A stretch of 64,000 nt of DNA from Paractinoplanes atraurantiacus (GTDB taxonomy: Bacteria; Actinomycetota; Actinomycetes; Mycobacteriales; Micromonosporaceae): assembly GCF_900215205.1 (NCBI RefSeq), contig NZ_OBDY01000041.1, positions 1-64,000 on the forward strand, read 5' to 3'. Below are positions 1-64,000 of this stretch, piece by piece. The stretch's first letter is position 1, and every line of letters begins with the position of its first letter. Made by a program: the position numbers and the translations under genes. The notes under the pieces are model-generated. The model ran no database searches. It saw only the letters and a program-made list of their open reading frames with translations, and was not told where the DNA came from.

Positions 1-376
1 CGCCTTTGACGCTGGTGGTGGTCTCGGTGAGGCGGTCGCAGTCGAATAGTTTCCCGTCGAGAATGACGTAGACCCAGCCGTCGTCGGCGACCTGCTGGAG
101 TGCTTCATGCAGATCCGGGGCGCGGGCTGCGAGGACGCTGATACCTTCAGCGAGATACCGGTAAGCGGTGGCCCGCGAAATCCCGAACCCGGCGCCCAGC
201 AACGTGACGTCGTCGGCTTTGCGGAACCACACCAAAACCAAAAGAGCCTGGTGGAAGCAGGTCAACGCACGTGTCCCGCGGCGCGTGCCGCGGACGCGGC
301 GTTGCGCGGCCAACAGGCCGGCGAGGTGGCGCACCAGTGGTCTGGGCACGTCGAGCATGGCAAGATAGCGAACCAC
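1..376 (-). CDS. IS5-type DDE transposase, N-terminal part (runs off the left edge)
   Basis: The reverse strand reads from a GTG at 376, six bases after a GAGAGG ribosome site, and stays open to the window edge. The product starts VVRYLAMLDVP and carries an RGTRRGTRALTCFHQAL segment, a helix-turn-helix (ISRATAYRYLAEG), then VILDGKL and TTTSVKG. That order is typical of actinobacterial IS5-group transposases with an HTH_Tnp_4 domain before a DDE_Tnp_4 catalytic domain. The catalytic domain mostly lies outside the window, so whether the element is complete cannot be judged. An ATG at 358 is an alternative start. Family is fairly sure; activity is unknown. Confidence 0.8.
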   Translation of the reverse strand, partial: MVRYLAMLDVPRPLVRHLAGLLAAQRRVRGTRRGTRALTCFHQALLVLVWFRKADDVTLLGAGFGISRATAYRYLAEGISVLAARAPDLHEALQQVADDGWVYVILDGKLFDCDRLTETTTSVKG

Positions 377-435
377 GTGGAGCCCTCTCGATAGGCCGAT
401 TCCGTCGCAAGAACCTGTCTATCGATGGCTCCACG
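376..435. repeat. Imperfect inverted repeat at the transposase start
   Basis: CGTGGAGCC followed by CGATAG (376-394) is mirrored by CTATCG followed by GGCTCCACG (419-435). The arms are 15 matched bases with unpaired bases inside and a loop of about 24. It covers the transposase ribosome site and start codon, so the folded RNA could hide the start, or it may be part of the element's end. Both roles are inference. Confidence 0.5.
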
Positions 436-897
436 CCTATATCCAGCACCATCCGGTCTGACCGGGTATGCCCGTGTCTACATCAGACCTCGCGATTCCC
501 TGCTGAGATCACCTCATTCTCATGCCGCGATCCGGCAGTCTGACACAAATGGCTGCCCCTTACGTGCCCTACGTGACGGTCGTGGGTACCTACAACGCTT
601 CCCGCGGCGGCTGGCCGAAGGAACGCAGTGTCCGCAAAGGCCTACTTCGGCATCATCGAAGATGCGATTGATCGATCAGGCGATCGCCGAGCGGCTGCAC
701 AGGAGGATTCGGGAGGCGAGCTTGCGGTTCATGACGATCGTGATCCAGCAAGACCGACGTGGTTCCGAACCAGAAGCGGGGCGCCTTCCTCTGGGGTTGT
801 GGTGCTCTTCGACGAGCGGGCTGGGGCGGAGAACTTCGCCCGCAGGTGTGAGAGGCCGCCCGGTGGGGAGCCCGGGCGGCGACCTTTTCGGGGTGGG
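436..897. other. Gene-poor stretch between the IS fragment and ald
   Basis: No convincing gene is visible on either strand. Open frames here are short or run antisense through ald and match no family I know. The only structure I can support is the hairpin at 855-880. The rest may be decayed insertion-element flank. Confidence 0.5.
855..880. terminator. Strong GC hairpin downstream of ald
   Basis: GCCGCCCGG (855-863) and CCGGGCGGC (872-880) form a perfect 9-bp stem around an 8-base loop, 18 bases past the ald stop codon. A CTTTT tract follows on the + strand only, so intrinsic termination is better supported for + strand transcription, while ald leaves through the stem without a U tract. Confidence 0.55.
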
Positions 898-2013
898 TCA
901 GTGGAGCACGGAGGCGATCTCGACCGAGGGGAGACCCAGGGCGGTGCCGACCTCGGCGTTGGTCAGGCGCCCGTCGTGGACGTTCAGGCCCAGGGCCAGC
1001 GCCGGGTCCTTGGCCAGGGCGTCCTTCCAGCCCAGGTCGGCCAGCTTCAGCGCGTACGGCAGGGTGGCGTTGGTCAGCGCGTACGTCGACGTGTTGGGGA
1101 CCGCGCCCGGCATGTTGGCCACGCAGTAGAAGACCGTCTCGTGGACCTTGTAGACCGGGTCCTCGTGGGTGGTCGCGTGCGAGTCGGAGAAGCAGCCGCC
1201 CTGGTCGATCGCGATGTCGACCAGCACCGCGCCCGGCTTCATGCGCTTGACCAGGTCGTTCGAGACCAGCTTGGGGGCTTTCGCGCCGGGCACCAGCACG
1301 GCGCCGATCACCATGTCGGCCTCGAGCAGGGACTGTTCGATGGCGTACGAGGACGAGACCAGCGTCTTGACCCGGCCGCCGAACTGGGCGTCGATCTGGC
1401 GCAGGCGGGGGATCGACAGGTCGAGGACGGTCACGTCGGCGCCCATGCCGAGGGCGATGGTGGCCGCGTTGACGCCGGAGACGCCGCCGCCGATGACCGT
1501 GACCTTGGCCGGGCTGACGCCGGGCACGCCGCCCGGCAGCACGCCCCGGCCGCCGCTGTTGCGCATCAGGCTGTACGCGCCGACCTGCGGGGCGAGACGG
1601 CCGGCGACCTCGGACATCGGGGCCAGCAGCGGCAGCGAGCCGTCGGCCAGCTGCACCGTCTCGTACGCGATGGCGGTCGTGCCGCTGGCCAGCAGCGCCT
1701 TCGTGCCCTCAGCGTCGGCCGCCAGGTGCAGGTAGGTGAAGACGACCTGGTCCTTGCGGAGGCGGTGGTACTCGGAGGCGATCGGCTCCTTGACCTTGAG
1801 CAGCAGGTCGGCCCGCTCCCAGACGGCGTCGGCGTCCGCTTCCAGCACGGCGCCCGCGGCGACGTAGTCCTCGTCGGTGATGGCGGAACCCACGCCGGCG
1901 CCGGCCTGGATGATCACCTCATGCCCGCGGCGGACGAACTCGGCGACGCCGGCCGGCGTGATCGCCACCCGGTACTCGTGGTTCTTGACCTCGGTCGGCA
2001 CACCGATCCGCAT
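898..2013 (-). CDS. ald: Alanine dehydrogenase
   Basis: Catalyses the reversible NAD-dependent oxidative deamination of L-alanine to pyruvate and ammonia in the cytosol. The 371-residue length is normal for the family. The residues described as essential in the Mycobacterium enzyme fall at matching numbers: Arg15, Lys75 and His96 in the substrate site and Asp270 in VDIAID. The Rossmann motif GGGVSGVNAA sits at about 176-185, with the NAD-ribose Asp198 in VTVLD. The ATG at 2013 gives the canonical MRIGVPTEVK start. It is divergent from an Lrp-type regulator, the arrangement known for mycobacterial ald and aldR, so induction by alanine through that regulator is the natural inference. Confidence 0.97.
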   Translation of the reverse strand: MRIGVPTEVKNHEYRVAITPAGVAEFVRRGHEVIIQAGAGVGSAITDEDYVAAGAVLEADADAVWERADLLLKVKEPIASEYHRLRKDQVVFTYLHLAADAEGTKALLASGTTAIAYETVQLADGSLPLLAPMSEVAGRLAPQVGAYSLMRNSGGRGVLPGGVPGVSPAKVTVIGGGVSGVNAATIALGMGADVTVLDLSIPRLRQIDAQFGGRVKTLVSSSYAIEQSLLEADMVIGAVLVPGAKAPKLVSNDLVKRMKPGAVLVDIAIDQGGCFSDSHATTHEDPVYKVHETVFYCVANMPGAVPNTSTYALTNATLPYALKLADLGWKDALAKDPALALGLNVHDGRLTNAEVGTALGLPSVEIASVLH

Positions 2014-2142
2014 GGCTTCGTCTCCCTCGTCACGCCGTTGTGGATTTCAGCGTGAAACGATGTGCTGTCACCGCGCAAGATGGCCGAATATGATTCTGCG
2101 CAGTGTGACCTGTGTGAAGAAAGTAGCGAGAGAGGCCTCGTA
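2014..2142. promoter_or_regulatory. ald / Lrp-regulator divergent promoter region
   Basis: These 129 bases separate two head-to-head starts and must hold both promoters and probably the regulator's binding sites. AT-richer words (GTGAAACGATG, GAATATGATTC) stand out against the high-G+C surroundings, but I cannot define an operator by eye. Confidence 0.5.
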
Positions 2143-2613
2143 GTGACCGACCAACCGAAGGATCTTCGAGGCCTGGATCACATCGACCGCGAGTTGCTGG
2201 CGCTGCTCGAGGCCGACGGCCGCATGCCCAACAACGCCCTCGCCGAGCGGGTGGGCATCGCGCCCTCCACGTGCCTGACCCGGGTCCGCCGGCTGCGCGA
2301 GATCGGCGCCATCCGCGGGTTCCACGCCGACGTCGATCCGGCCTGGATCGGGCGGCCCATCGAAGCCATGATCGCCGTGAAGATCCGGTCCGAGTCCCGC
2401 GACGCGATCGGCAAGTTCGCCTCGTCGCTGGCCGACATCCCGGCCGTACGGGATGTCTATTTCGTGTCCGGCTCGTACGACTTCCTCCTGCATGTGGCGA
2501 CGGCCGACGTGGAGGACCTCCGTGCGGTCATCACCGAGCGCCTGAGCGGAACGCGCCTGATCGCCGGCACCGAGACGTATCTGATCTTCGAGCACCGCCG
2601 CGGGCAGGGCTGA
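2143..2613 (+). CDS. Lrp/AsnC-family transcriptional regulator (AldR-like)
   Basis: About 156 residues. An N-terminal winged helix-turn-helix (LDHIDRELLALLEADGR, then NALAERVGIAPSTCLTRVRRL) is followed by a RAM/AsnC ligand-binding domain containing VRDVYFVSGSYDFLL. The start is taken as the GTG at 2143 because GAGAGG lies about eight bases upstream; an ATG at 2062 in frame would add 27 residues of poor composition. Position beside ald suggests it senses alanine or another amino acid and controls ald, as AldR does in mycobacteria. The regulatory target is inferred from position, not from the protein itself. Confidence 0.9.
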   Translation: MTDQPKDLRGLDHIDRELLALLEADGRMPNNALAERVGIAPSTCLTRVRRLREIGAIRGFHADVDPAWIGRPIEAMIAVKIRSESRDAIGKFASSLADIPAVRDVYFVSGSYDFLLHVATADVEDLRAVITERLSGTRLIAGTETYLIFEHRRGQG

Positions 2614-2704
2614 TCCCGCACTGCACCGTCGGCACCACTCAACAAGCCACGGGCCCGGCCGACCCTTCTCATAGCGGATGCAGCATGAGCTAAGGACGGG
2701 CGAG

Positions 2705-3898
<1,194 letters not shown>

Positions 3899-3917
3899 GT
3901 GCTGTTACATTGCCGGA

Positions 3918-4382
3918 GTGGACCTTCTCGACAGCAATCACTGGAACGACCTGCACGCTCTGCTGGCCGAGCTCGACTCGGACATTTCAGATCTGTACCG
4001 GGCGGCGGGAATGGAAAGTGTCCGGACTCGCTTCGTCGGCCCGCTGATCGCCCTGCACCGCTTCGGGCCGATGACGATCCGGTCGCTGGCCGACAGGCGC
4101 GGCGTGAGCCACTCGGCGATGAGCCAGACGGCGGCCGCCATGACCAAGGCCGGCCTGGTCGAGAGCGTCCCCGGCGCCGACGGGCGCACCCGGCCGATCC
4201 GGCTCACCGCGCGGGCGGCCGAGATCATGCCGTTCCTGATCGCCGAGTGGCGGGCCACCGAGGCCGCCGTGCGGGAGCTCGACGCCGAGCTGCCGTACTC
4301 GCTCACCCAGGTCACCGCCGACCTGCGTGAGCTGCTGGCCCGGCGGCCGTTCGCCCGGCGCCTGCGGGACCACCTCGCATGA
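3918..4382 (+). CDS. MarR-family regulator
   Basis: 154 residues with a winged helix: TIRSLADRRGVSHSAMSQTA is the recognition region and VPGADGRTRPIRLT the wing. MarR dimers usually repress a nearby exporter and let go on binding an aromatic ligand. Its stop overlaps the start of the following MFS gene in an ATGA, so the two are translationally coupled and the exporter is the obvious target. The GTG start at 3918 is 19 bases past the upstream kinase stop, leaving little room for a separate promoter unless it lies within that gene. Confidence 0.88.
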   Translation: MDLLDSNHWNDLHALLAELDSDISDLYRAAGMESVRTRFVGPLIALHRFGPMTIRSLADRRGVSHSAMSQTAAAMTKAGLVESVPGADGRTRPIRLTARAAEIMPFLIAEWRATEAAVRELDAELPYSLTQVTADLRELLARRPFARRLRDHLA

Positions 4383-5596
4383 GGGCGCTGGCCGACCTCA
4401 GCCCGCTGCGCGAGAACCGCACCTTCCGCAGGCTCTGGCTGGGCACCACGGCCTCCGGCTTCGGCGGCCAGTTCGGCTCGTTCGCGATCGTCTACTACGT
4501 CTGGGACCGCACTCACAGCGCCGCCATAGTGGGGCTCGTGGGGCTGGCCATCGGCGTACCCCTAATTGTGTTGGCTCTTGCCGGAAGTGCTTTCGTCGAC
4601 CACGTCGATCGGCGGCTGCTGACCATGCGCTGCACCGTGGCGCAGATCGTGGTGAGCGCGGCGATGACCTTCGTAGCCTTCACCGACGCCGGCGGCGTGC
4701 CCGCGATCCTGCTGCTCACCGCCGTCCAGTCGGCCATCGGCGGCCTCAACGCCCCCGCACGCCAGACGTTCGTGCCGACCCTGCTGAGCGGGGAACGCCT
4801 GGCCGCCGGACTCGCCCTCAACCACCTGTCGTTCCAGCTCGCCATGCTCGCCGGGCCGGCCACCGCGGGCGCGCTCACCGCACTGGCCGGCGTCGGCTGG
4901 TGCCTCGCCTTCGACACGCTCACCTACGGTTTCGCGCTCTTCGGGGTCGCCGGCCTGCCGCCCGGCGTCCCCGTCTCCGAGGGACGGTCCGGCTTGGGGG
5001 CGGTCCGGGCCGGTTTGTCGTACGCGGTGAGCACGCCCCAGGTGCGAGGAGCGCTGCTGGCCGACCTCGCGGCCACGGTGCTGGCCATGCCGTTCGCCCT
5101 GTTCCCGGTCATCAATCAGGAGAAGTTCGGCGGCCGCCCCGAGATCCTCGGCCTGTTCGCCACGGCCGTCGCGGTCGGCGGCGTGCTCGCCTCGGTGCTC
5201 TCCGGCCTGGCCACCCGATACGCCCACCCCGGCCGGATGCTGCTGGCCTGCGGCGCGGTCTGGGCGGTGGCCCTCGGGCTGACCGGCCTCAGCACCAGCC
5301 TGTACGCGGTACTGGCCTTCCTCGCCGTGGCCGGTTTCGCCGACACGTGGGCCGTCGTGTCGCGCGGAACAGTCGTTCAGGGCTCCACACCGGACGGCTA
5401 CCGGGGCCGGGTGGCCGCCCTCGAGCACATCGCCGGAGCGGCCGGCCCACACCTGGGCAACCTGCGGGCGGGCCTGGTCGCCTCGGTCACCTCAGGCGGT
5501 GCCGCCCTGGCCATCGGCGGGGCCCTGGGCGTGCTCGGCACGGCATTGATCGCCTTCTCCGTCCCGGCCCTGCGCCGCTACAAGATCCCCACTTGA
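4379..5596 (+). CDS. MFS exporter (EntS/MFS_3-like)
   Basis: 405 residues of alternating hydrophobic segments, about 12 predicted transmembrane helices. It begins LRENRTFRRLWLG, an opening seen in the EntS-like MFS_3 exporters, and carries NAPARQTFVP after the fourth helix region, another mark of that group. Such proteins export siderophores, macrolides or other small molecules by proton antiport. It is coupled to the MarR gene by a four-base overlap. The substrate cannot be read from the sequence. Confidence 0.88.
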   Translation: MRALADLSPLRENRTFRRLWLGTTASGFGGQFGSFAIVYYVWDRTHSAAIVGLVGLAIGVPLIVLALAGSAFVDHVDRRLLTMRCTVAQIVVSAAMTFVAFTDAGGVPAILLLTAVQSAIGGLNAPARQTFVPTLLSGERLAAGLALNHLSFQLAMLAGPATAGALTALAGVGWCLAFDTLTYGFALFGVAGLPPGVPVSEGRSGLGAVRAGLSYAVSTPQVRGALLADLAATVLAMPFALFPVINQEKFGGRPEILGLFATAVAVGGVLASVLSGLATRYAHPGRMLLACGAVWAVALGLTGLSTSLYAVLAFLAVAGFADTWAVVSRGTVVQGSTPDGYRGRVAALEHIAGAAGPHLGNLRAGLVASVTSGGAALAIGGALGVLGTALIAFSVPALRRYKIPT

Positions 5597-5609
5597 CCAC
5601 CGTGCCACC

Positions 5610-6437
5610 ATGCTCGGCGTGGGATCTGACGCGAGGATCTACGTCTTCGACTACGAGCGCTACCGGGCCGAAGTCGTGCCCGGGGTTCTCTCGCTGCTGC
5701 GCGGCGGCGACGTGCCGCCCTGGCTCGCAGGTCTTCCCGGCAGCGAGTGGACCGACATCTGGGCGCCGATGGCCGGGCGCATGCGGTCCCGGCCGGTCGA
5801 CCTGGCCGCGTACTGCCTGTGGCTGGGCGAGGACCTCGCCTACCTGGGCAACCAGCTGGTGATGCGGCCGGAGGGCGCCCGTCAATGGCTGCGGTGCCCG
5901 TCGACGACCTGCCCCGAGCGGTCCCGATGCTCCTTCCACGCCGGGGCCGAACAGGAGAACGTCGAAGAGCTGAGTTTCCTGTACGCGGCCTGGGTCACCC
6001 TGCGATGCCTGGGTGAGGGCCAGTTCGTGGGGCGCTCGGCCCGGCCGTCGGCCTACGATCCGCTGCTGGAGCATCTGGGCGTGCCCGGGAACGACCCGAT
6101 CCGCCTGTATCTGAACGCCCTGGACGTTCGCGGTGGCGTGCTCGGCTACGAGTTCGAGAACACGGGCGGCACCTACGGCTGGCTCAACCCGGCCGAGACC
6201 GCCGACCTGGCCGCCCGCCTCGACAAGCTCGACCTGCCCCGCTACGAGCGCACGTTCGCGGCCGCGTCGGCCGCCTTCGGCGCCTTCCACAGTGGGCCGT
6301 CGAGCGAGCTTGACTGGCCGGCCCTGACGCTCTCGTTCGTTCGCACGGTGGCCACGATCGCCGCCACCACAGGACAGGGGGTCCTGTGGGGCGGTGACCT
6401 CTACCCGGAGTCCTGGCGCGAGTTGCTCAACCTGTGA
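5610..6437 (+). CDS. Conserved-looking hypothetical protein
   Basis: 275 residues, soluble, not recognised. It opens ARIYVFDYERYR and is rich in Trp and Tyr. A cysteine cluster (CPSTTCPERSRCSFH, about 92-106) could bind a metal. The frame has the codon bias of real genes and lies 13 bases after the MFS stop, so cotranscription with the MarR/MFS pair is possible. The ATG at 5610 and a GTG at 5619 are both possible starts. Confidence 0.65.
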   Translation: MLGVGSDARIYVFDYERYRAEVVPGVLSLLRGGDVPPWLAGLPGSEWTDIWAPMAGRMRSRPVDLAAYCLWLGEDLAYLGNQLVMRPEGARQWLRCPSTTCPERSRCSFHAGAEQENVEELSFLYAAWVTLRCLGEGQFVGRSARPSAYDPLLEHLGVPGNDPIRLYLNALDVRGGVLGYEFENTGGTYGWLNPAETADLAARLDKLDLPRYERTFAAASAAFGAFHSGPSSELDWPALTLSFVRTVATIAATTGQGVLWGGDLYPESWRELLNL

Positions 6438-6486
6438 GAGGCCGGCGCCGTCAGAACCAGGCGTAGACGCCGTTGCCGGCGACCCA

Positions 6487-7265
6487 GTCGGCGTGGGCAA
6501 GACGTCGCTGACCGTCCACTGGGGACAAGGTCGGGGATGCCGCTTCCCGGCCGGGCGGCTCTACGTGAACCTGCGGGGTTTCTGGGGTGGGGAGCCGATG
6601 CCGGCCGACGAGGCGCTACGGGCGCTGCTCGACGCGCTCGGGGTGCCGCCGGCGGGCCTGCCGGCCGGGCTGGACGCGCTGACGGCCCGCTACCGGAGCC
6701 AGGTCGCCGGCAAGCGGCTGCTGGTGGTGCTGGACAACGCGTGCGACGCCGCCCACGTACGGCCGCTGCTGCCCGGCGCCGGCACGGTCCGCACGCTCGT
6801 CACCAGCCGCAGCCGCCTCGCCGGGCTCGCCGCCACCGACGGCGCCCAGCCCGTGGCCCTCGCCTCGCTCGGCCCCGCCGACAGCCGAACCCTGTTGGTC
6901 AGCCGCCTCGGCGGGGCTTCGCTCGGCCCCGCCGACGGCCGGGCCCGGCCGGGGGAGGAGCGGGTGGTGCGGCTCTGCGGCGGGCTGCCGCCGGCGTTGA
7001 GCATCGTGGCGGCGCGGACGCGACTGACCGGTTTCCGCTGAGCGAGCTGGCCGACGAACTGGGCGACGGCGACGGGATGCCGACGGCGGGCGACGGGGCC
7101 ACCGACATCCTGATGGCGTTGCGCGGGCTGACCTTCGTGAGTGTGGTCGACGGGAAGGACGAGGACGCGCTGGCGTACGACCTGGTGCACCGGCTCGAAC
7201 ATCCGCAGGCGGCGACCATCGAGGCCAAACTGTCGGGCGTGCACGCTATGGTCGGCCCGCTCTGA
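6487..7265 (+). pseudogene. Remnant of an AfsR/SARP-type NB-ARC regulator
   Basis: The reading frame holds a headless STAND ATPase core: P-loop VGVGKTSLTVHW (6487 on), RLYVNLRGF, a long ALRALLDALGVP block, Walker B KRLLVVLDNA and VRTLVTSRSRLAGL. These are the hallmarks of the NB-ARC part of AfsR-like antibiotic regulators. The DNA-binding N-terminus is missing and the frame breaks at about 7041, where the expected continuation (FPLSELADELGD) appears in another frame. Beyond about 7110 the reading is no longer recognisable. Just upstream, minus-strand codons spell DWVAGNGVYAWF and a stop at 6453, a possible scrap of a second lost gene. Confidence 0.7.
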
Positions 7266-7289
7266 AATCGACTGGCAGCCAAGGCCCGC

Positions 7290-8138
7290 GTGGGCGAGCA
7301 TTCACCTGTGATCAACAGGGCGAGGGCGGCTTTGCGGGGCTTGGCGATGGGTGACGCCTTCGGGGGCACCTGGTTCCGCCGCCGCTTCGCCGTGGACAAC
7401 CTGCGGCCCGGCCCGTGGCGGTGGACCGACGACACGGCGATGGCGATCGTGCTGCTGTCGGTGCTGGAGGAGCACGGCACGGTCGACCAGGACGCGCTGG
7501 CGGCCGGATTCGCCCGGGCGTACGCGGAGGATCCGCACCGCCACTACGGCGCTGGGATGCACGACGTGCTGGCGGCGCTCGGCCAGGGCGAACCGTGGCC
7601 GGAGGTGACCCGCCGTCAGTTCGACGGCGAAGGCTCGTGGGGCAACGGCGCGGCGATGCGGGTGGCGCCGCTGGGCGCGTTCTTCGCCGACGATCCCGAT
7701 CAAGTGCCGATTGAGGCCGTACGGTCGGCGCAGGTGACCCACGCGCATCCGGAGGCGGCCGCGGGCGCGGTGGCGGTCGCGCTGGCCGCGGCCCTCAACG
7801 TGACCGGCGGCCTGGACCTTTCGGCGATCGCCGACCGGGTGGACGGCACCGAGGTGGCCCGGGGCCTGCGGCGGGTCGCCGCCCTCGACACCGACCCGCG
7901 GAAGGTCGCGGCCATGGTCGGTTGCGGCCGGCGCATGTCAGCGCCGGACACGGTGCCGTTCGCGCTGTGGTGCGCGGCCCGGCACCCCGCCGACCTGGAA
8001 GCCGCCCTGTGGGCCACCGCCAGCGCCGGCGGCGACGTGGACACGACCTGCGCCATCACCGGCGGCGTGGTGGGCGCCCGCACCGGCGTCGACGCCCTTC
8101 CCGCGCAGTGGCTGGCCGCCGCCGAGCCGGTGAGCTAG
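7290..8138 (+). CDS. ADP-ribosylglycohydrolase family protein
   Basis: DraG/ARH-like hydrolase that removes ADP-ribose from protein or small-molecule substrates using a binuclear Mg site. It carries GLAMGDAFGG at the N-terminus, the metal motif WTDDTAMA at about 46-53, and the second metal motif GGDVDTTCAITGGVVGA near the C-terminus. The length of about 280 is normal. The start may be the GTG at 7290 (AAGG five bases before) or at 7308. No partner ADP-ribosyltransferase is visible in the window. Confidence 0.9.
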   Translation: MGEHSPVINRARAALRGLAMGDAFGGTWFRRRFAVDNLRPGPWRWTDDTAMAIVLLSVLEEHGTVDQDALAAGFARAYAEDPHRHYGAGMHDVLAALGQGEPWPEVTRRQFDGEGSWGNGAAMRVAPLGAFFADDPDQVPIEAVRSAQVTHAHPEAAAGAVAVALAAALNVTGGLDLSAIADRVDGTEVARGLRRVAALDTDPRKVAAMVGCGRRMSAPDTVPFALWCAARHPADLEAALWATASAGGDVDTTCAITGGVVGARTGVDALPAQWLAAAEPVS

Positions 8139-8629
8139 CCGAAGCTTTTGTACATCAGATGCAGGCCCACCCGGCCCTGGGCCGGGTGGTCGAAAGCGCC
8201 CGGCACGGTGCCCAGGATCTCGAAGCCCAGGCGCTGGTAGACGGCGACGGCGGCGTGGTTCGACTCGGCGACGGCATTGAACTGCATTCCGGCGTACGGC
8301 TGGGAACTCGCCCACGAGAGTGCGTCGCGGCAGAGAAGCGTGCCCACCCCGCGGCCCCGCGCGCCGGAGGCGACCATGAAGCTGGCCGTGGAGATGTGAG
8401 CGCCCGGCCCGGGACGGTTGGGGCCCATCTTGGCGGTGCCCAGGACCCGGCCGGTGGACTCGTCGACCGCGACCGTCGTGCGGCCCGGCGGGCGCTCGAT
8501 CCAGACCTCGCGGGCCGTCTCCTCCGACATCGCCGGGTCGTACGTGAACGTGTCGCCGGCCTCGACCACCTCGCGGATGATCGACCAGACCGCGGGCCAA
8601 TCGTGATCTTCGAACTCTCGCACTCGCAC
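8135..8629 (-). CDS. GNAT-family N-acetyltransferase
   Basis: 164 residues with the GNAT fold: EFEDHDWPAVWSIIREVVEAG at the start, acetyl-CoA motif A VASGARGRGVGTLL, and motif B NHAAVAVYQRLGFEILG. These features match the phosphinothricin-acetyltransferase-like subgroup acting on amines of small molecules. The gene is convergent with the ADP-ribosylglycohydrolase and overlaps its end by four bases. Substrate unknown. Confidence 0.9.
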   Translation of the reverse strand: MRVREFEDHDWPAVWSIIREVVEAGDTFTYDPAMSEETAREVWIERPPGRTTVAVDESTGRVLGTAKMGPNRPGPGAHISTASFMVASGARGRGVGTLLCRDALSWASSQPYAGMQFNAVAESNHAAVAVYQRLGFEILGTVPGAFDHPAQGRVGLHLMYKSFG

Positions 8630-8748
8630 GCGATGACGGTAACGGCGTCACCACCGCGCCGCGACCGCATTAGGGGAGGCTGCGCGGGCCAGGTACTTTG
8701 TGTCGGGCGCGACCTCCTTTTCGCGCGCGCGAAGGAAGGTGCCAGGCG

Positions 8749-9759
8749 ATGACGACCGAGCGGAACAGGACGACGGGGCGGCCGACGCTGGAAGAGGTCG
8801 CCGCGCGGGCCGGTGTGGGCCGCGGGACGGTGTCGCGCGTGGTCAACGGCTCGGCGCAGGTGAGCCCGCGCGCCCGGCAGGCCGTCGAGGAGGCGATCCA
8901 GGAGCTGGGCTACGTGCCCAACCGGGCCGCCCGCACGCTCGTCACCCAGCGGACCGACTCCATCGCGCTGGTCATCTTCGAGTCGGGCGAGCGGTTCTTC
9001 GCCGAGCCGTTCTTCGGGCGCATCGTCCAGGCGACGTCGTCGGTGCTGGTGGCCCGCAACCTCCAGATGGTCCTGATGATCGCGCAGGCGCCGGAGGAGC
9101 GGCGGCGGCTCGAGGGATACCTGACCCGCCAGCACGTGGACGGGGCGCTGCTGCTGTCGCTGCACGGCGACGACCCGCTGCCGGCGGTGCTCGAGGAGCG
9201 GGGCGTGGCGACGGTCCGGGCGGGCCGCCCGACGTACGCGGACCGGGGCTCGTACGTCGACGCCGACAACCGGGGAGGCGCGAGGGAAGCCGTGTCCTAC
9301 CTGTGGTCCCGCGGCCGCCGGCGGATCGCGGCGATCACCGGGCCGCTCGACATGGCGGCCGGCATCGGCCGTCTCGAGGGCTACCGCGACGTGGTGGGCG
9401 ACGGACCGGTGGCGTTCGGCGACTTCAGCGAGGAGAGCGGGGCCGCGGCCATGTACAGGCTGCTGGAGCAGTACCCCGATCTGGACGCCGTCTTCGCCGC
9501 CTCCGACATGATGGCGGCCGGCGCCCTGCGGGTGCTGCGGCAGCACGGCCGGCGGGTGCCGGACGACGTCGCGGTCATCGGCTTCGACGACTCGGTGATC
9601 ACCCGCCACACCGAGCCGTCCCTGACCAGCGTCGACCAGCCGATCGCCGAGATGGGCCGCGAGATGGTCCGCCTCCTGCTCGCCAAAATCGACGGCGACG
9701 AGCCGGCCGAGACCCAGGTCGTCCTCCCGACCCGCCTGGTCATCCGCGGCTCGGCCTGA
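8749..9759 (+). CDS. LacI-family transcriptional regulator
   Basis: 336 residues. The N-terminal HTH (TLEEVAARAGVGRGTVSRVVNG) and hinge helix (AVEEAIQELGYVPNRAARTLV) lead into a periplasmic-binding-like sugar-sensing domain with FAASDMMAAGALRVL and IGFDDSVITRHTEPSLTSV. The ATG at 8749 follows a strong GAAGGAAGG site. LacI regulators usually control sugar uptake or glycosidase genes, yet no such gene adjoins it, so it acts at a distance or its operon was lost. Confidence 0.93.
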   Translation: MTTERNRTTGRPTLEEVAARAGVGRGTVSRVVNGSAQVSPRARQAVEEAIQELGYVPNRAARTLVTQRTDSIALVIFESGERFFAEPFFGRIVQATSSVLVARNLQMVLMIAQAPEERRRLEGYLTRQHVDGALLLSLHGDDPLPAVLEERGVATVRAGRPTYADRGSYVDADNRGGAREAVSYLWSRGRRRIAAITGPLDMAAGIGRLEGYRDVVGDGPVAFGDFSEESGAAAMYRLLEQYPDLDAVFAASDMMAAGALRVLRQHGRRVPDDVAVIGFDDSVITRHTEPSLTSVDQPIAEMGREMVRLLLAKIDGDEPAETQVVLPTRLVIRGSA

Positions 9760-9774
9760 GCGCCCGCCCCGCGC

Positions 9775-11628
9775 TCACAGCGTGCGGGCGGCCTTGTCGA
9801 CGTCGGCCAGGCGCGAGCGGAGCAGGGCGGCCTGAGCGGAGGAGACGCTTCCCTCGCCGGCCCGGTCGTTGATTTTGCGGCGTAGCGCGTCCACCTGGTC
9901 ACCGGCGTTGTCACCGTTGCGGGTCAGAGGCTGCAGCAGGTTGAGCAGGTCGGTCGCCACGTCGGAGCGGATGTCGCCGCCGGCCGCGCCGCGTTCCACG
10001 GCGGTGCGGAAGCGGCTCACGGCGTCGTCGAAGCTCAGCGTCGGGCTCGGCTTCGGCGTCGGTGAGAACGACGTCGGCGGCGGCGTGGTCGTGGTGGGCG
10101 CGACCGTCTCCGGCGTGGTCGTGACGGCAGCGGGCGGCGCGGGCAGCTCGGGATTGGCGTCTGTCGTCTCGTTCCGCGGCCAATTGATCACGGCGAAGGA
10201 CCCGACCAGCGCCGCGACGAGCGCCGTGACCCCCACGATCAGAGCCAGCCGCCGCCCCGGCGGCTTGGTCAGCGCCAGAGTGTTGGCAGGCGCGCGACCA
10301 GTGGCAGCCATCCGTCCTCCGCGGAGTTCTCGTCCCGCGCGGGGGTCCTGTCTCGCGCTGAACCCGTGCCCGGCGCTGGCGCCTTCCGCGCTGAACCCGT
10401 GCCCTGCGCTGAAGCCTTGCCTTGCGCTGAAGCCGTGCCCCGCGGTGACGCCTCGTTCCGTGTGGGGCGCTCGGCTCGCCGGAACAGCGCGGCCCGGCTT
10501 GAATCCCGCAGACGGCCCGGCCTTCCTGTCCGGCGCAAAGCGGCCATAACGGGCGGCAGGGCCAAGGTTCTCCGGGGGCGTCGAAGAAGACGGCGGCCCG
10601 GCGGCCGCCAGCGGCGTGAAACGGCCGCCGGAAGCGGAAGCCGCTGCGGACTCGTGCTGGGCGGTTTCGTTGCTGGAGGTGGCGGCCTGGGCGGTTCCGT
10701 TGCTGGAGGTGGCGGGGCCGAAGCTGGAGGGGTCGGCGCTGGAGTTGGAGGGAGCGGGGCCGAAGCTGGACAGGGCCGGGCCGAAGCTGGAGAGAGCGGG
10801 CCCGAGCTGGGCGGGCTCGGGCTTCAGCCACAGGGCCGTCAGGTCGAAACGGACCTCGGCCGCCGTCGGGCGCGCCTCGGGGGAGTCGTCCAGGCAGCGG
10901 GCGACCAGGTCGCGGAACTCCTGCGGCAGGTCGGCGGGGAGGTGGGCCGGGCCGCCGCCGGCGCGGGCCTCGGCCAGTTCCTCCCATGTGTCCACCGGGT
11001 AGGGCGGGTCGCCCGTCACCATCTCGAAGAGGAGGACGCCCAGGCCGTACACGTCAGTGGCCGGCTCGGACGGCATGCCGTCCAGGCGCTCCGGTGCCAC
11101 GTAGGCCGGCGTGCCGAACGTGGAGCCCGACTCGTCGTCGTCCGGCTCGCCGGCCGTGGCGCTGATGCCGAAGTCGAGGATCTTCACGCCGGTGGGGGTG
11201 AGCATCACGTTGCCCGGCTTGATGTCGCGGTGGACCACACCGGACGCGTGGGCCGCGGCCAGCGCGTCGGCCACCGCCGCGCCGATGCGGGCCGCCTCGG
11301 GCAGGCCGATCGGCTCGCGCTCGAGGCGGGCCGCGACCGACTCGCCCGCCAGCAGTTCCATCACCACGAACGGCGTCACCGAGCCGTCCGGCCGCACCGC
11401 CTCGCGGTAGTCGTGCACCGCCGCGATGTTCGGGTGCTGCAGCTTCGCCGCCATGCGCGCCTCACGCCACACCACCTGCGCGCCCAGCGGCAGTTTCACC
11501 GCGACCGGGCGCGCCAGCAGCTCGTCGTCGGCGCGCCAGATCTGCGACATGCCGCCGATCTCGAGGAGCTCGGCCAGGCGGTACCGCGAAGCGAGCAGGC
11601 TTCCCGCAATAGGCCACTCTTCGCTCAC
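9775..11628 (-). CDS. Membrane-anchored Ser/Thr protein kinase (PknB-type, no PASTA)
   Basis: 617 residues. The kinase domain (about 10-270) has the P-loop IGGMSQIW, the ATP lysine in VAVKLP, catalytic HRDIKPGNVML, DFGIS and the activation segment GTPAYVAPERLDG. A long Ser/Ala/Pro/Gly linker with repeated FGPALSS and GHGFSA units leads to one transmembrane helix (about 455-478) and an extracellular Pro/Thr stalk ending in a helical tail. There are no PASTA repeats, so the sensor differs from PknB. The GTG at 11628 fits the start of the kinase fold (SEEWPIAGSLLASRYRL). Convergent with the LacI gene. Confidence 0.92.
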   Translation of the reverse strand: MSEEWPIAGSLLASRYRLAELLEIGGMSQIWRADDELLARPVAVKLPLGAQVVWREARMAAKLQHPNIAAVHDYREAVRPDGSVTPFVVMELLAGESVAARLEREPIGLPEAARIGAAVADALAAAHASGVVHRDIKPGNVMLTPTGVKILDFGISATAGEPDDDESGSTFGTPAYVAPERLDGMPSEPATDVYGLGVLLFEMVTGDPPYPVDTWEELAEARAGGGPAHLPADLPQEFRDLVARCLDDSPEARPTAAEVRFDLTALWLKPEPAQLGPALSSFGPALSSFGPAPSNSSADPSSFGPATSSNGTAQAATSSNETAQHESAAASASGGRFTPLAAAGPPSSSTPPENLGPAARYGRFAPDRKAGPSAGFKPGRAVPASRAPHTERGVTAGHGFSARQGFSAGHGFSAEGASAGHGFSARQDPRAGRELRGGRMAATGRAPANTLALTKPPGRRLALIVGVTALVAALVGSFAVINWPRNETTDANPELPAPPAAVTTTPETVAPTTTTPPPTSFSPTPKPSPTLSFDDAVSRFRTAVERGAAGGDIRSDVATDLLNLLQPLTRNGDNAGDQVDALRRKINDRAGEGSVSSAQAALLRSRLADVDKAARTL

Positions 11629-11680
11629 GAGGGAACATTCGCCCGGATCCCGACGGGTGTCAACTCGTGTGAGCCGGCGA

Positions 11681-12400
11681 CTACCAGGCGTGCTGGTCGA
11701 CCTCGAGCGCCACGTAGTCGATGTCACCCGCGTAGTAGTCGCAGCCGACGTCGACCTGGTCGCAGTCCGTCTTGCCGCCGATCGCCACCGGCCACGAGTT
11801 GGCGATCGCGCCGGTCCAGCCGTACCGGCCGGCCACCGTGCGCCCGTCGATGGCCAGGAACACCCCGTCGTCGGTCCGCTCGCAGCGCACGGTGTGCCAG
11901 CGCCCGTCGTTGATCGCTTTCGGGGCGGTCACCAGCAGGGCGGTCGACGAGCCGCGGAACCAGCACTGGACCTTGCCGTTCGGGATCTGGATCTTGTAGC
12001 TGCCGCCGGAGACGGTGGCCTGTCCTTTTTGGATGATGTTGCCGAAGTGCTCGCGGGTGCGCAGCCGCACCGTGATCGCGTAGTCGCGGGTGCCGGGGTC
12101 GAGCTCGGCGTCGTCGGGCACGATGGCCAGGTGCCCGGGGTGGGTGGGCGGGGTGTCCGGCTCGAGGCGGTCGAAGCGGTAGCCGTATCCGCCGTCGGTG
12201 CGCAGGCCGACGCCGACGTCGCGGCCGATCCGTCCGTGGAAGCCGTGCCCGCTGCCGTCGCGCATCGTTGAGGAACCGGGGGACTCGTTCATGCCCCAGA
12301 AGGCGATCTCGTGCTGGGCCGAGGCGGAAGCCGGCGCCGCGACGGATCCGACGGCCACGAGGGCCGTCGCGGAGATCATCCAAAAGTGCCGTTTCTTCAT
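11681..12400 (-). CDS. Secreted LamG-like (concanavalin-type) protein
   Basis: 239 residues. Signal peptide: MKKRHFWMISATALVAVG with cleavage near ASASAQ. The mature part starts HEIAFWGMNE and has an edge pattern of Laminin_G_3 domains: DGSGHGFHG, YAITVRLRT, IIQKGQA, WHTVRCER, VFLAIDG. Paired cysteines (CDQVDVGCDYY) near the end suggest a disulfide. Such domains bind carbohydrate or protein outside the cell. The ATG at 12400 follows a GGGGAT site and gives a clean signal peptide. Confidence 0.85.
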   Translation of the reverse strand: MKKRHFWMISATALVAVGSVAAPASASAQHEIAFWGMNESPGSSTMRDGSGHGFHGRIGRDVGVGLRTDGGYGYRFDRLEPDTPPTHPGHLAIVPDDAELDPGTRDYAITVRLRTREHFGNIIQKGQATVSGGSYKIQIPNGKVQCWFRGSSTALLVTAPKAINDGRWHTVRCERTDDGVFLAIDGRTVAGRYGWTGAIANSWPVAIGGKTDCDQVDVGCDYYAGDIDYVALEVDQHAW

Positions 12401-12499
12401 GGTAATCCCCGTTGGCGCGCTATATCCGTTTTGACGGTTTGAGTGTACGCATGCGGGAACCATCCCCGAGGGTGAAGCTTCAAGAAGGAGTGGACTTCA

Positions 12500-12877
12500 T
12501 TGGGAAGAAAGCGCCCGGATGACATGATGTCCCGGATGGCGCGCTTCGAGGCACGAACCTTCGAGCAGGCCGGCGAGACCCGCGTGGTCCTCTCCGGCGA
12601 CTGCGACCTTTCCGTACGGGATGAGTTGCTCACCGCCCTCAGCGCCGCCGTCGACGGTCATCCGCGCGTCGTGGTCGACCTCGCCGAGGTCGGCTTCCTC
12701 GACTCCACAGGCGTCCACGGCCTGATCACCGCCCATCACGCCGCCCGCGAGCGCGGCGGCCGCCTGGTCGTGGTCAACGCCACGGGCGCGGTCGCCACCG
12801 TCCTCGACATCACCGGCGTCGCCGCCCTGCTGGGCGAGCCGGCATCGCCCACCGTCGAGCGCAGGCCCGGCGGATGA
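12500..12877 (+). CDS. STAS-domain anti-sigma factor antagonist (RsbV-like)
   Basis: About 125 residues, one STAS domain: TRVVLSGDCDLSVRDELLTAL, then DLAEVGFLDSTGVHGL, where the Ser of DSTG is the residue that RsbW-type kinases phosphorylate. In the unphosphorylated form it binds the anti-sigma kinase and frees the sigma factor. A TTG start at 12500 is favoured by AAGGAG nine bases upstream; in-frame ATGs at 12524, 12527 and 12536 are alternatives. Its stop overlaps the next gene in an ATGA, pairing it with that anti-sigma ATPase. Confidence 0.9.
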   Translation: MGRKRPDDMMSRMARFEARTFEQAGETRVVLSGDCDLSVRDELLTALSAAVDGHPRVVVDLAEVGFLDSTGVHGLITAHHAARERGGRLVVVNATGAVATVLDITGVAALLGEPASPTVERRPGG

Positions 12878-13272
12878 ACGCCGAGCCCGCCACCGCGCCC
12901 TACGAGGCCTCCTACGACGAGCCCGGCGATCTCGCCCCGCTGCGCGACTTCGTCCGGCTGCACGCCACCGCGCTGGGCCTGCCCGGCAGCCGGGCCGACC
13001 TGCTGACCCTCGCGGTCAGCGAGCTCGCCACGAACACGTTGCAGCACACCGAGGGCGGCGGCCGGGTGCGCCTGTGGGCGGCGGACGGCCGGGTCTACTG
13101 CGACGTGATCGACGGCGGCCCGGTCCGGGCGTTCGGCCGCGGCATGCCGGCCGCCGACGCGCTGCGCGGGCGGGGCCTGGCCATCGTCGAGCGCATCTGC
13201 GACGAGGTGGGCGTCGAGGCCGGGGCCGAGGGCACCCGCGTACGGCTGGCCCTCGATCTCAAAGAACCCTGA
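12874..13272 (+). CDS. RsbW-like anti-sigma factor / histidine-kinase-type ATPase
   Basis: 132 residues with the HATPase_c_2 fold: N-box LAVSELATNTLQH, G1-like VIDGGPV and G2-like LRGRGLAIVERICDEV. Proteins like this bind a sigma factor or phosphorylate the STAS partner encoded just upstream. It is translationally coupled to that gene and runs convergently into the PP2C phosphatase, overlapping its end by 14 bases, so all three parts of a partner-switching circuit lie together. The sigma factor itself is not in the window. Confidence 0.9.
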   Translation: MNAEPATAPYEASYDEPGDLAPLRDFVRLHATALGLPGSRADLLTLAVSELATNTLQHTEGGGRVRLWAADGRVYCDVIDGGPVRAFGRGMPAADALRGRGLAIVERICDEVGVEAGAEGTRVRLALDLKEP

Positions 13273-14743
13273 CCGTCACGGTGCAGGTGTCGTCGTCGGG
13301 GCTCGGCCGATTGATCGCGGTCACCGCGGGCAGCGCGTCGGTGGCCGCCGCGAGCGCGCCGAGCACCCTCGGCAGCAGCGGCGGACCGCTGCGCCGCTCG
13401 ACCAGGCCGTCCGTGTAGAACAGCAGAAGATCGTCAGGGTCAAGGGCCAGGGTCTTGATTTCGTACGCCGCCTCGCCGTCGGCGCCGAGCAGCAGCCCCA
13501 CCGGAAGATCGAGCGGGCGGGCGTGACCGCCCCGGGCCAGCAACGGCGGCGCGTGCCCGGCCCGGCCCCAGGCCAGCGTCCGGTCCACCGGGTCGAAGAC
13601 GCCCAGCACGGCCGTCCCGGTCAGCCGCAGCTGCCCGCACAGCCGGTTGAGATGGCGCAGCAGCAGCGCCGGGTCGTGCACCCCGATCGACAGCCAGGCG
13701 ATCAGCGCGAACCGCAGGTGCGCCATCCCGCTCGCCGCCGCCAGCCCGTGCCCGGCCACGTCGCCCACCGCCAGCAGCACGCGCCCGTCGGCCAGCTCCT
13801 GCGCGTGGTACCAGTCCCCGCCGACCTGCACCGTGCTCTCGGCGGGCTGATAGTCGACCAGCACCCGCAGGCCGGGCAGCGGGAACGGCTCCCGCGGCAC
13901 CGGCTGGATCATGTGCTGGAGCTGGCCGGCCAGGCGGTGCTCGGCGATCGCGGTCATCTCGCGGGTGCGCAGCTGGTCGCGGAGCCGGTCGATGGCGGTG
14001 CGCGAGCTCTCCCGGGCGGTCACGTCCTGCACCACCGCGTTGATCTTCAGCGGCCGGCCGCCGGCGTCGGTGGCGACGTCGGAGAGGATCCGCAGGTGCT
14101 TGACCCCGGAGCCGACGGCGAAACGGACCGTCACGTCGGCCGGCCCGCCGCTGTCCATGCTCTGCCAGGCCGTCTCGGCGATGCCGCGGTCCTCGGGCAG
14201 CATCGCGGCCGCCTGCTCCACACGCGACATCGGGCCGAGCGCCGGGTCCCGCTCGAAGATCCGGTACATGCCGGGTGACCAGTCGCTGGCCCCGGTCACC
14301 AGGTCGAACTCGGTCCAGCCGAGGCTGCCGAGCAGCTCGGTGTTGGCCATCCGGCGGCGGTCCTCGTCGAGGCGCTGCCACCAGACCAGCAGGCCGCCGA
14401 GCACCGGATGCACGGTGACGTCGAACTGGGAGTGGGCGACGACGCCGGCCTTCTTCTCGTCGTAGCCGAACTCCTTGTACTCGGCCGGTTCACCCGTGCG
14501 CAGCACGTCGAGGTAGATCTGCCAGAGCTCGCCGCCGACGATGCTCGGGTAGAGCTCGCTCAGCAGGCGGCCGACCCGGCTCGTGCCCCGGCGGTAGATG
14601 TCGCGGCCCCGCCCGCTGGCCGCGCCGACCCGGAAGTCACGGACCGTGCCGTCGTCCCCGGACACGGGCAGCAGCCAGGAGCACCCCGTGGGGATCACGG
14701 CGAGCATCTCCTGGACGACCCGGGCCACCTCGTCGCCGGCCAT
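13259..14743 (-). CDS. PAS-linked SpoIIE/RsbU-type PP2C phosphatase
   Basis: 494 residues. The N-terminal half has a sensor region (about 1-120) and a PAS-like domain (LGSLGWTEFDLVTG to LKINAVVQDVTARE, about 140-245). A short coiled linker leads to a PP2C/SpoIIE domain with LQHMIQPVP, the metal Asp in VGGDWYHA, AVGDVAGHGLAAA, GHAPPLL and LLLFYTDGLVERR. Such enzymes dephosphorylate STAS proteins in response to a sensed signal. The facing STAS and RsbW-like genes are likely partners. ATG at 14743 chosen over an in-frame GTG two codons earlier. Confidence 0.92.
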   Translation of the reverse strand: MAGDEVARVVQEMLAVIPTGCSWLLPVSGDDGTVRDFRVGAASGRGRDIYRRGTSRVGRLLSELYPSIVGGELWQIYLDVLRTGEPAEYKEFGYDEKKAGVVAHSQFDVTVHPVLGGLLVWWQRLDEDRRRMANTELLGSLGWTEFDLVTGASDWSPGMYRIFERDPALGPMSRVEQAAAMLPEDRGIAETAWQSMDSGGPADVTVRFAVGSGVKHLRILSDVATDAGGRPLKINAVVQDVTARESSRTAIDRLRDQLRTREMTAIAEHRLAGQLQHMIQPVPREPFPLPGLRVLVDYQPAESTVQVGGDWYHAQELADGRVLLAVGDVAGHGLAAASGMAHLRFALIAWLSIGVHDPALLLRHLNRLCGQLRLTGTAVLGVFDPVDRTLAWGRAGHAPPLLARGGHARPLDLPVGLLLGADGEAAYEIKTLALDPDDLLLFYTDGLVERRSGPPLLPRVLGALAAATDALPAVTAINRPSPDDDTCTVTVRVL

Positions 14744-14870
14744 GCGCACAGCGTAGTGGGCGGCGACGCACGCACGGTGCGGCGGTCACATCCGCCGGTG
14801 ACAACATCTCGCTAACAACCAGCTCAGCTTGGTAGCATCCCGCGACTCTCAGGTTCGGAGGCCTTACCCC

Positions 14871-15701
14871 GTGTCCGACAACAACCGCATGAAGGATCGT
14901 GTCAAAGTGCTGCTCAATGGGACGTCAACGGACAGTCAGACCTCGGAGCACGCCCTGGTCGCCCCGGCGCAGCAGGCCCAGCAGGCCGCACAGGGCCAGA
15001 ACGGCGCGGCCCAGCCGGGTCAGCCCGCGCAAGCCGGCCAGCCCGGTCAGCCCGGTCAGCACCCCAACCAGGCCCTCCAGGTCCTGACCCTGGCCCAGCG
15101 CACGGCCGAGGAGCACGTCGCGCGGGCCCACCACCAGGCCGACAAGATCCGTACGGACGCGCTGGCCGCCGCCGAGCAGATCGCCCGCGACGCGCAGGTG
15201 CACGCCCACAACGTGCGCCGTGAGGCCGAGAAGATCCTCTCCGACGCCCGCGCCGCCGCCGAGCAGATCGCCCGCGACTCGCACGCCCGCACCGAGGAGG
15301 CCCGCCGCAACGCGGAGAAGATCCTCTCCGAGGCCCGTTCCCAGTCGGAGTCGGTCGCCCAGGACGCGCAGGCCAACGCCGACCACCTGAACCAGCAGGC
15401 CCGCCAGCGCTACGACGACGTCGTGGGCAGCCTGGGCAGCAAGCGTGAGGCGCTCCAGCAGCAGATCGAGGCGCTGGAGTCGTTCGACCGGGAGTACCGG
15501 GCCCGCCTCACCACCTTCATGCAGGGCCAGTTGCGTGCCCTCTGGGTCGACCAGCCCCAGGTCACCGGCGACCTCCCCGAGCAGCAGGAGGCCGGCCCGC
15601 GGCACGGCGCCCCCGACGACCGCGAGGACGGCGTGCCCGCCCAGCGTCACAGCGAGGAGGACCAGGTCGGCGAGGACGACGAGGCCCAGGCCGAGCGCTG
15701 A
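14871..15701 (+). CDS. DivIVA-like repetitive coiled-coil protein
   Basis: 276 residues. A low-complexity Gln/Pro/Gly/Ala region (about 30-75) is followed by a long coiled coil built from near-repeats: AAEQIARDAQ... and REAEKILSDAR, then AAEQIARDSH... and RNAEKILSEAR, each about 30 residues apart. It ends with a very acidic tail (EEDQVGEDDEAQAE). The heptads resemble DivIVA/FilP/Scy-type proteins that scaffold polar growth in actinomycetes, but the conserved N-terminal DivIVA motif is not evident. The GTG at 14871 follows a GGAG site. The next gene starts 55 bases downstream on the same strand, so co-expression is possible. Confidence 0.75.
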   Translation: MSDNNRMKDRVKVLLNGTSTDSQTSEHALVAPAQQAQQAAQGQNGAAQPGQPAQAGQPGQPGQHPNQALQVLTLAQRTAEEHVARAHHQADKIRTDALAAAEQIARDAQVHAHNVRREAEKILSDARAAAEQIARDSHARTEEARRNAEKILSEARSQSESVAQDAQANADHLNQQARQRYDDVVGSLGSKREALQQQIEALESFDREYRARLTTFMQGQLRALWVDQPQVTGDLPEQQEAGPRHGAPDDREDGVPAQRHSEEDQVGEDDEAQAER

Positions 15702-15756
15702 GGTCTGACCGTTCGGGGTAGTTCTTCTCTCCCGGGCGCCGGGGTTCACTGAGAGT

Positions 15757-18483
15757 GTGGAGGCCGGGAGACTGCGGGTCGACTCCGGCGTGGTCGAGGT
15801 CGCCGGGCGCGGCGCCGTCGTGACCGCGCCGGTGGCACACGGCGGCCGGCTCGCCGAGCGGCTCCGCGACCTGCGCCGGGCCCGGCGGCTGGCCGGCACC
15901 GGCGTGGTGGCGCGCTCGGCCGCGCCGGTCGGCGAGGCCTTGCACGCGGCCGGTGAGGAGCTCGCCCGGTCGTACGCGCCGGGGCCGGCCGGCGAGGCCC
16001 TGCGTGAGCTCGTCGAGGCCGGTGACCTGCTGCTCGAGGTGCGCGCGGACGAGGACCTGCCCTGGGAGGCGCTGGTCGTGCCCGGCACCGGGCGGCCGCT
16101 CGGGCTGCACCCGAACGTGCGCATGTACCGCTCGGCCCCCGGCGGCGCCTACACCACCGGCACCCGATCCGGTCCCCTGCGGATCCTGGCCGCGGGCGAC
16201 CTGGAACGGCTGCTCGACGTGGTCGAGCCCGGCGCGAACCTGCGGATCCTCGACCGTGAGGTGGCCGGCGAGCCGGTGCACGTGGTGCACCTCGACGACG
16301 CCGAGTGGCTGCCCGACGGGAACCGCCCGGGGCTGGTCGTGGTCGCCGGCCGGGGCCGGGTGGCCGAGCTGCTGGCGGCCGGCGTGCCCCAGATCCTGGC
16401 CCTGACCGAACCGGTGACCGACGGTTACGTGGCGCGCTTCCTCGGCCACTTCTACCAGCTGCTCGCGGGTTTCCCGTCGGTGCCCGGCGCGGTCGCCGGC
16501 GCCCGCCGGCTCGCCGGTGGCACCGAGTGGACCGCGCCCGTTCTGTACTGCCGGGGTGCGCCCGCGCCGCTGCACGGAGTTACCGTGGCCGATATGGACG
16601 AGCCCGAGGGCTTCGTCGGCCGCCGCGACGACCTGCGAACCCTGCTGGAGGCCGCGCGCCGGCCCGGCCACGCCGGGGTGGTGCTGCACGGCCTCGGTGG
16701 CATGGGCCGCGGCAGCCTGGCCACCGAGCTGGTGCGCCGGCTCGGCGACGAGGCCGGCCTCGTCGTGCGGGTCAGCGGCACCGACACCGGCGAGCAGATC
16801 CTCGACACGTTCGGGCGGCTGCTGGCCGGCGAGCCGTCCGCGTCCGGCACGGCCGCCGAGGACCGCCGGCGCCGGCTCGCGGCCTACCTGCGCACGCCGG
16901 AGGAGTTCTGGCGCGACCGGCTGGCCACGGCGTTCGCCGTGCTCGGCTCGCGGCCGGTCACCCTGATCGTCGACGACTTCGCGATCGACCCGCGAGCCCG
17001 CCGGGCCGGGCACCGGGCCGAGCCGGCCGACCCCGGCCTGGCCGCCTTCCTGGGCCGCTGGATCCGCGAGCCGGGCCCGCACCGGGTGGTGATCACCAGC
17101 CGTCTTCCGTTCACCCTGCCGGGCAACCTCCACAAGCGGCTCACCGAGCATCACCTCGGCCCGCTCAGCGAGGCCGAGGCCCGGGTGCTGGGCTCGCGCC
17201 TGCCCGCGCTGGCCGGTCTCACCCCGGCCGAGCAGCACCGCGCGTGGGCCGGCACCGGCGGTCATCCGCGCACCCTGGAGCATCTCGACGCGCTGCTGCG
17301 CCGCAGCCCGGCCGGGTTCGCCGAGGTGGCCGGCCGGCTCGAGGCGCTGCTGGCCCGGCAGGGCGTGCCCGATCCGGGCCGCTGGGCGTCCGACCTGCGG
17401 TCGGCGAGCGACGACGACCGCCGGGCCGGCCTGGCCTTGGCCGAGGCGATCGCCACCACCGTCAACGACGCCGTGCTGAGCGACCTGCTCGCGCTGCTCG
17501 ACGACGACTGCCGGCGGCTGCTGGTCGGCGCCGCCGTCTACCGCCGCCCGGCCGACGAGCCGGCGCTGGTGCGCCAGAGCGCGCTGCCGGGCCTGCCCGA
17601 CGGCCTGGACACGCTGGCCGGCCTGGGCCTGGTCAGCGAGGTCACCGACGAGGAGGGGGTGCGGCACACCGTCCACCCGTGGACCGCGGCGTCGATCGCC
17701 CGGCTCCACCCTTCCGACACCGCGGCGGCGCACGGCCGCGCGGCCGATTACTACCGTCACCGCGTACGGCCGAGAGACAGCGACCCGGTCGCCGACCTGG
17801 ACGACCTCATCGAGGCCCGGCATCACCTGTTCAAGGCGGGGCGGGTGGACGAGGCGATCCGCTTGAGCTTCCTCGTGCGCGAGCGCCTGGACATGTGGTC
17901 GGCCTGGGACTGGGCGCGCGCGGTCTGCGAGGAGACCCTCGGCTGGGTCGAGCCGGCCGGCCGCGACGCCGCCACCCTGCTGCACTACCTGGGCCTGCTG
18001 GCCCACCGCCGAGGCGAGACGGCCGAGGCCGAACGGCTGCTGGACCGCTCGCTGTCGGTGGCCGAGACGGCCGGCGACCGCACACAGCAGGCAACGATCT
18101 GCCACAAACTGAGCCGCCTGGCCGAGGACAGGGGCGACCACGCCGCAGCCGAGCGCCGCCTGCGCCAGGCCCTGCTGCTGGACGCCGAGAACGGCAACCG
18201 CACCGGCCTGGCCACCGGCCAGCACCGCTTGGCCCAGCTGTGCACACTGACCAACCGCCTGACCGAGGCCGTGGCCCTGCACTGCCAGGCCTTGGCCATC
18301 GAGATAGCCCTGGGCCTGCCCGACGCCCGGCTGGAGGTAGCCGACCTGGCCCGCTTGCGAGCCGCCTTGGGCGAGGAAGACTTCCGCCGCGCAGTCACCG
18401 CAGTCCTGCCCGAGGAGTCGGTCAGCGGCCTGGCCCGCTTGCTCGACGACTTCGCCACGGCCGCCGAGAGCCGCCAGAACTGA
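15757..18483 (+). CDS. CHAT-like / STAND NTPase / TPR protein with degenerate active sites
   Basis: 908 residues. The N-terminal region resembles a CHAT (caspase-like) domain: LPWEALVVPGTGRPLGL (about 99-115), then VHVVHLDD, LVVVAGRG (about 194-201), AAGVPQILALTEPVTDGY and FYQLLAGF. CHAT proteases have a His in a VHFxGHG-type motif and a Cys in NAC; here the GHG and the Cys are absent. An NB-ARC/STAND module follows: GFVGRRDDL, P-loop-like GLGGMGRGSLA (about 308-318, where a GK[ST] is expected) and Walker B-like LIVDDF, then TSRLPF. A winged-helix region and TPR repeats (LLAHRRGETAEAERLLDRS, and others) fill the C-terminus. A regulatory or defence-type sensor whose catalytic residues have drifted. 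The start is a GTG. Confidence 0.72.
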   Translation: MEAGRLRVDSGVVEVAGRGAVVTAPVAHGGRLAERLRDLRRARRLAGTGVVARSAAPVGEALHAAGEELARSYAPGPAGEALRELVEAGDLLLEVRADEDLPWEALVVPGTGRPLGLHPNVRMYRSAPGGAYTTGTRSGPLRILAAGDLERLLDVVEPGANLRILDREVAGEPVHVVHLDDAEWLPDGNRPGLVVVAGRGRVAELLAAGVPQILALTEPVTDGYVARFLGHFYQLLAGFPSVPGAVAGARRLAGGTEWTAPVLYCRGAPAPLHGVTVADMDEPEGFVGRRDDLRTLLEAARRPGHAGVVLHGLGGMGRGSLATELVRRLGDEAGLVVRVSGTDTGEQILDTFGRLLAGEPSASGTAAEDRRRRLAAYLRTPEEFWRDRLATAFAVLGSRPVTLIVDDFAIDPRARRAGHRAEPADPGLAAFLGRWIREPGPHRVVITSRLPFTLPGNLHKRLTEHHLGPLSEAEARVLGSRLPALAGLTPAEQHRAWAGTGGHPRTLEHLDALLRRSPAGFAEVAGRLEALLARQGVPDPGRWASDLRSASDDDRRAGLALAEAIATTVNDAVLSDLLALLDDDCRRLLVGAAVYRRPADEPALVRQSALPGLPDGLDTLAGLGLVSEVTDEEGVRHTVHPWTAASIARLHPSDTAAAHGRAADYYRHRVRPRDSDPVADLDDLIEARHHLFKAGRVDEAIRLSFLVRERLDMWSAWDWARAVCEETLGWVEPAGRDAATLLHYLGLLAHRRGETAEAERLLDRSLSVAETAGDRTQQATICHKLSRLAEDRGDHAAAERRLRQALLLDAENGNRTGLATGQHRLAQLCTLTNRLTEAVALHCQALAIEIALGLPDARLEVADLARLRAALGEEDFRRAVTAVLPEESVSGLARLLDDFATAAESRQN

Positions 18484-19068
18484 CGGATGACGGAGGCTGC
18501 AAGGGGTGTACGGGTTTGCCGAGCCCCGGAGAAAAATGCGGCCCATGTACTGGTGCTCAGCGCGGCCGCGTCCGGCGTGGCGGCTAGTGTGGTACCGAAT
18601 CTCGATAGATAGCCGCGGGAAAACGCGAGTATCCGAGCGGTGTCGTTTCCCCAGGGCGCCCGGATCGCCGTGGCTGATTGTGATGCGCCGCGGCCGCAGT
18701 GCCTCCACGGTGTCGAGAGCGACGAGCCAGCGCTGCCGACGGCGTGGACCTCTTCGCTATCAAGCAGAGCCTCTCCACGAGTGAGTTCTTAGTTGAACCC
18801 AGCGCGGCACCGCCCTTCACAGCGGTGCCGCTCCCGTTTCTGGCAAGGATGATCAGCGGCTCAATTGAACGCAGCAGCCACGAGCGTTCGTTCACCGGCA
18901 TAGCTCTTGTAGATCTCCCAGAAGGTCACAAATATACGTCTGCAGCGAGTAGGGCTAGATCGACACGCGTGTTGTGGCGTAGCGGCGGGTCGGCTTGATG
19001 CGGGCGGCCAGCTTAGGGAGGGTCTGGACGGTCGCGTGGAAGCGGCGCCGGCTGCGCACAGCAATCAA
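18484..19068. other. Gene-poor left flank of the low-G+C insert
   Basis: No convincing complete gene. Base composition falls from left to right, so the boundary of the insert probably lies at about 18.75-18.85 kb. Reading the minus strand from about 19,066 to a stop near 18,958 gives a fragment, RSRRRFHATVQTLPKLAARI and further residues, with coding-like composition. It may be the cut end of a lost gene. I see no clear target-site duplication or tRNA. Confidence 0.45.
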
Positions 19069-20859
19069 TCATGTTGTTTGAAGAAAGCGCTTAGCTGCCA
19101 ATAGTGCTTCCGTCGTCGTCATCTTGCGTAACTCATCGCCGTCGCGGGTCAGGTAGTCGTCTGCATAGCTAGAGAGATCGGTTTGCTCCGGCACTCTGAT
19201 GACGACATAGCTCCTGCCACTGTATGCAATAGTGTCTATACTTGACAAAACGTCACCCTTCAGCTTCTCGCCTAGCGGGGCGCTTTGGAAAGCCTTGATT
19301 ATCTCCTTAACGTAGTCTGCGAGACTTTTTGAGAGGGCCTTGCATTCACGGTCAACCCCTACGAGGAACTGCCGAGAAAGCTGAACCGGAACTACTCCGT
19401 CAAGGTTCCTAATCTTTTCGGCGTCCTTTTCGTCGTCAGCTATGCCGATGATTATGTATCCATCGCTACCTGGGCCGATATTCGCTATGGCGGACGAAAG
19501 TTTCGGCAGTTTTTCCAGGAGCCGCTGATTAATCCTTCTTGGCTTGGAAAGAGAAACAATTCCCTGCTTAAACTCATACCTCCCGCTCTCGATAGGGGCG
19601 CGTCTAATAATATTCGGAAATTCTATTTCCATGCGTGGTCCGTGGGTCAGTGGTCCTCTCGTCGAACTCGTAAAATGCTTCTCGATCAGCCCGCGAACGA
19701 TGTCGATATTTTCTTGGCGTTGATTCTCCGTGGTAGTGTTCCTGCTCGGTGTCAACTTTGCGGAAACCTTCGCGATCGACGCGAAAGCGCCAGCTGGGTT
19801 AGAAAGCTCTTGATCTCGTCGAATCATCAGGTCGAAAAAGGCCATGAAGACGGCGTAGAATGGCGTCTTCGCTGATGTGAATGTGCTGGTGCTTACGTGG
19901 GAGCGAAATGCCCCTAAGACTCCGGGCCGAGCAGACTCGACCATTGACTTCATCGCGCCGAGCACTATCTTCGTGTCGTCAGCAAGCTTTTGCGTGCCGT
20001 AGGCATGAAGATCCGTCGACAATGAGCGGCTTTCGGACGTGGTAAGGTCGAAGTATTTATCGAGAACATCAGAACTGACGCTGAATGTGTTTCCTCTAAC
20101 AATCGAGATGCAGATGTCTGCGAGGAGCTGCTCGTCTTCGCTCTGTTGAAGTTGTCTTGTACTCAAGATGCCTAGGCTGCACCAGAAGGTTTCTTCCGCG
20201 GGAATCCCGTACCCGAGTCTCTCACGCGCTGAGTCAATAGACACAACGGGCATCTTCGTCAGGGGCAAGATGTCAGGCGATCCGTCATACCTGAACTCTG
20301 ACGCAAGACGCCGAAGCATAGTCACGAATTCGCTTACTACGCCTGCTTGGCGCTTCTCTTGCGCGCTCAGTTGTCGACCGCCAGAGTTAATGCGCCGAAA
20401 AACTTCGGTTACTTGATCACCTTCGCCCGAGTCAAAGATTGTTACCGCGAGTTGATAGTCCAGTAGATCAGCGCATCTTGTGGCGGGCAGCAGTTTTGGC
20501 TTTCCCGGCTCCGGTTCGAAACCACCTGCCTCCGCGACTTGGCGAGCGCGGGCGAACTCGGCCAGATCGAAGTATGTGGGTTCTTCGGTGTTGGCCAAGA
20601 GTCCGTAGCGTTGCTCGATAAAACCAAATATGGCATCGAGGCGCTGCATTCCATCAATTATCTCGTATTTCTGATCTTCAGCTTCGGCAAGGAGAAACAA
20701 TGGGATTGGAAATCCTCGCAATACGCTGTCTATCAGATTGATTTTCTCAGAAACGCCCCAGACTAGCTTGCGTTGGTAATTGCGATTAACTACCAGCTTT
20801 TCACTGCGGTAAAGGTTGTATGCTTCTTGGATCGACATGCCTCGGGGCGTGATTGACAT
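19069..20859 (-). CDS. DUF262 (GmrSD/ParB-like) fused to Schlafen-type AlbA_2 domain
   Basis: 596 residues. The N-terminal DUF262 domain (about 8-240) has NRNYQRKLVW, FPIPLFLL, the signature IDGMQR (68-73) and FRRINSGGRQLSAQE (154-168), as in GmrS and other ParB-fold defence proteins. A helical middle (240-410) follows. The C-terminus (about 415-595) reads as Schlafen AlbA_2: E424 and E429 spaced E-x4-E in IESGRYEFK, then AIANIGPGSDGYIIIGIADD (457-476) and YLTRDGDELR. Schlafen ribonucleases use such Glu/Glu/Asp residues. No HNH (DUF1524) nuclease is present. Codon use and G+C (31 of 60 in 19081-19140) differ from all neighbours, so it was probably acquired. Inferred role: phage or foreign nucleic acid defence. 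Confidence 0.8.
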   Translation of the reverse strand: MSITPRGMSIQEAYNLYRSEKLVVNRNYQRKLVWGVSEKINLIDSVLRGFPIPLFLLAEAEDQKYEIIDGMQRLDAIFGFIEQRYGLLANTEEPTYFDLAEFARARQVAEAGGFEPEPGKPKLLPATRCADLLDYQLAVTIFDSGEGDQVTEVFRRINSGGRQLSAQEKRQAGVVSEFVTMLRRLASEFRYDGSPDILPLTKMPVVSIDSARERLGYGIPAEETFWCSLGILSTRQLQQSEDEQLLADICISIVRGNTFSVSSDVLDKYFDLTTSESRSLSTDLHAYGTQKLADDTKIVLGAMKSMVESARPGVLGAFRSHVSTSTFTSAKTPFYAVFMAFFDLMIRRDQELSNPAGAFASIAKVSAKLTPSRNTTTENQRQENIDIVRGLIEKHFTSSTRGPLTHGPRMEIEFPNIIRRAPIESGRYEFKQGIVSLSKPRRINQRLLEKLPKLSSAIANIGPGSDGYIIIGIADDEKDAEKIRNLDGVVPVQLSRQFLVGVDRECKALSKSLADYVKEIIKAFQSAPLGEKLKGDVLSSIDTIAYSGRSYVVIRVPEQTDLSSYADDYLTRDGDELRKMTTTEALLAAKRFLQTT

Positions 20860-21311
20860 CTAATATTGCCTTTTCTGCATGAGTTTGATGTTAAGGGCCT
20901 TTCATGCGTTCTCTTTGTATAGAGGAAACATCGTAGATTTGGCAGGCGGTTCTGCTAATTGTCGGAAATCTGACAACAGTGCTGACGGTTTGATTGCTCC
21001 ATTCCATTGGTTTCTGTAAGAAACCATGCTTCGATGCCGTAATCCGGCAAATGCTCCTTCTCGGACTTTTGGCAAAAGGTAATTAATATTTTAATTGTCT
21101 CTATCGGTTAGATTCCGTCTGTTCCGGGCGCCAACCCTCGGGAGTCCCGCGGTCCGGTGGTTGCGCTTGCGGGCAGTTGTTGCGCTGTAGCCTTTCTTGC
21201 CGTCCGACTGGGCGTGTCGGTGGCTAGCTGTTGTCCACCTCGCGTTCGGCGCCTCGAACTGTCCCTTGGTGGCTGCCCAGGGTGGCGGTCCGGTGTACTA
21301 ACGTTCTGATC
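20860..21311. other. AT-rich non-coding stretch upstream of the DUF262 gene
   Basis: About 450 bases without a credible gene. The part 20,880-21,110 is the most AT-rich of the window (23 G/C of 60 in 20881-20940). It should contain the promoter of the leftward DUF262 gene (AAAGGC ribosome site before 20,859). Two small inverted repeats are visible: TTGTC/GACAA around 20,959-20,976, and the hairpin at 21,008-21,026. From about 21,120 the DNA is GC-rich again and leads to the next operon's promoter. Confidence 0.55.
21008..21026. repeat. Small hairpin in the AT-rich stretch
   Basis: TGGTTTC (21008-21014) and GAAACCA (21020-21026) pair perfectly around TGTAA. It stands alone in non-coding DNA between two defence-like loci. 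It could be a regulator site, part of a small RNA or an element end; the sequence does not decide. Confidence 0.45.
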
Positions 21312-21704
21312 GTGAAGGAGCAGTCACAGGGCTACATGCCTCTCAGTGTTGCGCGGCTCGGAACGCTGCTTGCCGGCGCCGACGACTCGCTTCGGTGGCG
21401 CTTGGTCGCTGAGTTCCTGGAGGAGTACGGCTGGGAGCCTGCCGAGTCGCGTGCGAGGCTGCTCGAGGACGAGCCTGCGAGTACGGGGGACGAGCACTGG
21501 GATGTGTTTCTGGCGGCCCTGGCCGAGCATGTAGCAGCGCGCGACGGACGTGACGGCCCAAGTTGGGCCGGATCCAGATCGTTGCGGCGGTTCTGGTTCC
21601 CGTTTAACGGTCGTGCGGCGAGGGTCGATGCGGTCGTTCACGCGCCGGCGGCGTTCCGGCGCCGCGGCGTATTCGTCGCGCGGCAGGAGCTGGAAGTGGC
21701 ATGA
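21312..21704 (+). CDS. Putative antitoxin paired with a nucleotidyltransferase toxin
   Basis: About 130 residues, no named domain that I recognise. It starts from a GTG at 21312 (or the ATG at 21336) and contains SLRWRLVAEFLEEYGWEP, EPASTGDEHWDVFLAALAEH and AFRRRGVFVARQELE. Its end overlaps the start of the nucleotidyltransferase gene in ATGA, the usual layout of an antitoxin-first operon. I recall similar small proteins preceding DUF6036-type nucleotidyltransferases in actinomycetes, hence the call. Almost no leader separates the promoter-like TACTAAC from the GTG, so a leaderless message is possible. Confidence 0.6.
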   Translation: MKEQSQGYMPLSVARLGTLLAGADDSLRWRLVAEFLEEYGWEPAESRARLLEDEPASTGDEHWDVFLAALAEHVAARDGRDGPSWAGSRSLRRFWFPFNGRAARVDAVVHAPAAFRRRGVFVARQELEVA

Positions 21705-22237
21705 CCGACGACGGTGTGTTGCTTGATCGAAGCGCGATCGAGGACGCCTTCCGGCGGCTGGGTGATCGGCTGGAGCGTCGAGGCGTGGTAGCCGACCTCT
21801 ACATCTTCGGCGGCGCGGCGATGTCGCTGGTCTACGACAGTCGACGAGCTACTCGGGACATTGACGCAGTGTTCCAACCGCACGGTGTGGTGCTCGAAGA
21901 GGCGCATGCCGTAGCGGAGGAACTGGGCCTTCCGCAGTGGTGGCTGAACGAGCAGGCCAGCGTCTATATCGCCTCCGGGGGCGACAGCGCCGCCTCCAGA
22001 GTTTTCGACCACCCGGGCTTGCGGGTGTCGGCGGCCTCGCCGGAGCATTTGTTGGCGATGAAGGTGTTGGCGGGTCGTCGTCGGGACGCCGACGACGTGA
22101 AGGTGTTGGTGTCGCACCTGGGACTCACGTCCGCCGCGCAGGTGCTGGCGCTGTCGGCGGACATCTTCCCGGAGGAAGAGGTTCCGCCTAGGGCTCGGCT
22201 GATCCTCGAAGGAATTTTCGATTCCGAGGAGTCCTGA
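21701..22237 (+). CDS. DUF6036-type nucleotidyltransferase (toxin-like)
   Basis: 178 residues with the minimal nucleotidyltransferase core: a Gly-rich motif FGGAAMSLVYD, then the metal-binding pair in RDIDAVF, and EHLLAMKVLAGRRRDADDVKVL typical of AbiEii/DUF6036-like toxins, in which the last Asp residues complete the site. Such enzymes transfer nucleotides onto tRNA or protein and are usually held by a neighbour. It is translationally coupled to the small upstream gene. Together with the adjacent DUF262 gene it suggests a small defence island. Confidence 0.75.
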   Translation: MTDDGVLLDRSAIEDAFRRLGDRLERRGVVADLYIFGGAAMSLVYDSRRATRDIDAVFQPHGVVLEEAHAVAEELGLPQWWLNEQASVYIASGGDSAASRVFDHPGLRVSAASPEHLLAMKVLAGRRRDADDVKVLVSHLGLTSAAQVLALSADIFPEEEVPPRARLILEGIFDSEES

Positions 22238-22275
22238 GTTCTCTCCAAGGTGTCGCGCAGCCGGACCCGGCCGGG

Positions 22276-24234
22276 TCAGTCGAGGGACTGGCGTAGGGCG
22301 GTCAGGAGCTGGTTCTTGCTGAAGGGCTTCTCGACCAGGGTGACGTCGGGGTCGAGGGTGCCCTGGGAGGCCAGGACCGGGCGGGCGTAGCCGGACATGA
22401 ACAGGACTGTGGTGTCGGGGCGGGACTGGGTGAAGCGGTCGGCCAGGTCCTTGCCGAGCATGTGGGGCATGACCACGTCGGTCAGCAGGACGTCGATCGG
22501 GCCCTCGTACGCCTCGGCCAAGGCCAGCGCGGCCGGGCCGTCCGAGGCGATCAGCACGTTGTGGCCGGCGCCGGCCAGGATGCGGCGTAGCACGTCGCGC
22601 AGGGCCGGCTCGTCCTCGACGGCCAGGATCGTGCCGCGGCGGTAGTCGTCGGAGGGTGGTTCGGCGGGAGTCTCGGGCTCGGCCGGGGCGGCGTCGGTGG
22701 TGGGCAGCAGGATGGTGAACGTGGTGCCCATGCCGGGCTCGGAGTAGACGTTGAGGTCGCCGCCGGCCGCGGTGACGATGCCGTAGACCGTGGCCAGGCC
22801 CAGGCCGGTGCCCTTGCCGGCGGGCTTGGTCGTGTAGAACGGCTCGAAGGCCCGCTCGATCACCTCGGGCGGCATGCCGGTGCCGGTGTCGCTGACCCTC
22901 AGCCGTACGTATCGGCCGGTGCGCAGGTGCGGGCGGCCCGAGGCGTAGTCGGAGTCGACGTCGAGCACCTCGGTCTCCACGGTCAGTTCGCCGCCGCGCG
23001 GCATCGCGTCGCGGGCGTTGACCGCCAGGTTCACCAGCACCTGGTCGAGCTGGCCGGGGTCGGCGGTCACCGACGGCAGGTTCTCCGACAGGCGTACGGA
23101 CAAGGCGATGTGCTCGCCGATCGAGCGCCGCAGCATCTGCTCGATGTCGGTGATCACGTCGTTGATGTCGAGCGGCCGCGGCCGCACCACCTCGCGGCGG
23201 GCGAAGGCGAGCAGCTGGTGGGTCAGGTCGGCGCCGCGCTGGGCGGCCTTGGAGATCTGCTCGGCGTCGCCGGCGATCTCGGTGAGCCCGGCGTCGGCCG
23301 CCGCCTCGGCGATGAAGGTGGCGTAGTTGGCGATCACCGCGATGAGGTTGTTGAAGTCGTGGGCCACCCCGCCGGCGAGCTGGCCCAGGCCTTCGAGGCG
23401 CTGGGCCCGCTGGAGCTGCGCCTCCATCCGGGCGCGGTCGGCCTCGGCCTGCAGTTGGCGGTAGCGGTCGTCGGCGCGGATGCGGTCGGTGATGTCGCGG
23501 ATGACCGCGCACCGCATCCGGCCCTCCTCGGTCGGCAGCACGCTCATCGACACCTCGACCGGCACGGTGCCGCCGTCGATGCGGTGGGCCATAGTGGGCG
23601 TGGGCGGCGTGCTGGGCGCCAGCAGTTCGGCCGGTGACTCGTCGGGGTTCAGCGGCCGGGCCGGGTCGTCGGGCAGCGAGGGGGAGAGCAGCCGGCCCAC
23701 GTCGCGGCCGATCAGGCCGTTGCGGGTCAGGCCGAACAGCAGTTCGGCCTGGGTGTTGGCCAGGGTGATGAGGCCGTCGTCGCCGACGCCCACGAACGCG
23801 TCCGGCGCGGCCTCCAGCAGCGCCTGCAGGCTCGACTCGAGCCGCTCGCGGGCGCTGGTGGCCCGGGCCATCACGGTGAAGCCGAGCAGGTCGCCGTCGT
23901 CGCCGGCCAGCGGCGAGATGTTGAGGGTGACCGGGATCCAGCGGCCGTCGCGGTGCCGGCGCCGGGTGCGGAAGCGTTCCAGGCGGGCGCCGGCCGCGAT
24001 CAGGGTGAACATCTCGCGCTGGTCGGCCCGCCGGTCGGGCGCCACCAGCAGGTCGAGTTCGCGGCCGACGATCTCGTCGGCCCGGTAGCCGAGGAGAGCC
24101 TCGGCGGCCGGGTTCCAGGACAGGATGGTGTAGTCGCGGCCGACGGTGTAGATCGCCTCGTGGGCGGAGCGGACGATGGCCCGCAGCAGGCCGGCCTGCT
24201 CGGACAACCCGGAATTATCGCGCGATCGGACCAT
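22276..24234 (-). CDS. PAS-PAS hybrid histidine kinase with C-terminal receiver
   Basis: 652 residues, no membrane segments. Two PAS domains (about 12-130, with YTILSWNPAAEALLGYRADEIVG, and 135-255, with LITLANTQAELLFGLT) precede a HisKA domain with GGVAHDFNNLIAVIANYA (His near 290), an HATPase (VNARDAMPRGG, DTGTGMPPEV, GKGTGLGLATVYGI) and a receiver (about 530-650) with phosphoacceptor Asp in VLLTDVVMP and Lys in LVEKPFS. This AHDFNN class is a soluble kinase with its own receiver, which may act as a phosphate sink or pass phosphate to an HPt. A separate HPt gene lies at 28.4 kb. Confidence 0.93.
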   Translation of the reverse strand: MVRSRDNSGLSEQAGLLRAIVRSAHEAIYTVGRDYTILSWNPAAEALLGYRADEIVGRELDLLVAPDRRADQREMFTLIAAGARLERFRTRRRHRDGRWIPVTLNISPLAGDDGDLLGFTVMARATSARERLESSLQALLEAAPDAFVGVGDDGLITLANTQAELLFGLTRNGLIGRDVGRLLSPSLPDDPARPLNPDESPAELLAPSTPPTPTMAHRIDGGTVPVEVSMSVLPTEEGRMRCAVIRDITDRIRADDRYRQLQAEADRARMEAQLQRAQRLEGLGQLAGGVAHDFNNLIAVIANYATFIAEAAADAGLTEIAGDAEQISKAAQRGADLTHQLLAFARREVVRPRPLDINDVITDIEQMLRRSIGEHIALSVRLSENLPSVTADPGQLDQVLVNLAVNARDAMPRGGELTVETEVLDVDSDYASGRPHLRTGRYVRLRVSDTGTGMPPEVIERAFEPFYTTKPAGKGTGLGLATVYGIVTAAGGDLNVYSEPGMGTTFTILLPTTDAAPAEPETPAEPPSDDYRRGTILAVEDEPALRDVLRRILAGAGHNVLIASDGPAALALAEAYEGPIDVLLTDVVMPHMLGKDLADRFTQSRPDTTVLFMSGYARPVLASQGTLDPDVTLVEKPFSKNQLLTALRQSLD

Positions 24235-24273
24235 ATGACGTCTACGTTAACGATTCGGTCCTAGGCTCGCATC

Positions 24274-25083
24274 ATGATCGGTGAGGCCGAGGCTCCGGCC
24301 GTGCCGGAGGTCGACATGCAGCGGCCCAGCGTGGCCCGCATGTACGACTTCTTCCTGGGTGGGCGGCACAACTTCGCGGCCGACCGCGAGGCCGCGGCGG
24401 CCGCGCTGACCGCGATGCCCGAGCTGCCGGCGATCGTCCGGCTCAACCGGCGCTTCCTGCGCCGGGCCGTGGTGCGGGCCCACGAGGCCGGCGTCGGTCA
24501 GTTCCTCGATCTCGGCTGCGGCATCCCGTCGCCGGGTGACGCGCGCGAGGTGGTGCGGGAGCTCGACCCGCGCGCGCCGATCGTCGGGGTCGACGTCGAG
24601 GCGTCGGCCTTCCTGCACGGTCGTTGCGTGGCCGAGGACGATCCGTACGCCGGAATGGTCCTGGCCGATCTCACCGACACCGGCGCGGTGCTCGGCGCGC
24701 CGGTGGTCCGCGACCTGATCGATTTCGACCGCCCGGTCGGGCTGCTGTTGGTGGCGGTGGCCCATTTCATCCCGGACACCGAGCGCCTGGCCCGGGCGCT
24801 GGACGGCTATCGCCGGGCCCTGGCCCCCGGCAGCGTGCTGGCGCTGACCCACGGGTGCCGCAAGGGCGGATCCGAGCGTATCGAGCGGGTTCGGCGGATC
24901 TACAACAACACCACCGCTCCGATGGTGATGCGCGACGAGCACGACATCCGCGGCTTCTTCGGCGACTGGCGGCTGCTGGAGCCCGGCGTGAGCGTGGTCG
25001 GCGACTGGATGGGGGAGGAGGGCCTGGACGAGGTCGCTCAGCGAGCTTTCGTTGTGGGGATGTCGCTCAAAATCGGTACATGA
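24274..25083 (+). CDS. DUF574 S-adenosyl methyltransferase (Methyltransf_19)
   Basis: 269 residues with the family signature RPSVARMYDFFLGGRHNFAAD at the start (written here in part), SAM motif I FLDLGCGIPSPGD and VGVDVEASA. This group is greatly expanded in actinomycetes and its substrates are mostly unknown; some members act in secondary metabolism or developmental control. The gene is divergent from the hybrid kinase (39-base gap) and 26 bases before a receiver gene, so it seems to belong to the signalling block. Confidence 0.92.
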   Translation: MIGEAEAPAVPEVDMQRPSVARMYDFFLGGRHNFAADREAAAAALTAMPELPAIVRLNRRFLRRAVVRAHEAGVGQFLDLGCGIPSPGDAREVVRELDPRAPIVGVDVEASAFLHGRCVAEDDPYAGMVLADLTDTGAVLGAPVVRDLIDFDRPVGLLLVAVAHFIPDTERLARALDGYRRALAPGSVLALTHGCRKGGSERIERVRRIYNNTTAPMVMRDEHDIRGFFGDWRLLEPGVSVVGDWMGEEGLDEVAQRAFVVGMSLKIGT

Positions 25084-25109
25084 CGGACTTATTGCCGCAT
25101 GCTTGAAGG

Positions 25110-25532
25110 ATGGCAAGCGTGCTTATCGCCGAGGACGACGAGGACATCGCCCTTATCCTGACCAGGCTGCTCAAACGCGCCGGGCACACCGTGCGCCACG
25201 CGCCGGACGGGATGCGGGCGCTGGAGATGGCGATCGCCGAGCGCCCGGACCTCGTACTGACCGACCTCGGCATGCCCCGGATGGACGGCCTCGAGCTGAC
25301 CCGGGCCATTCGCGAGCACCAGGACCTGAGCGGCACCCCGATCGTCATGCTCAGCGGCCACCTGCACCCCGGCGACAACGCCCCGATCGCCGCCGGCGCC
25401 TGCGCCGTGCTGCTCAAGCCCTGCCCCAACGACAAGCTGCGCGAGGTGATCGGCGACCTGGCCGACCTGGGCCCGCACGGCCACCAGGGCGCCGACGTCG
25501 GCTGCCCCGCCCGCTGGCCGGTCTCCGCCTAG
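25110..25532 (+). CDS. Single-domain response regulator
   Basis: 140 residues; a CheY-like receiver only. Acidic pocket IAEDDED, phosphoacceptor Asp in LVLTDLGMPRMDG, Thr/Ser in VMLSGH and Lys in VLLKPCP. A 20-residue tail adds no output domain. The stop is followed directly by the GTG of the next kinase gene with no gap, so the two are coupled and this receiver is probably that kinase's target or modulator. Confidence 0.92.
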   Translation: MASVLIAEDDEDIALILTRLLKRAGHTVRHAPDGMRALEMAIAERPDLVLTDLGMPRMDGLELTRAIREHQDLSGTPIVMLSGHLHPGDNAPIAAGACAVLLKPCPNDKLREVIGDLADLGPHGHQGADVGCPARWPVSA

Positions 25533-27131
25533 GTGGACCGCGACGCCTTCCTCGACGCGCTGCTGGAGAGCCTGACGGTCGGCGTGATCGCCTGCGACGC
25601 CGACGGTGAGGTGGTGCTGGTCAACCGGCCGGTCCGCGAGCTGATGAACCTGAGCGAGCAGACCGCGCTGCGCGAATATCCGCAGCGCGCCGACGGTGTG
25701 TTGTTCGACGCCGGCGGCAACCCGATCACCTGGGCCGAGGCGCCGGTGCAGCGCGCGGTCCGGGGCGAGGTCGTCGACACCGACATGATCGTGCGGGTGC
25801 CCGGCCGCCGGGAACGGGTCGTCGCCGTCACCGCCCGGCCCATCACCGGCGCCGGCGGCGCGCGCGTGGGCGCGGTCGCCATCGCCCACGAGGTCACCGC
25901 GATACGCCGGGCCGAGCGCTTCCGGGACTGCCACCGGGCCGTCGAGCGGGCGCTGCAGTCGGCCGGGTCGATCGTCGACGCGGCGCCGGGTGTGCTCGCC
26001 GCGCTCGGCGAGACGCTCGGCTGGCCCGCCGCCGAGCTGTGGCTGACCGGCGAGGACGACGAGGAGCTGGCCTTCGGCGGCCGGTGGTGCGCGCCCGGCA
26101 GCGGCCTCGAGGCGGTGCTCGGCTTCGCGCCGATCCGCGGCTCGGGCATCACCGGGCGGGTGTGGGTCACCGGCAAGCCGCTCTGGGTGCCCGACATCGC
26201 CCACACCGTCAACCTCAGCAGCCCGCTCGAACGCTCCCGGGCCGCCGCCTGCCTGCGGCACGGCATCCGGTCGGTGCTGTCGGTGCCGGTGCGCGACGGC
26301 GCCACCGTGCTCGGCGTGCTCACCTGCTACGCCTCGATGCCCGAGCCGCACGAGGACCTGCTGGCCGTGCTGCTCGACGGGGTGGCCGCCCAGATCGGCG
26401 TCTACGTCGCCCTGCGCCGGGCCGAGGCGCTGGCCTGCCAGCTCACCCGGGCCAAGGACGACTTCATCGCGCTGGTCAGCCACGAGATGCGCACGCCGCT
26501 GACCACGATAGTGGCCAGCGCGTCCATGCTCGGCGAGGCGACGGCCGGGCTCGACGAGGAGAGCCGCGCGATGGTGGACGCGGTGCAGCGCAACGCCACC
26601 GCGCTGCGCGGGGTCGTCGACACCCTGCTCGACCTGGCCGGGCTCGACGCCGGGCACGTCGCCCTGACGATCGGCCCGGTCGACCTGGCCTCCGTCGTCG
26701 CCACGGCCATCGCGGCGGCCGCACCGGCCGCGTCCGCCGGTGGGGTGCGCCTCGACACCGACCGCACCGCACCGCTGCCGATCGACGGCGACGCCCGCCG
26801 GCTGCGCCAGGTGGTCGACGACCTGCTGGCCAACGCCGTCAAATACAGCCCGCGCGGCGGTGACGTGCACGTGGGGCTGCGCGAGCAGGGCACCGGGGTC
26901 GAGCTGACCGTGACCGACAACGGCATCGGCACCCCGGCCGAGGAGCGCGAACTCGTCTTCGACCGCTTCTACCGCGCCAGCAACGTGCGGCACCAGGGCA
27001 TCGCCGGCAAAGGGCTGGGCCTGAGCCTGGCCCGCGCCATCGTCGGCCTGCACGGCGGCACCATCAGCCTCACCGGGCATCTCCCGCACGGCACGACGGT
27101 CCACGTCCGCCTGCCCACCCGCAGACCCTAA
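25533..27131 (+). CDS. PAS-GAF sensor histidine kinase
   Basis: 532 residues, soluble. PAS domain (LTVGVIACDADGEVVLVNRPVREL at the start, about 10-115), GAF domain (about 130-290, with ITGRVWVTGKPLWV and SVLSVPVRDG), HisKA with LVSHEMRTPLTTI (His near 316), and HATPase with LLANAVKYS, DNGIGTP and GKGLGLSLARAIV. GTG start immediately after the receiver gene's stop. Likely transcribed with the receiver upstream and the receiver/HD-like gene 32 bases downstream. Confidence 0.93.
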   Translation: MDRDAFLDALLESLTVGVIACDADGEVVLVNRPVRELMNLSEQTALREYPQRADGVLFDAGGNPITWAEAPVQRAVRGEVVDTDMIVRVPGRRERVVAVTARPITGAGGARVGAVAIAHEVTAIRRAERFRDCHRAVERALQSAGSIVDAAPGVLAALGETLGWPAAELWLTGEDDEELAFGGRWCAPGSGLEAVLGFAPIRGSGITGRVWVTGKPLWVPDIAHTVNLSSPLERSRAAACLRHGIRSVLSVPVRDGATVLGVLTCYASMPEPHEDLLAVLLDGVAAQIGVYVALRRAEALACQLTRAKDDFIALVSHEMRTPLTTIVASASMLGEATAGLDEESRAMVDAVQRNATALRGVVDTLLDLAGLDAGHVALTIGPVDLASVVATAIAAAAPAASAGGVRLDTDRTAPLPIDGDARRLRQVVDDLLANAVKYSPRGGDVHVGLREQGTGVELTVTDNGIGTPAEERELVFDRFYRASNVRHQGIAGKGLGLSLARAIVGLHGGTISLTGHLPHGTTVHVRLPTRRP

Positions 27132-27163
27132 AGGCCGTGCTGAGTGGTGCCGATAGTGGCGGT

Positions 27164-28363
27164 ATGACTGACACGCAGGCGCGACCGACCGTGCTGCTCG
27201 TGGACGACGAGTCCACCATCCTGGAGACGCTGGCCCTGCAGCTGCGCCGGGACCACAAGGTCCTGGTCGCCGAGAGCGGCGCCGAAGCGCTGCGCCTGCT
27301 GGCCGAGAACGGCCCGGTCGCCGCGGTCATCAGCGACCTGCGCATGCCGGAGATGGACGGCGTCGAGCTGCTCCGCCGCATCCAGGTCGAATATCCGGAC
27401 ACCACGCGCGTGCTGCACACCGCGCAGAGCGACCTCAACTCGGCGATCGCCGCGATCAACGACGGCGGCGTCTACCGCTACCTCGCGAAGCCGGTCCGGA
27501 CCGACGACCTGCGCTCGACCGTGCAGGAGGCGGTGGAGCTGCACGGCCGCTCGACCGCCGACCGCCAGCTGCTCGACAAGACCCTCAAGAGCAGCCTGGA
27601 GGCGCTCTTCGGCTGTCTGGAGCTGGCCAGCCCGCTCGCCTTCGCCCGCGGCGGCCGCATCCGGACCCTCGTCGGCGAGCTCTGCCGCGGCATGCAGCTC
27701 GAGGCGCTCTGGGAGATCGAGGTCGCCGCGATGGCGTCTCAGCTGGGCGCGGTCACCCTGCCCCCGAGCGTGCTGACCAAGCTCGACAAGGGCATGCCCT
27801 GCACCTCCGACGAGCAGGTCATGATCGACCACATGCCCGAGGTCGCGGTGCAGCTGCTCAAGAACATCCCGATGCTCGAGGACGTGATCCAGATCGTCCT
27901 GGGGCTGAGCAGGAAGCCGCCGCGCAACCCCAGCCCGCTGGTCGAGGCCGCGATCGCCGTGGTGCGCACCGCCATCGACTACGAGACGCTGGAGAGCCGC
28001 GGGCTCGAGGTGGACAGCGCGATCGCCGTGCTCGAATGCCGCGAGGACAGCGCCATGCCCGTGCTCGCCGCGCTGCGCGAGCTCAAGGGCGTCGTGCACG
28101 TGGCCGAGAAGGTCCGCGGCCTGCGCGTGGTCGACCTCGAGGTCAACATGCGGGTGGCCGAGGACATCGTCGCGGTCAACGGCCTGGTCCTGATCGGCCG
28201 CGGCATGCTCGTCACCGAGCTGCTGCTGGACCGGCTCACCAACTTCGCCCGCACCATCGAGATCGTCGAGCCGGTGCTCGCCATCCCGGGCGGCCGCCGC
28301 TTCGACGCCGACATGCTTCTGCCCGAGCCGGAGCCGCGCCCGGCCCTCGAAGTGGCCCGCTAG
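27164..28363 (+). CDS. Response regulator with degenerate HD-GYP-like output domain
   Basis: 399 residues. The receiver (about 9-125) has VDDEST, phosphoacceptor Asp in VISDLRMPEMDG and Lys in LAKPVRT. The remainder has the length and helix pattern of an RpfG-type HD-GYP c-di-GMP phosphodiesterase, but the expected HD pair is replaced by AAMASQLGAVTLPPS, and where H-x-P and GYP motifs belong it reads DHMPEVAVQLLKNIP and GLSRKPPRNPSPL. So it is predicted to lack the metal site and to act by binding rather than hydrolysis. The ATG at 27164 is chosen as the natural receiver start. Confidence 0.82.
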   Translation: MTDTQARPTVLLVDDESTILETLALQLRRDHKVLVAESGAEALRLLAENGPVAAVISDLRMPEMDGVELLRRIQVEYPDTTRVLHTAQSDLNSAIAAINDGGVYRYLAKPVRTDDLRSTVQEAVELHGRSTADRQLLDKTLKSSLEALFGCLELASPLAFARGGRIRTLVGELCRGMQLEALWEIEVAAMASQLGAVTLPPSVLTKLDKGMPCTSDEQVMIDHMPEVAVQLLKNIPMLEDVIQIVLGLSRKPPRNPSPLVEAAIAVVRTAIDYETLESRGLEVDSAIAVLECREDSAMPVLAALRELKGVVHVAEKVRGLRVVDLEVNMRVAEDIVAVNGLVLIGRGMLVTELLLDRLTNFARTIEIVEPVLAIPGGRRFDADMLLPEPEPRPALEVAR

Positions 28364-28737
28364 GAGCTTTCCAGCTCGGCCGCGTACCGCTCCAGGACCT
28401 CGAAGGCGAGGGCCTGCTCGGCGGCGACGCGGCCGAGCGTCACGTCGGGGTCGCAGACGTAGCCCTCCCGGGCCGAGCTCTCGACCTCGGCCAGGATCGC
28501 GGCCAGGGTGCCGGCGCCGATGTTCGCCGCCGAGCCCTTCATCGTGTGCGCGTGATCGCGCAGCTCCGAGACCTCGCCGCCGCGCAGCAGCTCGCCGAGC
28601 CGGTCCACCGCCCCTGGCGTCTTCGCCAGGAACGAGCGGATGAGCCGGCTCATCAGCGCGCGCTCCGCCTCACCGGGCTCGCCACCGGCGATGTCCCGCA
28701 TCCGGTCACGGACCTCGTCCTCCCGGCTTCGCTCCAT
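28360..28737 (-). CDS. Stand-alone HPt phosphotransfer protein
   Basis: 125 residues with the HPt four-helix pattern and the active site HAHTMKGSAANIGA, the first or second His being the phosphorylated one (HPt consensus H-x-L/M-K-G-S). HPt proteins pass phosphate between receivers in a multi-step relay. It overlaps the end of the preceding receiver gene by four bases, on the opposite strand. The hybrid kinase at 22.3-24.2 kb and two free receivers nearby give all the parts of a relay. Start at the ATG at 28737. Confidence 0.88.
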   Translation of the reverse strand: MERSREDEVRDRMRDIAGGEPGEAERALMSRLIRSFLAKTPGAVDRLGELLRGGEVSELRDHAHTMKGSAANIGAGTLAAILAEVESSAREGYVCDPDVTLGRVAAEQALAFEVLERYAAELESS

Positions 28738-28779
28738 GTGTCCAATCCTGCTGGCTGACGGCCGGAGAGGTGCCCGGTC

Positions 28780-31095
28780 GTGGAAAGTCCTATGGTTTCG
28801 TCTGCCCCCGCCGATTCTTCCCAGGTGGCCACCGACACCCGTACGCCGATCCGCTACGTCGTCGCGGCGGTCACCATCACCCTGCTGGGCGCGCTCTGGT
28901 TCGTGACCCGGCCCGGCCCGGACGCCGTGGCGTACGTCTTCATGCCCGCCGGAGGCGTCGCCGGCATCCTGGCCATCCTGTCCCTCATGCGCGGGCGCAG
29001 CCTGGACCCGGTCACCAAGCGCTTCTGGCGGCACATCCTGGCCGGCATGAGCGTGCTCAGCGTCGGCTATCTCATCCTGGCCGTGGTCGCCTTCGGCACC
29101 TCGCCCCGGCTGCCCGACATCCCGCTGCCCGCCGCCGCCCTCGCCGGCATCGGCATGCTCACCGCCATGTGGGGCGTCATGCGGGTACCGCTGGGCAACA
29201 CCGGCCCCGGCGCCCGCCGCCGTCAGCTGATCGACCGCACGATCGCCTTCGTCGGCGTCGGCACGCTGCTCTGGACCTTCGGCCTGGCCCCGATGATCAC
29301 CGCCTCCGACGGCTGGAGCGCGCAGTCCACCGCGCTGATCGGCATCTCCTTCCTGCTCGGCCTCGGCGGCATCACCAAGGTCTCGTACATCGACGGCGGA
29401 CCGGTCGACCGCAGCGCGATCCGGCTGATCGCCGCGACCGCGCTGACCGGCGTCGGCGTCGCCCTGCTGTCGCTGGGCGGCGACGACAGCGTGCTGCTGG
29501 CCCAGTCGATCGTCATGCCGGTCACGCACATCTTCGTGGCGACCGCCGCGTACCGTCAGTCGATTTCCACCGGCGCCCCCACCCGCCGCTCCGGCACCTT
29601 CCTGCCCTACCTGGCCCTGGCCGCGGCCGACGCGTCCCTGCTCTCCCTGCTGTGGCACGGTCGCGGCTGGACCGCGAGCGTGGTCGTGGTGGCCACCGTG
29701 CTGCTCACCGCCCTGGTCGCCGTGCGCCAGATGATGGCGCTGCGCGAGAACGGCCGCCTGTTGCGGGCCCAGCGGGCCTCCGAGGACCGCCTGCGCCACG
29801 AGGCCACCCACGACGGGCTCACCGGGCTCGGCAACCGGGGTCTGTTCCGTACGCGGGTGGCCGGCGCCCTGGAGCAGCGGGACACCACCGTGCTCCTGGT
29901 CGACCTCGACGACTTCAAGACGGTCAACGACTCGCTCGGCCACGACGTGGGCGACCAGCTCCTGATCGCGGTGGCCGGCGCGCTCAGCGCCGCCGTCGGC
30001 CCGGACGGCCTGCCGGTCCGGCTCGCCGGCGACGAGTTCGCCGTGCTGCTGTGCCCCGGCACCGACGGCGAGACCGTGGCCCGGCGGGTGCTCGACGAGT
30101 TCGCGAAGCCGCTGAGCGAGCACCGCCTGCTGGTGCACGCCAGCATCGGCATCGCCACCGGCGGCGCCGGCGAAGGCCTCGACCCGCTGCTGCGGCACGC
30201 CGACGTCGCCATGTACGCGGCCAAGCAGCGCGGCAAGGGCAACTGGGTCCGCTACCACGACGGCATGGAACAGCCGGTCCTCGCGCACGCCCAGATCGGC
30301 GGCGAGCTGCGCCGCGCCCTGGACGCCGGCGAGTTCCGGGTGCACTACCAGCCGCTGGTCGAGCTGGCCACGGGCCGGATCATCGGCGTCGAGCCGCTGG
30401 TGCGCTGGCAGCACCCGGACCGCGGCCTGGTGCCGCCGGGCGAGTTCATCCCGGCCGCCGAGGGCACCGGGCTGATCGTGCCGCTGGGCCGCTTCGTGCT
30501 GCGCGAGTCGTGCCGGCAGGCCGCCGCCTGGCTGGCCGAGTTCGGGCCCGACTGCATGCAGAAGCTCGGCCCCAACGTGTCCGTACGGCAGCTGCACGAC
30601 CCGGATTTCGTGGCCGACGTGCGGGCGGCGCTGGCCGACACGGGCCTGCCCCACGACCGGCTGGTGCTGGAGCTGACCGAGTCGGCCGTGCTGCGCGGCC
30701 CGCAGGTCTCCCGCACGCTGCGCGAGCTGCACGAGATGGGCGTACGGCTGGCCCTCGACGACTTCGGCACCGGCGAGTCGTCGCTGAGCCTGCTGCGCTC
30801 GTTCCCGGCGTCGATCATCAAGCTCGACAAGTCGTTCGTCGACGGCATCGAACTCGACGAGATGGGAACTCCGGAGGCGGAGGCCCGGCAGGCGGTGGCC
30901 CGCGCGGTCATCCAGCTGGCCGGGGCGCTCGGCCTGGACACGGTGGCCGAGGGCATCGAGAACCAGGAGCAGGCCGACCGGCTGCGGAGCCTCGGATACA
31001 CGCTCGGTCAGGGCTATCACCTGGCCCGCCCGATGCCGGCCGAGGCCATGACGCGCTTGCTCGCCGGCCGGGTGGAGCTGGCCGCCGCGGCCTAG
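28780..31095 (+). CDS. Membrane GGDEF-EAL protein (c-di-GMP turnover)
   Basis: 771 residues. About eight to ten hydrophobic helices (residues 25-320) form an MHYT/MASE-like sensor, followed by a GGDEF domain (about 345-505) whose active loop reads LAGDEFAVLL, so the first Gly is Ala, and an EAL domain (about 515-765) with EPLVRW in place of EALVRW, NVSVRQL, LELTESAV, DDFGTGESSLS and IKLDKSFV. Most EAL catalytic residues are kept, so phosphodiesterase activity is likely; AGDEF variants may still work as cyclases. Start GTG at 28780, ten bases after GGAGAGG. Confidence 0.93.
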   Translation: MESPMVSSAPADSSQVATDTRTPIRYVVAAVTITLLGALWFVTRPGPDAVAYVFMPAGGVAGILAILSLMRGRSLDPVTKRFWRHILAGMSVLSVGYLILAVVAFGTSPRLPDIPLPAAALAGIGMLTAMWGVMRVPLGNTGPGARRRQLIDRTIAFVGVGTLLWTFGLAPMITASDGWSAQSTALIGISFLLGLGGITKVSYIDGGPVDRSAIRLIAATALTGVGVALLSLGGDDSVLLAQSIVMPVTHIFVATAAYRQSISTGAPTRRSGTFLPYLALAAADASLLSLLWHGRGWTASVVVVATVLLTALVAVRQMMALRENGRLLRAQRASEDRLRHEATHDGLTGLGNRGLFRTRVAGALEQRDTTVLLVDLDDFKTVNDSLGHDVGDQLLIAVAGALSAAVGPDGLPVRLAGDEFAVLLCPGTDGETVARRVLDEFAKPLSEHRLLVHASIGIATGGAGEGLDPLLRHADVAMYAAKQRGKGNWVRYHDGMEQPVLAHAQIGGELRRALDAGEFRVHYQPLVELATGRIIGVEPLVRWQHPDRGLVPPGEFIPAAEGTGLIVPLGRFVLRESCRQAAAWLAEFGPDCMQKLGPNVSVRQLHDPDFVADVRAALADTGLPHDRLVLELTESAVLRGPQVSRTLRELHEMGVRLALDDFGTGESSLSLLRSFPASIIKLDKSFVDGIELDEMGTPEAEARQAVARAVIQLAGALGLDTVAEGIENQEQADRLRSLGYTLGQGYHLARPMPAEAMTRLLAGRVELAAAA

Positions 31096-31115
31096 AGGGG
31101 GCTTAATGTACGGCG

Positions 31116-31607
31116 ATGGACACCGCGCGTTCCTTGCAGGCTCGGCTCGCCGATCTGCGCTTCACCGACCTGAGCACCGACCAGGCGACGGCCCGGATCA
31201 TCGAGGCGATCGTGCAATGGGCGTCGTCGGCCGGATGGCGGGTCTACCGGCGGGCGCCCAGCGTCTTCCCGCTGCCGCCGCCGTTGAAGGGCAACTCGGT
31301 GCTGGACGTGGCCTGCGCCCGCCCGTCGGCGGCGCCCGTCGCGATCGAGGTCGACCGCCTCGACCGGCCCCGCACGGTGGACAAGCTGCTGGCCGAGGCG
31401 GCGGCCGGGCGGGAAGCGATCTGGGTCCGCTGGGGCGCCGGGCCGTTCACCCCGCCGCCGCTGCCGGTGCACATGGTGACCCGCCCGGCGGTCCGCAAGT
31501 CCGGCGCCTGGTCCACCGAGGCCTCGCTCCCGCCGCCGCCGCACTCGGCCGCCGCCATCGAACCGTCCGACCCGGCCGAGCTACCAGGAATGGGGACCGA
31601 CCAGTGA
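31116..31607 (+). CDS. Hypothetical protein with PD-(D/E)xK-like pattern
   Basis: 163 residues. After an N-terminal helical part the core reads SVLDVACARPSAAPVAIEVD, then KLLAEAAAGREAIWVRWG. The order D, then AIEVD, then a Lys and a following beta strand with VRWG is what one expects of a small restriction-endonuclease fold, but this is inference. A Pro-rich tail follows. Its stop overlaps the next gene's start (GTGA), making it first of three coupled genes. Confidence 0.65.
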   Translation: MDTARSLQARLADLRFTDLSTDQATARIIEAIVQWASSAGWRVYRRAPSVFPLPPPLKGNSVLDVACARPSAAPVAIEVDRLDRPRTVDKLLAEAAAGREAIWVRWGAGPFTPPPLPVHMVTRPAVRKSGAWSTEASLPPPPHSAAAIEPSDPAELPGMGTDQ

Positions 31608-32467
31608 CCGAGACGCCGCAACGGCGGGCGTGGCGCGTGACCGAGCCGATCCACGCCATGATCTATTTCGTTCCCGAGGCCCCCGAACGGTACGCCGAGC
31701 TCGGTGTCGGCCCGATCGACGGCTATTTCGCCGCCCGCGGCGCCGTCTTCGGCCCCACCGGCCCCGAGCTGGTCACGGCCACCTTCTACAACTTCAACCC
31801 CGCGCTGGTCGCGCGCGCCCTGCCGGCGGTGTGGGACAAGACCGATCCCGCCGCCATGGTGCGGGCCCGGCTCGACGCGGCCGGCGCGGCGCTGACCCGT
31901 GGGCTCGGCGCCGAGACCCTCGCCTCGCCCGAGATGGCCGAGGCGGCCGCGCTGGCCCGGCGGGCGGCCGAGGCGGCGGCCGGGTGGCCGCAGGGGCGCC
32001 CGCTGTTCGCCGCCCATCTCGGCCTGGACTGGCCCGGCGAGCCGCATCTGGTGCTCTGGCACGCGCAGATGCTGCTGCGCGAGTTCCGCGGCGACGGGCA
32101 CGTGGCGGCGCTGCTGGCGGCCGGGATCAGCGGCCTCGAGGCGCTGGTGCTGCACGTCGCCTCGGGCGAGATGGACGAGCGCTTCCTGCGCCTGAGTCGC
32201 GGATGGGGCCGGGATCACTGGGCCGGTGCGGCCGATGCCCTAAGAACGAGGGGCCTGCTGGACGAAAACTCTGACGTACTCACCGAGGCGGGCCGTGTGC
32301 TCCGCGCGGAAGTGGAGGCGGTCACCGACCGGCTGGCCCAGCCGGCGTACGACGCGATCGGCAACGACGCGTGCGGACGCCTGGCCGAGCTGACCCGGCC
32401 GATGAGCCGCACATTGGTGAAGGCCGGGATGCTGAGCCCGGCGGTCTACACGGAGGGACGATCGTGA
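31604..32467 (+). CDS. SCO6745-family helix-turn-helix protein
   Basis: 287 residues, nearly all helical. It begins WRVTEPIHAMIYFVPEAPERYAELG and contains FYNFNPALVARALPAVWD and RGWGRDHWAGAADALRTRGLLDENS, where the last part is a winged-helix-like region with TEAG. These are the marks of the SCO6745 family in actinomycetes, whose biochemical role is not known; DNA binding is suggested by the C-terminal fold. Middle gene of a GTGA-coupled operon. Confidence 0.82.
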   Translation: MTETPQRRAWRVTEPIHAMIYFVPEAPERYAELGVGPIDGYFAARGAVFGPTGPELVTATFYNFNPALVARALPAVWDKTDPAAMVRARLDAAGAALTRGLGAETLASPEMAEAAALARRAAEAAAGWPQGRPLFAAHLGLDWPGEPHLVLWHAQMLLREFRGDGHVAALLAAGISGLEALVLHVASGEMDERFLRLSRGWGRDHWAGAADALRTRGLLDENSDVLTEAGRVLRAEVEAVTDRLAQPAYDAIGNDACGRLAELTRPMSRTLVKAGMLSPAVYTEGRS

Positions 32468-33246
32468 GCACGGGGGTTGTGACCGTCGGACATCCCGCCT
32501 CGTGGTGGGGGCAGTTCCAGGAAGTGTCCGAGCGTTTTGACGCCGCGACCGCGGCGGAGGGGCTCTCCGACGCGATCACGCCGAAGATCGCCTCGCCGCT
32601 GCTGCGCCGGGAGGCCGAGATCGCGGCCGAGGTGGTGGTGCGCCACCTCAACAAGCCGGCCAGCGAAGAGCTCGCCGAACGGGCCACGAAAGGCACCGAG
32701 CGGCTGGTGGCGACGGTCGAGCGTCTCAACGAGCGCTCCACCGGCGACGCCGGCACCACCGAGGCGTACGCCCTGGTCCATGCCTTGCAAGGTCGTTTCG
32801 CCGAGGCCGCGGCGGAGATCGAGCCGGTGGTCGGCACCCAGGCCCTGATGAAGGTCTTCGTGCACGCGCTGCGGCTCGAGCAGTTCGACTCGGCGCTGGC
32901 CCTGCGGCTGCTGCGCGCCGGGCAGCGGCCCGAGATGGCCGTGCGCTCCGGCCTGGCCGTCGGCAAGTACGGCTGGTGGCCGACCTGGCTGCTCAAGGTC
33001 GTCACCGAGCGGGCCATCGCCGGCACGCTCGACGCCGAGACCATCACCGCGCTCGACCAGTGCGCGTACGCCGACCTGAGCCCGGCCCAGGCCCGCATCG
33101 CCAAGCGGCTGCTGGCCGGCGACGAGCAGCTGGTCGACTCGTCCGCGCACCGCCTGGAGAACCTGGGCGAGACTTCCGCGGCGGAGAAGCTGCGCCAGAG
33201 AGACCTGACCTCGGTCGCCCTGGCGGCTCGGCTGATCACTGAGTAG
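32464..33246 (+). CDS. Hypothetical helical protein
   Basis: 260 residues, soluble, helical, not recognised. Notable parts are HPASWWGQFQEVSERFD at the start and KYGWWPTWLLKVVTER in the middle. It starts from a GTG overlapping the preceding stop (GTGA), so it is the third gene of a tightly coupled operon. It ends one base before the stop of the convergent substrate-binding protein. Confidence 0.65.
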   Translation: MSTGVVTVGHPASWWGQFQEVSERFDAATAAEGLSDAITPKIASPLLRREAEIAAEVVVRHLNKPASEELAERATKGTERLVATVERLNERSTGDAGTTEAYALVHALQGRFAEAAAEIEPVVGTQALMKVFVHALRLEQFDSALALRLLRAGQRPEMAVRSGLAVGKYGWWPTWLLKVVTERAIAGTLDAETITALDQCAYADLSPAQARIAKRLLAGDEQLVDSSAHRLENLGETSAAEKLRQRDLTSVALAARLITE

Positions 33247-34389
33247 TTATGCGCCGCCCTCGGTGAGGGTCACGGTGGCCGGCTGGAACGACGTGCCGTT
33301 GACGTCCACGCCGGCCGCCTTGGCCGCGGTGATCGCCTGGTTGATGTAGTCGTTGGTGTACGCCAGGCCCTCCGGCGCCTTGGTGAGCACGGTGTCGCCG
33401 GTCTGGTTCTTGGTGGTCATCGAGATGTCCACGGTCTGCTTCCAGGCGGCGTCGTCGATGACGCCGATGCCGCCGGCGGCCGGCCAGATCAGCTTGTTGG
33501 TCTCGTTCATCTGCCACAGCTGGTGGCTCTTGCCGAGTTTCGAACCCTTGGCCACGACCAGATCGCGGCACTTCTCGGCGTTGTCCCGGCAGAACGCCCA
33601 GCCCTTGATGGTGGCGGTCAGAAACTTCACGGTCTGCTGCTGGTACGCCGGGTCGTTGAGCTTCTCCGTGTTCGCCCAGACGGCGTCCTGGAGCATCGAC
33701 GAGCCCTCCGATTTCCAGTCGATGATCGAGAAGTCGTCGGCGGTGTACAGCTTGCCGGTCTGCGGATTCTTGGCCTCGAGCAGCTGGGCGTACTCGTTGT
33801 AGCTCATCGCCTGAGCGGCGTCGATCTCCTTCTTGAGCAGCGCCTGCATGTCGAACTGCTGCTGCACGAGGGTGACGTCCTTGCCCGGGTCGAGCCCGGC
33901 CTTGGTCATGCCGGCGAACAGCTCGTACTCGTTGCCGAAGCCCCAGTTGCCGACCTTCTTGCCCTTGAGGTCGGCCGCGGTCTTGATGCCGGAGTCCTTC
34001 CAGACGACCTGATAGGTGCCGGAGCGCCCGAAGATCTGCCCGACGTCGGTGATGCCGGCGCCCTGCTCGCGGGAGGCGAGAGCCTTGGGCACCCAGGCGA
34101 CGGCGTAGTCGGCCTTGCCCTGGGCGAGAACGGTCTGGGGAACGATGTCGACGCCGCCTTCGAGCAGTTGGACGTCGAGGCCCTGCTCCTTGTAGAAGCC
34201 CTGGTCGACGGCGGCGATGTAGCCGCCGAACTGGGCCTGGTAGAACCACTGCAGCTGAAGCTTGATGGGGGTCAGGGCGCCGCCGCTGCCGCCGGGCGCG
34301 GGGGTCGCCGAGTCGTCGGCCGTCCCGCAGCCGGCTGCCAGCAGGGCAGTCGCGGTGGCTATCGCTGTAAATATCCGAATTCGTCGCAT
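33247..34389 (-). CDS. NMT1/THI5-type ABC substrate-binding lipoprotein
   Basis: 380 residues. Signal peptide with lipobox LLAAGC (Cys21), so the mature protein is a lipid-anchored receptor outside the membrane. The body has the NMT1/SsuA-like fold: IKLQLQWFYQAQFGGYIAA, GFYKEQGLDVQLLEGG, DLKGKKVGNWGFGNEYE. These receptors capture pyrimidines, taurine, nitrate or similar compounds. It belongs to the transporter-enzyme cluster on the same strand at 34.7-40.3 kb, though a 335-base gap separates it. Neighbouring enzymes point to a pyrimidine, hydantoin or ureide ligand. Confidence 0.9.
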   Translation of the reverse strand: MRRIRIFTAIATATALLAAGCGTADDSATPAPGGSGGALTPIKLQLQWFYQAQFGGYIAAVDQGFYKEQGLDVQLLEGGVDIVPQTVLAQGKADYAVAWVPKALASREQGAGITDVGQIFGRSGTYQVVWKDSGIKTAADLKGKKVGNWGFGNEYELFAGMTKAGLDPGKDVTLVQQQFDMQALLKKEIDAAQAMSYNEYAQLLEAKNPQTGKLYTADDFSIIDWKSEGSSMLQDAVWANTEKLNDPAYQQQTVKFLTATIKGWAFCRDNAEKCRDLVVAKGSKLGKSHQLWQMNETNKLIWPAAGGIGVIDDAAWKQTVDISMTTKNQTGDTVLTKAPEGLAYTNDYINQAITAAKAAGVDVNGTSFQPATVTLTEGGA

Positions 34390-34724
34390 GGATACCTCCG
34401 AAGTTGGCGTTTCGCGTGTCGGTTATCCACAGGCCTTCCGCGGGATTTCGTGGATTGCGGGAGGATGGCTCTGTTGGATGGGGGTCCCCCTGGGAGGGCG
34501 GGCCCTGGTTTGGCGGTTCCGGGGTGTTTTGTCGTACGCCGCGGCCAGCGTGCGGGGCGCGCTAGGTGCGGCGGGTGCGGCTTGCTTCGGCGTATGGCGC
34601 GGTCTGCGTGCGGAAGTTGCGGCTTGTTTTGTCGTACGGCGCGGTCTGCGGGCGGCGGCGGTCTGCGTGCGGCGGGTGCGGCATTCTTCGTTGTGCGGCG
34701 CGTTCTGCGTGCGGCGGCGGTCGG
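34390..34724. other. Non-coding gap between transporter genes
   Basis: No supported gene. About two thirds is taken up by degenerate tandem repeats (34524-34726). The part just upstream of the lipoprotein gene (34390-34500) probably holds its own promoter. The gap breaks an otherwise tightly overlapped transporter operon. Confidence 0.6.
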
Positions 34725-34726
34725 TC
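34524..34726. repeat. Degenerate direct repeats of about 43-58 bp
   Basis: Three to four imperfect copies can be lined up on TGCGGCTTG(C/T)TTyG followed by TACGGCGCGGTCTGCGTGCGG-like runs, with first copies at about 34577 and 34618 and a third starting near 34676. Copies share GGCGCG(G)TCTGCGTGCGG and differ by small insertions. They sit between the permease stop and the substrate-binding protein start and end at the permease stop codon. Confidence 0.65.
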
Positions 34727-35489
34727 AGGCGATGAGGCGGGTTCGCCAGGGCATGGTCAGGCGTTCCAGCAGGAGCGTGGTCAGGTAGAAGACGAGGCCC
34801 AGCAGGCAGGCGCCGACCACGAAGGCCCAAGCTCGGGGGTACGCGGTGAAGGCCGCCGCGCTGGTGATCCGTGAGCCCAGGCCGGTCTGCAAGCCGCCGA
34901 AGTACTCGGCGACCACGGCGGCGATGACGGCCAGCGACGACGCCTGGCGCAGGCCGGTGAAGACGTAGGGGAGGGCGCCGGGCAGGCGGACCTTGCGGGC
35001 GAAAGTCCAACCGCTGGCGGCGTACGTGTGCATGAGCTCCCGGTGGATCGGGTCCACCTCGCGCAGGCCGCGCAGCGTGTTCACGAAGACCGGGAAGAAC
35101 ACGATGATGGCGGTGACGAGCCGGCGCGGGATGCTGCTCGTCGACTCGAACATGTTGTTGAGGATCGGGGCCAGGGCGATGATCGGCAGTGCGTTGAGCA
35201 CGGCCGCGAACGGGATGGAGACCTCGGTCAAGGGTTTGAAGCGGCTGGCCACCATGGCCGCCAGCACGCCCAGCACGGCGCCGGCGGCCAGGCCGATCAG
35301 CGCGTTCGTGCCGCTGGCCAGGGCGGCCTCCCACACGTTCTGCCGCTGGGCGACCAGCTCGCGCCAGATGGCCGACGGTGCGGGCAGGATGAACGGCGCG
35401 ACCCGGCCCAGCGACACCGTCAGCTCCCACGCCACGATCGCCAGGACGCCGACGACGACGGGCGGGAGAATGCTGCGGGCCCACTTCAT
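34725..35489 (-). CDS. ABC transporter permease (SsuC/TauC-like)
   Basis: 254 residues, about six membrane helices. Carries the binding-protein-dependent permease loop (ELMHTYAASGWTFARKVRLPGALPYVFTGLR, the EAA-like loop, given in short here) that contacts the ATPase. The ATG at 35489 overlaps the stop of the ATPase gene by four bases. It is the second of two different permeases around one ATPase, so the channel is probably a heterodimer, as usual for NMT1-dependent importers. Confidence 0.92.
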   Translation of the reverse strand: MKWARSILPPVVVGVLAIVAWELTVSLGRVAPFILPAPSAIWRELVAQRQNVWEAALASGTNALIGLAAGAVLGVLAAMVASRFKPLTEVSIPFAAVLNALPIIALAPILNNMFESTSSIPRRLVTAIIVFFPVFVNTLRGLREVDPIHRELMHTYAASGWTFARKVRLPGALPYVFTGLRQASSLAVIAAVVAEYFGGLQTGLGSRITSAAAFTAYPRAWAFVVGACLLGLVFYLTTLLLERLTMPWRTRLIA

Positions 35490-36265
35490 GACACGGTCTT
35501 CAAGGGTGTGCCGCGCAGGGCCTGCCTGACCTCGGTGATCTTGTCGAAGAACGGTGGTGACTGGCGGCCCGCGTCGTCGCGGCTGGGCAGGTCGACCGTG
35601 ACCGACGCCGTGATCCGGCCGGGGCGGGCCGACATGACGACGACCCGGTCGGAGAGGAAGACCGCCTCCGAGATGGAGTGGGTGACGAAGACCGTGCTGG
35701 TGCCGGTCTTGGCGCAGATGCCGAGCAGCTCCGACTGCAGGCGTTCGCGGGTCATCTCGTCGAGGGCGCCGAAGGGCTCGTCCATGAGAAGCAGAGGCGG
35801 TTGTACGGCCAGGGCCCGCGCGATCGCCACCCGCTGCTGCATGCCGCCGGAGAGCTGGGCCGGATAGTGCCCGCCGAAATCCTCGAGCCCGACCAGCGTG
35901 AGCATCTCCTCGGCCCGGGCCTTGCGTTCCGCTTTGCCCATGCCGCGCAGTTCCAGGGGAAGCTCGACGTTGCGCAGCACGGTCCGCCACTCGAAGAGCC
36001 CGGCCTGCTGGAAGGCGATCCCGTACGCCTGCTCCTTGCGGGCCTGTCCGGCACCCTTGCCGGCGACGGTGACCGTGCCGGTGGACGGCTCGATGAGGTC
36101 GGCGATCAGCCGCAGCAGGGTGCTCTTGCCGCAGCCGGACGGGCCGATGAGCGACACGAACTCGCCGTCGCCGACCGTCAGGTCGACTTCGGACAGTGCG
36201 GTGACCTCGTCCGTACGACCGATGTTGAAGGTTTTCGTCACGGAAGAAACAACAACCGCGCTCAT
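35486..36265 (-). CDS. ABC transporter ATP-binding protein (NitT/TauT family)
   Basis: 259 residues. Walker A GPSGCGKSTLLRL (about 40-52), Q-loop in AFQQAGLFEW, signature LSGGMQQRVAIARAL, Walker B LLLMDEPFGALD and switch His in VFVTHSISEA. It energises the neighbouring two permeases, with which it shares ATGA overlaps on both sides (35486-35489, 36262-36265). The order is permease, ATPase, permease. Confidence 0.95.
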   Translation of the reverse strand: MSAVVVSSVTKTFNIGRTDEVTALSEVDLTVGDGEFVSLIGPSGCGKSTLLRLIADLIEPSTGTVTVAGKGAGQARKEQAYGIAFQQAGLFEWRTVLRNVELPLELRGMGKAERKARAEEMLTLVGLEDFGGHYPAQLSGGMQQRVAIARALAVQPPLLLMDEPFGALDEMTRERLQSELLGICAKTGTSTVFVTHSISEAVFLSDRVVVMSARPGRITASVTVDLPSRDDAGRQSPPFFDKITEVRQALRGTPLKTVS

Positions 36266-37104
36266 AGTGTCACCACCTCCACGTGCCGGCGGTGCCGCAT
36301 CAGCGGCAGCTCCAGCAGGCTGACGAGACCGGCGACGACGAGGCCGAGCAGGGCGGCGCCGAGCATCGCGGTGTAGACCTTCGCGGGGTCCGAGGTGGCC
36401 TCGCGCGAGTATTCGATGATCAGGCGGCCGACGCCGCCCCGGGTACCGGTGGAGATCTCGCCGACCACCGCGCCGACCACCGCGGCCGCCCCGGCCAGGC
36501 GCAGGGCCGGGAACAGGTAGGGCAGCGACGACGGGAAGCGCAGCTTGACCAGGGTGCGCCACCAGCCGGCGGCGTAGCTGCGCATCAGCTCGACGCCGCT
36601 CGCCGACGGCGACTGCAGGCCGCGCAGCATGCCGACGGCCACCGGGAAGAACGCCAGGTAGGCGGCGATCAGCGACACCACCGCCCAGGCCGGCATGATC
36701 GTGCCGCCCCAGCCGGCGACCAGCGGTGCGAGCGCGACGAGGGGCACGGTCTGGCTGAGGATGACGTACGGCAGCAGGCCGCGCTCGACGATCCGGAACC
36801 GCTCCATCACGACCGCCAGGAGCAGCCCGACCACCGCCCCGATGACGAAGCCGACCGCGGTGATGCCGAGCGTGAACAGGCACGCCCGCACCACCACGAT
36901 CCAGACCGGCCGGCCGCCCGTGAGCTCCGGGCGGCCGAGCCGTTCGAGGACGGTCCACAGGTGGGGCATGGACAGGTCGTCGGCCCGCGGGAGGACCCGT
37001 ACGCCGAAAAGCACTGTCCCGTCGGGGTTTCCGACGGCCTTGTAGCCCTCCCAGAGCGCGACGGCGACCACGAGCCCCACGACGGCGTACAGAAGCTTCC
37101 TCAC
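36262..37104 (-). CDS. ABC transporter permease
   Basis: 280 residues with an N-terminal anchor helix (LLYAVVGLVVAVALW) and about six more helices. The EAA-like loop is ELMRSYAAGWWRTLVKLRFP followed by SSLPYLFPALR. A GTG at 37104 overlaps the oxidoreductase stop, so the transporter is translationally coupled to the catabolic enzymes upstream. This coupling is the best evidence that the importer and enzymes act on the same compound. Confidence 0.92.
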   Translation of the reverse strand: MRKLLYAVVGLVVAVALWEGYKAVGNPDGTVLFGVRVLPRADDLSMPHLWTVLERLGRPELTGGRPVWIVVVRACLFTLGITAVGFVIGAVVGLLLAVVMERFRIVERGLLPYVILSQTVPLVALAPLVAGWGGTIMPAWAVVSLIAAYLAFFPVAVGMLRGLQSPSASGVELMRSYAAGWWRTLVKLRFPSSLPYLFPALRLAGAAAVVGAVVGEISTGTRGGVGRLIIEYSREATSDPAKVYTAMLGAALLGLVVAGLVSLLELPLMRHRRHVEVVTL

Positions 37105-38096
37105 GAGATCGCCGGGATGATGTGATCGCCGTACGCCCGCAAGGTCTCCTCTTTGGCGTCGTGCTGGAGATAGACCGCGAACTGGTCGACGCCCAGGGCG
37201 CGCAGCTCCTCGAGGCGCTTGAGGTGCTGCTCGACCGGGCCCAGGATGCAGAACCGGTCGACGATCTCGTCGGGCACGAACGTGGTGTGCGTGTTGCCGG
37301 CCCGCCCGTGCTCGGCGTAGTCGTAGCCCTCGCGGCCCTTGATGTAGTCGGTGAGGACCTGCGGCACCGTGCCGTCCGAGCCGTAGCGGGCGACGATGTC
37401 GGCCACGTGGTTGCCGACCATTCCGCCGAACCACCGGGTCTGCTCCCGCTGATGTTCAAGATCGTTTCCGACGTACGCCGGTGCCGCCACACAGAATTTG
37501 ATGGCCATCGGGTCCCGCCCGGCCGCCTCGGCCGCGCGGCGAACCGCGCCGATCATCCAGGCCGCGATGTCGGGGTCGGCCAGCTGGAGGATGTAGCCGT
37601 CGCCGACCTCACCGGTCAGGGCCAGAGCCTTGGGCCCGTAGGCGGCGACCCAGACGTCGAGCTTGCTGTCGGGAGCCCAGGCCAGCTGCTGCTCCTGGCC
37701 GCGCAGCATCACCTTCTCCCCGCTGGCCAGGCCGCGGATCACCTGCACCGCCTCGCGCAGCTGCCCGAGCGTCTGCGGCTGGGCGCCGAGCACCCGCAGG
37801 GCCGAGTCGCCCCGGCCGATGCCGCAGATCGTGCGGTTGCCGTACATCTCGTTGAGGGTCGCGAACAGCGACGCCAGGACCGTCCAGTCGCGGGTGCCCG
37901 GGTTGGTGACCATCGGGCCGACGATCACCCGCTCGGTCTCGTCGAGGATCTTCGAGTAGACGACGAACGGCTCCTGCCACAGCACGTGCGAGTCGAACGT
38001 CCACACGTGACTGAAGCCGGCCGCCTCGGCCTGCTTGGCCAGCTCGACCACCTGCATGGCCGGCGGGTTGTTCTGGAGTACCACTCCAATGTCCAT
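37101..38096 (-). CDS. LLM-class flavin/F420-dependent oxidoreductase
   Basis: 331 residues, luciferase-like TIM barrel: MDIGVVLQNNPPAMQVVELA, VGPMVTNPGTRDW, ICGIGRGDSALR and VWVAAYGPKALALTGEVGDGYIL. The pattern fits the F420-type group that I associate with dihydropyrimidinase and nitrilase-type neighbours (the TIGR03842 family, from memory). It lies between hydA-like dihydropyrimidinase and the transporter, with an AAAGGAG ribosome site. It could supply the ring reduction (uracil to dihydrouracil) that is otherwise missing here, or oxidise a different substrate. This role is inference. Confidence 0.88.
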   Translation of the reverse strand: MDIGVVLQNNPPAMQVVELAKQAEAAGFSHVWTFDSHVLWQEPFVVYSKILDETERVIVGPMVTNPGTRDWTVLASLFATLNEMYGNRTICGIGRGDSALRVLGAQPQTLGQLREAVQVIRGLASGEKVMLRGQEQQLAWAPDSKLDVWVAAYGPKALALTGEVGDGYILQLADPDIAAWMIGAVRRAAEAAGRDPMAIKFCVAAPAYVGNDLEHQREQTRWFGGMVGNHVADIVARYGSDGTVPQVLTDYIKGREGYDYAEHGRAGNTHTTFVPDEIVDRFCILGPVEQHLKRLEELRALGVDQFAVYLQHDAKEETLRAYGDHIIPAIS

Positions 38097-38107
38097 GCGG
38101 GCTCCTT

Positions 38108-39508
38108 TCAGACCAGGTAGTCGGAGAGCGCGCGGGGAACGTACTTGCCGCGGCCGGCGCGGCCCGTGTACTCACCATTGCGGGAGATGACCTCGCCGCG
38201 GGACAACACGGTGTCGACCCGGCCGTCGATCTCCCAGCCCTCCCAGGCCGAATAATCCATGTTCATGTGGTGGGTATCGACGCTGATCCGGGTGCGCCCG
38301 TTCGGGTCGTACAGCACGATGTCGGCGTCCGAGCCGGGCGCGATGATGCCCTTGCGCGGATACATGCCGAACATCCGGGCCGGTGTGGTGGCGATCGTCT
38401 CCACCCAGCGGGCCAGCGACAGCTTGCCGTCCACGACACCCTGGTAGAGCAGGTCGACGCGGTGCTCGACGCTGCCGATCCCGTTCGGGATCTTCGAGAA
38501 GTCGCCCAGCCCCATCTCCTTCTGATCCTTCATGCAGAAGGGGCAGTGGTCGGTCGAGACCACGGAGAGGTCGTTGGTGCGCAGACCCTGCCACAGGTCG
38601 GCCCGGTGACTCTCGTGCTTGCTGCGCAGGGGAGTGGAGCAGACCCACTTGGCGCCGTCGAAGCCGGGCGCGCCGAGCTGGTCCTCCAGGGTCAGGTACA
38701 GATATTGCGGGCAGGTCTCGGCGAAGACGTTGCGGCCCAGGTCGCGGGCGGCCTTCACCTGCTCCAGAGCTTTCGAGGCGCTCAGGTGCACGATGTAGAG
38801 CGGGCAGTCGGCGGCCACGCTGGCCAGCCAGATGGCCCGGCTGGTGGCCTCGGCCTCCAGCTCCTGCGGCCGGGTGATGCCGTGATGGATCGGGTCGGTC
38901 TCGCCGCGTTCCAGGGCCTGCTTGACGAGGACGTCGATGGCCGGCCCGTTCTCGGCGTGCATCATGATCAGAGCGCCGTTGTCGCGGGCCTTCTGCATGG
39001 CCCGCAGGATCTGCCCGTCGTCGGAGTAGAAGACGCCGGGGTACGCCATGAACAGCTTGAAGCTGGTGATGCCCTCGCTGGTGACGAGCTGGTCCATGGC
39101 CTTGAGCGACTCGTCGTCGACCCCACCGACGATCATGTGGAAGCCGTAGTCGATGTGGCAGGTGCCGGCCGTCTTGGCGTGCCAGGCGGCGAGGCCGTCC
39201 TGCACGACCTCGCCGTACCGCTGAATGGCGAAGTCGATGATCGTGGTGGTGCCGCCGATCGCGGCCGCCTTCGTGCCGGTGTCGAAGGTGTCGCTGGCCT
39301 CGGTGCCGCCGAACGGCATCTGCATGTGGGTGTGCGCGTCGATCGCGCCCGGGATGACGTATTTCCCGGTGGCGTCGATGATCTCCGGACCCTCGGGCGC
39401 GCGGCCGGGAGCGAAGATCGCGGCGATCGTCTCGCCTTCGATCAACACATCCGCGGCGTACGGGCCGGTGGTACCGATGACGGTGCCACCCTTGATCAGC
39501 GTGCTCAC
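38108..39508 (-). CDS. Dihydropyrimidinase / D-hydantoinase
   Basis: 466 residues. Opens the ring of dihydrouracil, dihydrothymine or hydantoins to N-carbamoyl-beta-amino acids. The binuclear zinc site is complete: DAHTHMQMPF (His-x-His), carboxylated Lys in SFKLFMAYPG, His in MHAENG, His in IVHLSA and Asp in STDHCPF. Length and order match the cyclic amidohydrolase family. The GTG at 39508 overlaps the stop of the carbamoyl-hydrolase gene in GTGA, so steps two and three of the pathway are coupled. Confidence 0.95.
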   Translation of the reverse strand: MSTLIKGGTVIGTTGPYAADVLIEGETIAAIFAPGRAPEGPEIIDATGKYVIPGAIDAHTHMQMPFGGTEASDTFDTGTKAAAIGGTTTIIDFAIQRYGEVVQDGLAAWHAKTAGTCHIDYGFHMIVGGVDDESLKAMDQLVTSEGITSFKLFMAYPGVFYSDDGQILRAMQKARDNGALIMMHAENGPAIDVLVKQALERGETDPIHHGITRPQELEAEATSRAIWLASVAADCPLYIVHLSASKALEQVKAARDLGRNVFAETCPQYLYLTLEDQLGAPGFDGAKWVCSTPLRSKHESHRADLWQGLRTNDLSVVSTDHCPFCMKDQKEMGLGDFSKIPNGIGSVEHRVDLLYQGVVDGKLSLARWVETIATTPARMFGMYPRKGIIAPGSDADIVLYDPNGRTRISVDTHHMNMDYSAWEGWEIDGRVDTVLSRGEVISRNGEYTGRAGRGKYVPRALSDYLV

Positions 39509-40344
39509 AGCTCCACCGTCCGGGTGTAGCTCTCCGGCCGGCGGTCCCGGTAGAACTGCCAGCGCTCGCGCACCGTCTTGATCAGGCCGAGGTCGAGGTC
39601 CCGTACGATCAACTCGGGGTTGTGGGTGTCGCCCACCTCGCCCACGAACTTGCCCTCGGGGTCCACGAAATAGCTCTGGCCGTAGAAGTCGTCGTCGCCC
39701 AGATCCTCGATGCCGACCCGGTTGATGGCGCCGATGTAGTACTCGTTGGCGACCGCGCTGGCCGGCTGCTCCAGCTGCCAGAGATAGCTGGACAGGCCGC
39801 GGCTGGTGGCCGACGGGTTGAAGACGATCTGCGCGCCGCCCAGGCCCAGCTCACGCCAGCCCTCGGGGAAGTGCCGGTCGTAGCAGATGTAGACGCCGAC
39901 CTTGCCGACCGCGGTGTCGAAGACCGGGTAGCCGAGGTTGCCGGGACGGAAGTAGAACTTCTCCCAGAAGCCCTTCACCTGGGGGATGTGGTGCTTGCGG
40001 TACTTGCCGAGGTACGAGCCGTCGGCGTCGACGACGGCGGCGGTGTTGTAGAGGACGCCCTCCTGCTCCTTCTCGTACATGGGCAGGACCATGACCATGC
40101 CGAGCTCGGCGGCGAGGGCCTGGAAGCGCTCGGTGGTCGGGCCGGGGATCGACTCGGCGTACTCGTAGTAGGCGGCGTCCTGCACCTGGCAGAAGTACGG
40201 CCCGTAGAAGAGCTCCTGGAAGCAGATCACCTTGGCGCCCTGTGCGGCGGCGTCGCGGGCATAGTCCTCGTGGGCCTTGATCATCGATTCCTTGTCGCCC
40301 GTCCAATTGGTCTGGACGAGGGCGGCGCGAACGACGTCGGACAT
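39505..40344 (-). CDS. Nitrilase-superfamily hydrolase (beta-ureidopropionase-like)
   Basis: 279 residues. The Glu-Lys-Cys triad lies in CFQELFYG, KYRKHHIPQ and YICYDRHFPEG. This is the third step of reductive pyrimidine breakdown: N-carbamoyl-beta-alanine to beta-alanine, CO2 and ammonia; N-carbamylputrescine amidase is the other possibility, but context favours the first. ATG at 40344 follows GAGAGGGG. It is the first gene of the leftward operon of six or seven genes. Confidence 0.93.
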   Translation of the reverse strand: MSDVVRAALVQTNWTGDKESMIKAHEDYARDAAAQGAKVICFQELFYGPYFCQVQDAAYYEYAESIPGPTTERFQALAAELGMVMVLPMYEKEQEGVLYNTAAVVDADGSYLGKYRKHHIPQVKGFWEKFYFRPGNLGYPVFDTAVGKVGVYICYDRHFPEGWRELGLGGAQIVFNPSATSRGLSSYLWQLEQPASAVANEYYIGAINRVGIEDLGDDDFYGQSYFVDPEGKFVGEVGDTHNPELIVRDLDLGLIKTVRERWQFYRDRRPESYTRTVEL

Positions 40345-40517
40345 GACTGCTGCCCCTCTCAATTGATCTTTATGAGCGTTCACACGGCCGAAACAGGCCT
40401 GTGATCGTGTGTCTACTCCCCGTCATAGCCCCTGCGCTAGGGCTTGTGTGAAGCGGCCGGATGCCGTAGGACACTAACGACACAGATTCATGCGAACAAT
40501 TGCCCGTACGTAACGGA
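40345..40517. promoter_or_regulatory. Divergent control region of the pyrimidine-type cluster
   Basis: It separates the leftward catabolic operon from the MocR gene. Two inverted repeats are visible: CACACG (40381-40386) with CGTGTG (40406-40411), and AGCCC (40427-40431) with GGGCT (40440-40444). Either could bind the MocR protein encoded next door. I cannot define the promoters. Confidence 0.5.
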
Positions 40518-41897
40518 ATGTTTCTGAGAGGTAATTTGATCGGGCTAATAGTGGACGCTGTGGACGATCGCAGCGCCCGGGGGATAGCTGCGGCCATCAG
40601 CCGGATGATCACGGCCGGAACGCTGCCGGCGGGCACGCGACTGCCGACGGTTCGTGACGTCGCGCGGCAGCTCGGCGTCAGTCCGACGACCGTCAGCGAG
40701 GCGTGGCGGAGTCTGACGCGGGCGGGTGTTCTGCAGACGCGCGGACGGTCGGGGACGTTCGTCGCGACTGTCTCGTCGCGCCAACGTCTTCGGTATTCGC
40801 AGATGGGCGCGGTGGGGGCGGTCGCCCAAGACTTGTCGACCGGCGTGCCCGACCACGACCTGCTGCCGGACCTCACGGACGCGCTGAAGCGGATCGGGGA
40901 CGGGCGGCTGACGTCGAGCTATCTCGACGCGCCCGTGCTGCCCGGGCTGGAGGAGGTGTTGCGTGCCCGGTGGCCCTTCGCGCCCTCGTCGTTGACGGTT
41001 GTGGACGGCGCCCTCGACGCGCTCGACCGCGTGATCGGCGTATCCGTGCGCTTCGGTGATCACGTCGTGGTCGAGAACCCGGCCTTTCCGCCGCTGCTCG
41101 ACCTGCTCCAGACGGTCGGCGCGACGGTGATCGGGGTGCCGGTCGACAAATCCGGCATGTCGCCCGAGGGGTTGGCGGCCGCGCTGGCGTCCCATCCGGT
41201 TGTCGCCGTGTTCCTGCAACCGCGGGCGCACAACCCGACCGGCGTGAGCATGACCGCGGCCCGCGCCTCGGCGCTGGCGAAGATCATCGAGTCCTATCCG
41301 GACGTGCTGGTGGTCGAGGACGATCACGCGGGGGACATCGCCTCGGCGCCACCGGTCAGTCTGGCGACGCCGCAGACCGTGCACGTGGCCAGCTTCTCCA
41401 AGTCGCACGGCCCCGATCTGCGCCTGGCCGCGGTCGGCGGGCCGGCCCCGGTCATCTCGGCCGTGGCCGACCGCCGTCTGCTGGGGCCGGGCTGGTCGTC
41501 GCGGCTGCTCCAGGCCGTCCTGCTCGACCTGTTGACCGACCCCGCGGCCGCGGCTCAGGTCTCCGACGCCCGCGAGATGTACGCGACCCGCCGCGCGGCC
41601 CTGCTCGCGGCCCTGCACGCCCGCGGGGTGACTGCCACCGCCGACGACGGGATCAACCTGTGGATGGCGGTCGACGACCAGCAGATGGCGATGGTCGCGC
41701 TGGCCGCGCACGGCATCGCGGTCGCCCCCGGCGCGCCCTTCTGCGTGACACCCCTGCCCTCCGACCACGTCCGCGTCACCGCCGGCCTGGTCCCCACCGA
41801 GGTCGACGACCTGGCCGACGCCCTCGCCGCCGCCGCCCTGCTCGACAGCCGCGGCAGCGGCCCCCGAACCCGCCCACACCCGCGCGGCTGGCGATGA
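40518..41897 (+). CDS. MocR-type (GntR HTH plus aminotransferase) regulator
   Basis: About 460 residues. The GntR winged helix (TLPAGTRLPTVRDVARQLG, then SPTTVSEAWRSLTRAGVLQTRGRSGTFV) is fused to a type I aminotransferase fold with PLP-binding Lys in ASFSKSHGPDLRL and HNPTGVSM. MocR proteins use PLP to sense amine ligands and usually control adjacent transport or catabolic genes. It is divergent from the operon at 40.3 kb and 61 bases before an aminotransferase gene, so it probably controls both. Start uncertain: ATG 40518 used; GTG at 40551 (VDAVDDRSARG) is also likely. Confidence 0.88.
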   Translation: MFLRGNLIGLIVDAVDDRSARGIAAAISRMITAGTLPAGTRLPTVRDVARQLGVSPTTVSEAWRSLTRAGVLQTRGRSGTFVATVSSRQRLRYSQMGAVGAVAQDLSTGVPDHDLLPDLTDALKRIGDGRLTSSYLDAPVLPGLEEVLRARWPFAPSSLTVVDGALDALDRVIGVSVRFGDHVVVENPAFPPLLDLLQTVGATVIGVPVDKSGMSPEGLAAALASHPVVAVFLQPRAHNPTGVSMTAARASALAKIIESYPDVLVVEDDHAGDIASAPPVSLATPQTVHVASFSKSHGPDLRLAAVGGPAPVISAVADRRLLGPGWSSRLLQAVLLDLLTDPAAAAQVSDAREMYATRRAALLAALHARGVTATADDGINLWMAVDDQQMAMVALAAHGIAVAPGAPFCVTPLPSDHVRVTAGLVPTEVDDLADALAAAALLDSRGSGPRTRPHPRGWR

Positions 41898-41958
41898 CCC
41901 CGCCCGCGCCCGCTCTCTGCCATGCCCACCCCTGACAACCGCCTCTGAAGGAGCGACC

Positions 41959-43257
41959 ATGAGCGACGATCTGCTGGCCCGCCACAAAGCGGTGCTGCCG
42001 AGCTGGATGCCGACCTACTACGGCGATGACGCCCTCGAAATCGTCAGCGGGTCGGGACGCCGTGTCACGGGCGGCGACGGGCGCACCTACCTGGACTTCT
42101 TCGGCGGGGTGCTGACCACGATGATCGGGTACGACATTCCCGAGATCAACGAGGCTGTTCAGCGCCAGCTCGCCACTGGGGTCGTACACACCTCGACCCT
42201 TTATCTGATCAAGCAGCAGGTCGAGCTGGCCGAGAAGATCGCGCGGGTGTCCGGCATCCCCGACGCGCGGGTCTTCTTCACCAACTCGGGGACCGAGGCC
42301 AACGAGACCGCGCTGCTGATGGCCACCAACCTGCGGCGCTCCAACCAGATCCTGGCCATCAAGAACAGCTACCATGGGCGGACCTTCGCCACCATGGCGA
42401 TCACCGGGCACCGCAGCTGGTCGTCCAGCGCGCTCACCCCGCTCAACGTCTCGTGGCTGGCCTCGGGTGACCGGCTGCGCGGGCGGATGGCCGGCCTGGA
42501 CGACGCCGCCGTCCTGGACGCGGCCGTGGACGACCTGCGCGAGGTTCTGGCCACGGTCACCGCGGGCGACGTGGCCGCTCTGATCGCCGAGCCGGTGCAG
42601 GGCGTCGGCGGGTTCGTGGCCGGGCCGGACGGGTTGCTCGGCGCGTACCACAAAGTCCTCTCGGAGACCGGGATCCTGCTGATCGCGGACGAGGTGCAGA
42701 CCGGGTGGGGCCGCACCGGTGAGCACTTCTGGGGCTATCAGGCGCACGGCGTCACCCCGGACCTGATCACCTTCGCCAAGGGCATCGGCAACGGGTTCGC
42801 GCTCGGCGGCGTCGTCGGGCGGGCCGAGGTGATGAACGCGGTGCCGGCCATCAGCTTCTCCACCTTCGGCGGCAACCCGGTCTCGGCGGCGGCCGGCAAC
42901 GCCGTCCTCGACTACGTGCTCGACCGCGACCTGCAGGGCAACGCGGCCCGGGTCGGCGCGATCCTGCTCGACGGCCTGCGCGGGCTGGACCTGCCGATCG
43001 TGGGGGAGGTGCGCGGCAAGGGCCTGATGATCGGCGTCGAGATCGTCCATCCGGGAACGACCGAGCCCGACCCGGCGGCCACGGTGCGCGTCTTCGACGA
43101 ATGCCGGGCCGGTGGGCTGCTGGTCGGCAAGGGCGGTCTCTACGGCAACGTGCTGCGGATGGGGCCGGCGCTGACCCTCACCGAGGCCGAGGCGCGGGAG
43201 GGGTTGGGCATCCTCGTCGATGCGCTGTCCCGTGTCGACACTGACAGCCGCATCTAA
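41959..43257 (+). CDS. Class III aminotransferase (beta-alanine-type)
   Basis: 432 residues, PLP-dependent omega-aminotransferase. FFTNSGTEANETAL, NSYHGRTFATMA, IADEVQTGWGRTG, PLP Lys in ITFAKGIGNGFALGG and FSTFGGNP are all present. In this context it should move the amino group of beta-alanine (the product of the nitrilase-type enzyme) to pyruvate or 2-oxoglutarate and give malonate semialdehyde. AAGGAG precedes the ATG. The assignment to beta-alanine rests on neighbours, not on residues I can name. Confidence 0.9.
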   Translation: MSDDLLARHKAVLPSWMPTYYGDDALEIVSGSGRRVTGGDGRTYLDFFGGVLTTMIGYDIPEINEAVQRQLATGVVHTSTLYLIKQQVELAEKIARVSGIPDARVFFTNSGTEANETALLMATNLRRSNQILAIKNSYHGRTFATMAITGHRSWSSSALTPLNVSWLASGDRLRGRMAGLDDAAVLDAAVDDLREVLATVTAGDVAALIAEPVQGVGGFVAGPDGLLGAYHKVLSETGILLIADEVQTGWGRTGEHFWGYQAHGVTPDLITFAKGIGNGFALGGVVGRAEVMNAVPAISFSTFGGNPVSAAAGNAVLDYVLDRDLQGNAARVGAILLDGLRGLDLPIVGEVRGKGLMIGVEIVHPGTTEPDPAATVRVFDECRAGGLLVGKGGLYGNVLRMGPALTLTEAEAREGLGILVDALSRVDTDSRI

Positions 43258-43338
43258 ACGATGTTTTGTCCGGACAGCGAGAACTTTTGCTTGATCTGAA
43301 GAAACTTAGCTTCACTTTGGACGAAACAGATCGGTAAC
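43258..43338. promoter_or_regulatory. Leader upstream of the sugar-enzyme pair
   Basis: It contains a short palindrome TGTCCGGACA (43267-43276) and a -35-like TTGGAC at about 43317-43322, 17 bases from TATCGA that overlaps the large palindrome at 43339. That spacing puts the repressor site on the promoter's -10 region. Confidence 0.45.
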
Positions 43339-43362
43339 CTATCGAACGACGTCGTTCGATAG
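43339..43362. promoter_or_regulatory. Perfect 24-bp palindromic operator
   Basis: Twelve bases CTATCGAACGAC are followed directly by their exact reverse complement, ending at 43362. The next bases are the GGGAG ribosome site and then the ATG of the exported isomerase gene. The position over or just after the promoter is that of a repressor operator. The regulator is unknown; no HTH gene is adjacent. Confidence 0.85.
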
Positions 43363-43372
43363 GGAGATCGCA

Positions 43373-44284
43373 ATGCCGCAGTCACTGAACCGTCGTCAAC
43401 TCCTCGGCGCCGCTGCGGCGGCCGGTGCCGCTGCCACCATCGCCGTTCCCGGGGCCGCTCACGCGGGCGGCTCCCATGGGGGCCACCTCAGCCGCGTTCC
43501 GCGTGACCAGATCAGCGTGCAGCTCTACACACTGCGCAACCAGCTCGCGATCGACCTCGACGCGAGCCTGGCCGAGCTCGCCGAGATCGGCTACACGAGG
43601 GTCGAGCACGCCGGCTTCGTCAACCGCACCGCGGCGCAGTTCCGGGCCGCCCTCGACAAGGCCGGCATCCGGGCCACCTCGGGCCACGTCGGCATCCCGC
43701 AGCCGTGGAACGCCGACACCTGGAAGCGTGCCCTCGAGGACGCGGCCATCGTCGGCAACAAGTTCATCGTCCACCCGTTCTTCGGGCAGGGCGCCAACGG
43801 CCCGATCCGCGACGCCGCCGTCTACAAGGCGTTCGCGGCCGACCTGAACAAGGCGGGCGCGCTCGCCCGCAAGGCCGGGCTCCAGTTCGGCTACCACAAC
43901 CACCACGCCGAGTTCTTCCGCCAGAACGGGACCAGCCGGACCGGCATGGACATCCTGTTCGGCGAGACCGACCCGCGCCTGGTGCACTTCGAGGTCGACC
44001 TCTACTGGGCCTTCCGGGGCGCGCACGACCCGGTCGACCTCATCAAGGAGAACCGCGGCCGCATCAAGCAGGTTCACGTCAAGGACCTCGACGTGAACGC
44101 GAGCTTCGCCGACCCCGGCGACGGGCTCATCGACTTCGGCCGCATCTTCGACCACTCGAAGGAAGCAGGACTCATCGAATACATCGTGGAGCGTGACGAC
44201 GCCGGCTCTCCGCCGCGTACGCCCGAGCAGGCCCTCGTGACCGCCGAGCGCGGTTACGACTACCTCGCCGGATTGAGGTTCTGA
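43373..44284 (+). CDS. Exported sugar phosphate isomerase/epimerase-like TIM barrel
   Basis: 303 residues. A twin-arginine signal peptide (NRRQLLGAAAAAGAAATIAV with cleavage after AHA) precedes a xylose-isomerase-like barrel: ISVQLYTLRNQL, FGYHNHHAEF, HFEVDLYWAF, IKQVHVKDLD and IEYIVERDDAG. His and Glu/Asp residues in these strands match the metal site. Such exported proteins act on sugars outside the membrane. Its stop shares a base with the next start (TGATG), so it is coupled to the sugar dehydrogenase gene. Confidence 0.9.
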   Translation: MPQSLNRRQLLGAAAAAGAAATIAVPGAAHAGGSHGGHLSRVPRDQISVQLYTLRNQLAIDLDASLAELAEIGYTRVEHAGFVNRTAAQFRAALDKAGIRATSGHVGIPQPWNADTWKRALEDAAIVGNKFIVHPFFGQGANGPIRDAAVYKAFAADLNKAGALARKAGLQFGYHNHHAEFFRQNGTSRTGMDILFGETDPRLVHFEVDLYWAFRGAHDPVDLIKENRGRIKQVHVKDLDVNASFADPGDGLIDFGRIFDHSKEAGLIEYIVERDDAGSPPRTPEQALVTAERGYDYLAGLRF

Positions 44285-46362
44285 TGATTCGTAAGTTGTC
44301 CGTCCTCGGCGCGATCAGCGCCGCTGTCCTGGTGGCGCCCGGCGCCGCCGTGGCCCATCCGTCGCAGCCGGCCCAGCCGCTGCCGCACTCCTCCGACTTC
44401 CAGAAGGTCACCCTCAACGACTTCCCGGGTGAGCCGATCGCCATCGCCGTCCTGCCGGACAAGCGCGTGCTGCACACGGCACGCACCGGGCAGGTGCGCA
44501 TTCACGAGCCGGCCACCGGGCGCAACGTGCTCGCCGCGACCATCCCCGTCTACCTCCACGACGAGGAGGGTGTGCAGGGCATCGCGATCGACCCCGACTT
44601 CAAGCACAACAAGTGGGTGTACGTCTACTACTCGCCCGTGCTGAACACGCCGATGGACGACCCGACGACGCCCCAGGTCAACGAGGGTGACGCGCCGACC
44701 GAGGGCACCGCGGCCGACTTCGCCAGGTTCAAGGGCCACCTCCAGCTGTCGCGCTTCAAGCTCGAGGGCAGCACGCTGCGTCTGAACACCGAGCAGAAGA
44801 TCCTGCAGGTGCCGGTCGACCGCGGCCAGTGCTGCCACGTCGGTGGCAAGATCGACTTCGACAGCAAGGGCAACCTGTACCTGTCGACCGGTGACGACTC
44901 CAACCCGTTCTCCTCCGACGGCTACGCGCCGATCGACGAGCGGGCCAACCGCAACCCGGTCTTCGACGCCCAGCGCAGCGCGGCCAACACCAACGACCTG
45001 CGCGGCAAGGTGCTCCGGATCAAGGTCGGCAAGAGCGGCGGCTACACGATCCCCAAGGGCAACCTGTTCAAGCCGGGCACGGCCAAGACCAAGCCCGAGA
45101 TCTACGCGATGGGCCTGCGGAACCCGTTCCGCTTCACCATCGACCCCGACACTGACGTGATCTACCTCGGCGACTACTCGCCGGACGCGCAGAACGCCAA
45201 CCCCGCTCGGGGCCCGGCCGGACAGGGCCGCTGGCTGGCGATCGACAAGCCGGCCAACTACGGCTGGCCGTACTGCGCCGACGCCGACAAGCCGTACGTG
45301 GACTACGACTTCGCCACCGGCGTCTCGGGCGCGCCGTTCAACTGCGCCAAGCCGGTCAACGAGTCGCCCAACAACACCGGCCTGCGCAACCTGCCGCCGG
45401 TCGAGAAGGCGGAGATCGCTTACTCGTACGGCGTCACCCCGGCCTTCCCCGAGCTCGGCACCGGCGGCATCGGCCCGATGGGCGGCCCGGCGTACGACTA
45501 CGACCGGCGCCTGCGCTCGCAGACCAAGTGGCCCGAGGCGTTCGACGGCAAGCCGCTGTTCGCCGAGTGGACCCGCGACTGGGTCAAGGCGCTCACGCTC
45601 GACCGCCGCAACCAGGTCACGAAGGTCGAGTCGGTCCTGCCCGACCTCGTCTTCGACAACCCGATGGACCTCGAGTTCGGCCCGGAGGGCGCGCTCTACG
45701 TCCTCGAGTACGGCGACGGCTACTTCGCGGAGAACCCCGACGCCCAGCTCTCCCGGTTCGACTACGTGCGCGGCAACCGCACGCCGATCGCCAAGGTCGC
45801 CGCGACGCCCACCTCGGGTGAGGCGCCGCTGACGGTCCAGTTCTCCAGCGCCGGCACGAACGACCCGGACGGCGACGCCCTGCGGTACGAGTGGTACCTG
45901 GACAACGACAACCGGGTCGACTCGCGCTCGCCGAACCCGTCGTTCACCTTCACGGCGAACGGCAACTACCGCCCGACCCTGAAGGTCACCGACAGCACCG
46001 GCCGGTCCTCCTCGGCCGAGGTGATCCTGCCGGTCGGCACGGCGGCCCCGAAGGTCTCGTTCACCAGCCCGCAGGCGGGCCAGCCGTTCCAGTTCGGCGA
46101 CACGGTGAACTTCCAGGTCCAGGTGACCGACGACCAGCCGGTCGACTGCGCCCGGGTGACGGTGACCTACGTCCTCGGCCACGACCAGCACGGACACCCG
46201 CTGTCGACGGCGTCCGGCTGCACCGGCTCGATCACCACGTTCCTGGACGCCGGTCACGCCGGCGCCTCCAACCTGACCGCGGTCTTCGTGGCGTCGTACA
46301 CCGACACCGGCGACCCGGCTCAGACCGGCACGGCGACCGTCGTGCTTCAGCCCACACCCTGA
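44284..46362 (+). CDS. Secreted PQQ-type sugar dehydrogenase with PKD domain
   Basis: 692 residues. Sec signal peptide (MIRKLSVLGAISAAVLVAPG). The six-bladed GSDH domain has DEEGVQGIAIDPDF, VYVYYSP, DRGQCCHVGGKIDFD, NLYLSTGDDSNPF, YAMGLRNPFRF, NYGWPYC and MDLEFGPEGALYVLEYG. A PKD domain (about 495-585) and a C-terminal Ig-like region follow. This family oxidises sugars outside the cell. The tandem Cys pair in QCCH is typical of the subgroup. It shares a transcript with the exported isomerase and ends at a strong terminator. Confidence 0.92.
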   Translation: MIRKLSVLGAISAAVLVAPGAAVAHPSQPAQPLPHSSDFQKVTLNDFPGEPIAIAVLPDKRVLHTARTGQVRIHEPATGRNVLAATIPVYLHDEEGVQGIAIDPDFKHNKWVYVYYSPVLNTPMDDPTTPQVNEGDAPTEGTAADFARFKGHLQLSRFKLEGSTLRLNTEQKILQVPVDRGQCCHVGGKIDFDSKGNLYLSTGDDSNPFSSDGYAPIDERANRNPVFDAQRSAANTNDLRGKVLRIKVGKSGGYTIPKGNLFKPGTAKTKPEIYAMGLRNPFRFTIDPDTDVIYLGDYSPDAQNANPARGPAGQGRWLAIDKPANYGWPYCADADKPYVDYDFATGVSGAPFNCAKPVNESPNNTGLRNLPPVEKAEIAYSYGVTPAFPELGTGGIGPMGGPAYDYDRRLRSQTKWPEAFDGKPLFAEWTRDWVKALTLDRRNQVTKVESVLPDLVFDNPMDLEFGPEGALYVLEYGDGYFAENPDAQLSRFDYVRGNRTPIAKVAATPTSGEAPLTVQFSSAGTNDPDGDALRYEWYLDNDNRVDSRSPNPSFTFTANGNYRPTLKVTDSTGRSSSAEVILPVGTAAPKVSFTSPQAGQPFQFGDTVNFQVQVTDDQPVDCARVTVTYVLGHDQHGHPLSTASGCTGSITTFLDAGHAGASNLTAVFVASYTDTGDPAQTGTATVVLQPTP

Positions 46363-46373
46363 CAAGTTGCGCT

Positions 46374-46407
46374 CGACCCGGCCGGGCGGTATTGCCCGGC
46401 CGGGTCG
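46374..46407 (+). terminator. Intrinsic terminator after the sugar-enzyme operon
   Basis: A perfect 14-bp stem (46374-46387 with 46394-46407; arm CGACCCGGCCGGGC) closes a GGTATT loop, 11 bases after the stop codon. AACGTTTTCG follows on the + strand. Confidence 0.85.
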
Positions 46408-46432
46408 AACGTTTTCGTCCTCGAAATTCCAG

Positions 46433-46454
46433 GTGTACGGCAGGTTAACGAGGA
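46433..46454 (+). promoter_or_regulatory. Possible PHO box upstream of the phosphate transporter
   Basis: Two 11-base direct units, GTGTACGGCAG and GTTAACGAGGA, each begin with a form of GTTCACC, the repeat unit described for Streptomyces PhoP. They lie 65 bases before the PiT start. The match is partial (5 of 7 in the second unit). A similar pair stands upstream of the secreted phosphodiesterase gene. Confidence 0.45.
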
Positions 46455-46519
46455 CGCAACATTTAGATGCTGATCACCTGAACCTTCCGCGCGGGCGCGG
46501 CGCGGGTGAATCTGGCTTC

Positions 46520-47743
46520 GTGACAGAGTCAACGGTCATTCTGGTGCTGGTGGTGGTGACCGCCCTCGGGTTCGATTTCACCAACGGGTTCCACGACACC
46601 GCCAACGCGATGGCCACGTCCATCGCCACCAAAGCGTTGCGGCCGAAGGTCGCCGTTGCCCTCTCGGGCATCCTCAACCTGATCGGTGCCTTCCTCTCCG
46701 TCGAGGTAGCGCTCACCGTCAGCAACGCCGTTGTCAAGATCCAGAATTCGGACGGTACGCCCAAGGAGTCGCTCACCGCCGACGGCGGCGAGGCACTCCT
46801 GCTGATCATCCTGGCCGGCCTGATCGGCGGCATCATCTGGAACCTGTTCACCTGGCTCCTCGGCCTGCCCTCAAGCTCGTCGCACGCGCTGTTCGGCGGC
46901 CTCATCGGCGCCACCATCGCCGGCCTCGGCTGGGCCGGGGTCAACTGGAACGGCGACGGCTCCAAGCTCGACGGGGTCGTCGGCAAAGTGCTCCTGCCGG
47001 CCGTGCTGTCCCCGGTCATCGCGGGCGCCGTGGCCGCCGTCGGCACCTGGCTGATCTACAAGTTCACCATCGGGGTCGCCCAGCGTTTCACCGACAACGG
47101 CTTCCGCTGGGGCCAGATCGGCAGCGCCTCCCTCGTCTCGCTCGCGCACGGCACCAACGACGCGCAGAAGACGATGGGCATCATCACGCTCGCGCTGATC
47201 GCCGCCGGCGACTGGACGGACACCAAGAACATCCCGTTCTGGGTGAAGGCGTCGTGTGCGCTGGCCATCGCGCTCGGCACGTACCTCGGCGGATGGCGCA
47301 TCATCCGTACCCTCGGAAAGGGTCTGGTCGAGATCGCCCCTCCGCAGGGCCTGGCCGCGGAATCGTCCTCGGCGGCGGTCATCCTCGCCTCCAGCCACCT
47401 GGGCTTCGCGCTCTCCACCACGCACGTCGCCACCGGCTCCATCCTCGGCTCGGGCGTCGGCAAGCCCGGCGCCCAGGTCCGCTGGCGGGTGGCCGGCCGC
47501 ATGGTCGCGGCCTGGATGATCACCTTGCCCTCGGCCGCCGTCGTGGGCGCCCTGATGTGGTGGGTCAGCGACGTGATCGGCGGCCTCACCGGCGCCATCG
47601 TGATCTTCGTGCTGCTGCTGGCCGCGGCCGGCGCCATGTACCTGCGCTCGCGGCAGACGCCGATCGACCACAACAACGTGAACGACGAGTGGGACGCGTC
47701 TTCGGCCGAAGACACCCGCGAGCCGGCCAAGACGGGGGTCTGA
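46520..47743 (+). CDS. pit: Low-affinity inorganic phosphate transporter (PiT family)
   Basis: 407 residues, about ten membrane helices. Both copies of the PiT signature are present: GFDFTNGFHDTANAMATSIAT near the N-terminus (given in part) and VSLAHGTNDAQKTMG, plus SSSHALFGGLIGA and SSHLGFALSTTHVATGSILGSG. Imports phosphate with protons, or metal-phosphate complexes. GTG start at 46520; frames upstream lack gene-like composition. Three bases separate it from the next gene, so it heads an operon of three. Confidence 0.94.
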   Translation: MTESTVILVLVVVTALGFDFTNGFHDTANAMATSIATKALRPKVAVALSGILNLIGAFLSVEVALTVSNAVVKIQNSDGTPKESLTADGGEALLLIILAGLIGGIIWNLFTWLLGLPSSSSHALFGGLIGATIAGLGWAGVNWNGDGSKLDGVVGKVLLPAVLSPVIAGAVAAVGTWLIYKFTIGVAQRFTDNGFRWGQIGSASLVSLAHGTNDAQKTMGIITLALIAAGDWTDTKNIPFWVKASCALAIALGTYLGGWRIIRTLGKGLVEIAPPQGLAAESSSAAVILASSHLGFALSTTHVATGSILGSGVGKPGAQVRWRVAGRMVAAWMITLPSAAVVGALMWWVSDVIGGLTGAIVIFVLLLAAAGAMYLRSRQTPIDHNNVNDEWDASSAEDTREPAKTGV

Positions 47744-47746
47744 CCG

Positions 47747-48043
47747 ATGAGCAACCTGGGATTCGCCCTCGAGGGCGCCTGGAAGGTCCTGGCCGCCGGC
47801 CTGGTGCTGGGCGCCGGGCTGCCCGCCCTGTTCGCGCTCGGCATCCGCTCGCTGGCCTGGGGCGCGGGCGGCGAGGCGGAGGACTCGCACGCCCGCCCGA
47901 ACCAGTTCGGCACGGTCCTGGGCTACGTGCTGTTCGCGATCGTTATCCTCGGCGTGCTGCTGGGTATCACGTTCATCGTGGCGAGCGGCTTCGGCAAGAC
48001 GATCAGCTTCGACCACATCTTCCCGACGATCGTGGACAAGTGA
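47747..48043 (+). CDS. Small membrane protein of the pit operon
   Basis: 98 residues. Two hydrophobic segments, VLAAGLVLGAGLPALFALGI and GYVLFAIVILGVLLGITFIV, are separated by a polar loop with EDSHARPN. It sits between pit and a DUF3349 gene, with a one-base stop/start overlap at 48043. I do not recognise the family, but its constant place after PiT suggests an accessory or regulatory role. Confidence 0.75.
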   Translation: MSNLGFALEGAWKVLAAGLVLGAGLPALFALGIRSLAWGAGGEAEDSHARPNQFGTVLGYVLFAIVILGVLLGITFIVASGFGKTISFDHIFPTIVDK

Positions 48044-48351
48044 TGACCGACTCCCGCCAGAATTTCCTGATCCGCGCCATCGACTGGTTGCGGGCCGGAT
48101 ATCCCACGGGTGTACCGAGGCAGGACTACGTGGCCCTGCTGGGCCTGCTGCGCCGCACGCTGACCGAGGACGAGGTCCGCAAGATCGCGGCCGACCTGGC
48201 CGCCCAGTCCGAGACGACAGGCGGCGACCCCATCACCGCCGACGACATCGAAGCCATGATCAACGACGAGGTCCTCCAGGCCGCCACCCCGGAGGACATC
48301 GTCCGCGTCTCGGCCCACCTGGCCGCGGGCGGCTGGCCGCTGGCCGAATAG
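48043..48351 (+). CDS. DUF3349 protein
   Basis: 102 residues, soluble helical. The pattern AIDWLRAGYPTGVPRQDYVALLGLLRR then ITADDIEAMI identifies the actinobacterial DUF3349 family, of unknown function. TGATG overlap with the preceding small membrane protein makes it the third gene of the pit operon, so a role linked to phosphate handling is likely but unproved. Confidence 0.85.
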   Translation: MTDSRQNFLIRAIDWLRAGYPTGVPRQDYVALLGLLRRTLTEDEVRKIAADLAAQSETTGGDPITADDIEAMINDEVLQAATPEDIVRVSAHLAAGGWPLAE

Positions 48352-48357
48352 CCCCTC

Positions 48358-49065
48358 TCATGGCCGGCGGCGCAGCACGGGAACGTCCCGCCCCGCGCCG
48401 CCGGCCATCGAGCTGTAGCGCCCCACCAGCTCGAGAGGGCCCAGCCGCACCAGGTCGTCCGAGCTCCACGCCCGGGCCGGAACGATCTCGTCGACCACGA
48501 GCTCCGCGCCGACGCTGATCCGCACGCGCACCTGCTCGACGCCGGTGACGGGATCGTAGGCGTCCTGCGGCGAGCCCCACCGGGTCCGTACGTCACCGAC
48601 GGTCCAGTCCGGCCGCGGCCCGTCCCCGCGCACGGCGAGGTCGGCCACGAGCAGCCCACCCGGTGCGAGATGCTCGGCGGCCCGGTGGAGGAGAGCGGCC
48701 ATCGCCTCCTCGGTCAGCAGCAGCGAGGCCGAGTCGAGCAGAAGCAGCACCAGATCGAACCGCCGCCCCAGACGGAAGGCGGTCATGTCGCCCTGAACGA
48801 CATCGACCCGCAGACCGGCCTCCCGCGCACGATCCCCGGCAACAGCACACATGGCGGGGGAGAGGTCGAGAGCGGTCACCGAAGCGCCGCGCCGAGCGAA
48901 CTCGAGCGCGTGATCAGCGGGCCCGGCGGCCACCTCCAGCACCGCGCCCGGCGAGCCACCGTGATGCCGCGCGAACCAGTCACACAGCACATCGACCTCG
49001 GCCGCGATGTCCCGATAGCCGAAGGCGGCCCGATACGCCTCGACAGCATCGAACACCTTGCCCAT
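48358..49065 (-). CDS. Class I SAM-dependent methyltransferase
   Basis: 235 residues. SAM motif I VLEVAAGPADHALEFA, motif II VTALDLSPAM, then VVQGDMTAF and LVLLLLDSASLLL, with a C-terminal beta region. It resembles ubiquinone-type and small-molecule methyltransferases; substrate not readable. The convergent end with the DUF3349 gene carries a perfect long hairpin inside its last codons. Confidence 0.88.
   Translation of the reverse strand: MGKVFDAVEAYRAAFGYRDIAAEVDVLCDWFARHHGGSPGAVLEVAAGPADHALEFARRGASVTALDLSPAMCAVAGDRAREAGLRVDVVQGDMTAFRLGRRFDLVLLLLDSASLLLTEEAMAALLHRAAEHLAPGGLLVADLAVRGDGPRPDWTVGDVRTRWGSPQDAYDPVTGVEQVRVRISVGAELVVDEIVPARAWSSDDLVRLGPLELVGRYSSMAGGAGRDVPVLRRRP
48360..48408. terminator. 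Very strong hairpin within the methyltransferase 3' end
   Basis: ATGGCCGGCGGCGC (48360-48373) pairs perfectly with GCGCCGCCGGCCAT (48395-48408), a 14-bp stem with an inner GGGA/TCCC. It lies in the last codons of the minus-strand gene and just past the plus-strand DUF3349 stop. No clear U tract follows on either strand, so it may act as a roadblock-type or bidirectional terminator. Confidence 0.65.
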
Positions 49066-49067
49066 CG

Positions 49068-49454
49068 TCAGCCGTCCCCGGCGGCTGCGGGCCGCCTGAG
49101 CGCTCGATGGAGGGCCCAGGCAGCGCTGGTCGCGTCATCCCCGTTCGGTACGGTGTCGCGAAACGTGGTCGCGCGGATCAGCTCGCCCGCGGCGAACGCT
49201 TCGTCCCAGTCGACCGGGTCCCGCTGGTGTGCGTCGGCCCCTCGCCGGCTTTCCGCATCATCGAGCCGGGTCAGCTGCTGTGTCTGCTGCCTGTTGACCG
49301 CCGCCCGGGCCGCGACGCCGACCGCCAGCAGCGCCGCCACCGCGCCGAACGCCGACACGAGCTCGGCCAGAGATCCCAGCTGCACGCGATCGCTCCTCCA
49401 AGCCGCCGGCAGCGGGAATCCCGGCGCCGGTCTTGTCGGCTGAGGATCCATCAT
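49068..49454 (-). CDS. Small membrane hypothetical protein
   Basis: 128 residues with one membrane helix (LAELVSAFGAVAALLAVGVA). The part after it has RLDDAESRRGADAH and VDWDEAFAAGELIRATTF. Two bases separate it from the methyltransferase gene, so they are cotranscribed. Function unknown. Confidence 0.6.
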   Translation of the reverse strand: MMDPQPTRPAPGFPLPAAWRSDRVQLGSLAELVSAFGAVAALLAVGVAARAAVNRQQTQQLTRLDDAESRRGADAHQRDPVDWDEAFAAGELIRATTFRDTVPNGDDATSAAWALHRALRRPAAAGDG

Positions 49455-49507
49455 GGCTCCCGATCTACGGCGTGGAAAGCCCGCCGAGCGGGGCGTATTC
49501 TTCGCGC

Positions 49508-50218
49508 GTGGAGCTGCGGTTCGCTACGCGAGGGTCGGATTCGCCGTGGGTCGATGCGGTGTGGACGTGTACCAGTGAGCGCGTCGAGGCGATGACGGCC
49601 GTGGCCGGGGTGCGGTGGGGGCTCGTGTTCTGGGAGCAGGACGGCCGGGCGTACGCCAGCGTCACCGGGCCCGAGACGCGGACCAGTACGGCGCCGGTGC
49701 CGGAGGGGGCCACCTTCACCGGCATCGAGTTCGCGGTGGGCACGTCGCTGCGGGTGCTGCCGACGCCGGAGCTGGTCGACGCCGGTGTCGAGTTGCCCGA
49801 CACCGGGCGGCGGACGTTCCGGCTCGACGGGGTGCGGTGGGAGACGCCCGGGGTCGACGACGCCGAAGCGCTGGTGGCGCGGCTGGTGCGGGCCGGGACC
49901 GTGGTTCGGGATCCGCTCGTGGCCGGAGTGCTTCGCGGGGACCGCCCCGACGTGTCGGGACGGACCGTCGAGCGGCGGTTCCGTGCCGCGACCGGGCTGA
50001 CGCGCGGGGCCGTGCGGCAGATCGAGCGGGCCCGGACGGCGGCGGAGCTGCTGGCCGGCGGCGGGACGGCCGGGGACGTGGTGGCCAAGCTCGACTACTT
50101 CGACGAGCCACATCTGGCTCGGGCGCTTCGGCTGTACGTCGGGCGGACCGTCAAACAACTGCGCGAGGGTGCGGGCGGCGCGATCGGGCTGGACCTGGGT
50201 CAGCGTTTGACGTCGTAG
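49508..50218 (+). CDS. AraC-like regulator
   Basis: About 236 residues. A beta-rich N-terminal sensor of the cupin type (about 1-140) is followed by an AraC HTH pair in which the recognition region reads SGRTVERRFRAATGLTRGAVRQIERARTAAE (given in part) and VVAKLDYFDEPHLARALRLY. It meets the DHFR-like gene tail to tail with 19 bases of overlap, and is probably its regulator. A GTG at 49508 seems the real start. Confidence 0.8.
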   Translation: MELRFATRGSDSPWVDAVWTCTSERVEAMTAVAGVRWGLVFWEQDGRAYASVTGPETRTSTAPVPEGATFTGIEFAVGTSLRVLPTPELVDAGVELPDTGRRTFRLDGVRWETPGVDDAEALVARLVRAGTVVRDPLVAGVLRGDRPDVSGRTVERRFRAATGLTRGAVRQIERARTAAELLAGGGTAGDVVAKLDYFDEPHLARALRLYVGRTVKQLREGAGGAIGLDLGQRLTS

Positions 50219-50775
50219 ACCAGCTTGAGGATGCCGTTGGCGTAGCTCTCCGACTCACGCAGGGCCAGCATGTGCTTGTCGCGGTCGGCCCGGCCGAACA
50301 GGCTCTTGCCGGCGCCGAGCAGGACGGGGAAGACGAGCAGGTTGTACTGGTCGATCAGGCCGGCGTCGGACAGGCGGCGGGCCAGGTCGGCGCTGCCGTG
50401 GATGAAGATGGCGCCGCCGTCGGTCTCCCTGAGCGCGGCCACGTCCTCGGTCGAGCGCAGGATCGTGATCGGGCCCCAGCCGTCGATCAGCGCGTCGTCG
50501 GAGAGGGTGGACGAGACGACGTACTTGGGAAGCTCTTTGTAGTGGACGTGGTCCTCGGAGCCGGGCCAGACCGGAGCGAACGCCTCGTAGCTGCGGCGGC
50601 CGAACATGAGAGCCGTCGTGTCGGCGAGCTCCTCACCCTTGAGCGACCAGGCTTCCGGCACGAACTCGAGGTCCTTGAACACCCAGCCGCCGGCGCGGTG
50701 CCCCTCGGACGGCCCGCCGGGCGAGTCGACAACGCCGTCGAGCGACATGAAACCGGTGTAGACGATTTTTCGCAT
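50200..50775 (-). CDS. RibD C-terminal / DHFR-fold reductase (first copy)
   Basis: 191 residues. YTGFMSLDGVVDSPGG, then LMFGRRSYEAFAPVWP, KYVVSSTL, IFIHGSADLARRL and LLVFPVLLGAGKSLF are the conserved elements. NADPH-dependent reductase fold; real substrates of this family are mostly unknown. Converges on the AraC-like gene with overlap. A second member of the family lies at 52.2 kb. Confidence 0.9.
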   Translation of the reverse strand: MRKIVYTGFMSLDGVVDSPGGPSEGHRAGGWVFKDLEFVPEAWSLKGEELADTTALMFGRRSYEAFAPVWPGSEDHVHYKELPKYVVSSTLSDDALIDGWGPITILRSTEDVAALRETDGGAIFIHGSADLARRLSDAGLIDQYNLLVFPVLLGAGKSLFGRADRDKHMLALRESESYANGILKLVYDVKR

Positions 50776-50826
50776 GCGCTCACGCTAGATCCCGGCCGCG
50801 GTCGCCGTCTTGGACGGAAACGACAG

Positions 50827-51591
50827 CTAGGAGAACAGCCGGCTCAGCTCCCGCACCGGGGACGGCTTGGTGATCTGGACGGGCTGGCCGATTTTGCTGT
50901 AGGTCGTGGTCAGGACGATGGTTCCGCCGTTGTCGCCGGTGAAGACGACCCGGATGGACGCGATGTCGCCTCGGGCGTCGGTGGTCACGTTGTAGGAGAC
51001 GTACGGCGGCGCCTGCTTGAAGCGGAAGACGGGAGCGCCCAGAGGCAGGTACGTGATCCCGGACGGGGTGGGCTCCAAGCGGGCGGCACCCTCGTACAGG
51101 GTCGGGCTCAGCCGGCGGAAATTGTGGATGGCCGCGGTGAAACGGGCGAGGCCGCCCGGATCCGCCGGGTCGGCGTAGCGGTAGGGGCTGTCCGGCTTCA
51201 AGCGGGTGAGATCGGCGTGCATCCAGAACGAGTTGCCGTTGCGGTTCTCGTAGCTGTCGTCGCCGATGACGATCACCTTGCGGGTCTTCGCGTCGTCGCC
51301 GCCGGAGATGGTGAACGTACGGCTGTCCTTGCGGCCCTTGGGGTCGTGGGCGCCCGAGGCGCGGTATTTCTGGCCCGCCCAGTAGTCGCCGCTGACCGTG
51401 TAGGTGTACGTCGACGCGGCCAGGCGCCCCAGCGCGGTCTTCACCGCGTCCGCGGGTGGCAGCTGAGTGGGCGACGGCGACGGCGCCACGGCCGGGGAGG
51501 ACGCCGCGGGCTCGGCGGCCGGAGCTGCCGTGCAGCCGGCGAGAAGCGCCACCGCCACCAGAGCGAGAAGCCGGTGATCTTGGAAAGACAC
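50827..51591 (-). CDS. Secreted lipoprotein of unknown function
   Basis: 254 residues. Signal peptide with lipobox LLAGCTA; a Pro/Ala/Ser linker; then a beta-rich domain with TYTYTVSGDYWAGQKYRASG, SRTFTISGGDD, SFWMHADLTRL and DIASIRVVFTGDNGG. The beta pattern recalls LolA/LppX-like lipid-binding sacs, but this is weak. The start is the GTG at 51591, 17 bases from the end of the HxlR gene. Confidence 0.75.
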   Translation of the reverse strand: MSFQDHRLLALVAVALLAGCTAAPAAEPAASSPAVAPSPSPTQLPPADAVKTALGRLAASTYTYTVSGDYWAGQKYRASGAHDPKGRKDSRTFTISGGDDAKTRKVIVIGDDSYENRNGNSFWMHADLTRLKPDSPYRYADPADPGGLARFTAAIHNFRRLSPTLYEGAARLEPTPSGITYLPLGAPVFRFKQAPPYVSYNVTTDARGDIASIRVVFTGDNGGTIVLTTTYSKIGQPVQITKPSPVRELSRLFS

Positions 51592-51608
51592 GCGGACACA
51601 GTAGACGA

Positions 51609-52112
51609 TCAAGGGGTCTGGGGGCGGCCCACCTCGGCCAGGTAGGCCTCCGTCAGGGCGGTCAGGACGGACGGGGTGCCGGGTGGGCGGGGGATGCCCA
51701 GGTGCAGCTCGCGGAGCTCGTTCATGAAGTCGTCCCACAAAGGCTGGCCGCCGCGCTCCAGGAGCTCGGCCCGGACGGCCAGCTCGGGGGTCACCGGGAG
51801 GTGGCGGCGGCCCCAGGCGCCCAGGTGGGCCAGGACGGGGACCAGCTGGATGGCGGGCTCGGTGAGGCTCAGGAGGATGCGCTGCTTGTGTGCGGGGTCG
51901 GGGGCTGAGGTGATCATCCCTTGCTCGGTGAGGCGGGCCAGGCGGTCGGCCAGGATGTTGGTGGCTATGCCCTCCTCCGACTCGGTCAGAAGGGCGCGGA
52001 AGTGGCGGCGGTTGCCGAACATCATGTCTCGGATGATCAGCAGGGACCACTTGTCGCCGAGGACCTCCAGGGAGAGGTTGATGGGGCACCCGGAGCGGTG
52101 ATCGCCGGCCAT
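51609..52112 (-). CDS. HxlR-family transcriptional regulator
   Basis: 167 residues. Winged helix: CPINLSLEVLGDKWSLLIIRDMM, RHFRALLTESEEGIATNILADRLARL. Cys9 near the N-terminus stands where redox- or aldehyde-sensing Cys is found in HxlR relatives. It is divergent from a DHFR-fold reductase gene across 63 bases, so that gene is the expected target. Confidence 0.9.
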   Translation of the reverse strand: MAGDHRSGCPINLSLEVLGDKWSLLIIRDMMFGNRRHFRALLTESEEGIATNILADRLARLTEQGMITSAPDPAHKQRILLSLTEPAIQLVPVLAHLGAWGRRHLPVTPELAVRAELLERGGQPLWDDFMNELRELHLGIPRPPGTPSVLTALTEAYLAEVGRPQTP

Positions 52113-52175
52113 GTGGTACGTCCTTTCGCGGAACCGCTTGCAGTTTACAACCGGTCTGCCCTACGGTGTGAAGCC
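52113..52175. promoter_or_regulatory. HxlR / reductase divergent promoter
   Basis: A 63-base gap between two divergent starts. The AT-rich word GCAGTTTACAACCGG in its centre is the likely site of both the promoter and the HxlR operator. Flanking ACCG and CCGGT form a short inverted repeat. Confidence 0.5.
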
Positions 52176-52772
52176 ATGGCCTACATCACCTGTGACCTGG
52201 CGATCTCTGTCGACGGCTACACCTCGGGCGTGAACCAGAGGCTCGACAAGCCGTTCGGCGACGGCCCGGTCGACATGCTCACCAAGTGGATGTTCGCGAC
52301 CCCCGACGAAAACAAGGAAGAGATCGCGGGGATCGTCGCCGCCGACGCGTTCATCATGGGGCGCAACATGTTCAGCCCCGGCCGGGGCGAGTGGGATCTG
52401 GACTGGAAGGGCTGGTGGGGCGACGACCCGCCGTACCACAAACCGGTCTTCGTCCTGACCCACCACGAGCGTGACGACCTGCCGATGGAGGGCGGCACGA
52501 CGTTCCACTTCGTGACCGGCGGCGTCGAGCAGGCCCTCAAGCGGGCCGTCGAGGCCGCCGGCGACGGCACGATCGCGATCGCCGGCGGCGCCACCACGGT
52601 CAACCAGTTCCTGGCGGCCGGCCTGATCGACGAGCTGCGCCTGCACATCGCCCCGGTGACCGTCGGCGCGGGCGACCGCCTGTTCGACGGCGTGCCCCCG
52701 CTGGCCCTGGAGCGGATCTTGTCACGCGAGGCCTCTCTGGTCACCCACGTGACATACAAGATCAAGCGGTAG
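52176..52772 (+). CDS. RibD C-terminal / DHFR-fold reductase (second copy)
   Basis: 198 residues. YITCDLAISVDGYTSG, AFIMGRNMFSPG, VFVLTHHERDDLPM, IAGGATTVNQFLAAGLIDELRLHIAPVTVGAG (in part). Same fold as the gene at 50.2 kb but clearly not a recent duplicate. ATG at 52176 chosen; upstream extension would run through the HxlR gene. Its last 11 bases overlap the convergent methyltransferase. Confidence 0.92.
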   Translation: MAYITCDLAISVDGYTSGVNQRLDKPFGDGPVDMLTKWMFATPDENKEEIAGIVAADAFIMGRNMFSPGRGEWDLDWKGWWGDDPPYHKPVFVLTHHERDDLPMEGGTTFHFVTGGVEQALKRAVEAAGDGTIAIAGGATTVNQFLAAGLIDELRLHIAPVTVGAGDRLFDGVPPLALERILSREASLVTHVTYKIKR

Positions 52773-53439
52773 CCAGCAGGAGACGGCAGTGGGGGGTGAT
52801 CAGGTCGGTGGAGAGGACCGTGAAGCCGGCCGCGGTCAGGTCGGCGCGCAGGGCGGGCACCGGTGTGGTGCGGTAGTACATGACGAACGGGGGGCGCCAC
52901 ACCGCGTTGCGCACGCGCATGGCCACGTCGAAGCCGAGCGTGGCCACGCCGGCGACCGAGGCCACGGGCGGTACGTCGCCGAGCGGGAAGGCGAACAGGC
53001 CGCCGGGGCGCAGCGCCCGGCGCACGCCCTCGAAGACGGCCGGCCTCTCCTCGGGCAGGAAGTGGCCGAGCGCGCCGAAGGTGACCGCGAGGTCGAACTC
53101 GGCCGCGAAGGGCAGCGCCCGGGCGTCGGCCCGCACCAATGTGGACGTGGGGTGGGCCTGGCGGGCCGAGGCGAGCATGCCGGCGCTGAAGTCGACGCCG
53201 GTGACGCGGGCGCAGCCCACCGACTCCAGGACCGACAGGCCGGCCCCGGTGCCGCAGCAGACGTCGAGGCCCGCCTCGAACGGCCCGTCCAGGGCCGCCG
53301 CCGTCGCCTCGAGCACGCCTGCCGGCGTACGGAACGGCGTGTGATCGAATTTCGGGGCCAGGAGGTCGTAGCCGCGCTCGACCGAGGACATCGCCTGGAC
53401 GAACAGTTCGCGGAGCGACGGTCCCTGTGGCGAGAACAT
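52762..53439 (-). CDS. SAM-dependent methyltransferase (Methyltransf_11-like)
   Basis: 225 residues. SAM motif I GLDVCCGTGAGLSVL, VTGVDFSAGMLASA, post-I RADARALPF, motif II LAVTFGALGHF and RALRPGGLFAFPL. It resembles small-molecule methyltransferases. The start is the ATG at 53439. It precedes no obvious pathway genes; the next gene upstream lies 13 bases away on the same strand. Confidence 0.9.
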   Translation of the reverse strand: MFSPQGPSLRELFVQAMSSVERGYDLLAPKFDHTPFRTPAGVLEATAAALDGPFEAGLDVCCGTGAGLSVLESVGCARVTGVDFSAGMLASARQAHPTSTLVRADARALPFAAEFDLAVTFGALGHFLPEERPAVFEGVRRALRPGGLFAFPLGDVPPVASVAGVATLGFDVAMRVRNAVWRPPFVMYYRTTPVPALRADLTAAGFTVLSTDLITPHCRLLLATA

Positions 53440-53452
53440 CGCCCGAGCCTAC

Positions 53453-53836
53453 CTAGCGGCCGAGCACCAGGCGCAGCAACGTCTCGCCGTCGGGCGCGTA
53501 CTGGGCGCGCATCACGAAATACGGGAACGGCCACTCGTCCTCGGCGCCGCCGGCGATCGGGCGCCCGAGGGCGGCCCACAGCTTGCTGCGGCGGCCGATC
53601 GTCCCGCCGCGGCCCGGGATCATCCCGGAGAACGGCTTGAAGCCGTAGTCGCCGGAGAAGTGCAGCACGACGGTCGTGACCCGGTCGAAGTCGTCGACCA
53701 GCACCTCGACTCCGGACTCGCGCGACTCGTACACGCGTGCACCCGGGCGGGCCGTCAGGCCGTACTCCCGGCTGGTTGTCAGCGCACGGCCCTCGAGCAG
53801 GTTCTGGCCGAGCAGTTGCGTCAGGTCACCCTGCAT
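53453..53836 (-). CDS. Hypothetical protein
   Basis: 127 residues, not recognised. It has a beta-rich look (ARVYESRESGVEVLVDDFDRVTTVVLHF), then YGFKPFSGMIPGRGG and FPYFVMRAQYAPDGETLLRLVLG. An AAGGAGG-type site (GAGAAGGAGGCT) precedes the ATG, so it is probably translated well. It lies immediately downstream of the reversed PHO-box-like repeats. Confidence 0.65.
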   Translation of the reverse strand: MQGDLTQLLGQNLLEGRALTTSREYGLTARPGARVYESRESGVEVLVDDFDRVTTVVLHFSGDYGFKPFSGMIPGRGGTIGRRSKLWAALGRPIAGGAEDEWPFPYFVMRAQYAPDGETLLRLVLGR

Positions 53837-53870
53837 CGCGAGCCTCCTTCTCGGCGCGAAGAGTAAGCGT

Positions 53871-53908
53871 GACCTTCTAACTCTCAGTGAACCCCGGGTT
53901 AACGCGCC
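53871..53908. promoter_or_regulatory. PHO-box-like direct repeats, readable on both strands
   Basis: + strand: GTGAACCCCGG (53887-53897) and GTTAACGCGCC (53898-53908). - strand: GTTAACCCGGG, GTTCACTGAGA and GTTAGAAGGTC in a row (53903 down to 53871). All are 11 bases long and begin like GTTCACC, the PhoP repeat unit in actinomycetes. It lies between a divergent hypothetical gene and the secreted phosphodiesterase gene, which is a typical PhoP target class. Confidence 0.55.
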
Positions 53909-54031
53909 GCCCTTTTCGTGCAGTTTCCGTGATCGCTACGTCACTGTTCCCTATATGTCGATCGCGTCGCTTCGACTCTGCGAGGGACCAGCCGGCGACG
54001 GTCGCCGGCGCCGAGTCCCGTGGAGGACCCC

Positions 54032-55132
54032 GTGCCCGACCGACGTCAGGTGCTGCGCATGAGCGCGGTCGCCGCCGCGGCTCCCGCGCTCACCGGAGCC
54101 GCCGCCACCGTCGCCACCCCGGCGCAGGCGCACGGCCGTACGAAAACCGAGGTCTTCGGACATCGAGGCGCGTCCGGCTACCGGCCGGAGCACACGCTCG
54201 CGTCGTACGAGCTCGCGGCCCGGATGGGCGCCGACTACATCGAGCCCGACCTGGTCTCGACGAAGGACCACGTGCTGGTCTGCCGCCACGAGCCCGAGAT
54301 CAGCGGCACCACCGACGTGGCGTCACGCCCCGAGTTCGCCGACCGCAAGCGGACCGTGATCCTCGACGGCGTCAGCGTCACCGGCTGGTGGACGAACGAC
54401 TTCACGCTGGCCGAGCTGAAGACGCTGCGCGCCATCGAGCGTCTCCCCGCCGTTCGCCAGGAGAACACGCTCTACGACAAGCTCTTCGAGGTGCCGACCT
54501 TCACCGAGGTGCTGGAGCTGCGCGCGAGGCTCTCCAAGGAGCTCGGCCGCGACATCGGCGTCATCCCGGAGACCAAGCACCCCACGTACTTCCGCCGGCT
54601 CGGCCTCGACCTCGAGACGCCGCTGGTGCGCGCGCTCGACCGGGCCCGCCTCAACAAGCGCGGCGCCAAGGTGTGGATCCAGTCGTTCGAGGCGGTAAAC
54701 CTCAAGGACCTCAACACCAAGTACCGGGTGCAGGTGAACCTGGTCTTCCTCACCTCCGCCTCGGGTTCGCCGTTCAACGACACTAAGACGTACGCCCAAT
54801 ATCTGACCCCGGCCGGCCTCAAGGAGCTCTCGTCCTTCGTGGACGGGATCGGCCCCGACAAGAGCCAGGTCATCCCGCGCAACGCCGACGGCACGCTCGG
54901 CACCCCGTCGACCCTGGTCAAGGACGCTCACGCGGCCGGCCTCAAGGTCATCCCATACACGTTCCGGGCCGAGAACCAGTTCCTCCCGGCGGATTACCGC
55001 GTCGGCACCGACCCGAACGCCTACGGCCGGGCCATCGACGAGCAGATCACGTTCCTCAAGACCGGCATCGACGGCCTGTTCACCGACCAGCCGGACATCG
55101 GCGTGCTGTCGCGCACGCTCGCTTTCGACTGA
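54032..55132 (+). CDS. Secreted glycerophosphodiester phosphodiesterase
   Basis: 366 residues. Twin-arginine signal (DRRQVLRMSAVAAAAPALTG with cleavage near AQA). The TIM-barrel GDPD motifs are complete: FGHRGASGYRPEHTLASY, EPDLVSTKDHVLVCRHE with metal Glu and Asp, EVPTFTEVLE, ETKHP and GIDGLFTDQPD. It releases glycerol-3-phosphate from lipid or teichoic head groups outside the cell, a phosphate-scavenging function. GGAGG five bases before the GTG at 54032 decides the start over one at 54020. PHO-like repeats upstream fit induction by phosphate limitation. Confidence 0.93.
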   Translation: MPDRRQVLRMSAVAAAAPALTGAAATVATPAQAHGRTKTEVFGHRGASGYRPEHTLASYELAARMGADYIEPDLVSTKDHVLVCRHEPEISGTTDVASRPEFADRKRTVILDGVSVTGWWTNDFTLAELKTLRAIERLPAVRQENTLYDKLFEVPTFTEVLELRARLSKELGRDIGVIPETKHPTYFRRLGLDLETPLVRALDRARLNKRGAKVWIQSFEAVNLKDLNTKYRVQVNLVFLTSASGSPFNDTKTYAQYLTPAGLKELSSFVDGIGPDKSQVIPRNADGTLGTPSTLVKDAHAAGLKVIPYTFRAENQFLPADYRVGTDPNAYGRAIDEQITFLKTGIDGLFTDQPDIGVLSRTLAFD

Positions 55133-55141
55133 GTGTTCCCC

Positions 55142-55167
55142 GGCCGGCGCTCAGGTGAGCGCCGGCC
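55142..55167. terminator. Bidirectional terminator between GDPD and TetR genes
   Basis: GGCCGGCGCTCA (55142-55153) pairs perfectly with TGAGCGCCGGCC (55156-55167) around GG, a 12-bp stem. The convergent TetR stop codon lies in its left arm, so it serves both genes. Confidence 0.75.
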
Positions 55168-55774
55168 CTATCACCTCGAAGGCCCGCGCGGTCAGCTCCA
55201 GCGGATCGGCCGTGCCGTCGCTCTCGGCCCACCGGCGCAGCACGTCCTCCAGCGCGGTCAGCGCGATCCCCACCGCCAGCCCCGGGTACATGTCGGTCGC
55301 CCTGTCCCGGCCGAGCCGCGCCGCGAGCACCTCGGCCATGTCGTCGCGCCACCCGGCCTGACGCTCCAGGGATCGTGCGTACAGTGCGGGGGTGCGTAGC
55401 ACCAGCCGTACGACCGGAAGCGCCTTGCCTGTGTTGTCCTTGCAGTCGAGCACGGCCACTTCCACCGCACGCCGCAACGCGACCGCGGTCGGCTCGTCCG
55501 CGGGACGGCCGGCCAGCTCGGCCCGCATCTGGTCGCCGAGGGTCTCGAGCATCTCGATGACCACGTCCTCCTTCGAGGCGTAGTAGCGGAAGAACGTCCG
55601 CCGCGAGACCCCGGCCGCCGCCACGATCTCGTCCACCGTGACCGTGTCGAACCCCCGGGCCGCCATCAGTTGCAGCGCCGCCACCTTCAGCTCGTCGCTC
55701 ACGACCTGCCGCTTGCGCTGGGCGATCGTCAGCCCACGCTCCTCGTCCACACGCTGAAGCGTAGGCCATGCCAT
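55151..55774 (-). CDS. TetR-family regulator (next to SDR gene)
   Basis: 207 residues. N-terminal HTH: LKVAALQLMAARGFDTVTVDEIVAAAGVSRRTFFRYYASKED (key part RRTFFRYYASKED), followed by a helical ligand domain. ATG at 55774. It is divergent from an SDR gene with only 38 bases between the starts, so it almost certainly represses that gene and itself. Confidence 0.92.
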   Translation of the reverse strand: MAWPTLQRVDEERGLTIAQRKRQVVSDELKVAALQLMAARGFDTVTVDEIVAAAGVSRRTFFRYYASKEDVVIEMLETLGDQMRAELAGRPADEPTAVALRRAVEVAVLDCKDNTGKALPVVRLVLRTPALYARSLERQAGWRDDMAEVLAARLGRDRATDMYPGLAVGIALTALEDVLRRWAESDGTADPLELTARAFEVIGPALT

Positions 55775-55812
55775 TGTTGACACTCAGTGCCACTGGTGGC
55801 AACGTGGGACAC
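55775..55812. promoter_or_regulatory. TetR operator and promoter in a 38-bp divergent gap
   Basis: TGCCAC, TG, GTGGCA (55788-55801) form a palindrome, and CACT-C-AGTG (about 55781-55789) a smaller one beside it. TTGACA (55777-55782) is a perfect -35 box; 17 bases later CAACGT is a weak -10, which would start transcription at or next to the SDR start codon, giving a leaderless message. Confidence 0.6.
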
Positions 55813-56694
55813 ATGCGGTATCTCATCACCGGAGCCTCCAGCGGCCTGGGCCTGGCCGTCACCCACGCCCTCACCGCGGGCGGCCACCACGTCATCCTGG
55901 CCGTCCGCGACGAGCGCAAAGCCCGCGACGCCACCGCCGGCCTGTCCGGAGTGGACATCCGCCACGTCGACCTGGCCGATCTCGAATCGGTCCGCGACTT
56001 CGCTCTCCCCGACGAGGTCGACGTCCTCATCAACAACGCCGGCGTCATGGCGCCGGCCCGCACCGGCAGCGCGCAGGGGCACGAGCTCCAGTTCGCGGTC
56101 AACCACCTGGCCCACTTCGCCCTGACCGGCCTGCTGCTCGGCCGCCTGACCACCCGCGTCGTCACCGTGACATCGGTGCTGGCCAAGAAGGGCCGCCTCA
56201 ACTTCGACGACCTGCGGGCCGGGAGCCCGTCCGCGCTGTACAACCAGTCGAAGCTGGCCAACGCGGTCTTCGGCCTGGAACTGCACCGCCGCCTCACTGA
56301 CGCCGGCTCGCGCGTACAAAGCGTGCTGGCCCATCCGGGCTATGCCGTGACCGGCCTGCAGGCGGGCATGCGGCCGAGCCTGAGCCGCCTGTTCCTCACC
56401 AAGATCGGCAACCCGCTGCTGGCGGTACCGGCCGACCGCGGCGCCCGCCCGATCCTGCACGCCGCCACCGAACCGTCCGTCACCGGCGGCCAGCTGATCG
56501 GCCCGGGCGGCCCGGGCGAGATGCGCGGCGCGCCGAAGGTGCTGACCCCGCCCGCGGCCGCCACCGACCCCGAGACCGGGCAGCGCCTGTGGGAACTCTC
56601 TGAGAAGCTGACCGGGGTCCACTACCCCGGCGAAAGGGAGAACCATGAGAGTGCTGCTCACCTCGTCCGGCATCACGAACGACAGCATCCGTGA
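55813..56694 (+). CDS. Short-chain dehydrogenase/reductase
   Basis: 293 residues. NAD(P) motif TGASSGLGLAV, NNAGVMAP, the catalytic Ser/Tyr/Lys order with VTSVLAKKG and YNQSKLANA, HPGYAVTGLQ. It belongs with the retinol-dehydrogenase/WW-domain-oxidoreductase-like SDRs that reduce or oxidise alcohols. ATG at 55813. The end overlaps the peptidase E start by 50 bases, longer than usual for coupling. Confidence 0.92.
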   Translation: MRYLITGASSGLGLAVTHALTAGGHHVILAVRDERKARDATAGLSGVDIRHVDLADLESVRDFALPDEVDVLINNAGVMAPARTGSAQGHELQFAVNHLAHFALTGLLLGRLTTRVVTVTSVLAKKGRLNFDDLRAGSPSALYNQSKLANAVFGLELHRRLTDAGSRVQSVLAHPGYAVTGLQAGMRPSLSRLFLTKIGNPLLAVPADRGARPILHAATEPSVTGGQLIGPGGPGEMRGAPKVLTPPAAATDPETGQRLWELSEKLTGVHYPGERENHESAAHLVRHHERQHP

Positions 56695-57376
56695 GGCGCT
56701 GACCGGGCTGCTGGGCAAGCCGATCGCTGAGGCGAGCGCGCTGTTCATCCCGACCGCCCTGCTGCCGTTCCCGGGCGGACCCCAGATGGTGTGGAAGGCG
56801 ATCCACGGCCCGCTGGGCGACCTGGGGTGGAAATCGCTGGGCCTGCTGGAGCTCACGGCGCTGCCGAGCATTGAGGAGACGGCCTGGGTGCCGGCCGTCC
56901 GCGAGGCCGACGTGCTGCTGGCGTACGGCGGGGACCCGCTCTTCCTGGCCGACTGGATGCGGCGCTCCGGGCTGGCCGCCCTTCTGCCGCAGCTGCGCCC
57001 CGAGGCGGTGTACGTCGGGGTGAGCGCCGGAAGCATCGCGGCCACCACGACGTTCGCCGAGACCTACACCGATCCGCCCCGCCCCCTCGACGGCACACCG
57101 GTCGTCTTCGACGGCGGCGTGGCCCGAACCCTGGTCACGGGCGAGGGCGTGGGCCTCGTCGACTTCGCGGTGATCCCCCACCTGGAGAACCCGAACCACC
57201 CCGACGCCACCCTCGCCAACGCCGAGACCTGGGCATCCCACATCGCCGCCCCCACTTACGCCATCGACGACGACACCGCCATCACCGTCACCGACGGCGT
57301 CGTCCGGGTCGTCTCCGAGGGCCAGTGGAAGCTGTTCCAGCCGATAGATCGAGGACAGGATCCGGAGTGCTCCTGA
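56645..57376 (+). CDS. pepE: Peptidase E (S51 family)
   Basis: 243 residues. S51 peptidases cleave Asp-Xaa dipeptides. LLTSSGITN at the start, YGGDPLFLADW, the nucleophile motif VGVSAGSIA (Ser near 128) and LVDFAVIPHLENPNHPDA are present. Co-transcribed with the SDR gene, which it overlaps. Some members of the family are cyanophycinase-like, but the length points to PepE. Confidence 0.88.
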   Translation: MRVLLTSSGITNDSIREALTGLLGKPIAEASALFIPTALLPFPGGPQMVWKAIHGPLGDLGWKSLGLLELTALPSIEETAWVPAVREADVLLAYGGDPLFLADWMRRSGLAALLPQLRPEAVYVGVSAGSIAATTTFAETYTDPPRPLDGTPVVFDGGVARTLVTGEGVGLVDFAVIPHLENPNHPDATLANAETWASHIAAPTYAIDDDTAITVTDGVVRVVSEGQWKLFQPIDRGQDPECS

Positions 57377-57881
57377 GAGCCCTGTCGCTGCTCGAAGACA
57401 AAAAAGAAGCGGCGGGCGCACCCGCTGTCGCGGGCCCGTGCCGAGCGCCTCCTGGCCGGCCGCTCTGGACAATCGCCGCCCGGCCGTCTCCAAGCTCCCG
57501 AAGGCGCCGCCGCCTGCCTCGCGGCGCAGGAGGATGGCACCGGCGGTCCGAACACCATCTCCTTGTCCAGGTGGTCGGGCCGCCGTCGGTCCAGAAGGTG
57601 ATTTGGTGGTCGTCCGTTGAGCAAAGCGACGATCGCAGTCAGGAAAGCCACCGTCGCGCGGGCTCAGGGCTCGGTGTGAGGCGGCAGGGGCGAGGCGCTG
57701 ACTACGACTCAAGATCGCGCACCGGCCAGCGCCGCCGAGGATGGCGCCCGGCTGACTTCAGTCCTGCGCAAACTCAGCGGCGGATGTGCGCGCTGGCTGG
57801 TCAGGTGGTGCCGTCTGGCTTATTCGGCTGGCCACGGTTTGCCATCGACTTCAGTCAGGACTTGCTCGTCTAAGATGCGGA
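57377..57881. other. Gene-poor region, possibly decayed
   Basis: No credible complete gene. The codon bias of neighbours is lost; short segments such as RLTSVLRKLSGGCARWL on the + strand look like coding remnants but do not identify a family. A minor hairpin (GCGGG/CCCGC) lies near 57412-57425, a possible terminator for pepE. Confidence 0.5.
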
Positions 57882-58655
57882 ATGCCGTTCACCCCGGTCC
57901 ATCCGGCCGCAGTACTTCCCGTCGTGCGCCGTGGGCTGGCGGGCTCCGCCCTCGTGATCGGCGCCATCACTCCGGATCTCCTGATGGTGTCGCCCTTTGC
58001 GGCGCCGGTCCATTTCGCGCACACGCCGCTGGGCCTGGTGACCCTGGACCTGGTTCTCGGCACCGTCGTTTTCGTACTGTGGCAAGTGCTGTTCGCTCCG
58101 GCTGCCATCGCCCTGTCACCACGCCCGCTGTCCGCCCGCTTACCAGCCGACGTTCCGAAAGGGATCGCGCTCCACTTCACCCGCAAGGATCGTGGCGTTC
58201 GCGTCCTCATAGCCGTCCTGATCGGCGCGGCGACCCATCTGGCCTGGGACGGCATCACCCACGACTGGATGTGGGGTCCCAGGTACGTTCCCTGGTTGGC
58301 GTCTCGCCACGGCTCGCTGATGGGCTGGCAATGGATGCAACACATCAGCGACACCGCCGGAACGGCGATCGTCATCGGGTGGGTCGTCGCCTGGTGGCGC
58401 CGTGCGCCCGTGCGCGCCCGAGGCGACGTTCTACCCTTGCGGATCCGCCTGCTCGCGTGGTCGGCGATCCTCGGCCCGGCAGCCACCGGCTTCCTGCACG
58501 GCCTGCTCACCGGATCTCTGTACCTGGCATTCTCCCGAGGCGCCGCGCTGGGCACCGTCGGCCTCGTCGCCGTCGTCACGATCTGGCGCCCGCACAAGCG
58601 GCGAATAACCACAGCCGGCATGACCAGCATGGGCTCACCGGCAGATCACCCATAG
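57882..58655 (+). CDS. DUF4184 membrane protein
   Basis: 257 residues. It opens with the family signature MPFTPVHPAAVLPVVRRGLAG and then ALVIGAITPDLLM, followed by about five membrane helices and THLAWDGITHDWMWGP. His and Asp residues near membrane ends recall phospholipase-C/zinc hydrolase-like integral proteins, but the function of DUF4184 is unknown. ATG at 57882 gives the canonical start. Confidence 0.88.
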   Translation: MPFTPVHPAAVLPVVRRGLAGSALVIGAITPDLLMVSPFAAPVHFAHTPLGLVTLDLVLGTVVFVLWQVLFAPAAIALSPRPLSARLPADVPKGIALHFTRKDRGVRVLIAVLIGAATHLAWDGITHDWMWGPRYVPWLASRHGSLMGWQWMQHISDTAGTAIVIGWVVAWWRRAPVRARGDVLPLRIRLLAWSAILGPAATGFLHGLLTGSLYLAFSRGAALGTVGLVAVVTIWRPHKRRITTAGMTSMGSPADHP

Positions 58656-59016
58656 TCAACAAACTTCGCCGAAACTCCCAGCACACCGGCGCGGCCGTCG
58701 ATCTCCACCAAGTCCGCACCGTCGCAACAGCGTCACCGGCGCCGCCACACCGTCAGGCGGCACGCACGGCGACCACGAGGTGGGGCTGCGCGAGGGCAGC
58801 GATCCAGCGCGCGCTCTTCGGCAGATCCGGACGTCTCCACACGAAGACATCACTCTTGTAGTCGATCCCTGGATGTGTCAGCGTCGGCTGAGCCGCCAAC
58901 ACGTTCACCGAGCTGAGGGTTGGCCTGGACGACGGCACCCAGGGCGACGATCTGGTCCTGAAGGTGAACCGAGATGCTGACGGCCCGCTGACGGCAAGGC
59001 GGCGGATGCCGGCGCC
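58656..59016. other. Gene-poor region
   Basis: Nothing certain. A minus-strand frame of about 60 codons (58753-58938) has plausible residues (PGIDYKSDVFVWRRPDLP) but no ribosome site. On the + strand the stretch near 58900-58980 (GLDDGTQGDDLVLKVNRDAD) reads like part of a protein without a start. Both may be relics. Confidence 0.4.
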
Positions 59017-59307
59017 TCAGGGGCCCTCGATGTGGCTGCCGCGGGCCCGGGTCTTGTCGGCCTGGTGGCCGAGCCAGGCGTTCAGGGCCAGCACGGTGCC
59101 GCCGCAGATCAGCAGGACGATGACGAGGATGCCCAGGATCCAGCGCCAGATCGCGAGGCGGCTCTCCCTCGGCGTGTCGGTGCCGGTGCCCTCGAAGGGC
59201 CAGGATGAGTCGTCCTCCGGGTCGTCGTCCACGAAGCGGACGGTACCCAACGTCCGTACGGCAATCGGGTCTTTATGGCGAAAGGTAACTCCGGAGAGAT
59301 AGCGCAC
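59017..59307 (-). CDS. Small single-span membrane protein
   Basis: 96 residues. An acidic N-terminal part (FVDDDPEDDSSWPFEG) is followed by a membrane helix (WILGILVIVLLICGGTVLAL) and a short tail. Such proteins are common in actinobacteria with no known role. The start overlaps the opposite-strand small multidrug gene if both upstream starts are used; a GTG within (residue 17) would avoid this. Confidence 0.6.
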   Translation of the reverse strand: MRYLSGVTFRHKDPIAVRTLGTVRFVDDDPEDDSSWPFEGTGTDTPRESRLAIWRWILGILVIVLLICGGTVLALNAWLGHQADKTRARGSHIEGP

Positions 59308-59574
59308 ATTGCCGTCGGGCTGGGGGTTTGCGACTCTTCAGGGGTGAGCCCGGCGGTCGTGTTCGGGGTGGCCATTCTCGCCGGCATGGGTGGGCTCGCC
59401 TTCGCCATGCGTGATCTGCCGGTCGGCACTGCTTACGCGGTGTGGGTGGGTATCGGCGCGGTGCTGACCGTGGTCTACGCGATGGTCACCGGGGCTGAGG
59501 CGGTTTCCGTGGTGAAGGTTCTGCTGCTGGCCGGCATCATCGGCTGCGTGGCCGGGCTGAAGTTCCTGCACTGA
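59275..59574 (+). CDS. N-terminally truncated SMR-family transporter
   Basis: 99 residues by this start, about 77 from GTG 59344. It has SMR helices two to four: VVFGVAILAGMGGLAFAMRDLP, VGTAYAVWVGIGAVLTVVYA and VVKVLLLAGIIGCVAGLKFL (given in pieces). The first helix, holding the Glu14 on which drug/proton exchange depends, is missing and its place holds unrelated residues. It is therefore either a relic or a partner for a full-length SMR encoded elsewhere. Confidence 0.7.
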   Translation: MAKGNSGEIAHIAVGLGVCDSSGVSPAVVFGVAILAGMGGLAFAMRDLPVGTAYAVWVGIGAVLTVVYAMVTGAEAVSVVKVLLLAGIIGCVAGLKFLH

Positions 59575-60165
59575 CGGTCAGGGTTCCCGCCTCGGTGTCG
59601 AGCGTCGCCGGCGTGCCCAGCGGCATGCACACCTGGGCGTCGAGATGGCCGAAGGGCAGACCTTCCAGCACGGGTACGCCGAGAGCGCCGAGCCACGACC
59701 GCAGGACGCCGACCACCCGCGGCTCCTCTCCGGTCAGGTCACCGATCGCCACCCCGCGGATGTCGTATCGGCTCAGCAGGGGAAGCACCTGCTCGCAGCC
59801 GGGCTGGTGTGTGCCCTCGAGGCACAGGATCGCCCCGTCCAGCGTGGGCAGCCCGGCGCCGGCCGTGCCGGCCACGGCGCCGACCCAGCCGCCGACCAAC
59901 CGCCCGGTCGCCACAGCGGGCGCCGTGACCCGGGCCGGCGCGGGGCCGGCGTGCAGCACCGCCGGCTCATCGGTGAACAGCAACTCCCGGCCATCTCGCC
60001 GTGGCGGTCGTCGGCGTGCCGGCCGAAGTCGACCTCGAGCTCCCACGCGCCGACGTGTTCCGCCGCCCACGGCCGCCAGCCCTCCGCCGCGGGATAGCCG
60101 GCCGGCGACACCATCCGTACTTTGTTTCCGGCCTTGAGCCGCGGCCACCTCAACGATTCCCCCAT
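59537..60165 (-). pseudogene. Disrupted LD-carboxypeptidase (S66)
   Basis: The ATG at 60165 begins MGESLRWPRLKAGNKVRMVSPAG, a good S66 start, and reads on to FGRHADDRHGEMAG. The next recognisable part, LLFTDEPAVLHAGPAPARVTAPAV, lies in another frame and continues through the Glu (ILCLEGTHQPG) and His (LPFGHLDAQVCMPLG) regions. The middle, with the Ser nucleophile (GYSDxT) and GGDD-type loop, about 100 residues, is gone. Deletion and frameshift make it non-functional. Its 3' end overlaps the short SMR gene. Confidence 0.75.
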
Positions 60166-60252
60166 GAAACCGATTGTGCGCCCGCTGACCGTTGCCGATG
60201 CCGAGCAGGACGGGCGCGCGGTGACCTGCCGGATTCTCCTAAGCTGACGCGC

Positions 60253-60921
60253 GTGACCGAGACGACGGTGGCCGAGGTGCTGGCCGAGCTGAAGGCGCTG
60301 GACGATCCGAAGATGCGGGCCGTGAACGAGCGGCACGGTGACGATCACGGGGTCAACCTCACCAAGCTGCGCGCGATCGCGAAAAGGCTCAAGACGCAGC
60401 AGGATCTGGCGCGTGAGCTGTGGGCGACCGACGACACCGCGGCGCGGCTCGTCGCTTTGCTGATCTGCCGGCCCAAGGCGTTCGAGCGCGACGAGCTCGA
60501 CACCATGCTGCGTGGGGCCCGGGCCGCCAAGGTGCACGACTGGCTGGTCAACTACGTGGTCAAGAAGAGTGTGTACGCCGAGGAGCTGCGTGTCGCCTGG
60601 GTGGCCGACCCGGACCCGGTGGTCGCGAGCGCCGGCTGGGCGCTGACCACCGAGCGGGTGGCCAAGAAGCCCGAGGGGCTCGACCTGGCGGCCCTGCTCG
60701 ACGTCATCGAGGCCGAGATGAAGGACGCCCCGGAGCGTCTCCAGTGGGCGATGAATCACTGCCTGGCCCAGATCGGCATCTCGCACGAGCGGCATCGCGC
60801 CCGGGCCCTCGAGATCGGTGAGCGTCTCGAAGTGCTCAAGGACTATCCGACGCCGCCGAACTGCACGTCGCCGTACGCACCGATCTGGATCACCGAAATG
60901 GTGCGCCGAACGAATTCTTAA
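60253..60921 (+). CDS. DNA alkylation repair protein (AlkD-like)
   Basis: 222 residues, HEAT-like helical repeats. RAVNERHGDDHGVNLTKLRAIAKRL is the N-terminal region of the AlkD/YhaJ-type family; HDWLVNYVVKKS and GWALTTERVAKKPEG follow, then MNHCLAQIGI. Family members bind alkylated bases; residues used for catalysis in the Bacillus AlkD cannot be placed with certainty here. GTG at 60253. Tail overlaps the TetR gene. Confidence 0.82.
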   Translation: MTETTVAEVLAELKALDDPKMRAVNERHGDDHGVNLTKLRAIAKRLKTQQDLARELWATDDTAARLVALLICRPKAFERDELDTMLRGARAAKVHDWLVNYVVKKSVYAEELRVAWVADPDPVVASAGWALTTERVAKKPEGLDLAALLDVIEAEMKDAPERLQWAMNHCLAQIGISHERHRARALEIGERLEVLKDYPTPPNCTSPYAPIWITEMVRRTNS

Positions 60922-61496
60922 TCGAACAGGATGGTGCGGATGGTCGTCGTCAGCCGAGCGATCAGCTCGTCGGGGGACATGGCCGCGACGGGGCCGTCGG
61001 CGAGCACATATCGGCTGAAGGCCACGCCGATGAGATGGGCGCCCATCATGTTGACGCGGGTCGCCAGATCGGGAATGTCCAGCACTCGCGCGTAACCGTC
61101 GACGGCGGTCTGCTGAAGGGTCTGCAGCAGGGCCTTGGCCGCCTGCTGGTCGCCGGCCGCGCTGCGGATCAGGGCGATGACCGGGTCGGCGCCGTCCGAC
61201 GCCTCCATGCGGTGCACGAAGGAGGCGGCGATCCGCTCCGGCAGCTTGGTCACGTCGTCGTCGAGGACGCCCTTGAACAGGGACTCCGGGTCGGGCGTGG
61301 TGGCCGCGACGAACAGCTGCTCCTTGGTGGAGAAGTGCAGCACGACCAGGCCGTGGGTGACGCCGGCCCGGCGGGCGATCTCGCGGATCGTCGCGTTCTC
61401 GTAGCCGCGCTCGGCGAAGACGGCCCGGGCCGCCGCGAGGATGGCGGCCTGTTTGCGGGCGGGATCGCGGGTCCGCCGGGGTGAGGGGTGTGACAT
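60918..61496 (-). CDS. TetR-family regulator (next to FAD oxidase gene)
   Basis: 192 residues. HTH with ATIREIARRAGVTHGLVVLHFSTKEQLFVAA preceded by AAARAVFAERGYEN, then a helical ligand domain. ATG at 61496 lies four bases from an almost ideal operator. It is divergent from the FAD oxidase and YcaC-like pair, which are the probable targets. Confidence 0.92.
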   Translation of the reverse strand: MSHPSPRRTRDPARKQAAILAAARAVFAERGYENATIREIARRAGVTHGLVVLHFSTKEQLFVAATTPDPESLFKGVLDDDVTKLPERIAASFVHRMEASDGADPVIALIRSAAGDQQAAKALLQTLQQTAVDGYARVLDIPDLATRVNMMGAHLIGVAFSRYVLADGPVAAMSPDELIARLTTTIRTILFD

Positions 61497-61500
61497 CTTG

Positions 61501-61524
61501 CCTACTGTACACCTGGACAGTAGG
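61501..61524. promoter_or_regulatory. TetR operator: 8-bp arms, 8-bp spacer
   Basis: CCTACTGT (61501-61508), ACACCTGG, ACAGTAGG (61517-61524). The arms are perfectly complementary, and the site begins five bases past the TetR start codon on its upstream side. It fits a TetR dimer site. Confidence 0.85.
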
Positions 61525-61616
61525 GAATGTCGCAATGGTTTTGCACGCAAACAATTCCTTTCCGGATCTGAGTAATGTCGCCGCGTTCCACGGGACATGA
61601 AAGGGAAGGGGAAATC

Positions 61617-62963
61617 GTGAACGACAACGGGGCGGCATCTCTGCGGGCCGCCGCACGGGCGGTCCACCTGCCGGGAGATGACGGGTACGACCGAGCGCGG
61701 AGCATCTGGTCGCTCGCGGCCGACCTGCGGCCGGCGGCCGTGGTGTTTCCGGAGAGCGTGGACGAGATCAGCGCGGTCGTGCGGGCCGCCGGCCGGGCCG
61801 GCCTGCGGGTCACCCCGGTCGGCACCGGGCACAACGCGCATCCGCTGCGCGACCTCAGCCGTACGGTCATGCTCCGCACCTCGCGTCTGGACGGCGTCAC
61901 CGTCGACGCGCCCAACCGCCGGGCCCGCGTGCAGGCCGGCACCACCTGGTCGCCGGTCGTCGAGCAGGCCGCCGGGCACGGCTACGCCGCGCTGCACGGC
62001 TCGGCCCCCGACGTCAGCGTCGCCGGCTACACGGCCGGCGGCGGGCTGAGCTGGTACGGCCGCAAGTACGGGCTGGCCGCCAACCACGTGACCGCGGCCG
62101 AGCTCGTCCTGGCCGACGGCACGCAGGTCCGCGTCGACGCCGACCACGAGCCTGACCTGTTCTGGGCGGTCCGCGGCGGTGGCGGCAACTTCGGCGTCGT
62201 GACGGCGCTGGAATTCAGCCTGCTGGACTTCGCCACCGCGTACGCCGGCTTCCTGGCCTGGGACCTGGACAAGGCGCCGCAGGTGCTGCGCCGCTGGCTG
62301 GAGTGGACCGCCGAGGCGCCGGACGAGGTCACCACCGCCTACCGGCACATGCGCTTCCCGCCGATCCCCGAGCTGCCCGAGCCGTTCCGCGGCCGTGACT
62401 GGGTGATGATCGACGGTGCCGTCCAGGCCGGTGACGAACGGGCCGAACAGCTCCTGGCCCCGCTGCGCGAGCTCAAGCCGGAGATCGACACGTTCGCCCG
62501 GGTGCCCTCGCCGGTGGTCTCCCGCATCCACATGGACCCGGAGGAGCCGACCCCCGGCGACGGCACGACCGGCCTGCTCGACGCGCTCCCGCCGGAGGCG
62601 GCCGGCAAGCTGCTCGAGGCGGACGCCACCAACCGGCTCTTCTCGACCGAGCTGCGCCACCTCGGCGGGGCCCTGGCCCGCCCGGCGGCCGGCGGCGGCG
62701 CGCTGTCCGCCTTGGACGGCCAGTATCTGTTCGCCGTTGTGGGCGTCGTCTTCAGCCCCGAGGTGCGGGCGGCCGTCGTCGCCGAGGCGGACCGGATGGT
62801 CGGCTCCCTCGCCGAATACTCCCGCGACCGCATCTACACGAACTTCCAGCAGACCCAGGGCGACACCTCGCGCGCCTTCGCCCCGGCCGTCTGGCAGCGC
62901 CTGCTCGAGCTGCGCCACCGCGTCGACCCTCACCAGACCCTTCAAGCCAACCACGAGATTTGA
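61617..62963 (+). CDS. FAD-binding oxidoreductase (berberine-bridge-like)
   Basis: 448 residues. FAD_binding_4 region: RPAAVVFPESVDEISAVVRAA, VTPVGTGHNAHPL (with the His that often holds FAD), GYTAGGGLSWYGRKYGLAA, LFWAVRGGGGNFGVV; C-terminal BBE-like end with VWQRLLELRHRVDP. Members oxidise sugars, alkaloids or polyketides. AGGGAAGGGG precedes the GTG. Divergent from TetR, first of a two-gene operon. Confidence 0.92.
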   Translation: MNDNGAASLRAAARAVHLPGDDGYDRARSIWSLAADLRPAAVVFPESVDEISAVVRAAGRAGLRVTPVGTGHNAHPLRDLSRTVMLRTSRLDGVTVDAPNRRARVQAGTTWSPVVEQAAGHGYAALHGSAPDVSVAGYTAGGGLSWYGRKYGLAANHVTAAELVLADGTQVRVDADHEPDLFWAVRGGGGNFGVVTALEFSLLDFATAYAGFLAWDLDKAPQVLRRWLEWTAEAPDEVTTAYRHMRFPPIPELPEPFRGRDWVMIDGAVQAGDERAEQLLAPLRELKPEIDTFARVPSPVVSRIHMDPEEPTPGDGTTGLLDALPPEAAGKLLEADATNRLFSTELRHLGGALARPAAGGGALSALDGQYLFAVVGVVFSPEVRAAVVAEADRMVGSLAEYSRDRIYTNFQQTQGDTSRAFAPAVWQRLLELRHRVDPHQTLQANHEI

Positions 62964-62976
62964 GGTACGACCCGTC

Positions 62977-63612
62977 ATGAGCCTTCTCGACCGCAGGACC
63001 CCTGACAACACCGCGATCGTCCTGATCGACTACGTCGAAAGCTTCAAGCACACGGTCAAGAGCCAGACCCCCGAGGCCAACGTGACCGGCGCCGTGGCGC
63101 TGGCCCGGACCGCCCTCGGCCTGGACGTCCCGCTGGTCGTCACGGCCGGCCCCGAGGGCGACCCGCGCGGCCCGATGTACTCCGAGCTGCTGCGGGAGCT
63201 CAACGGCCACCCGGTGGTGGCCCGCTGGGACGCCTTCAACGCCTTCGACGCCCCCGGCTTCCCCGAGGCCGTCGAGGCCACCGGCCGCAAGCACCTGGCC
63301 GTGGCCGGCCTGACCACCGACGTGTGCGTGCTGCACACGGCGATGGGCGCCCTGCGCCGCGGCTACGAGGTCTCGCTCGTCGTGGACGCCACCGGCGGCA
63401 CGTCGCTCGACTCGCACCAGGCCGCCATCGGCCGCCTGGTGCAGGCCGGCGCCACCACCACGAGCTGGATGTCGCTGGCGACCGAGCTGGTCGGCCTCTA
63501 CGCCAACGACAAGAAGGGCGTCCTGCCCCAGCTCCTGGCCCTCGACACCAACCTGACCGCGGCCGGCCTCAACGAGGTCCTCTCCGACCTCTCACCCGGG
63601 CTCAACCGGTAA
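62977..63612 (+). CDS. Isochorismatase-like cysteine hydrolase (YcaC-type)
   Basis: 211 residues. AIVLIDYVESF with catalytic Asp18, GLTTDVCVLHTAMGALRRG with nucleophile Cys near 117, and the cis-peptide region before it. Where the catalytic Lys of other members is expected, the sequence is VARWDAFNAFD, as in the YcaC group in which the substrate is unknown. Follows the FAD oxidase gene by 13 bases and meets an AraC-type regulator tail to tail. Confidence 0.9.
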   Translation: MSLLDRRTPDNTAIVLIDYVESFKHTVKSQTPEANVTGAVALARTALGLDVPLVVTAGPEGDPRGPMYSELLRELNGHPVVARWDAFNAFDAPGFPEAVEATGRKHLAVAGLTTDVCVLHTAMGALRRGYEVSLVVDATGGTSLDSHQAAIGRLVQAGATTTSWMSLATELVGLYANDKKGVLPQLLALDTNLTAAGLNEVLSDLSPGLNR

Positions 63613-64000
63613 CCACAACTCCCGGGCCTCGCGATCGAGCAGCGCCACGATCTCGGGGCCCGGGCGCAACCGCCACGGATTCGACGGAAACCACTCGGTG
63701 GCGGTCGCGGCCCAGGTCTCGGGCAAAGACGCTTCGGTGGTACGGAACACCGCCCATGCGCCGGCCGCCACGTCGAGAGTGTCCAGATCGGCCGGGACGG
63801 GCGTGCCGGCCGAGACGGCGGCCCCGTGCAGATAAGTAAGCTCGCTTCCCTCCGTACGATCCGGGTCCAGATCGTCGAAGACCTGAAGCAGACCGCCCGG
63901 ATCGGTGTCGCCGAGGTCCTTGAGGCGCTGATGCTCGGCGGCCGGCAGGGCCGCGATGTGCTGCTGGATCCGCGGGTTGGCGCCGCGGTGGATCAGTGGA
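63592..64000 (-). CDS. AraC-type regulator, GyrI-like C-terminal domain (partial)
   Basis: The minus strand is open from the right edge to a TGA at 63592-63594. The read ends TLDVAAGAWAVFRTTEASLP, then TWAATATEWFPSNPWRLRPGPEIV, the typical end of an AraC/GyrI-like effector-binding domain. The DNA-binding part is outside the window. It overlaps the isochorismatase-like gene's end by 21 bases. Confidence 0.85.
   Translation of the reverse strand, partial: PLIHRGANPRIQQHIAALPAAEHQRLKDLGDTDPGGLLQVFDDLDPDRTEGSELTYLHGAAVSAGTPVPADLDTLDVAAGAWAVFRTTEASLPETWAATATEWFPSNPWRLRPGPEIVALLDREARELWLPVEPG

What the first reader, a model, noticed from the sequence alone, without database searches (positions are those of the whole stretch)
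19069..20859. DUF262 fused to a Schlafen-type AlbA_2 domain in a low-G+C insert
The N-terminus has the DUF262 marks (IDGMQR, FRRINSGG) of GmrSD- and SspE-like defence proteins. The C-terminus lacks the usual HNH/DUF1524 nuclease and instead carries an E-x4-E-F-K pair (E424, E429) and GYIIIGIADD, the arrangement of catalytic acids in Schlafen tRNA/rRNA nucleases. A foreign-DNA or nucleotide sensor joined to a suspected RNase would act by abortive infection. I know of no described system with this architecture, but I could not search.
Basis: partly seen in the sequence, partly recalled or inferred. Interest (0 to 1): 0.85.

Follow-up and report, generated by a model that had tools for sequence, protein, structure and literature searches.

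The report
GmrS-type sensor fused to Schlafen nuclease
A single bacterial protein joins the sensor half of a known anti-phage restriction enzyme to a Schlafen-type nuclease domain, and some of its relatives sit at known phage-defence cargo sites, so it is probably an uncharacterised one-gene anti-phage system.

Summary
A 596-aa ORF on the minus strand matches PF03235 (GmrSD_N, 7.6e-22) and PF04326 (SLFN_AlbA_2, 9.6e-6, just over Pfam's cut-off), with no DUF1524/HNH hit. It belongs to a real family: in 39 aligned full-length members the sensor motifs and the Schlafen core ExxxxExK (E424, E/D429, K431) hold in 39 of 39, and the third acid, 475, is D or E in 39 of 39. The modelled C-terminus finds 3lmm, Schlafens and 2kyy as Foldseek rows 1-14. 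No common partner gene was found. Copies occupy the P2 gpA-gpQ hotspot (5 of 27 viral-contig loci), the P4 psu-int hotspot, integrative elements (one with Kiwa) and plasmids. In the window it lies in a 3.8-kb low-GC insert absent from relatives. Best reading: a one-gene anti-phage system, a GmrS-like NTP-gated sensor switching on a Schlafen RNase. Defence rests on location; RNA as substrate and abortive infection are inferred. PHROGs holds the family without function (phrog_26759). My literature searches found no description, but a 2025 preprint on bacterial Schlafens could not be read.

The parts
19069..20859 (-). Whole gene, 596 aa, DUF262-linker-SLFN_AlbA_2
20344..20811 (-). DUF262 / GmrSD_N domain, residues 17-172, with QR (Q29 R30), IDGMQR (69-73) and FRRIN (154-158)
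   Evidence: conservation
19591..20343 (-). Mainly helical linker, residues 173-423
   Evidence: model secondary structure
19120..19590 (-). SLFN_AlbA_2 domain, residues 424-580
   Evidence: model and fold search
19567..19590 (-). ExxxxExK core, residues 424-431
   Evidence: E424 and K431 39 of 39, residue 429 E 29 / D 10
19435..19437 (-). D475, aligned with the second D of the Schlafen GVDD (SLFN13 D248)
   Evidence: D 34 / E 5 of 39
18484..22275 (.). Low-GC insert between two convergent chromosomal genes; holds this gene and the pair 21231-22237

Best explanation
It is a mobile, one-gene anti-phage system. The DUF262 domain (GmrS type, ParB/Srx fold) binds NTP and senses an infection cue, most likely phage DNA or phage-made nucleotides. 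Through the helical linker it holds the C-terminal Schlafen AlbA_2 nuclease in check. On sensing, the nuclease is released and cleaves RNA, most likely tRNA or rRNA, with metal held by E424, E429 and D475 and with K431 at the phosphate. Translation stops and the infection aborts. Shown here: architecture, conservation, predicted fold, mobility, and copies at known defence hotspots. Inferred: NTP binding, trigger, RNA as substrate, abortive outcome.
For: Both domains by Pfam and in relatives. Catalytic core conserved in 39 of 39. N- and C-terminal distances correlate, Mantel r 0.89, p 0.001, so the two parts travel as a unit. Whole model: BrxU first in Foldseek, 1.7e-4. C-terminal model: rows 1-14 are 3lmm (4 rows), Schlafen 5/11/13/14 (9 rows) and 2kyy (1 row). 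P2 A-Q site: 5 of 27 viral-contig loci and 3 of 7 opened E. coli hits; P4 psu-int: 2 of 7; MobQ-bearing integrative elements: 2 of 7, one with KwaAB. Rousset et al. describe both sites as antiviral hotspots and tested cargo (PMC9122126; abstract, passages and one part). No common partner in 38 loci. ExxxxExK is essential for RNA cleavage in SLFN14 (PMC12215978, passages).
Against: No activity was tested. PF04326 is only just over the cut-off here and fails in some members. The PDB sequence hit to SLFN11 is weak (E 0.016; HEPN toxins follow at 0.068 and 0.084), and Foldseek TM-scores are modest (0.34-0.46 of the query), with rmsd of 9-13 A to the Schlafens. One AlbA_2 lobe, not two. Ten of 39 have D at 429. 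ExxxxExK is also present in another AlbA_2 protein of the same genome, L103, so it does not by itself mark an RNase; its likeness to restriction nucleases leaves DNA open. Hotspots also carry non-defence cargo, and 22 of 27 viral-contig loci are not at the A-Q site. No full-length copy among 50,697 phage records.
Confidence: 0.55

Rival explanations
1. A type IV restriction enzyme with a swapped nuclease: DUF262 reads modified phage DNA, as in GmrSD and BrxU, and the AlbA_2 domain cuts that DNA in place of the HNH domain.
For: BrxU is the best whole-model match. DUF262 proteins of known function sense modified DNA (PMC10952713, PMC12137116; passages). The E-EhK core resembles the D-(D/E)hK of restriction nucleases (PMC12215978, passages); 10 of 39 members have D at 429.
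Against: The nearest solved relatives with known activity are Schlafen RNases. No DNA-modification gene recurs beside it except a DNA adenine methylase in 7 of 38 loci, in L039/L099 part of the P2-type replication region.
Confidence: 0.22
2. AlbA_2 acts only as a nucleic-acid-binding module and the DUF262 part is the effector or a regulator.
For: Pfam long treated AlbA_2 as a putative DNA-binding domain (recalled); NCBI names the separated C-terminal piece 'RNA-binding domain-containing protein'.
Against: Binding alone does not explain invariant E424 and K431 and an acid at 429 and 475 in 39 of 39.
Confidence: 0.1
3. A plasmid or prophage stabilisation toxin rather than a phage-defence system.
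For: IncF-type plasmid copies sit beside PemIK; in the window it shares an insert with a DUF6036/AbiEii-like pair.
Against: No common antitoxin partner was found (HigA-like genes near 3 of 38 loci, 495-3,306 bp away). Many E. coli plasmids carry only pieces: 803 of 5,426 genomes match the plasmid gene, 105 hold 80% or more of it. P2 copies lie where P2 has old and tin.
Confidence: 0.08

Closest known systems
GmrSD / BrxU / SspE (DUF262 + DUF1524)
   Same: DUF262 with the QR, DGxQR and FxxxN motifs, helical linker, C-terminal nuclease on one chain; BrxU is the best whole-model structural match
   Different: No DUF1524/HNH; Schlafen AlbA_2 instead; DG[M/L/V]QR instead of DGQQR
Schlafen nucleases (SLFN11, 13, 14)
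   Same: AlbA_2 fold, ExxxxExK, and an acid at the place of SLFN13 D248
   Different: One lobe instead of two; fused to DUF262; substrate unknown
Schlafen-family genes linked to BREX (PMC12839542, passages)
   Same: Schlafen domain proposed as a suicidal effector in bacterial defence
   Different: There fused to a minimal histidine kinase and wHTH and linked to BREX genes; here DUF262-fused and solo
ptuXYZ (PMC11980606, passages)
   Same: DUF262 without DUF1524, together with an RNase
   Different: Three genes; the RNase is of BECR fold on a separate protein
DUF262-HNH-HEPN fusion VNG7073 (PMC3710099, passages)
   Same: DUF262 on one chain with a predicted RNase domain (HEPN)
   Different: HEPN not Schlafen, and an HNH is present
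PD-T4-2, Menshen, Dazbog (PMC10952713, passages)
   Same: DUF262 defence genes without DUF1524
   Different: Multi-gene systems (Menshen pairs it with an OLD nuclease); no Schlafen part named in the passages
phrog_26759
   Same: Matches residues 3-592 of 596, E 3.7e-104
   Different: No function assigned

Membership tests
GmrSD type IV restriction enzymes | DUF262 domain (PF03235) | tested here: met
GmrSD type IV restriction enzymes | DGQQR nucleotide-pocket motif | tested here: inconclusive
   D, G, Q72 and R73 kept; the first Q is M 17, L 21 or V 1 in 39 (D69, Q72, R73 recounted)
GmrSD type IV restriction enzymes | DUF1524/HNH nuclease | tested here: not met
   no hit at E up to 10, filters dropping most above 0.1
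GmrSD type IV restriction enzymes | cleavage of modified DNA | not testable with these tools
   bench assay needed
Schlafen (SLFN_AlbA_2) nucleases | PF04326 over the curated cut-off | tested here: met
   26.6 against 25.3 bits; not met by L101 and L027
Schlafen (SLFN_AlbA_2) nucleases | ExxxxExK core | tested here: met
   39 of 39 if D is allowed at 429; 29 of 39 strictly
Schlafen (SLFN_AlbA_2) nucleases | third acid (SLFN13 D248) | tested here: met
   residue 475, D 34 / E 5 of 39; register
Schlafen (SLFN_AlbA_2) nucleases | two-lobed nuclease domain (U-shaped pseudo-dimer) | tested here: not met
   one AlbA_2 match; a homodimer was not modelled
Schlafen (SLFN_AlbA_2) nucleases | RNase activity | not testable with these tools
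   bench assay needed
P2/P4 hotspot anti-phage cargo | family members at gpA-gpQ or psu-int | tested here: met
   (not the window copy itself)
P2/P4 hotspot anti-phage cargo | protects against phage | not testable with these tools
   plating assay needed
PADLOC families NsnA, PD-T4-2_A, HEC-05, PDC-M55C | match over most of the model | tested here: not met
   hits cover the DUF262 part only, e.g. NsnA 2.1e-31 at residues 2-188, model 45-214 of 385
phrog_26759 | match over most of the model | tested here: met
   model 4-592 of 593

The most novel reading that the evidence does not exclude
A widespread mobile family, in P2 prophages, P4 satellites, integrative elements and plasmids of three phyla, in which a GmrS-type NTP-gated phage sensor directly controls a Schlafen tRNA/rRNA nuclease on one polypeptide: a bacterial one-gene counterpart of the antiviral Schlafens and the first DUF262-Schlafen fusion described.
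Probability: 0.45. Interest if true: 0.75.

Novelty: new variant of a known kind. Interest (0 to 1): 0.6.

Why it matters
DUF262 is a recurrent sensor domain of anti-phage systems; in the passages I read its effector is mostly a DNA nuclease, or an effector encoded by a separate gene. A fusion to a Schlafen nuclease would show the same sensor driving RNA cleavage and would tie bacterial defence to the antiviral Schlafens of mammals. Copies occur in E. coli prophages, satellites and plasmids, so the idea can be tested at once in laboratory strains.

Tried and rejected
Considered and dropped: (1) a chance AlbA_2 match: rejected by conservation and by the fold search. (2) Third acid out of register: I first took the Schlafen acid to be the first D of GVDD, because pig SLFN11 has one residue more; the rat SLFN13 row shows that D248 is the second D. 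Notebook entry 3 is wrong on that point, and entry 4 is wrong in giving 1 bp between the flanking genes of the empty site (one search gives overlap in L133 and L135 and 6 bases in L136). (3) A conserved partner gene: 606 ORFs from 38 loci were clustered; the recurrent families are mainly phage genes (P2-type A, Q, P and capsid genes in 4-5 loci), a DNA adenine methylase (7 loci) and a HigA-like antitoxin (3 loci) (named by eye, the P2 A, Q and P genes checked). (4) Membership of the PADLOC families: only the DUF262 part matches.

Led nowhere: viral-contig scan with the single protein (no relative); NCBIfam (no family); phage records (56 of 50,697 match, none over 80% of the query). Prevalence near the window is low: class survey 17 of 394 genomes at 1e-10, of which 5, the window's included, have a full or near-full single ORF, one (G224) has two halves on different contigs, and 11 match in the DUF262 part only; phylum survey with the profile 2 of 396 at 1e-60, the window's included. 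Clustering of the acids in the model could not be measured.

Rows dropped before counts: of 64 viral-contig loci, 37 were left out (5 near-identical, 3 cut or broken, 29 with DUF262 only). Alignment A2 used 23 of the 64 plus the window, L001 and L002; the set of 39 adds 13 from genomes, plasmids and E. coli. L046, L051, L057 and L060 look broken and were not aligned; L046 has a fragment matching P2 Q 48 bp away but also S and int, and was not counted as an A-Q site.

Full report
What is there. The ORF at 19069-20859 lies on the minus strand, 596 aa, ATG start. Pfam gives PF03235 GmrSD_N (7.6e-22, residues 17-172) and PF04326 SLFN_AlbA_2 (9.6e-6, 26.6 bits against a cut-off of 25.3, residues 424-580); no DUF1524 or HNH is listed with the limit at E 10, though HMMER's filters drop most matches above 0.1. 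PADLOC models match the DUF262 part only; NCBIfam has nothing; PHROGs has phrog_26759, unknown function, over residues 3-592. The same genome has two further DUF262-type matches and two further AlbA_2 proteins, none of them this fusion.

The family. Thirty-nine full-length members were aligned (12 key positions recounted). D69, Q72, R73, R156, N158, E424, K431, N460, G472 and R572 are invariant; 429 is E 29, D 10; 475 is D 34, E 5; 430 is F, L, Y, M or C. Distances in the N-terminal and C-terminal parts correlate (Mantel r 0.89, p 0.001), so the two domains have travelled together.

Fold. AlphaFold2 with 26 family sequences gives pLDDT 85.3 and pTM 0.80 for the whole and 92.8 and 0.89 for residues 404-596. 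For the whole, Foldseek in the PDB puts BrxU first (1.7e-4), then 3lmm (1.0e-3), SLFN11, SLFN5 and SLFN13, then ParB/Noc CTPases. In the viral library the top rows with names are mostly DUF262 proteins, including those of giant viruses. For the C-terminus, rows 1-14 are 3lmm (best 3.6e-5), SLFN5, SLFN11, SLFN14, SLFN13 and 2kyy; row 15 falls to probability 0.13. 3lmm and 2kyy are AlbA_2-type as I recall. TM-scores are modest (0.34-0.46 of the query) and rmsd to the Schlafens is 9-13 A, so this is a divergent member. A profile of the C-terminus against PDB sequences puts pig SLFN11 first at a weak E of 0.016, aligning E424, E429 and K431 with its ExxxxEFK and D475 with the second D of GVDD. In rat SLFN13 that second D is D248: the sequence, numbered from E205, gives E210, E221, E229, D248 and E249, all acids named in PMC5862951 (passages). 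In SLFN14, ExxxxExK is the essential core and the tandem aspartates matter less (PMC12215978, passages).

Setting in the window. The gene and a DUF6036/AbiEii-like nucleotidyltransferase with a small ORF upstream (21231-22237) lie in 18484-22275, GC 0.572 against 0.725 and 0.705 around. In three same-genus relatives (L133, L135, L136) the genes of the two sides are neighbours with ends overlapping or 6 bases apart; in L134, L137 and L138 the left flanking gene is also missing. So the gene probably arrived in this lineage on a small insert. ARAGORN finds no tRNA in the window; I did not search for an integrase at the site.

Setting elsewhere. In P2 (NC_001895) old and tin lie between A and Q. 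Five of 27 viral-contig loci (L037, L038, L039, L041, L050) have the family gene between A and Q; L049 has it between S and V, where P2 has orf30. A blastn search with the L039 gene matched 41 of 5,426 E. coli genomes; opening 7 of these 41 gave 3 at A-Q, 2 at P4 psu-int and 2 next to a MobQ relaxase gene, one of them with KwaAB and Dcm/Vsr. Rousset et al. describe gpA-gpQ and psu-int as hotspots of antiviral systems, tested several, and also note non-defence cargo; DUF262, GmrSD and AlbA do not occur in the main text (PMC9122126; supplements not seen). Seven intact plasmid copies opened have varied neighbours: R-M genes, IS elements, a HigA-like antitoxin, PemIK. No common partner emerged. 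The family is solo cargo, at least in part at sites known for defence genes; 22 of 27 viral-contig loci are at other places.

Mechanism. For DUF262 the papers report NTP binding or hydrolysis tied to a C-terminal nuclease in GmrSD, BrxU, SspE and GrwA (PMC10952713, PMC12137116; passages). With a Schlafen nuclease in that place, the economical reading is a sensor-gated RNase that stops translation. This is inference. DNA cleavage is the main rival, since E-EhK resembles restriction nucleases. Solo occurrence argues against a toxin-antitoxin pair.

Novelty. Searches: DUF262 with Schlafen (1 paper of 5.39 million; its passages, give a DUF262-HNH-HEPN fusion and, separately, Schlafen-HEPN fusions, not this one); GmrSD/DUF262/AlbA terms (117 papers, 20 listed, 2 opened by passages); DUF262 with fused, abortive infection and RNase (4 papers, 3 opened by passages); DUF262 with hotspot and satellite (5 papers, 4 opened by passages); PF03235 with PF04326 (0); GmrSD with Schlafen (1, separate passages). 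None of the passages describes this fusion. The GmrSD phylogenomic study names other extra domains (PMC4619093, passages). A survey of common enterobacterial GmrSD clusters reports 12 single-gene forms with HNH/DUF1524 and 3 two-gene forms (PMC12373910, passages). The main text of DefensePredictor holds none of DUF262, Schlafen or AlbA (PMC13092281, term search only). [quoted passage not shown] not held) may contain this family. Verdict: new variant of a known kind, well supported as a family, function unproven.

Noticed in passing
window 21231-22237 (+): A DUF6036/AbiEii-like nucleotidyltransferase (PF19502 3.4e-7, PF08843 7.4e-6) with a small ORF directly upstream, in the same insert as the fusion gene; looks like a type IV toxin-antitoxin-like pair. 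Related genes occur in 10 of the 29 other relatives searched.
   Followed up: partly
E. coli plasmids, L146 and L147: The plasmid copy is often present only as pieces (803 of 5,426 genomes match, 105 hold 80% or more); in the two opened, an IS1 transposase remnant lies at the broken end.
   Followed up: partly
L049:7968-9740: A full-length copy lies between P2-type V and S genes, where P2 has the non-essential orf30, perhaps another cargo site.
   Followed up: no
L103 and L104 (own genome, contigs 30 and 47): Two other AlbA_2 proteins in the same genome; L103 also has an ExxxxEFK motif.
   Followed up: no
PDB 9ylu (CbCash), seen: A recent PDB protein named CbCash matches the C-terminal profile weakly (E 0.14) with a GVID motif; it may be a bacterial Schlafen of interest.
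   Followed up: no
window 15757-18483 (+): AAA_16/TPR protein left of the insert; shorter matches or none at this place in the six relatives looked at, so the spot seems variable in the genus.
   Followed up: partly
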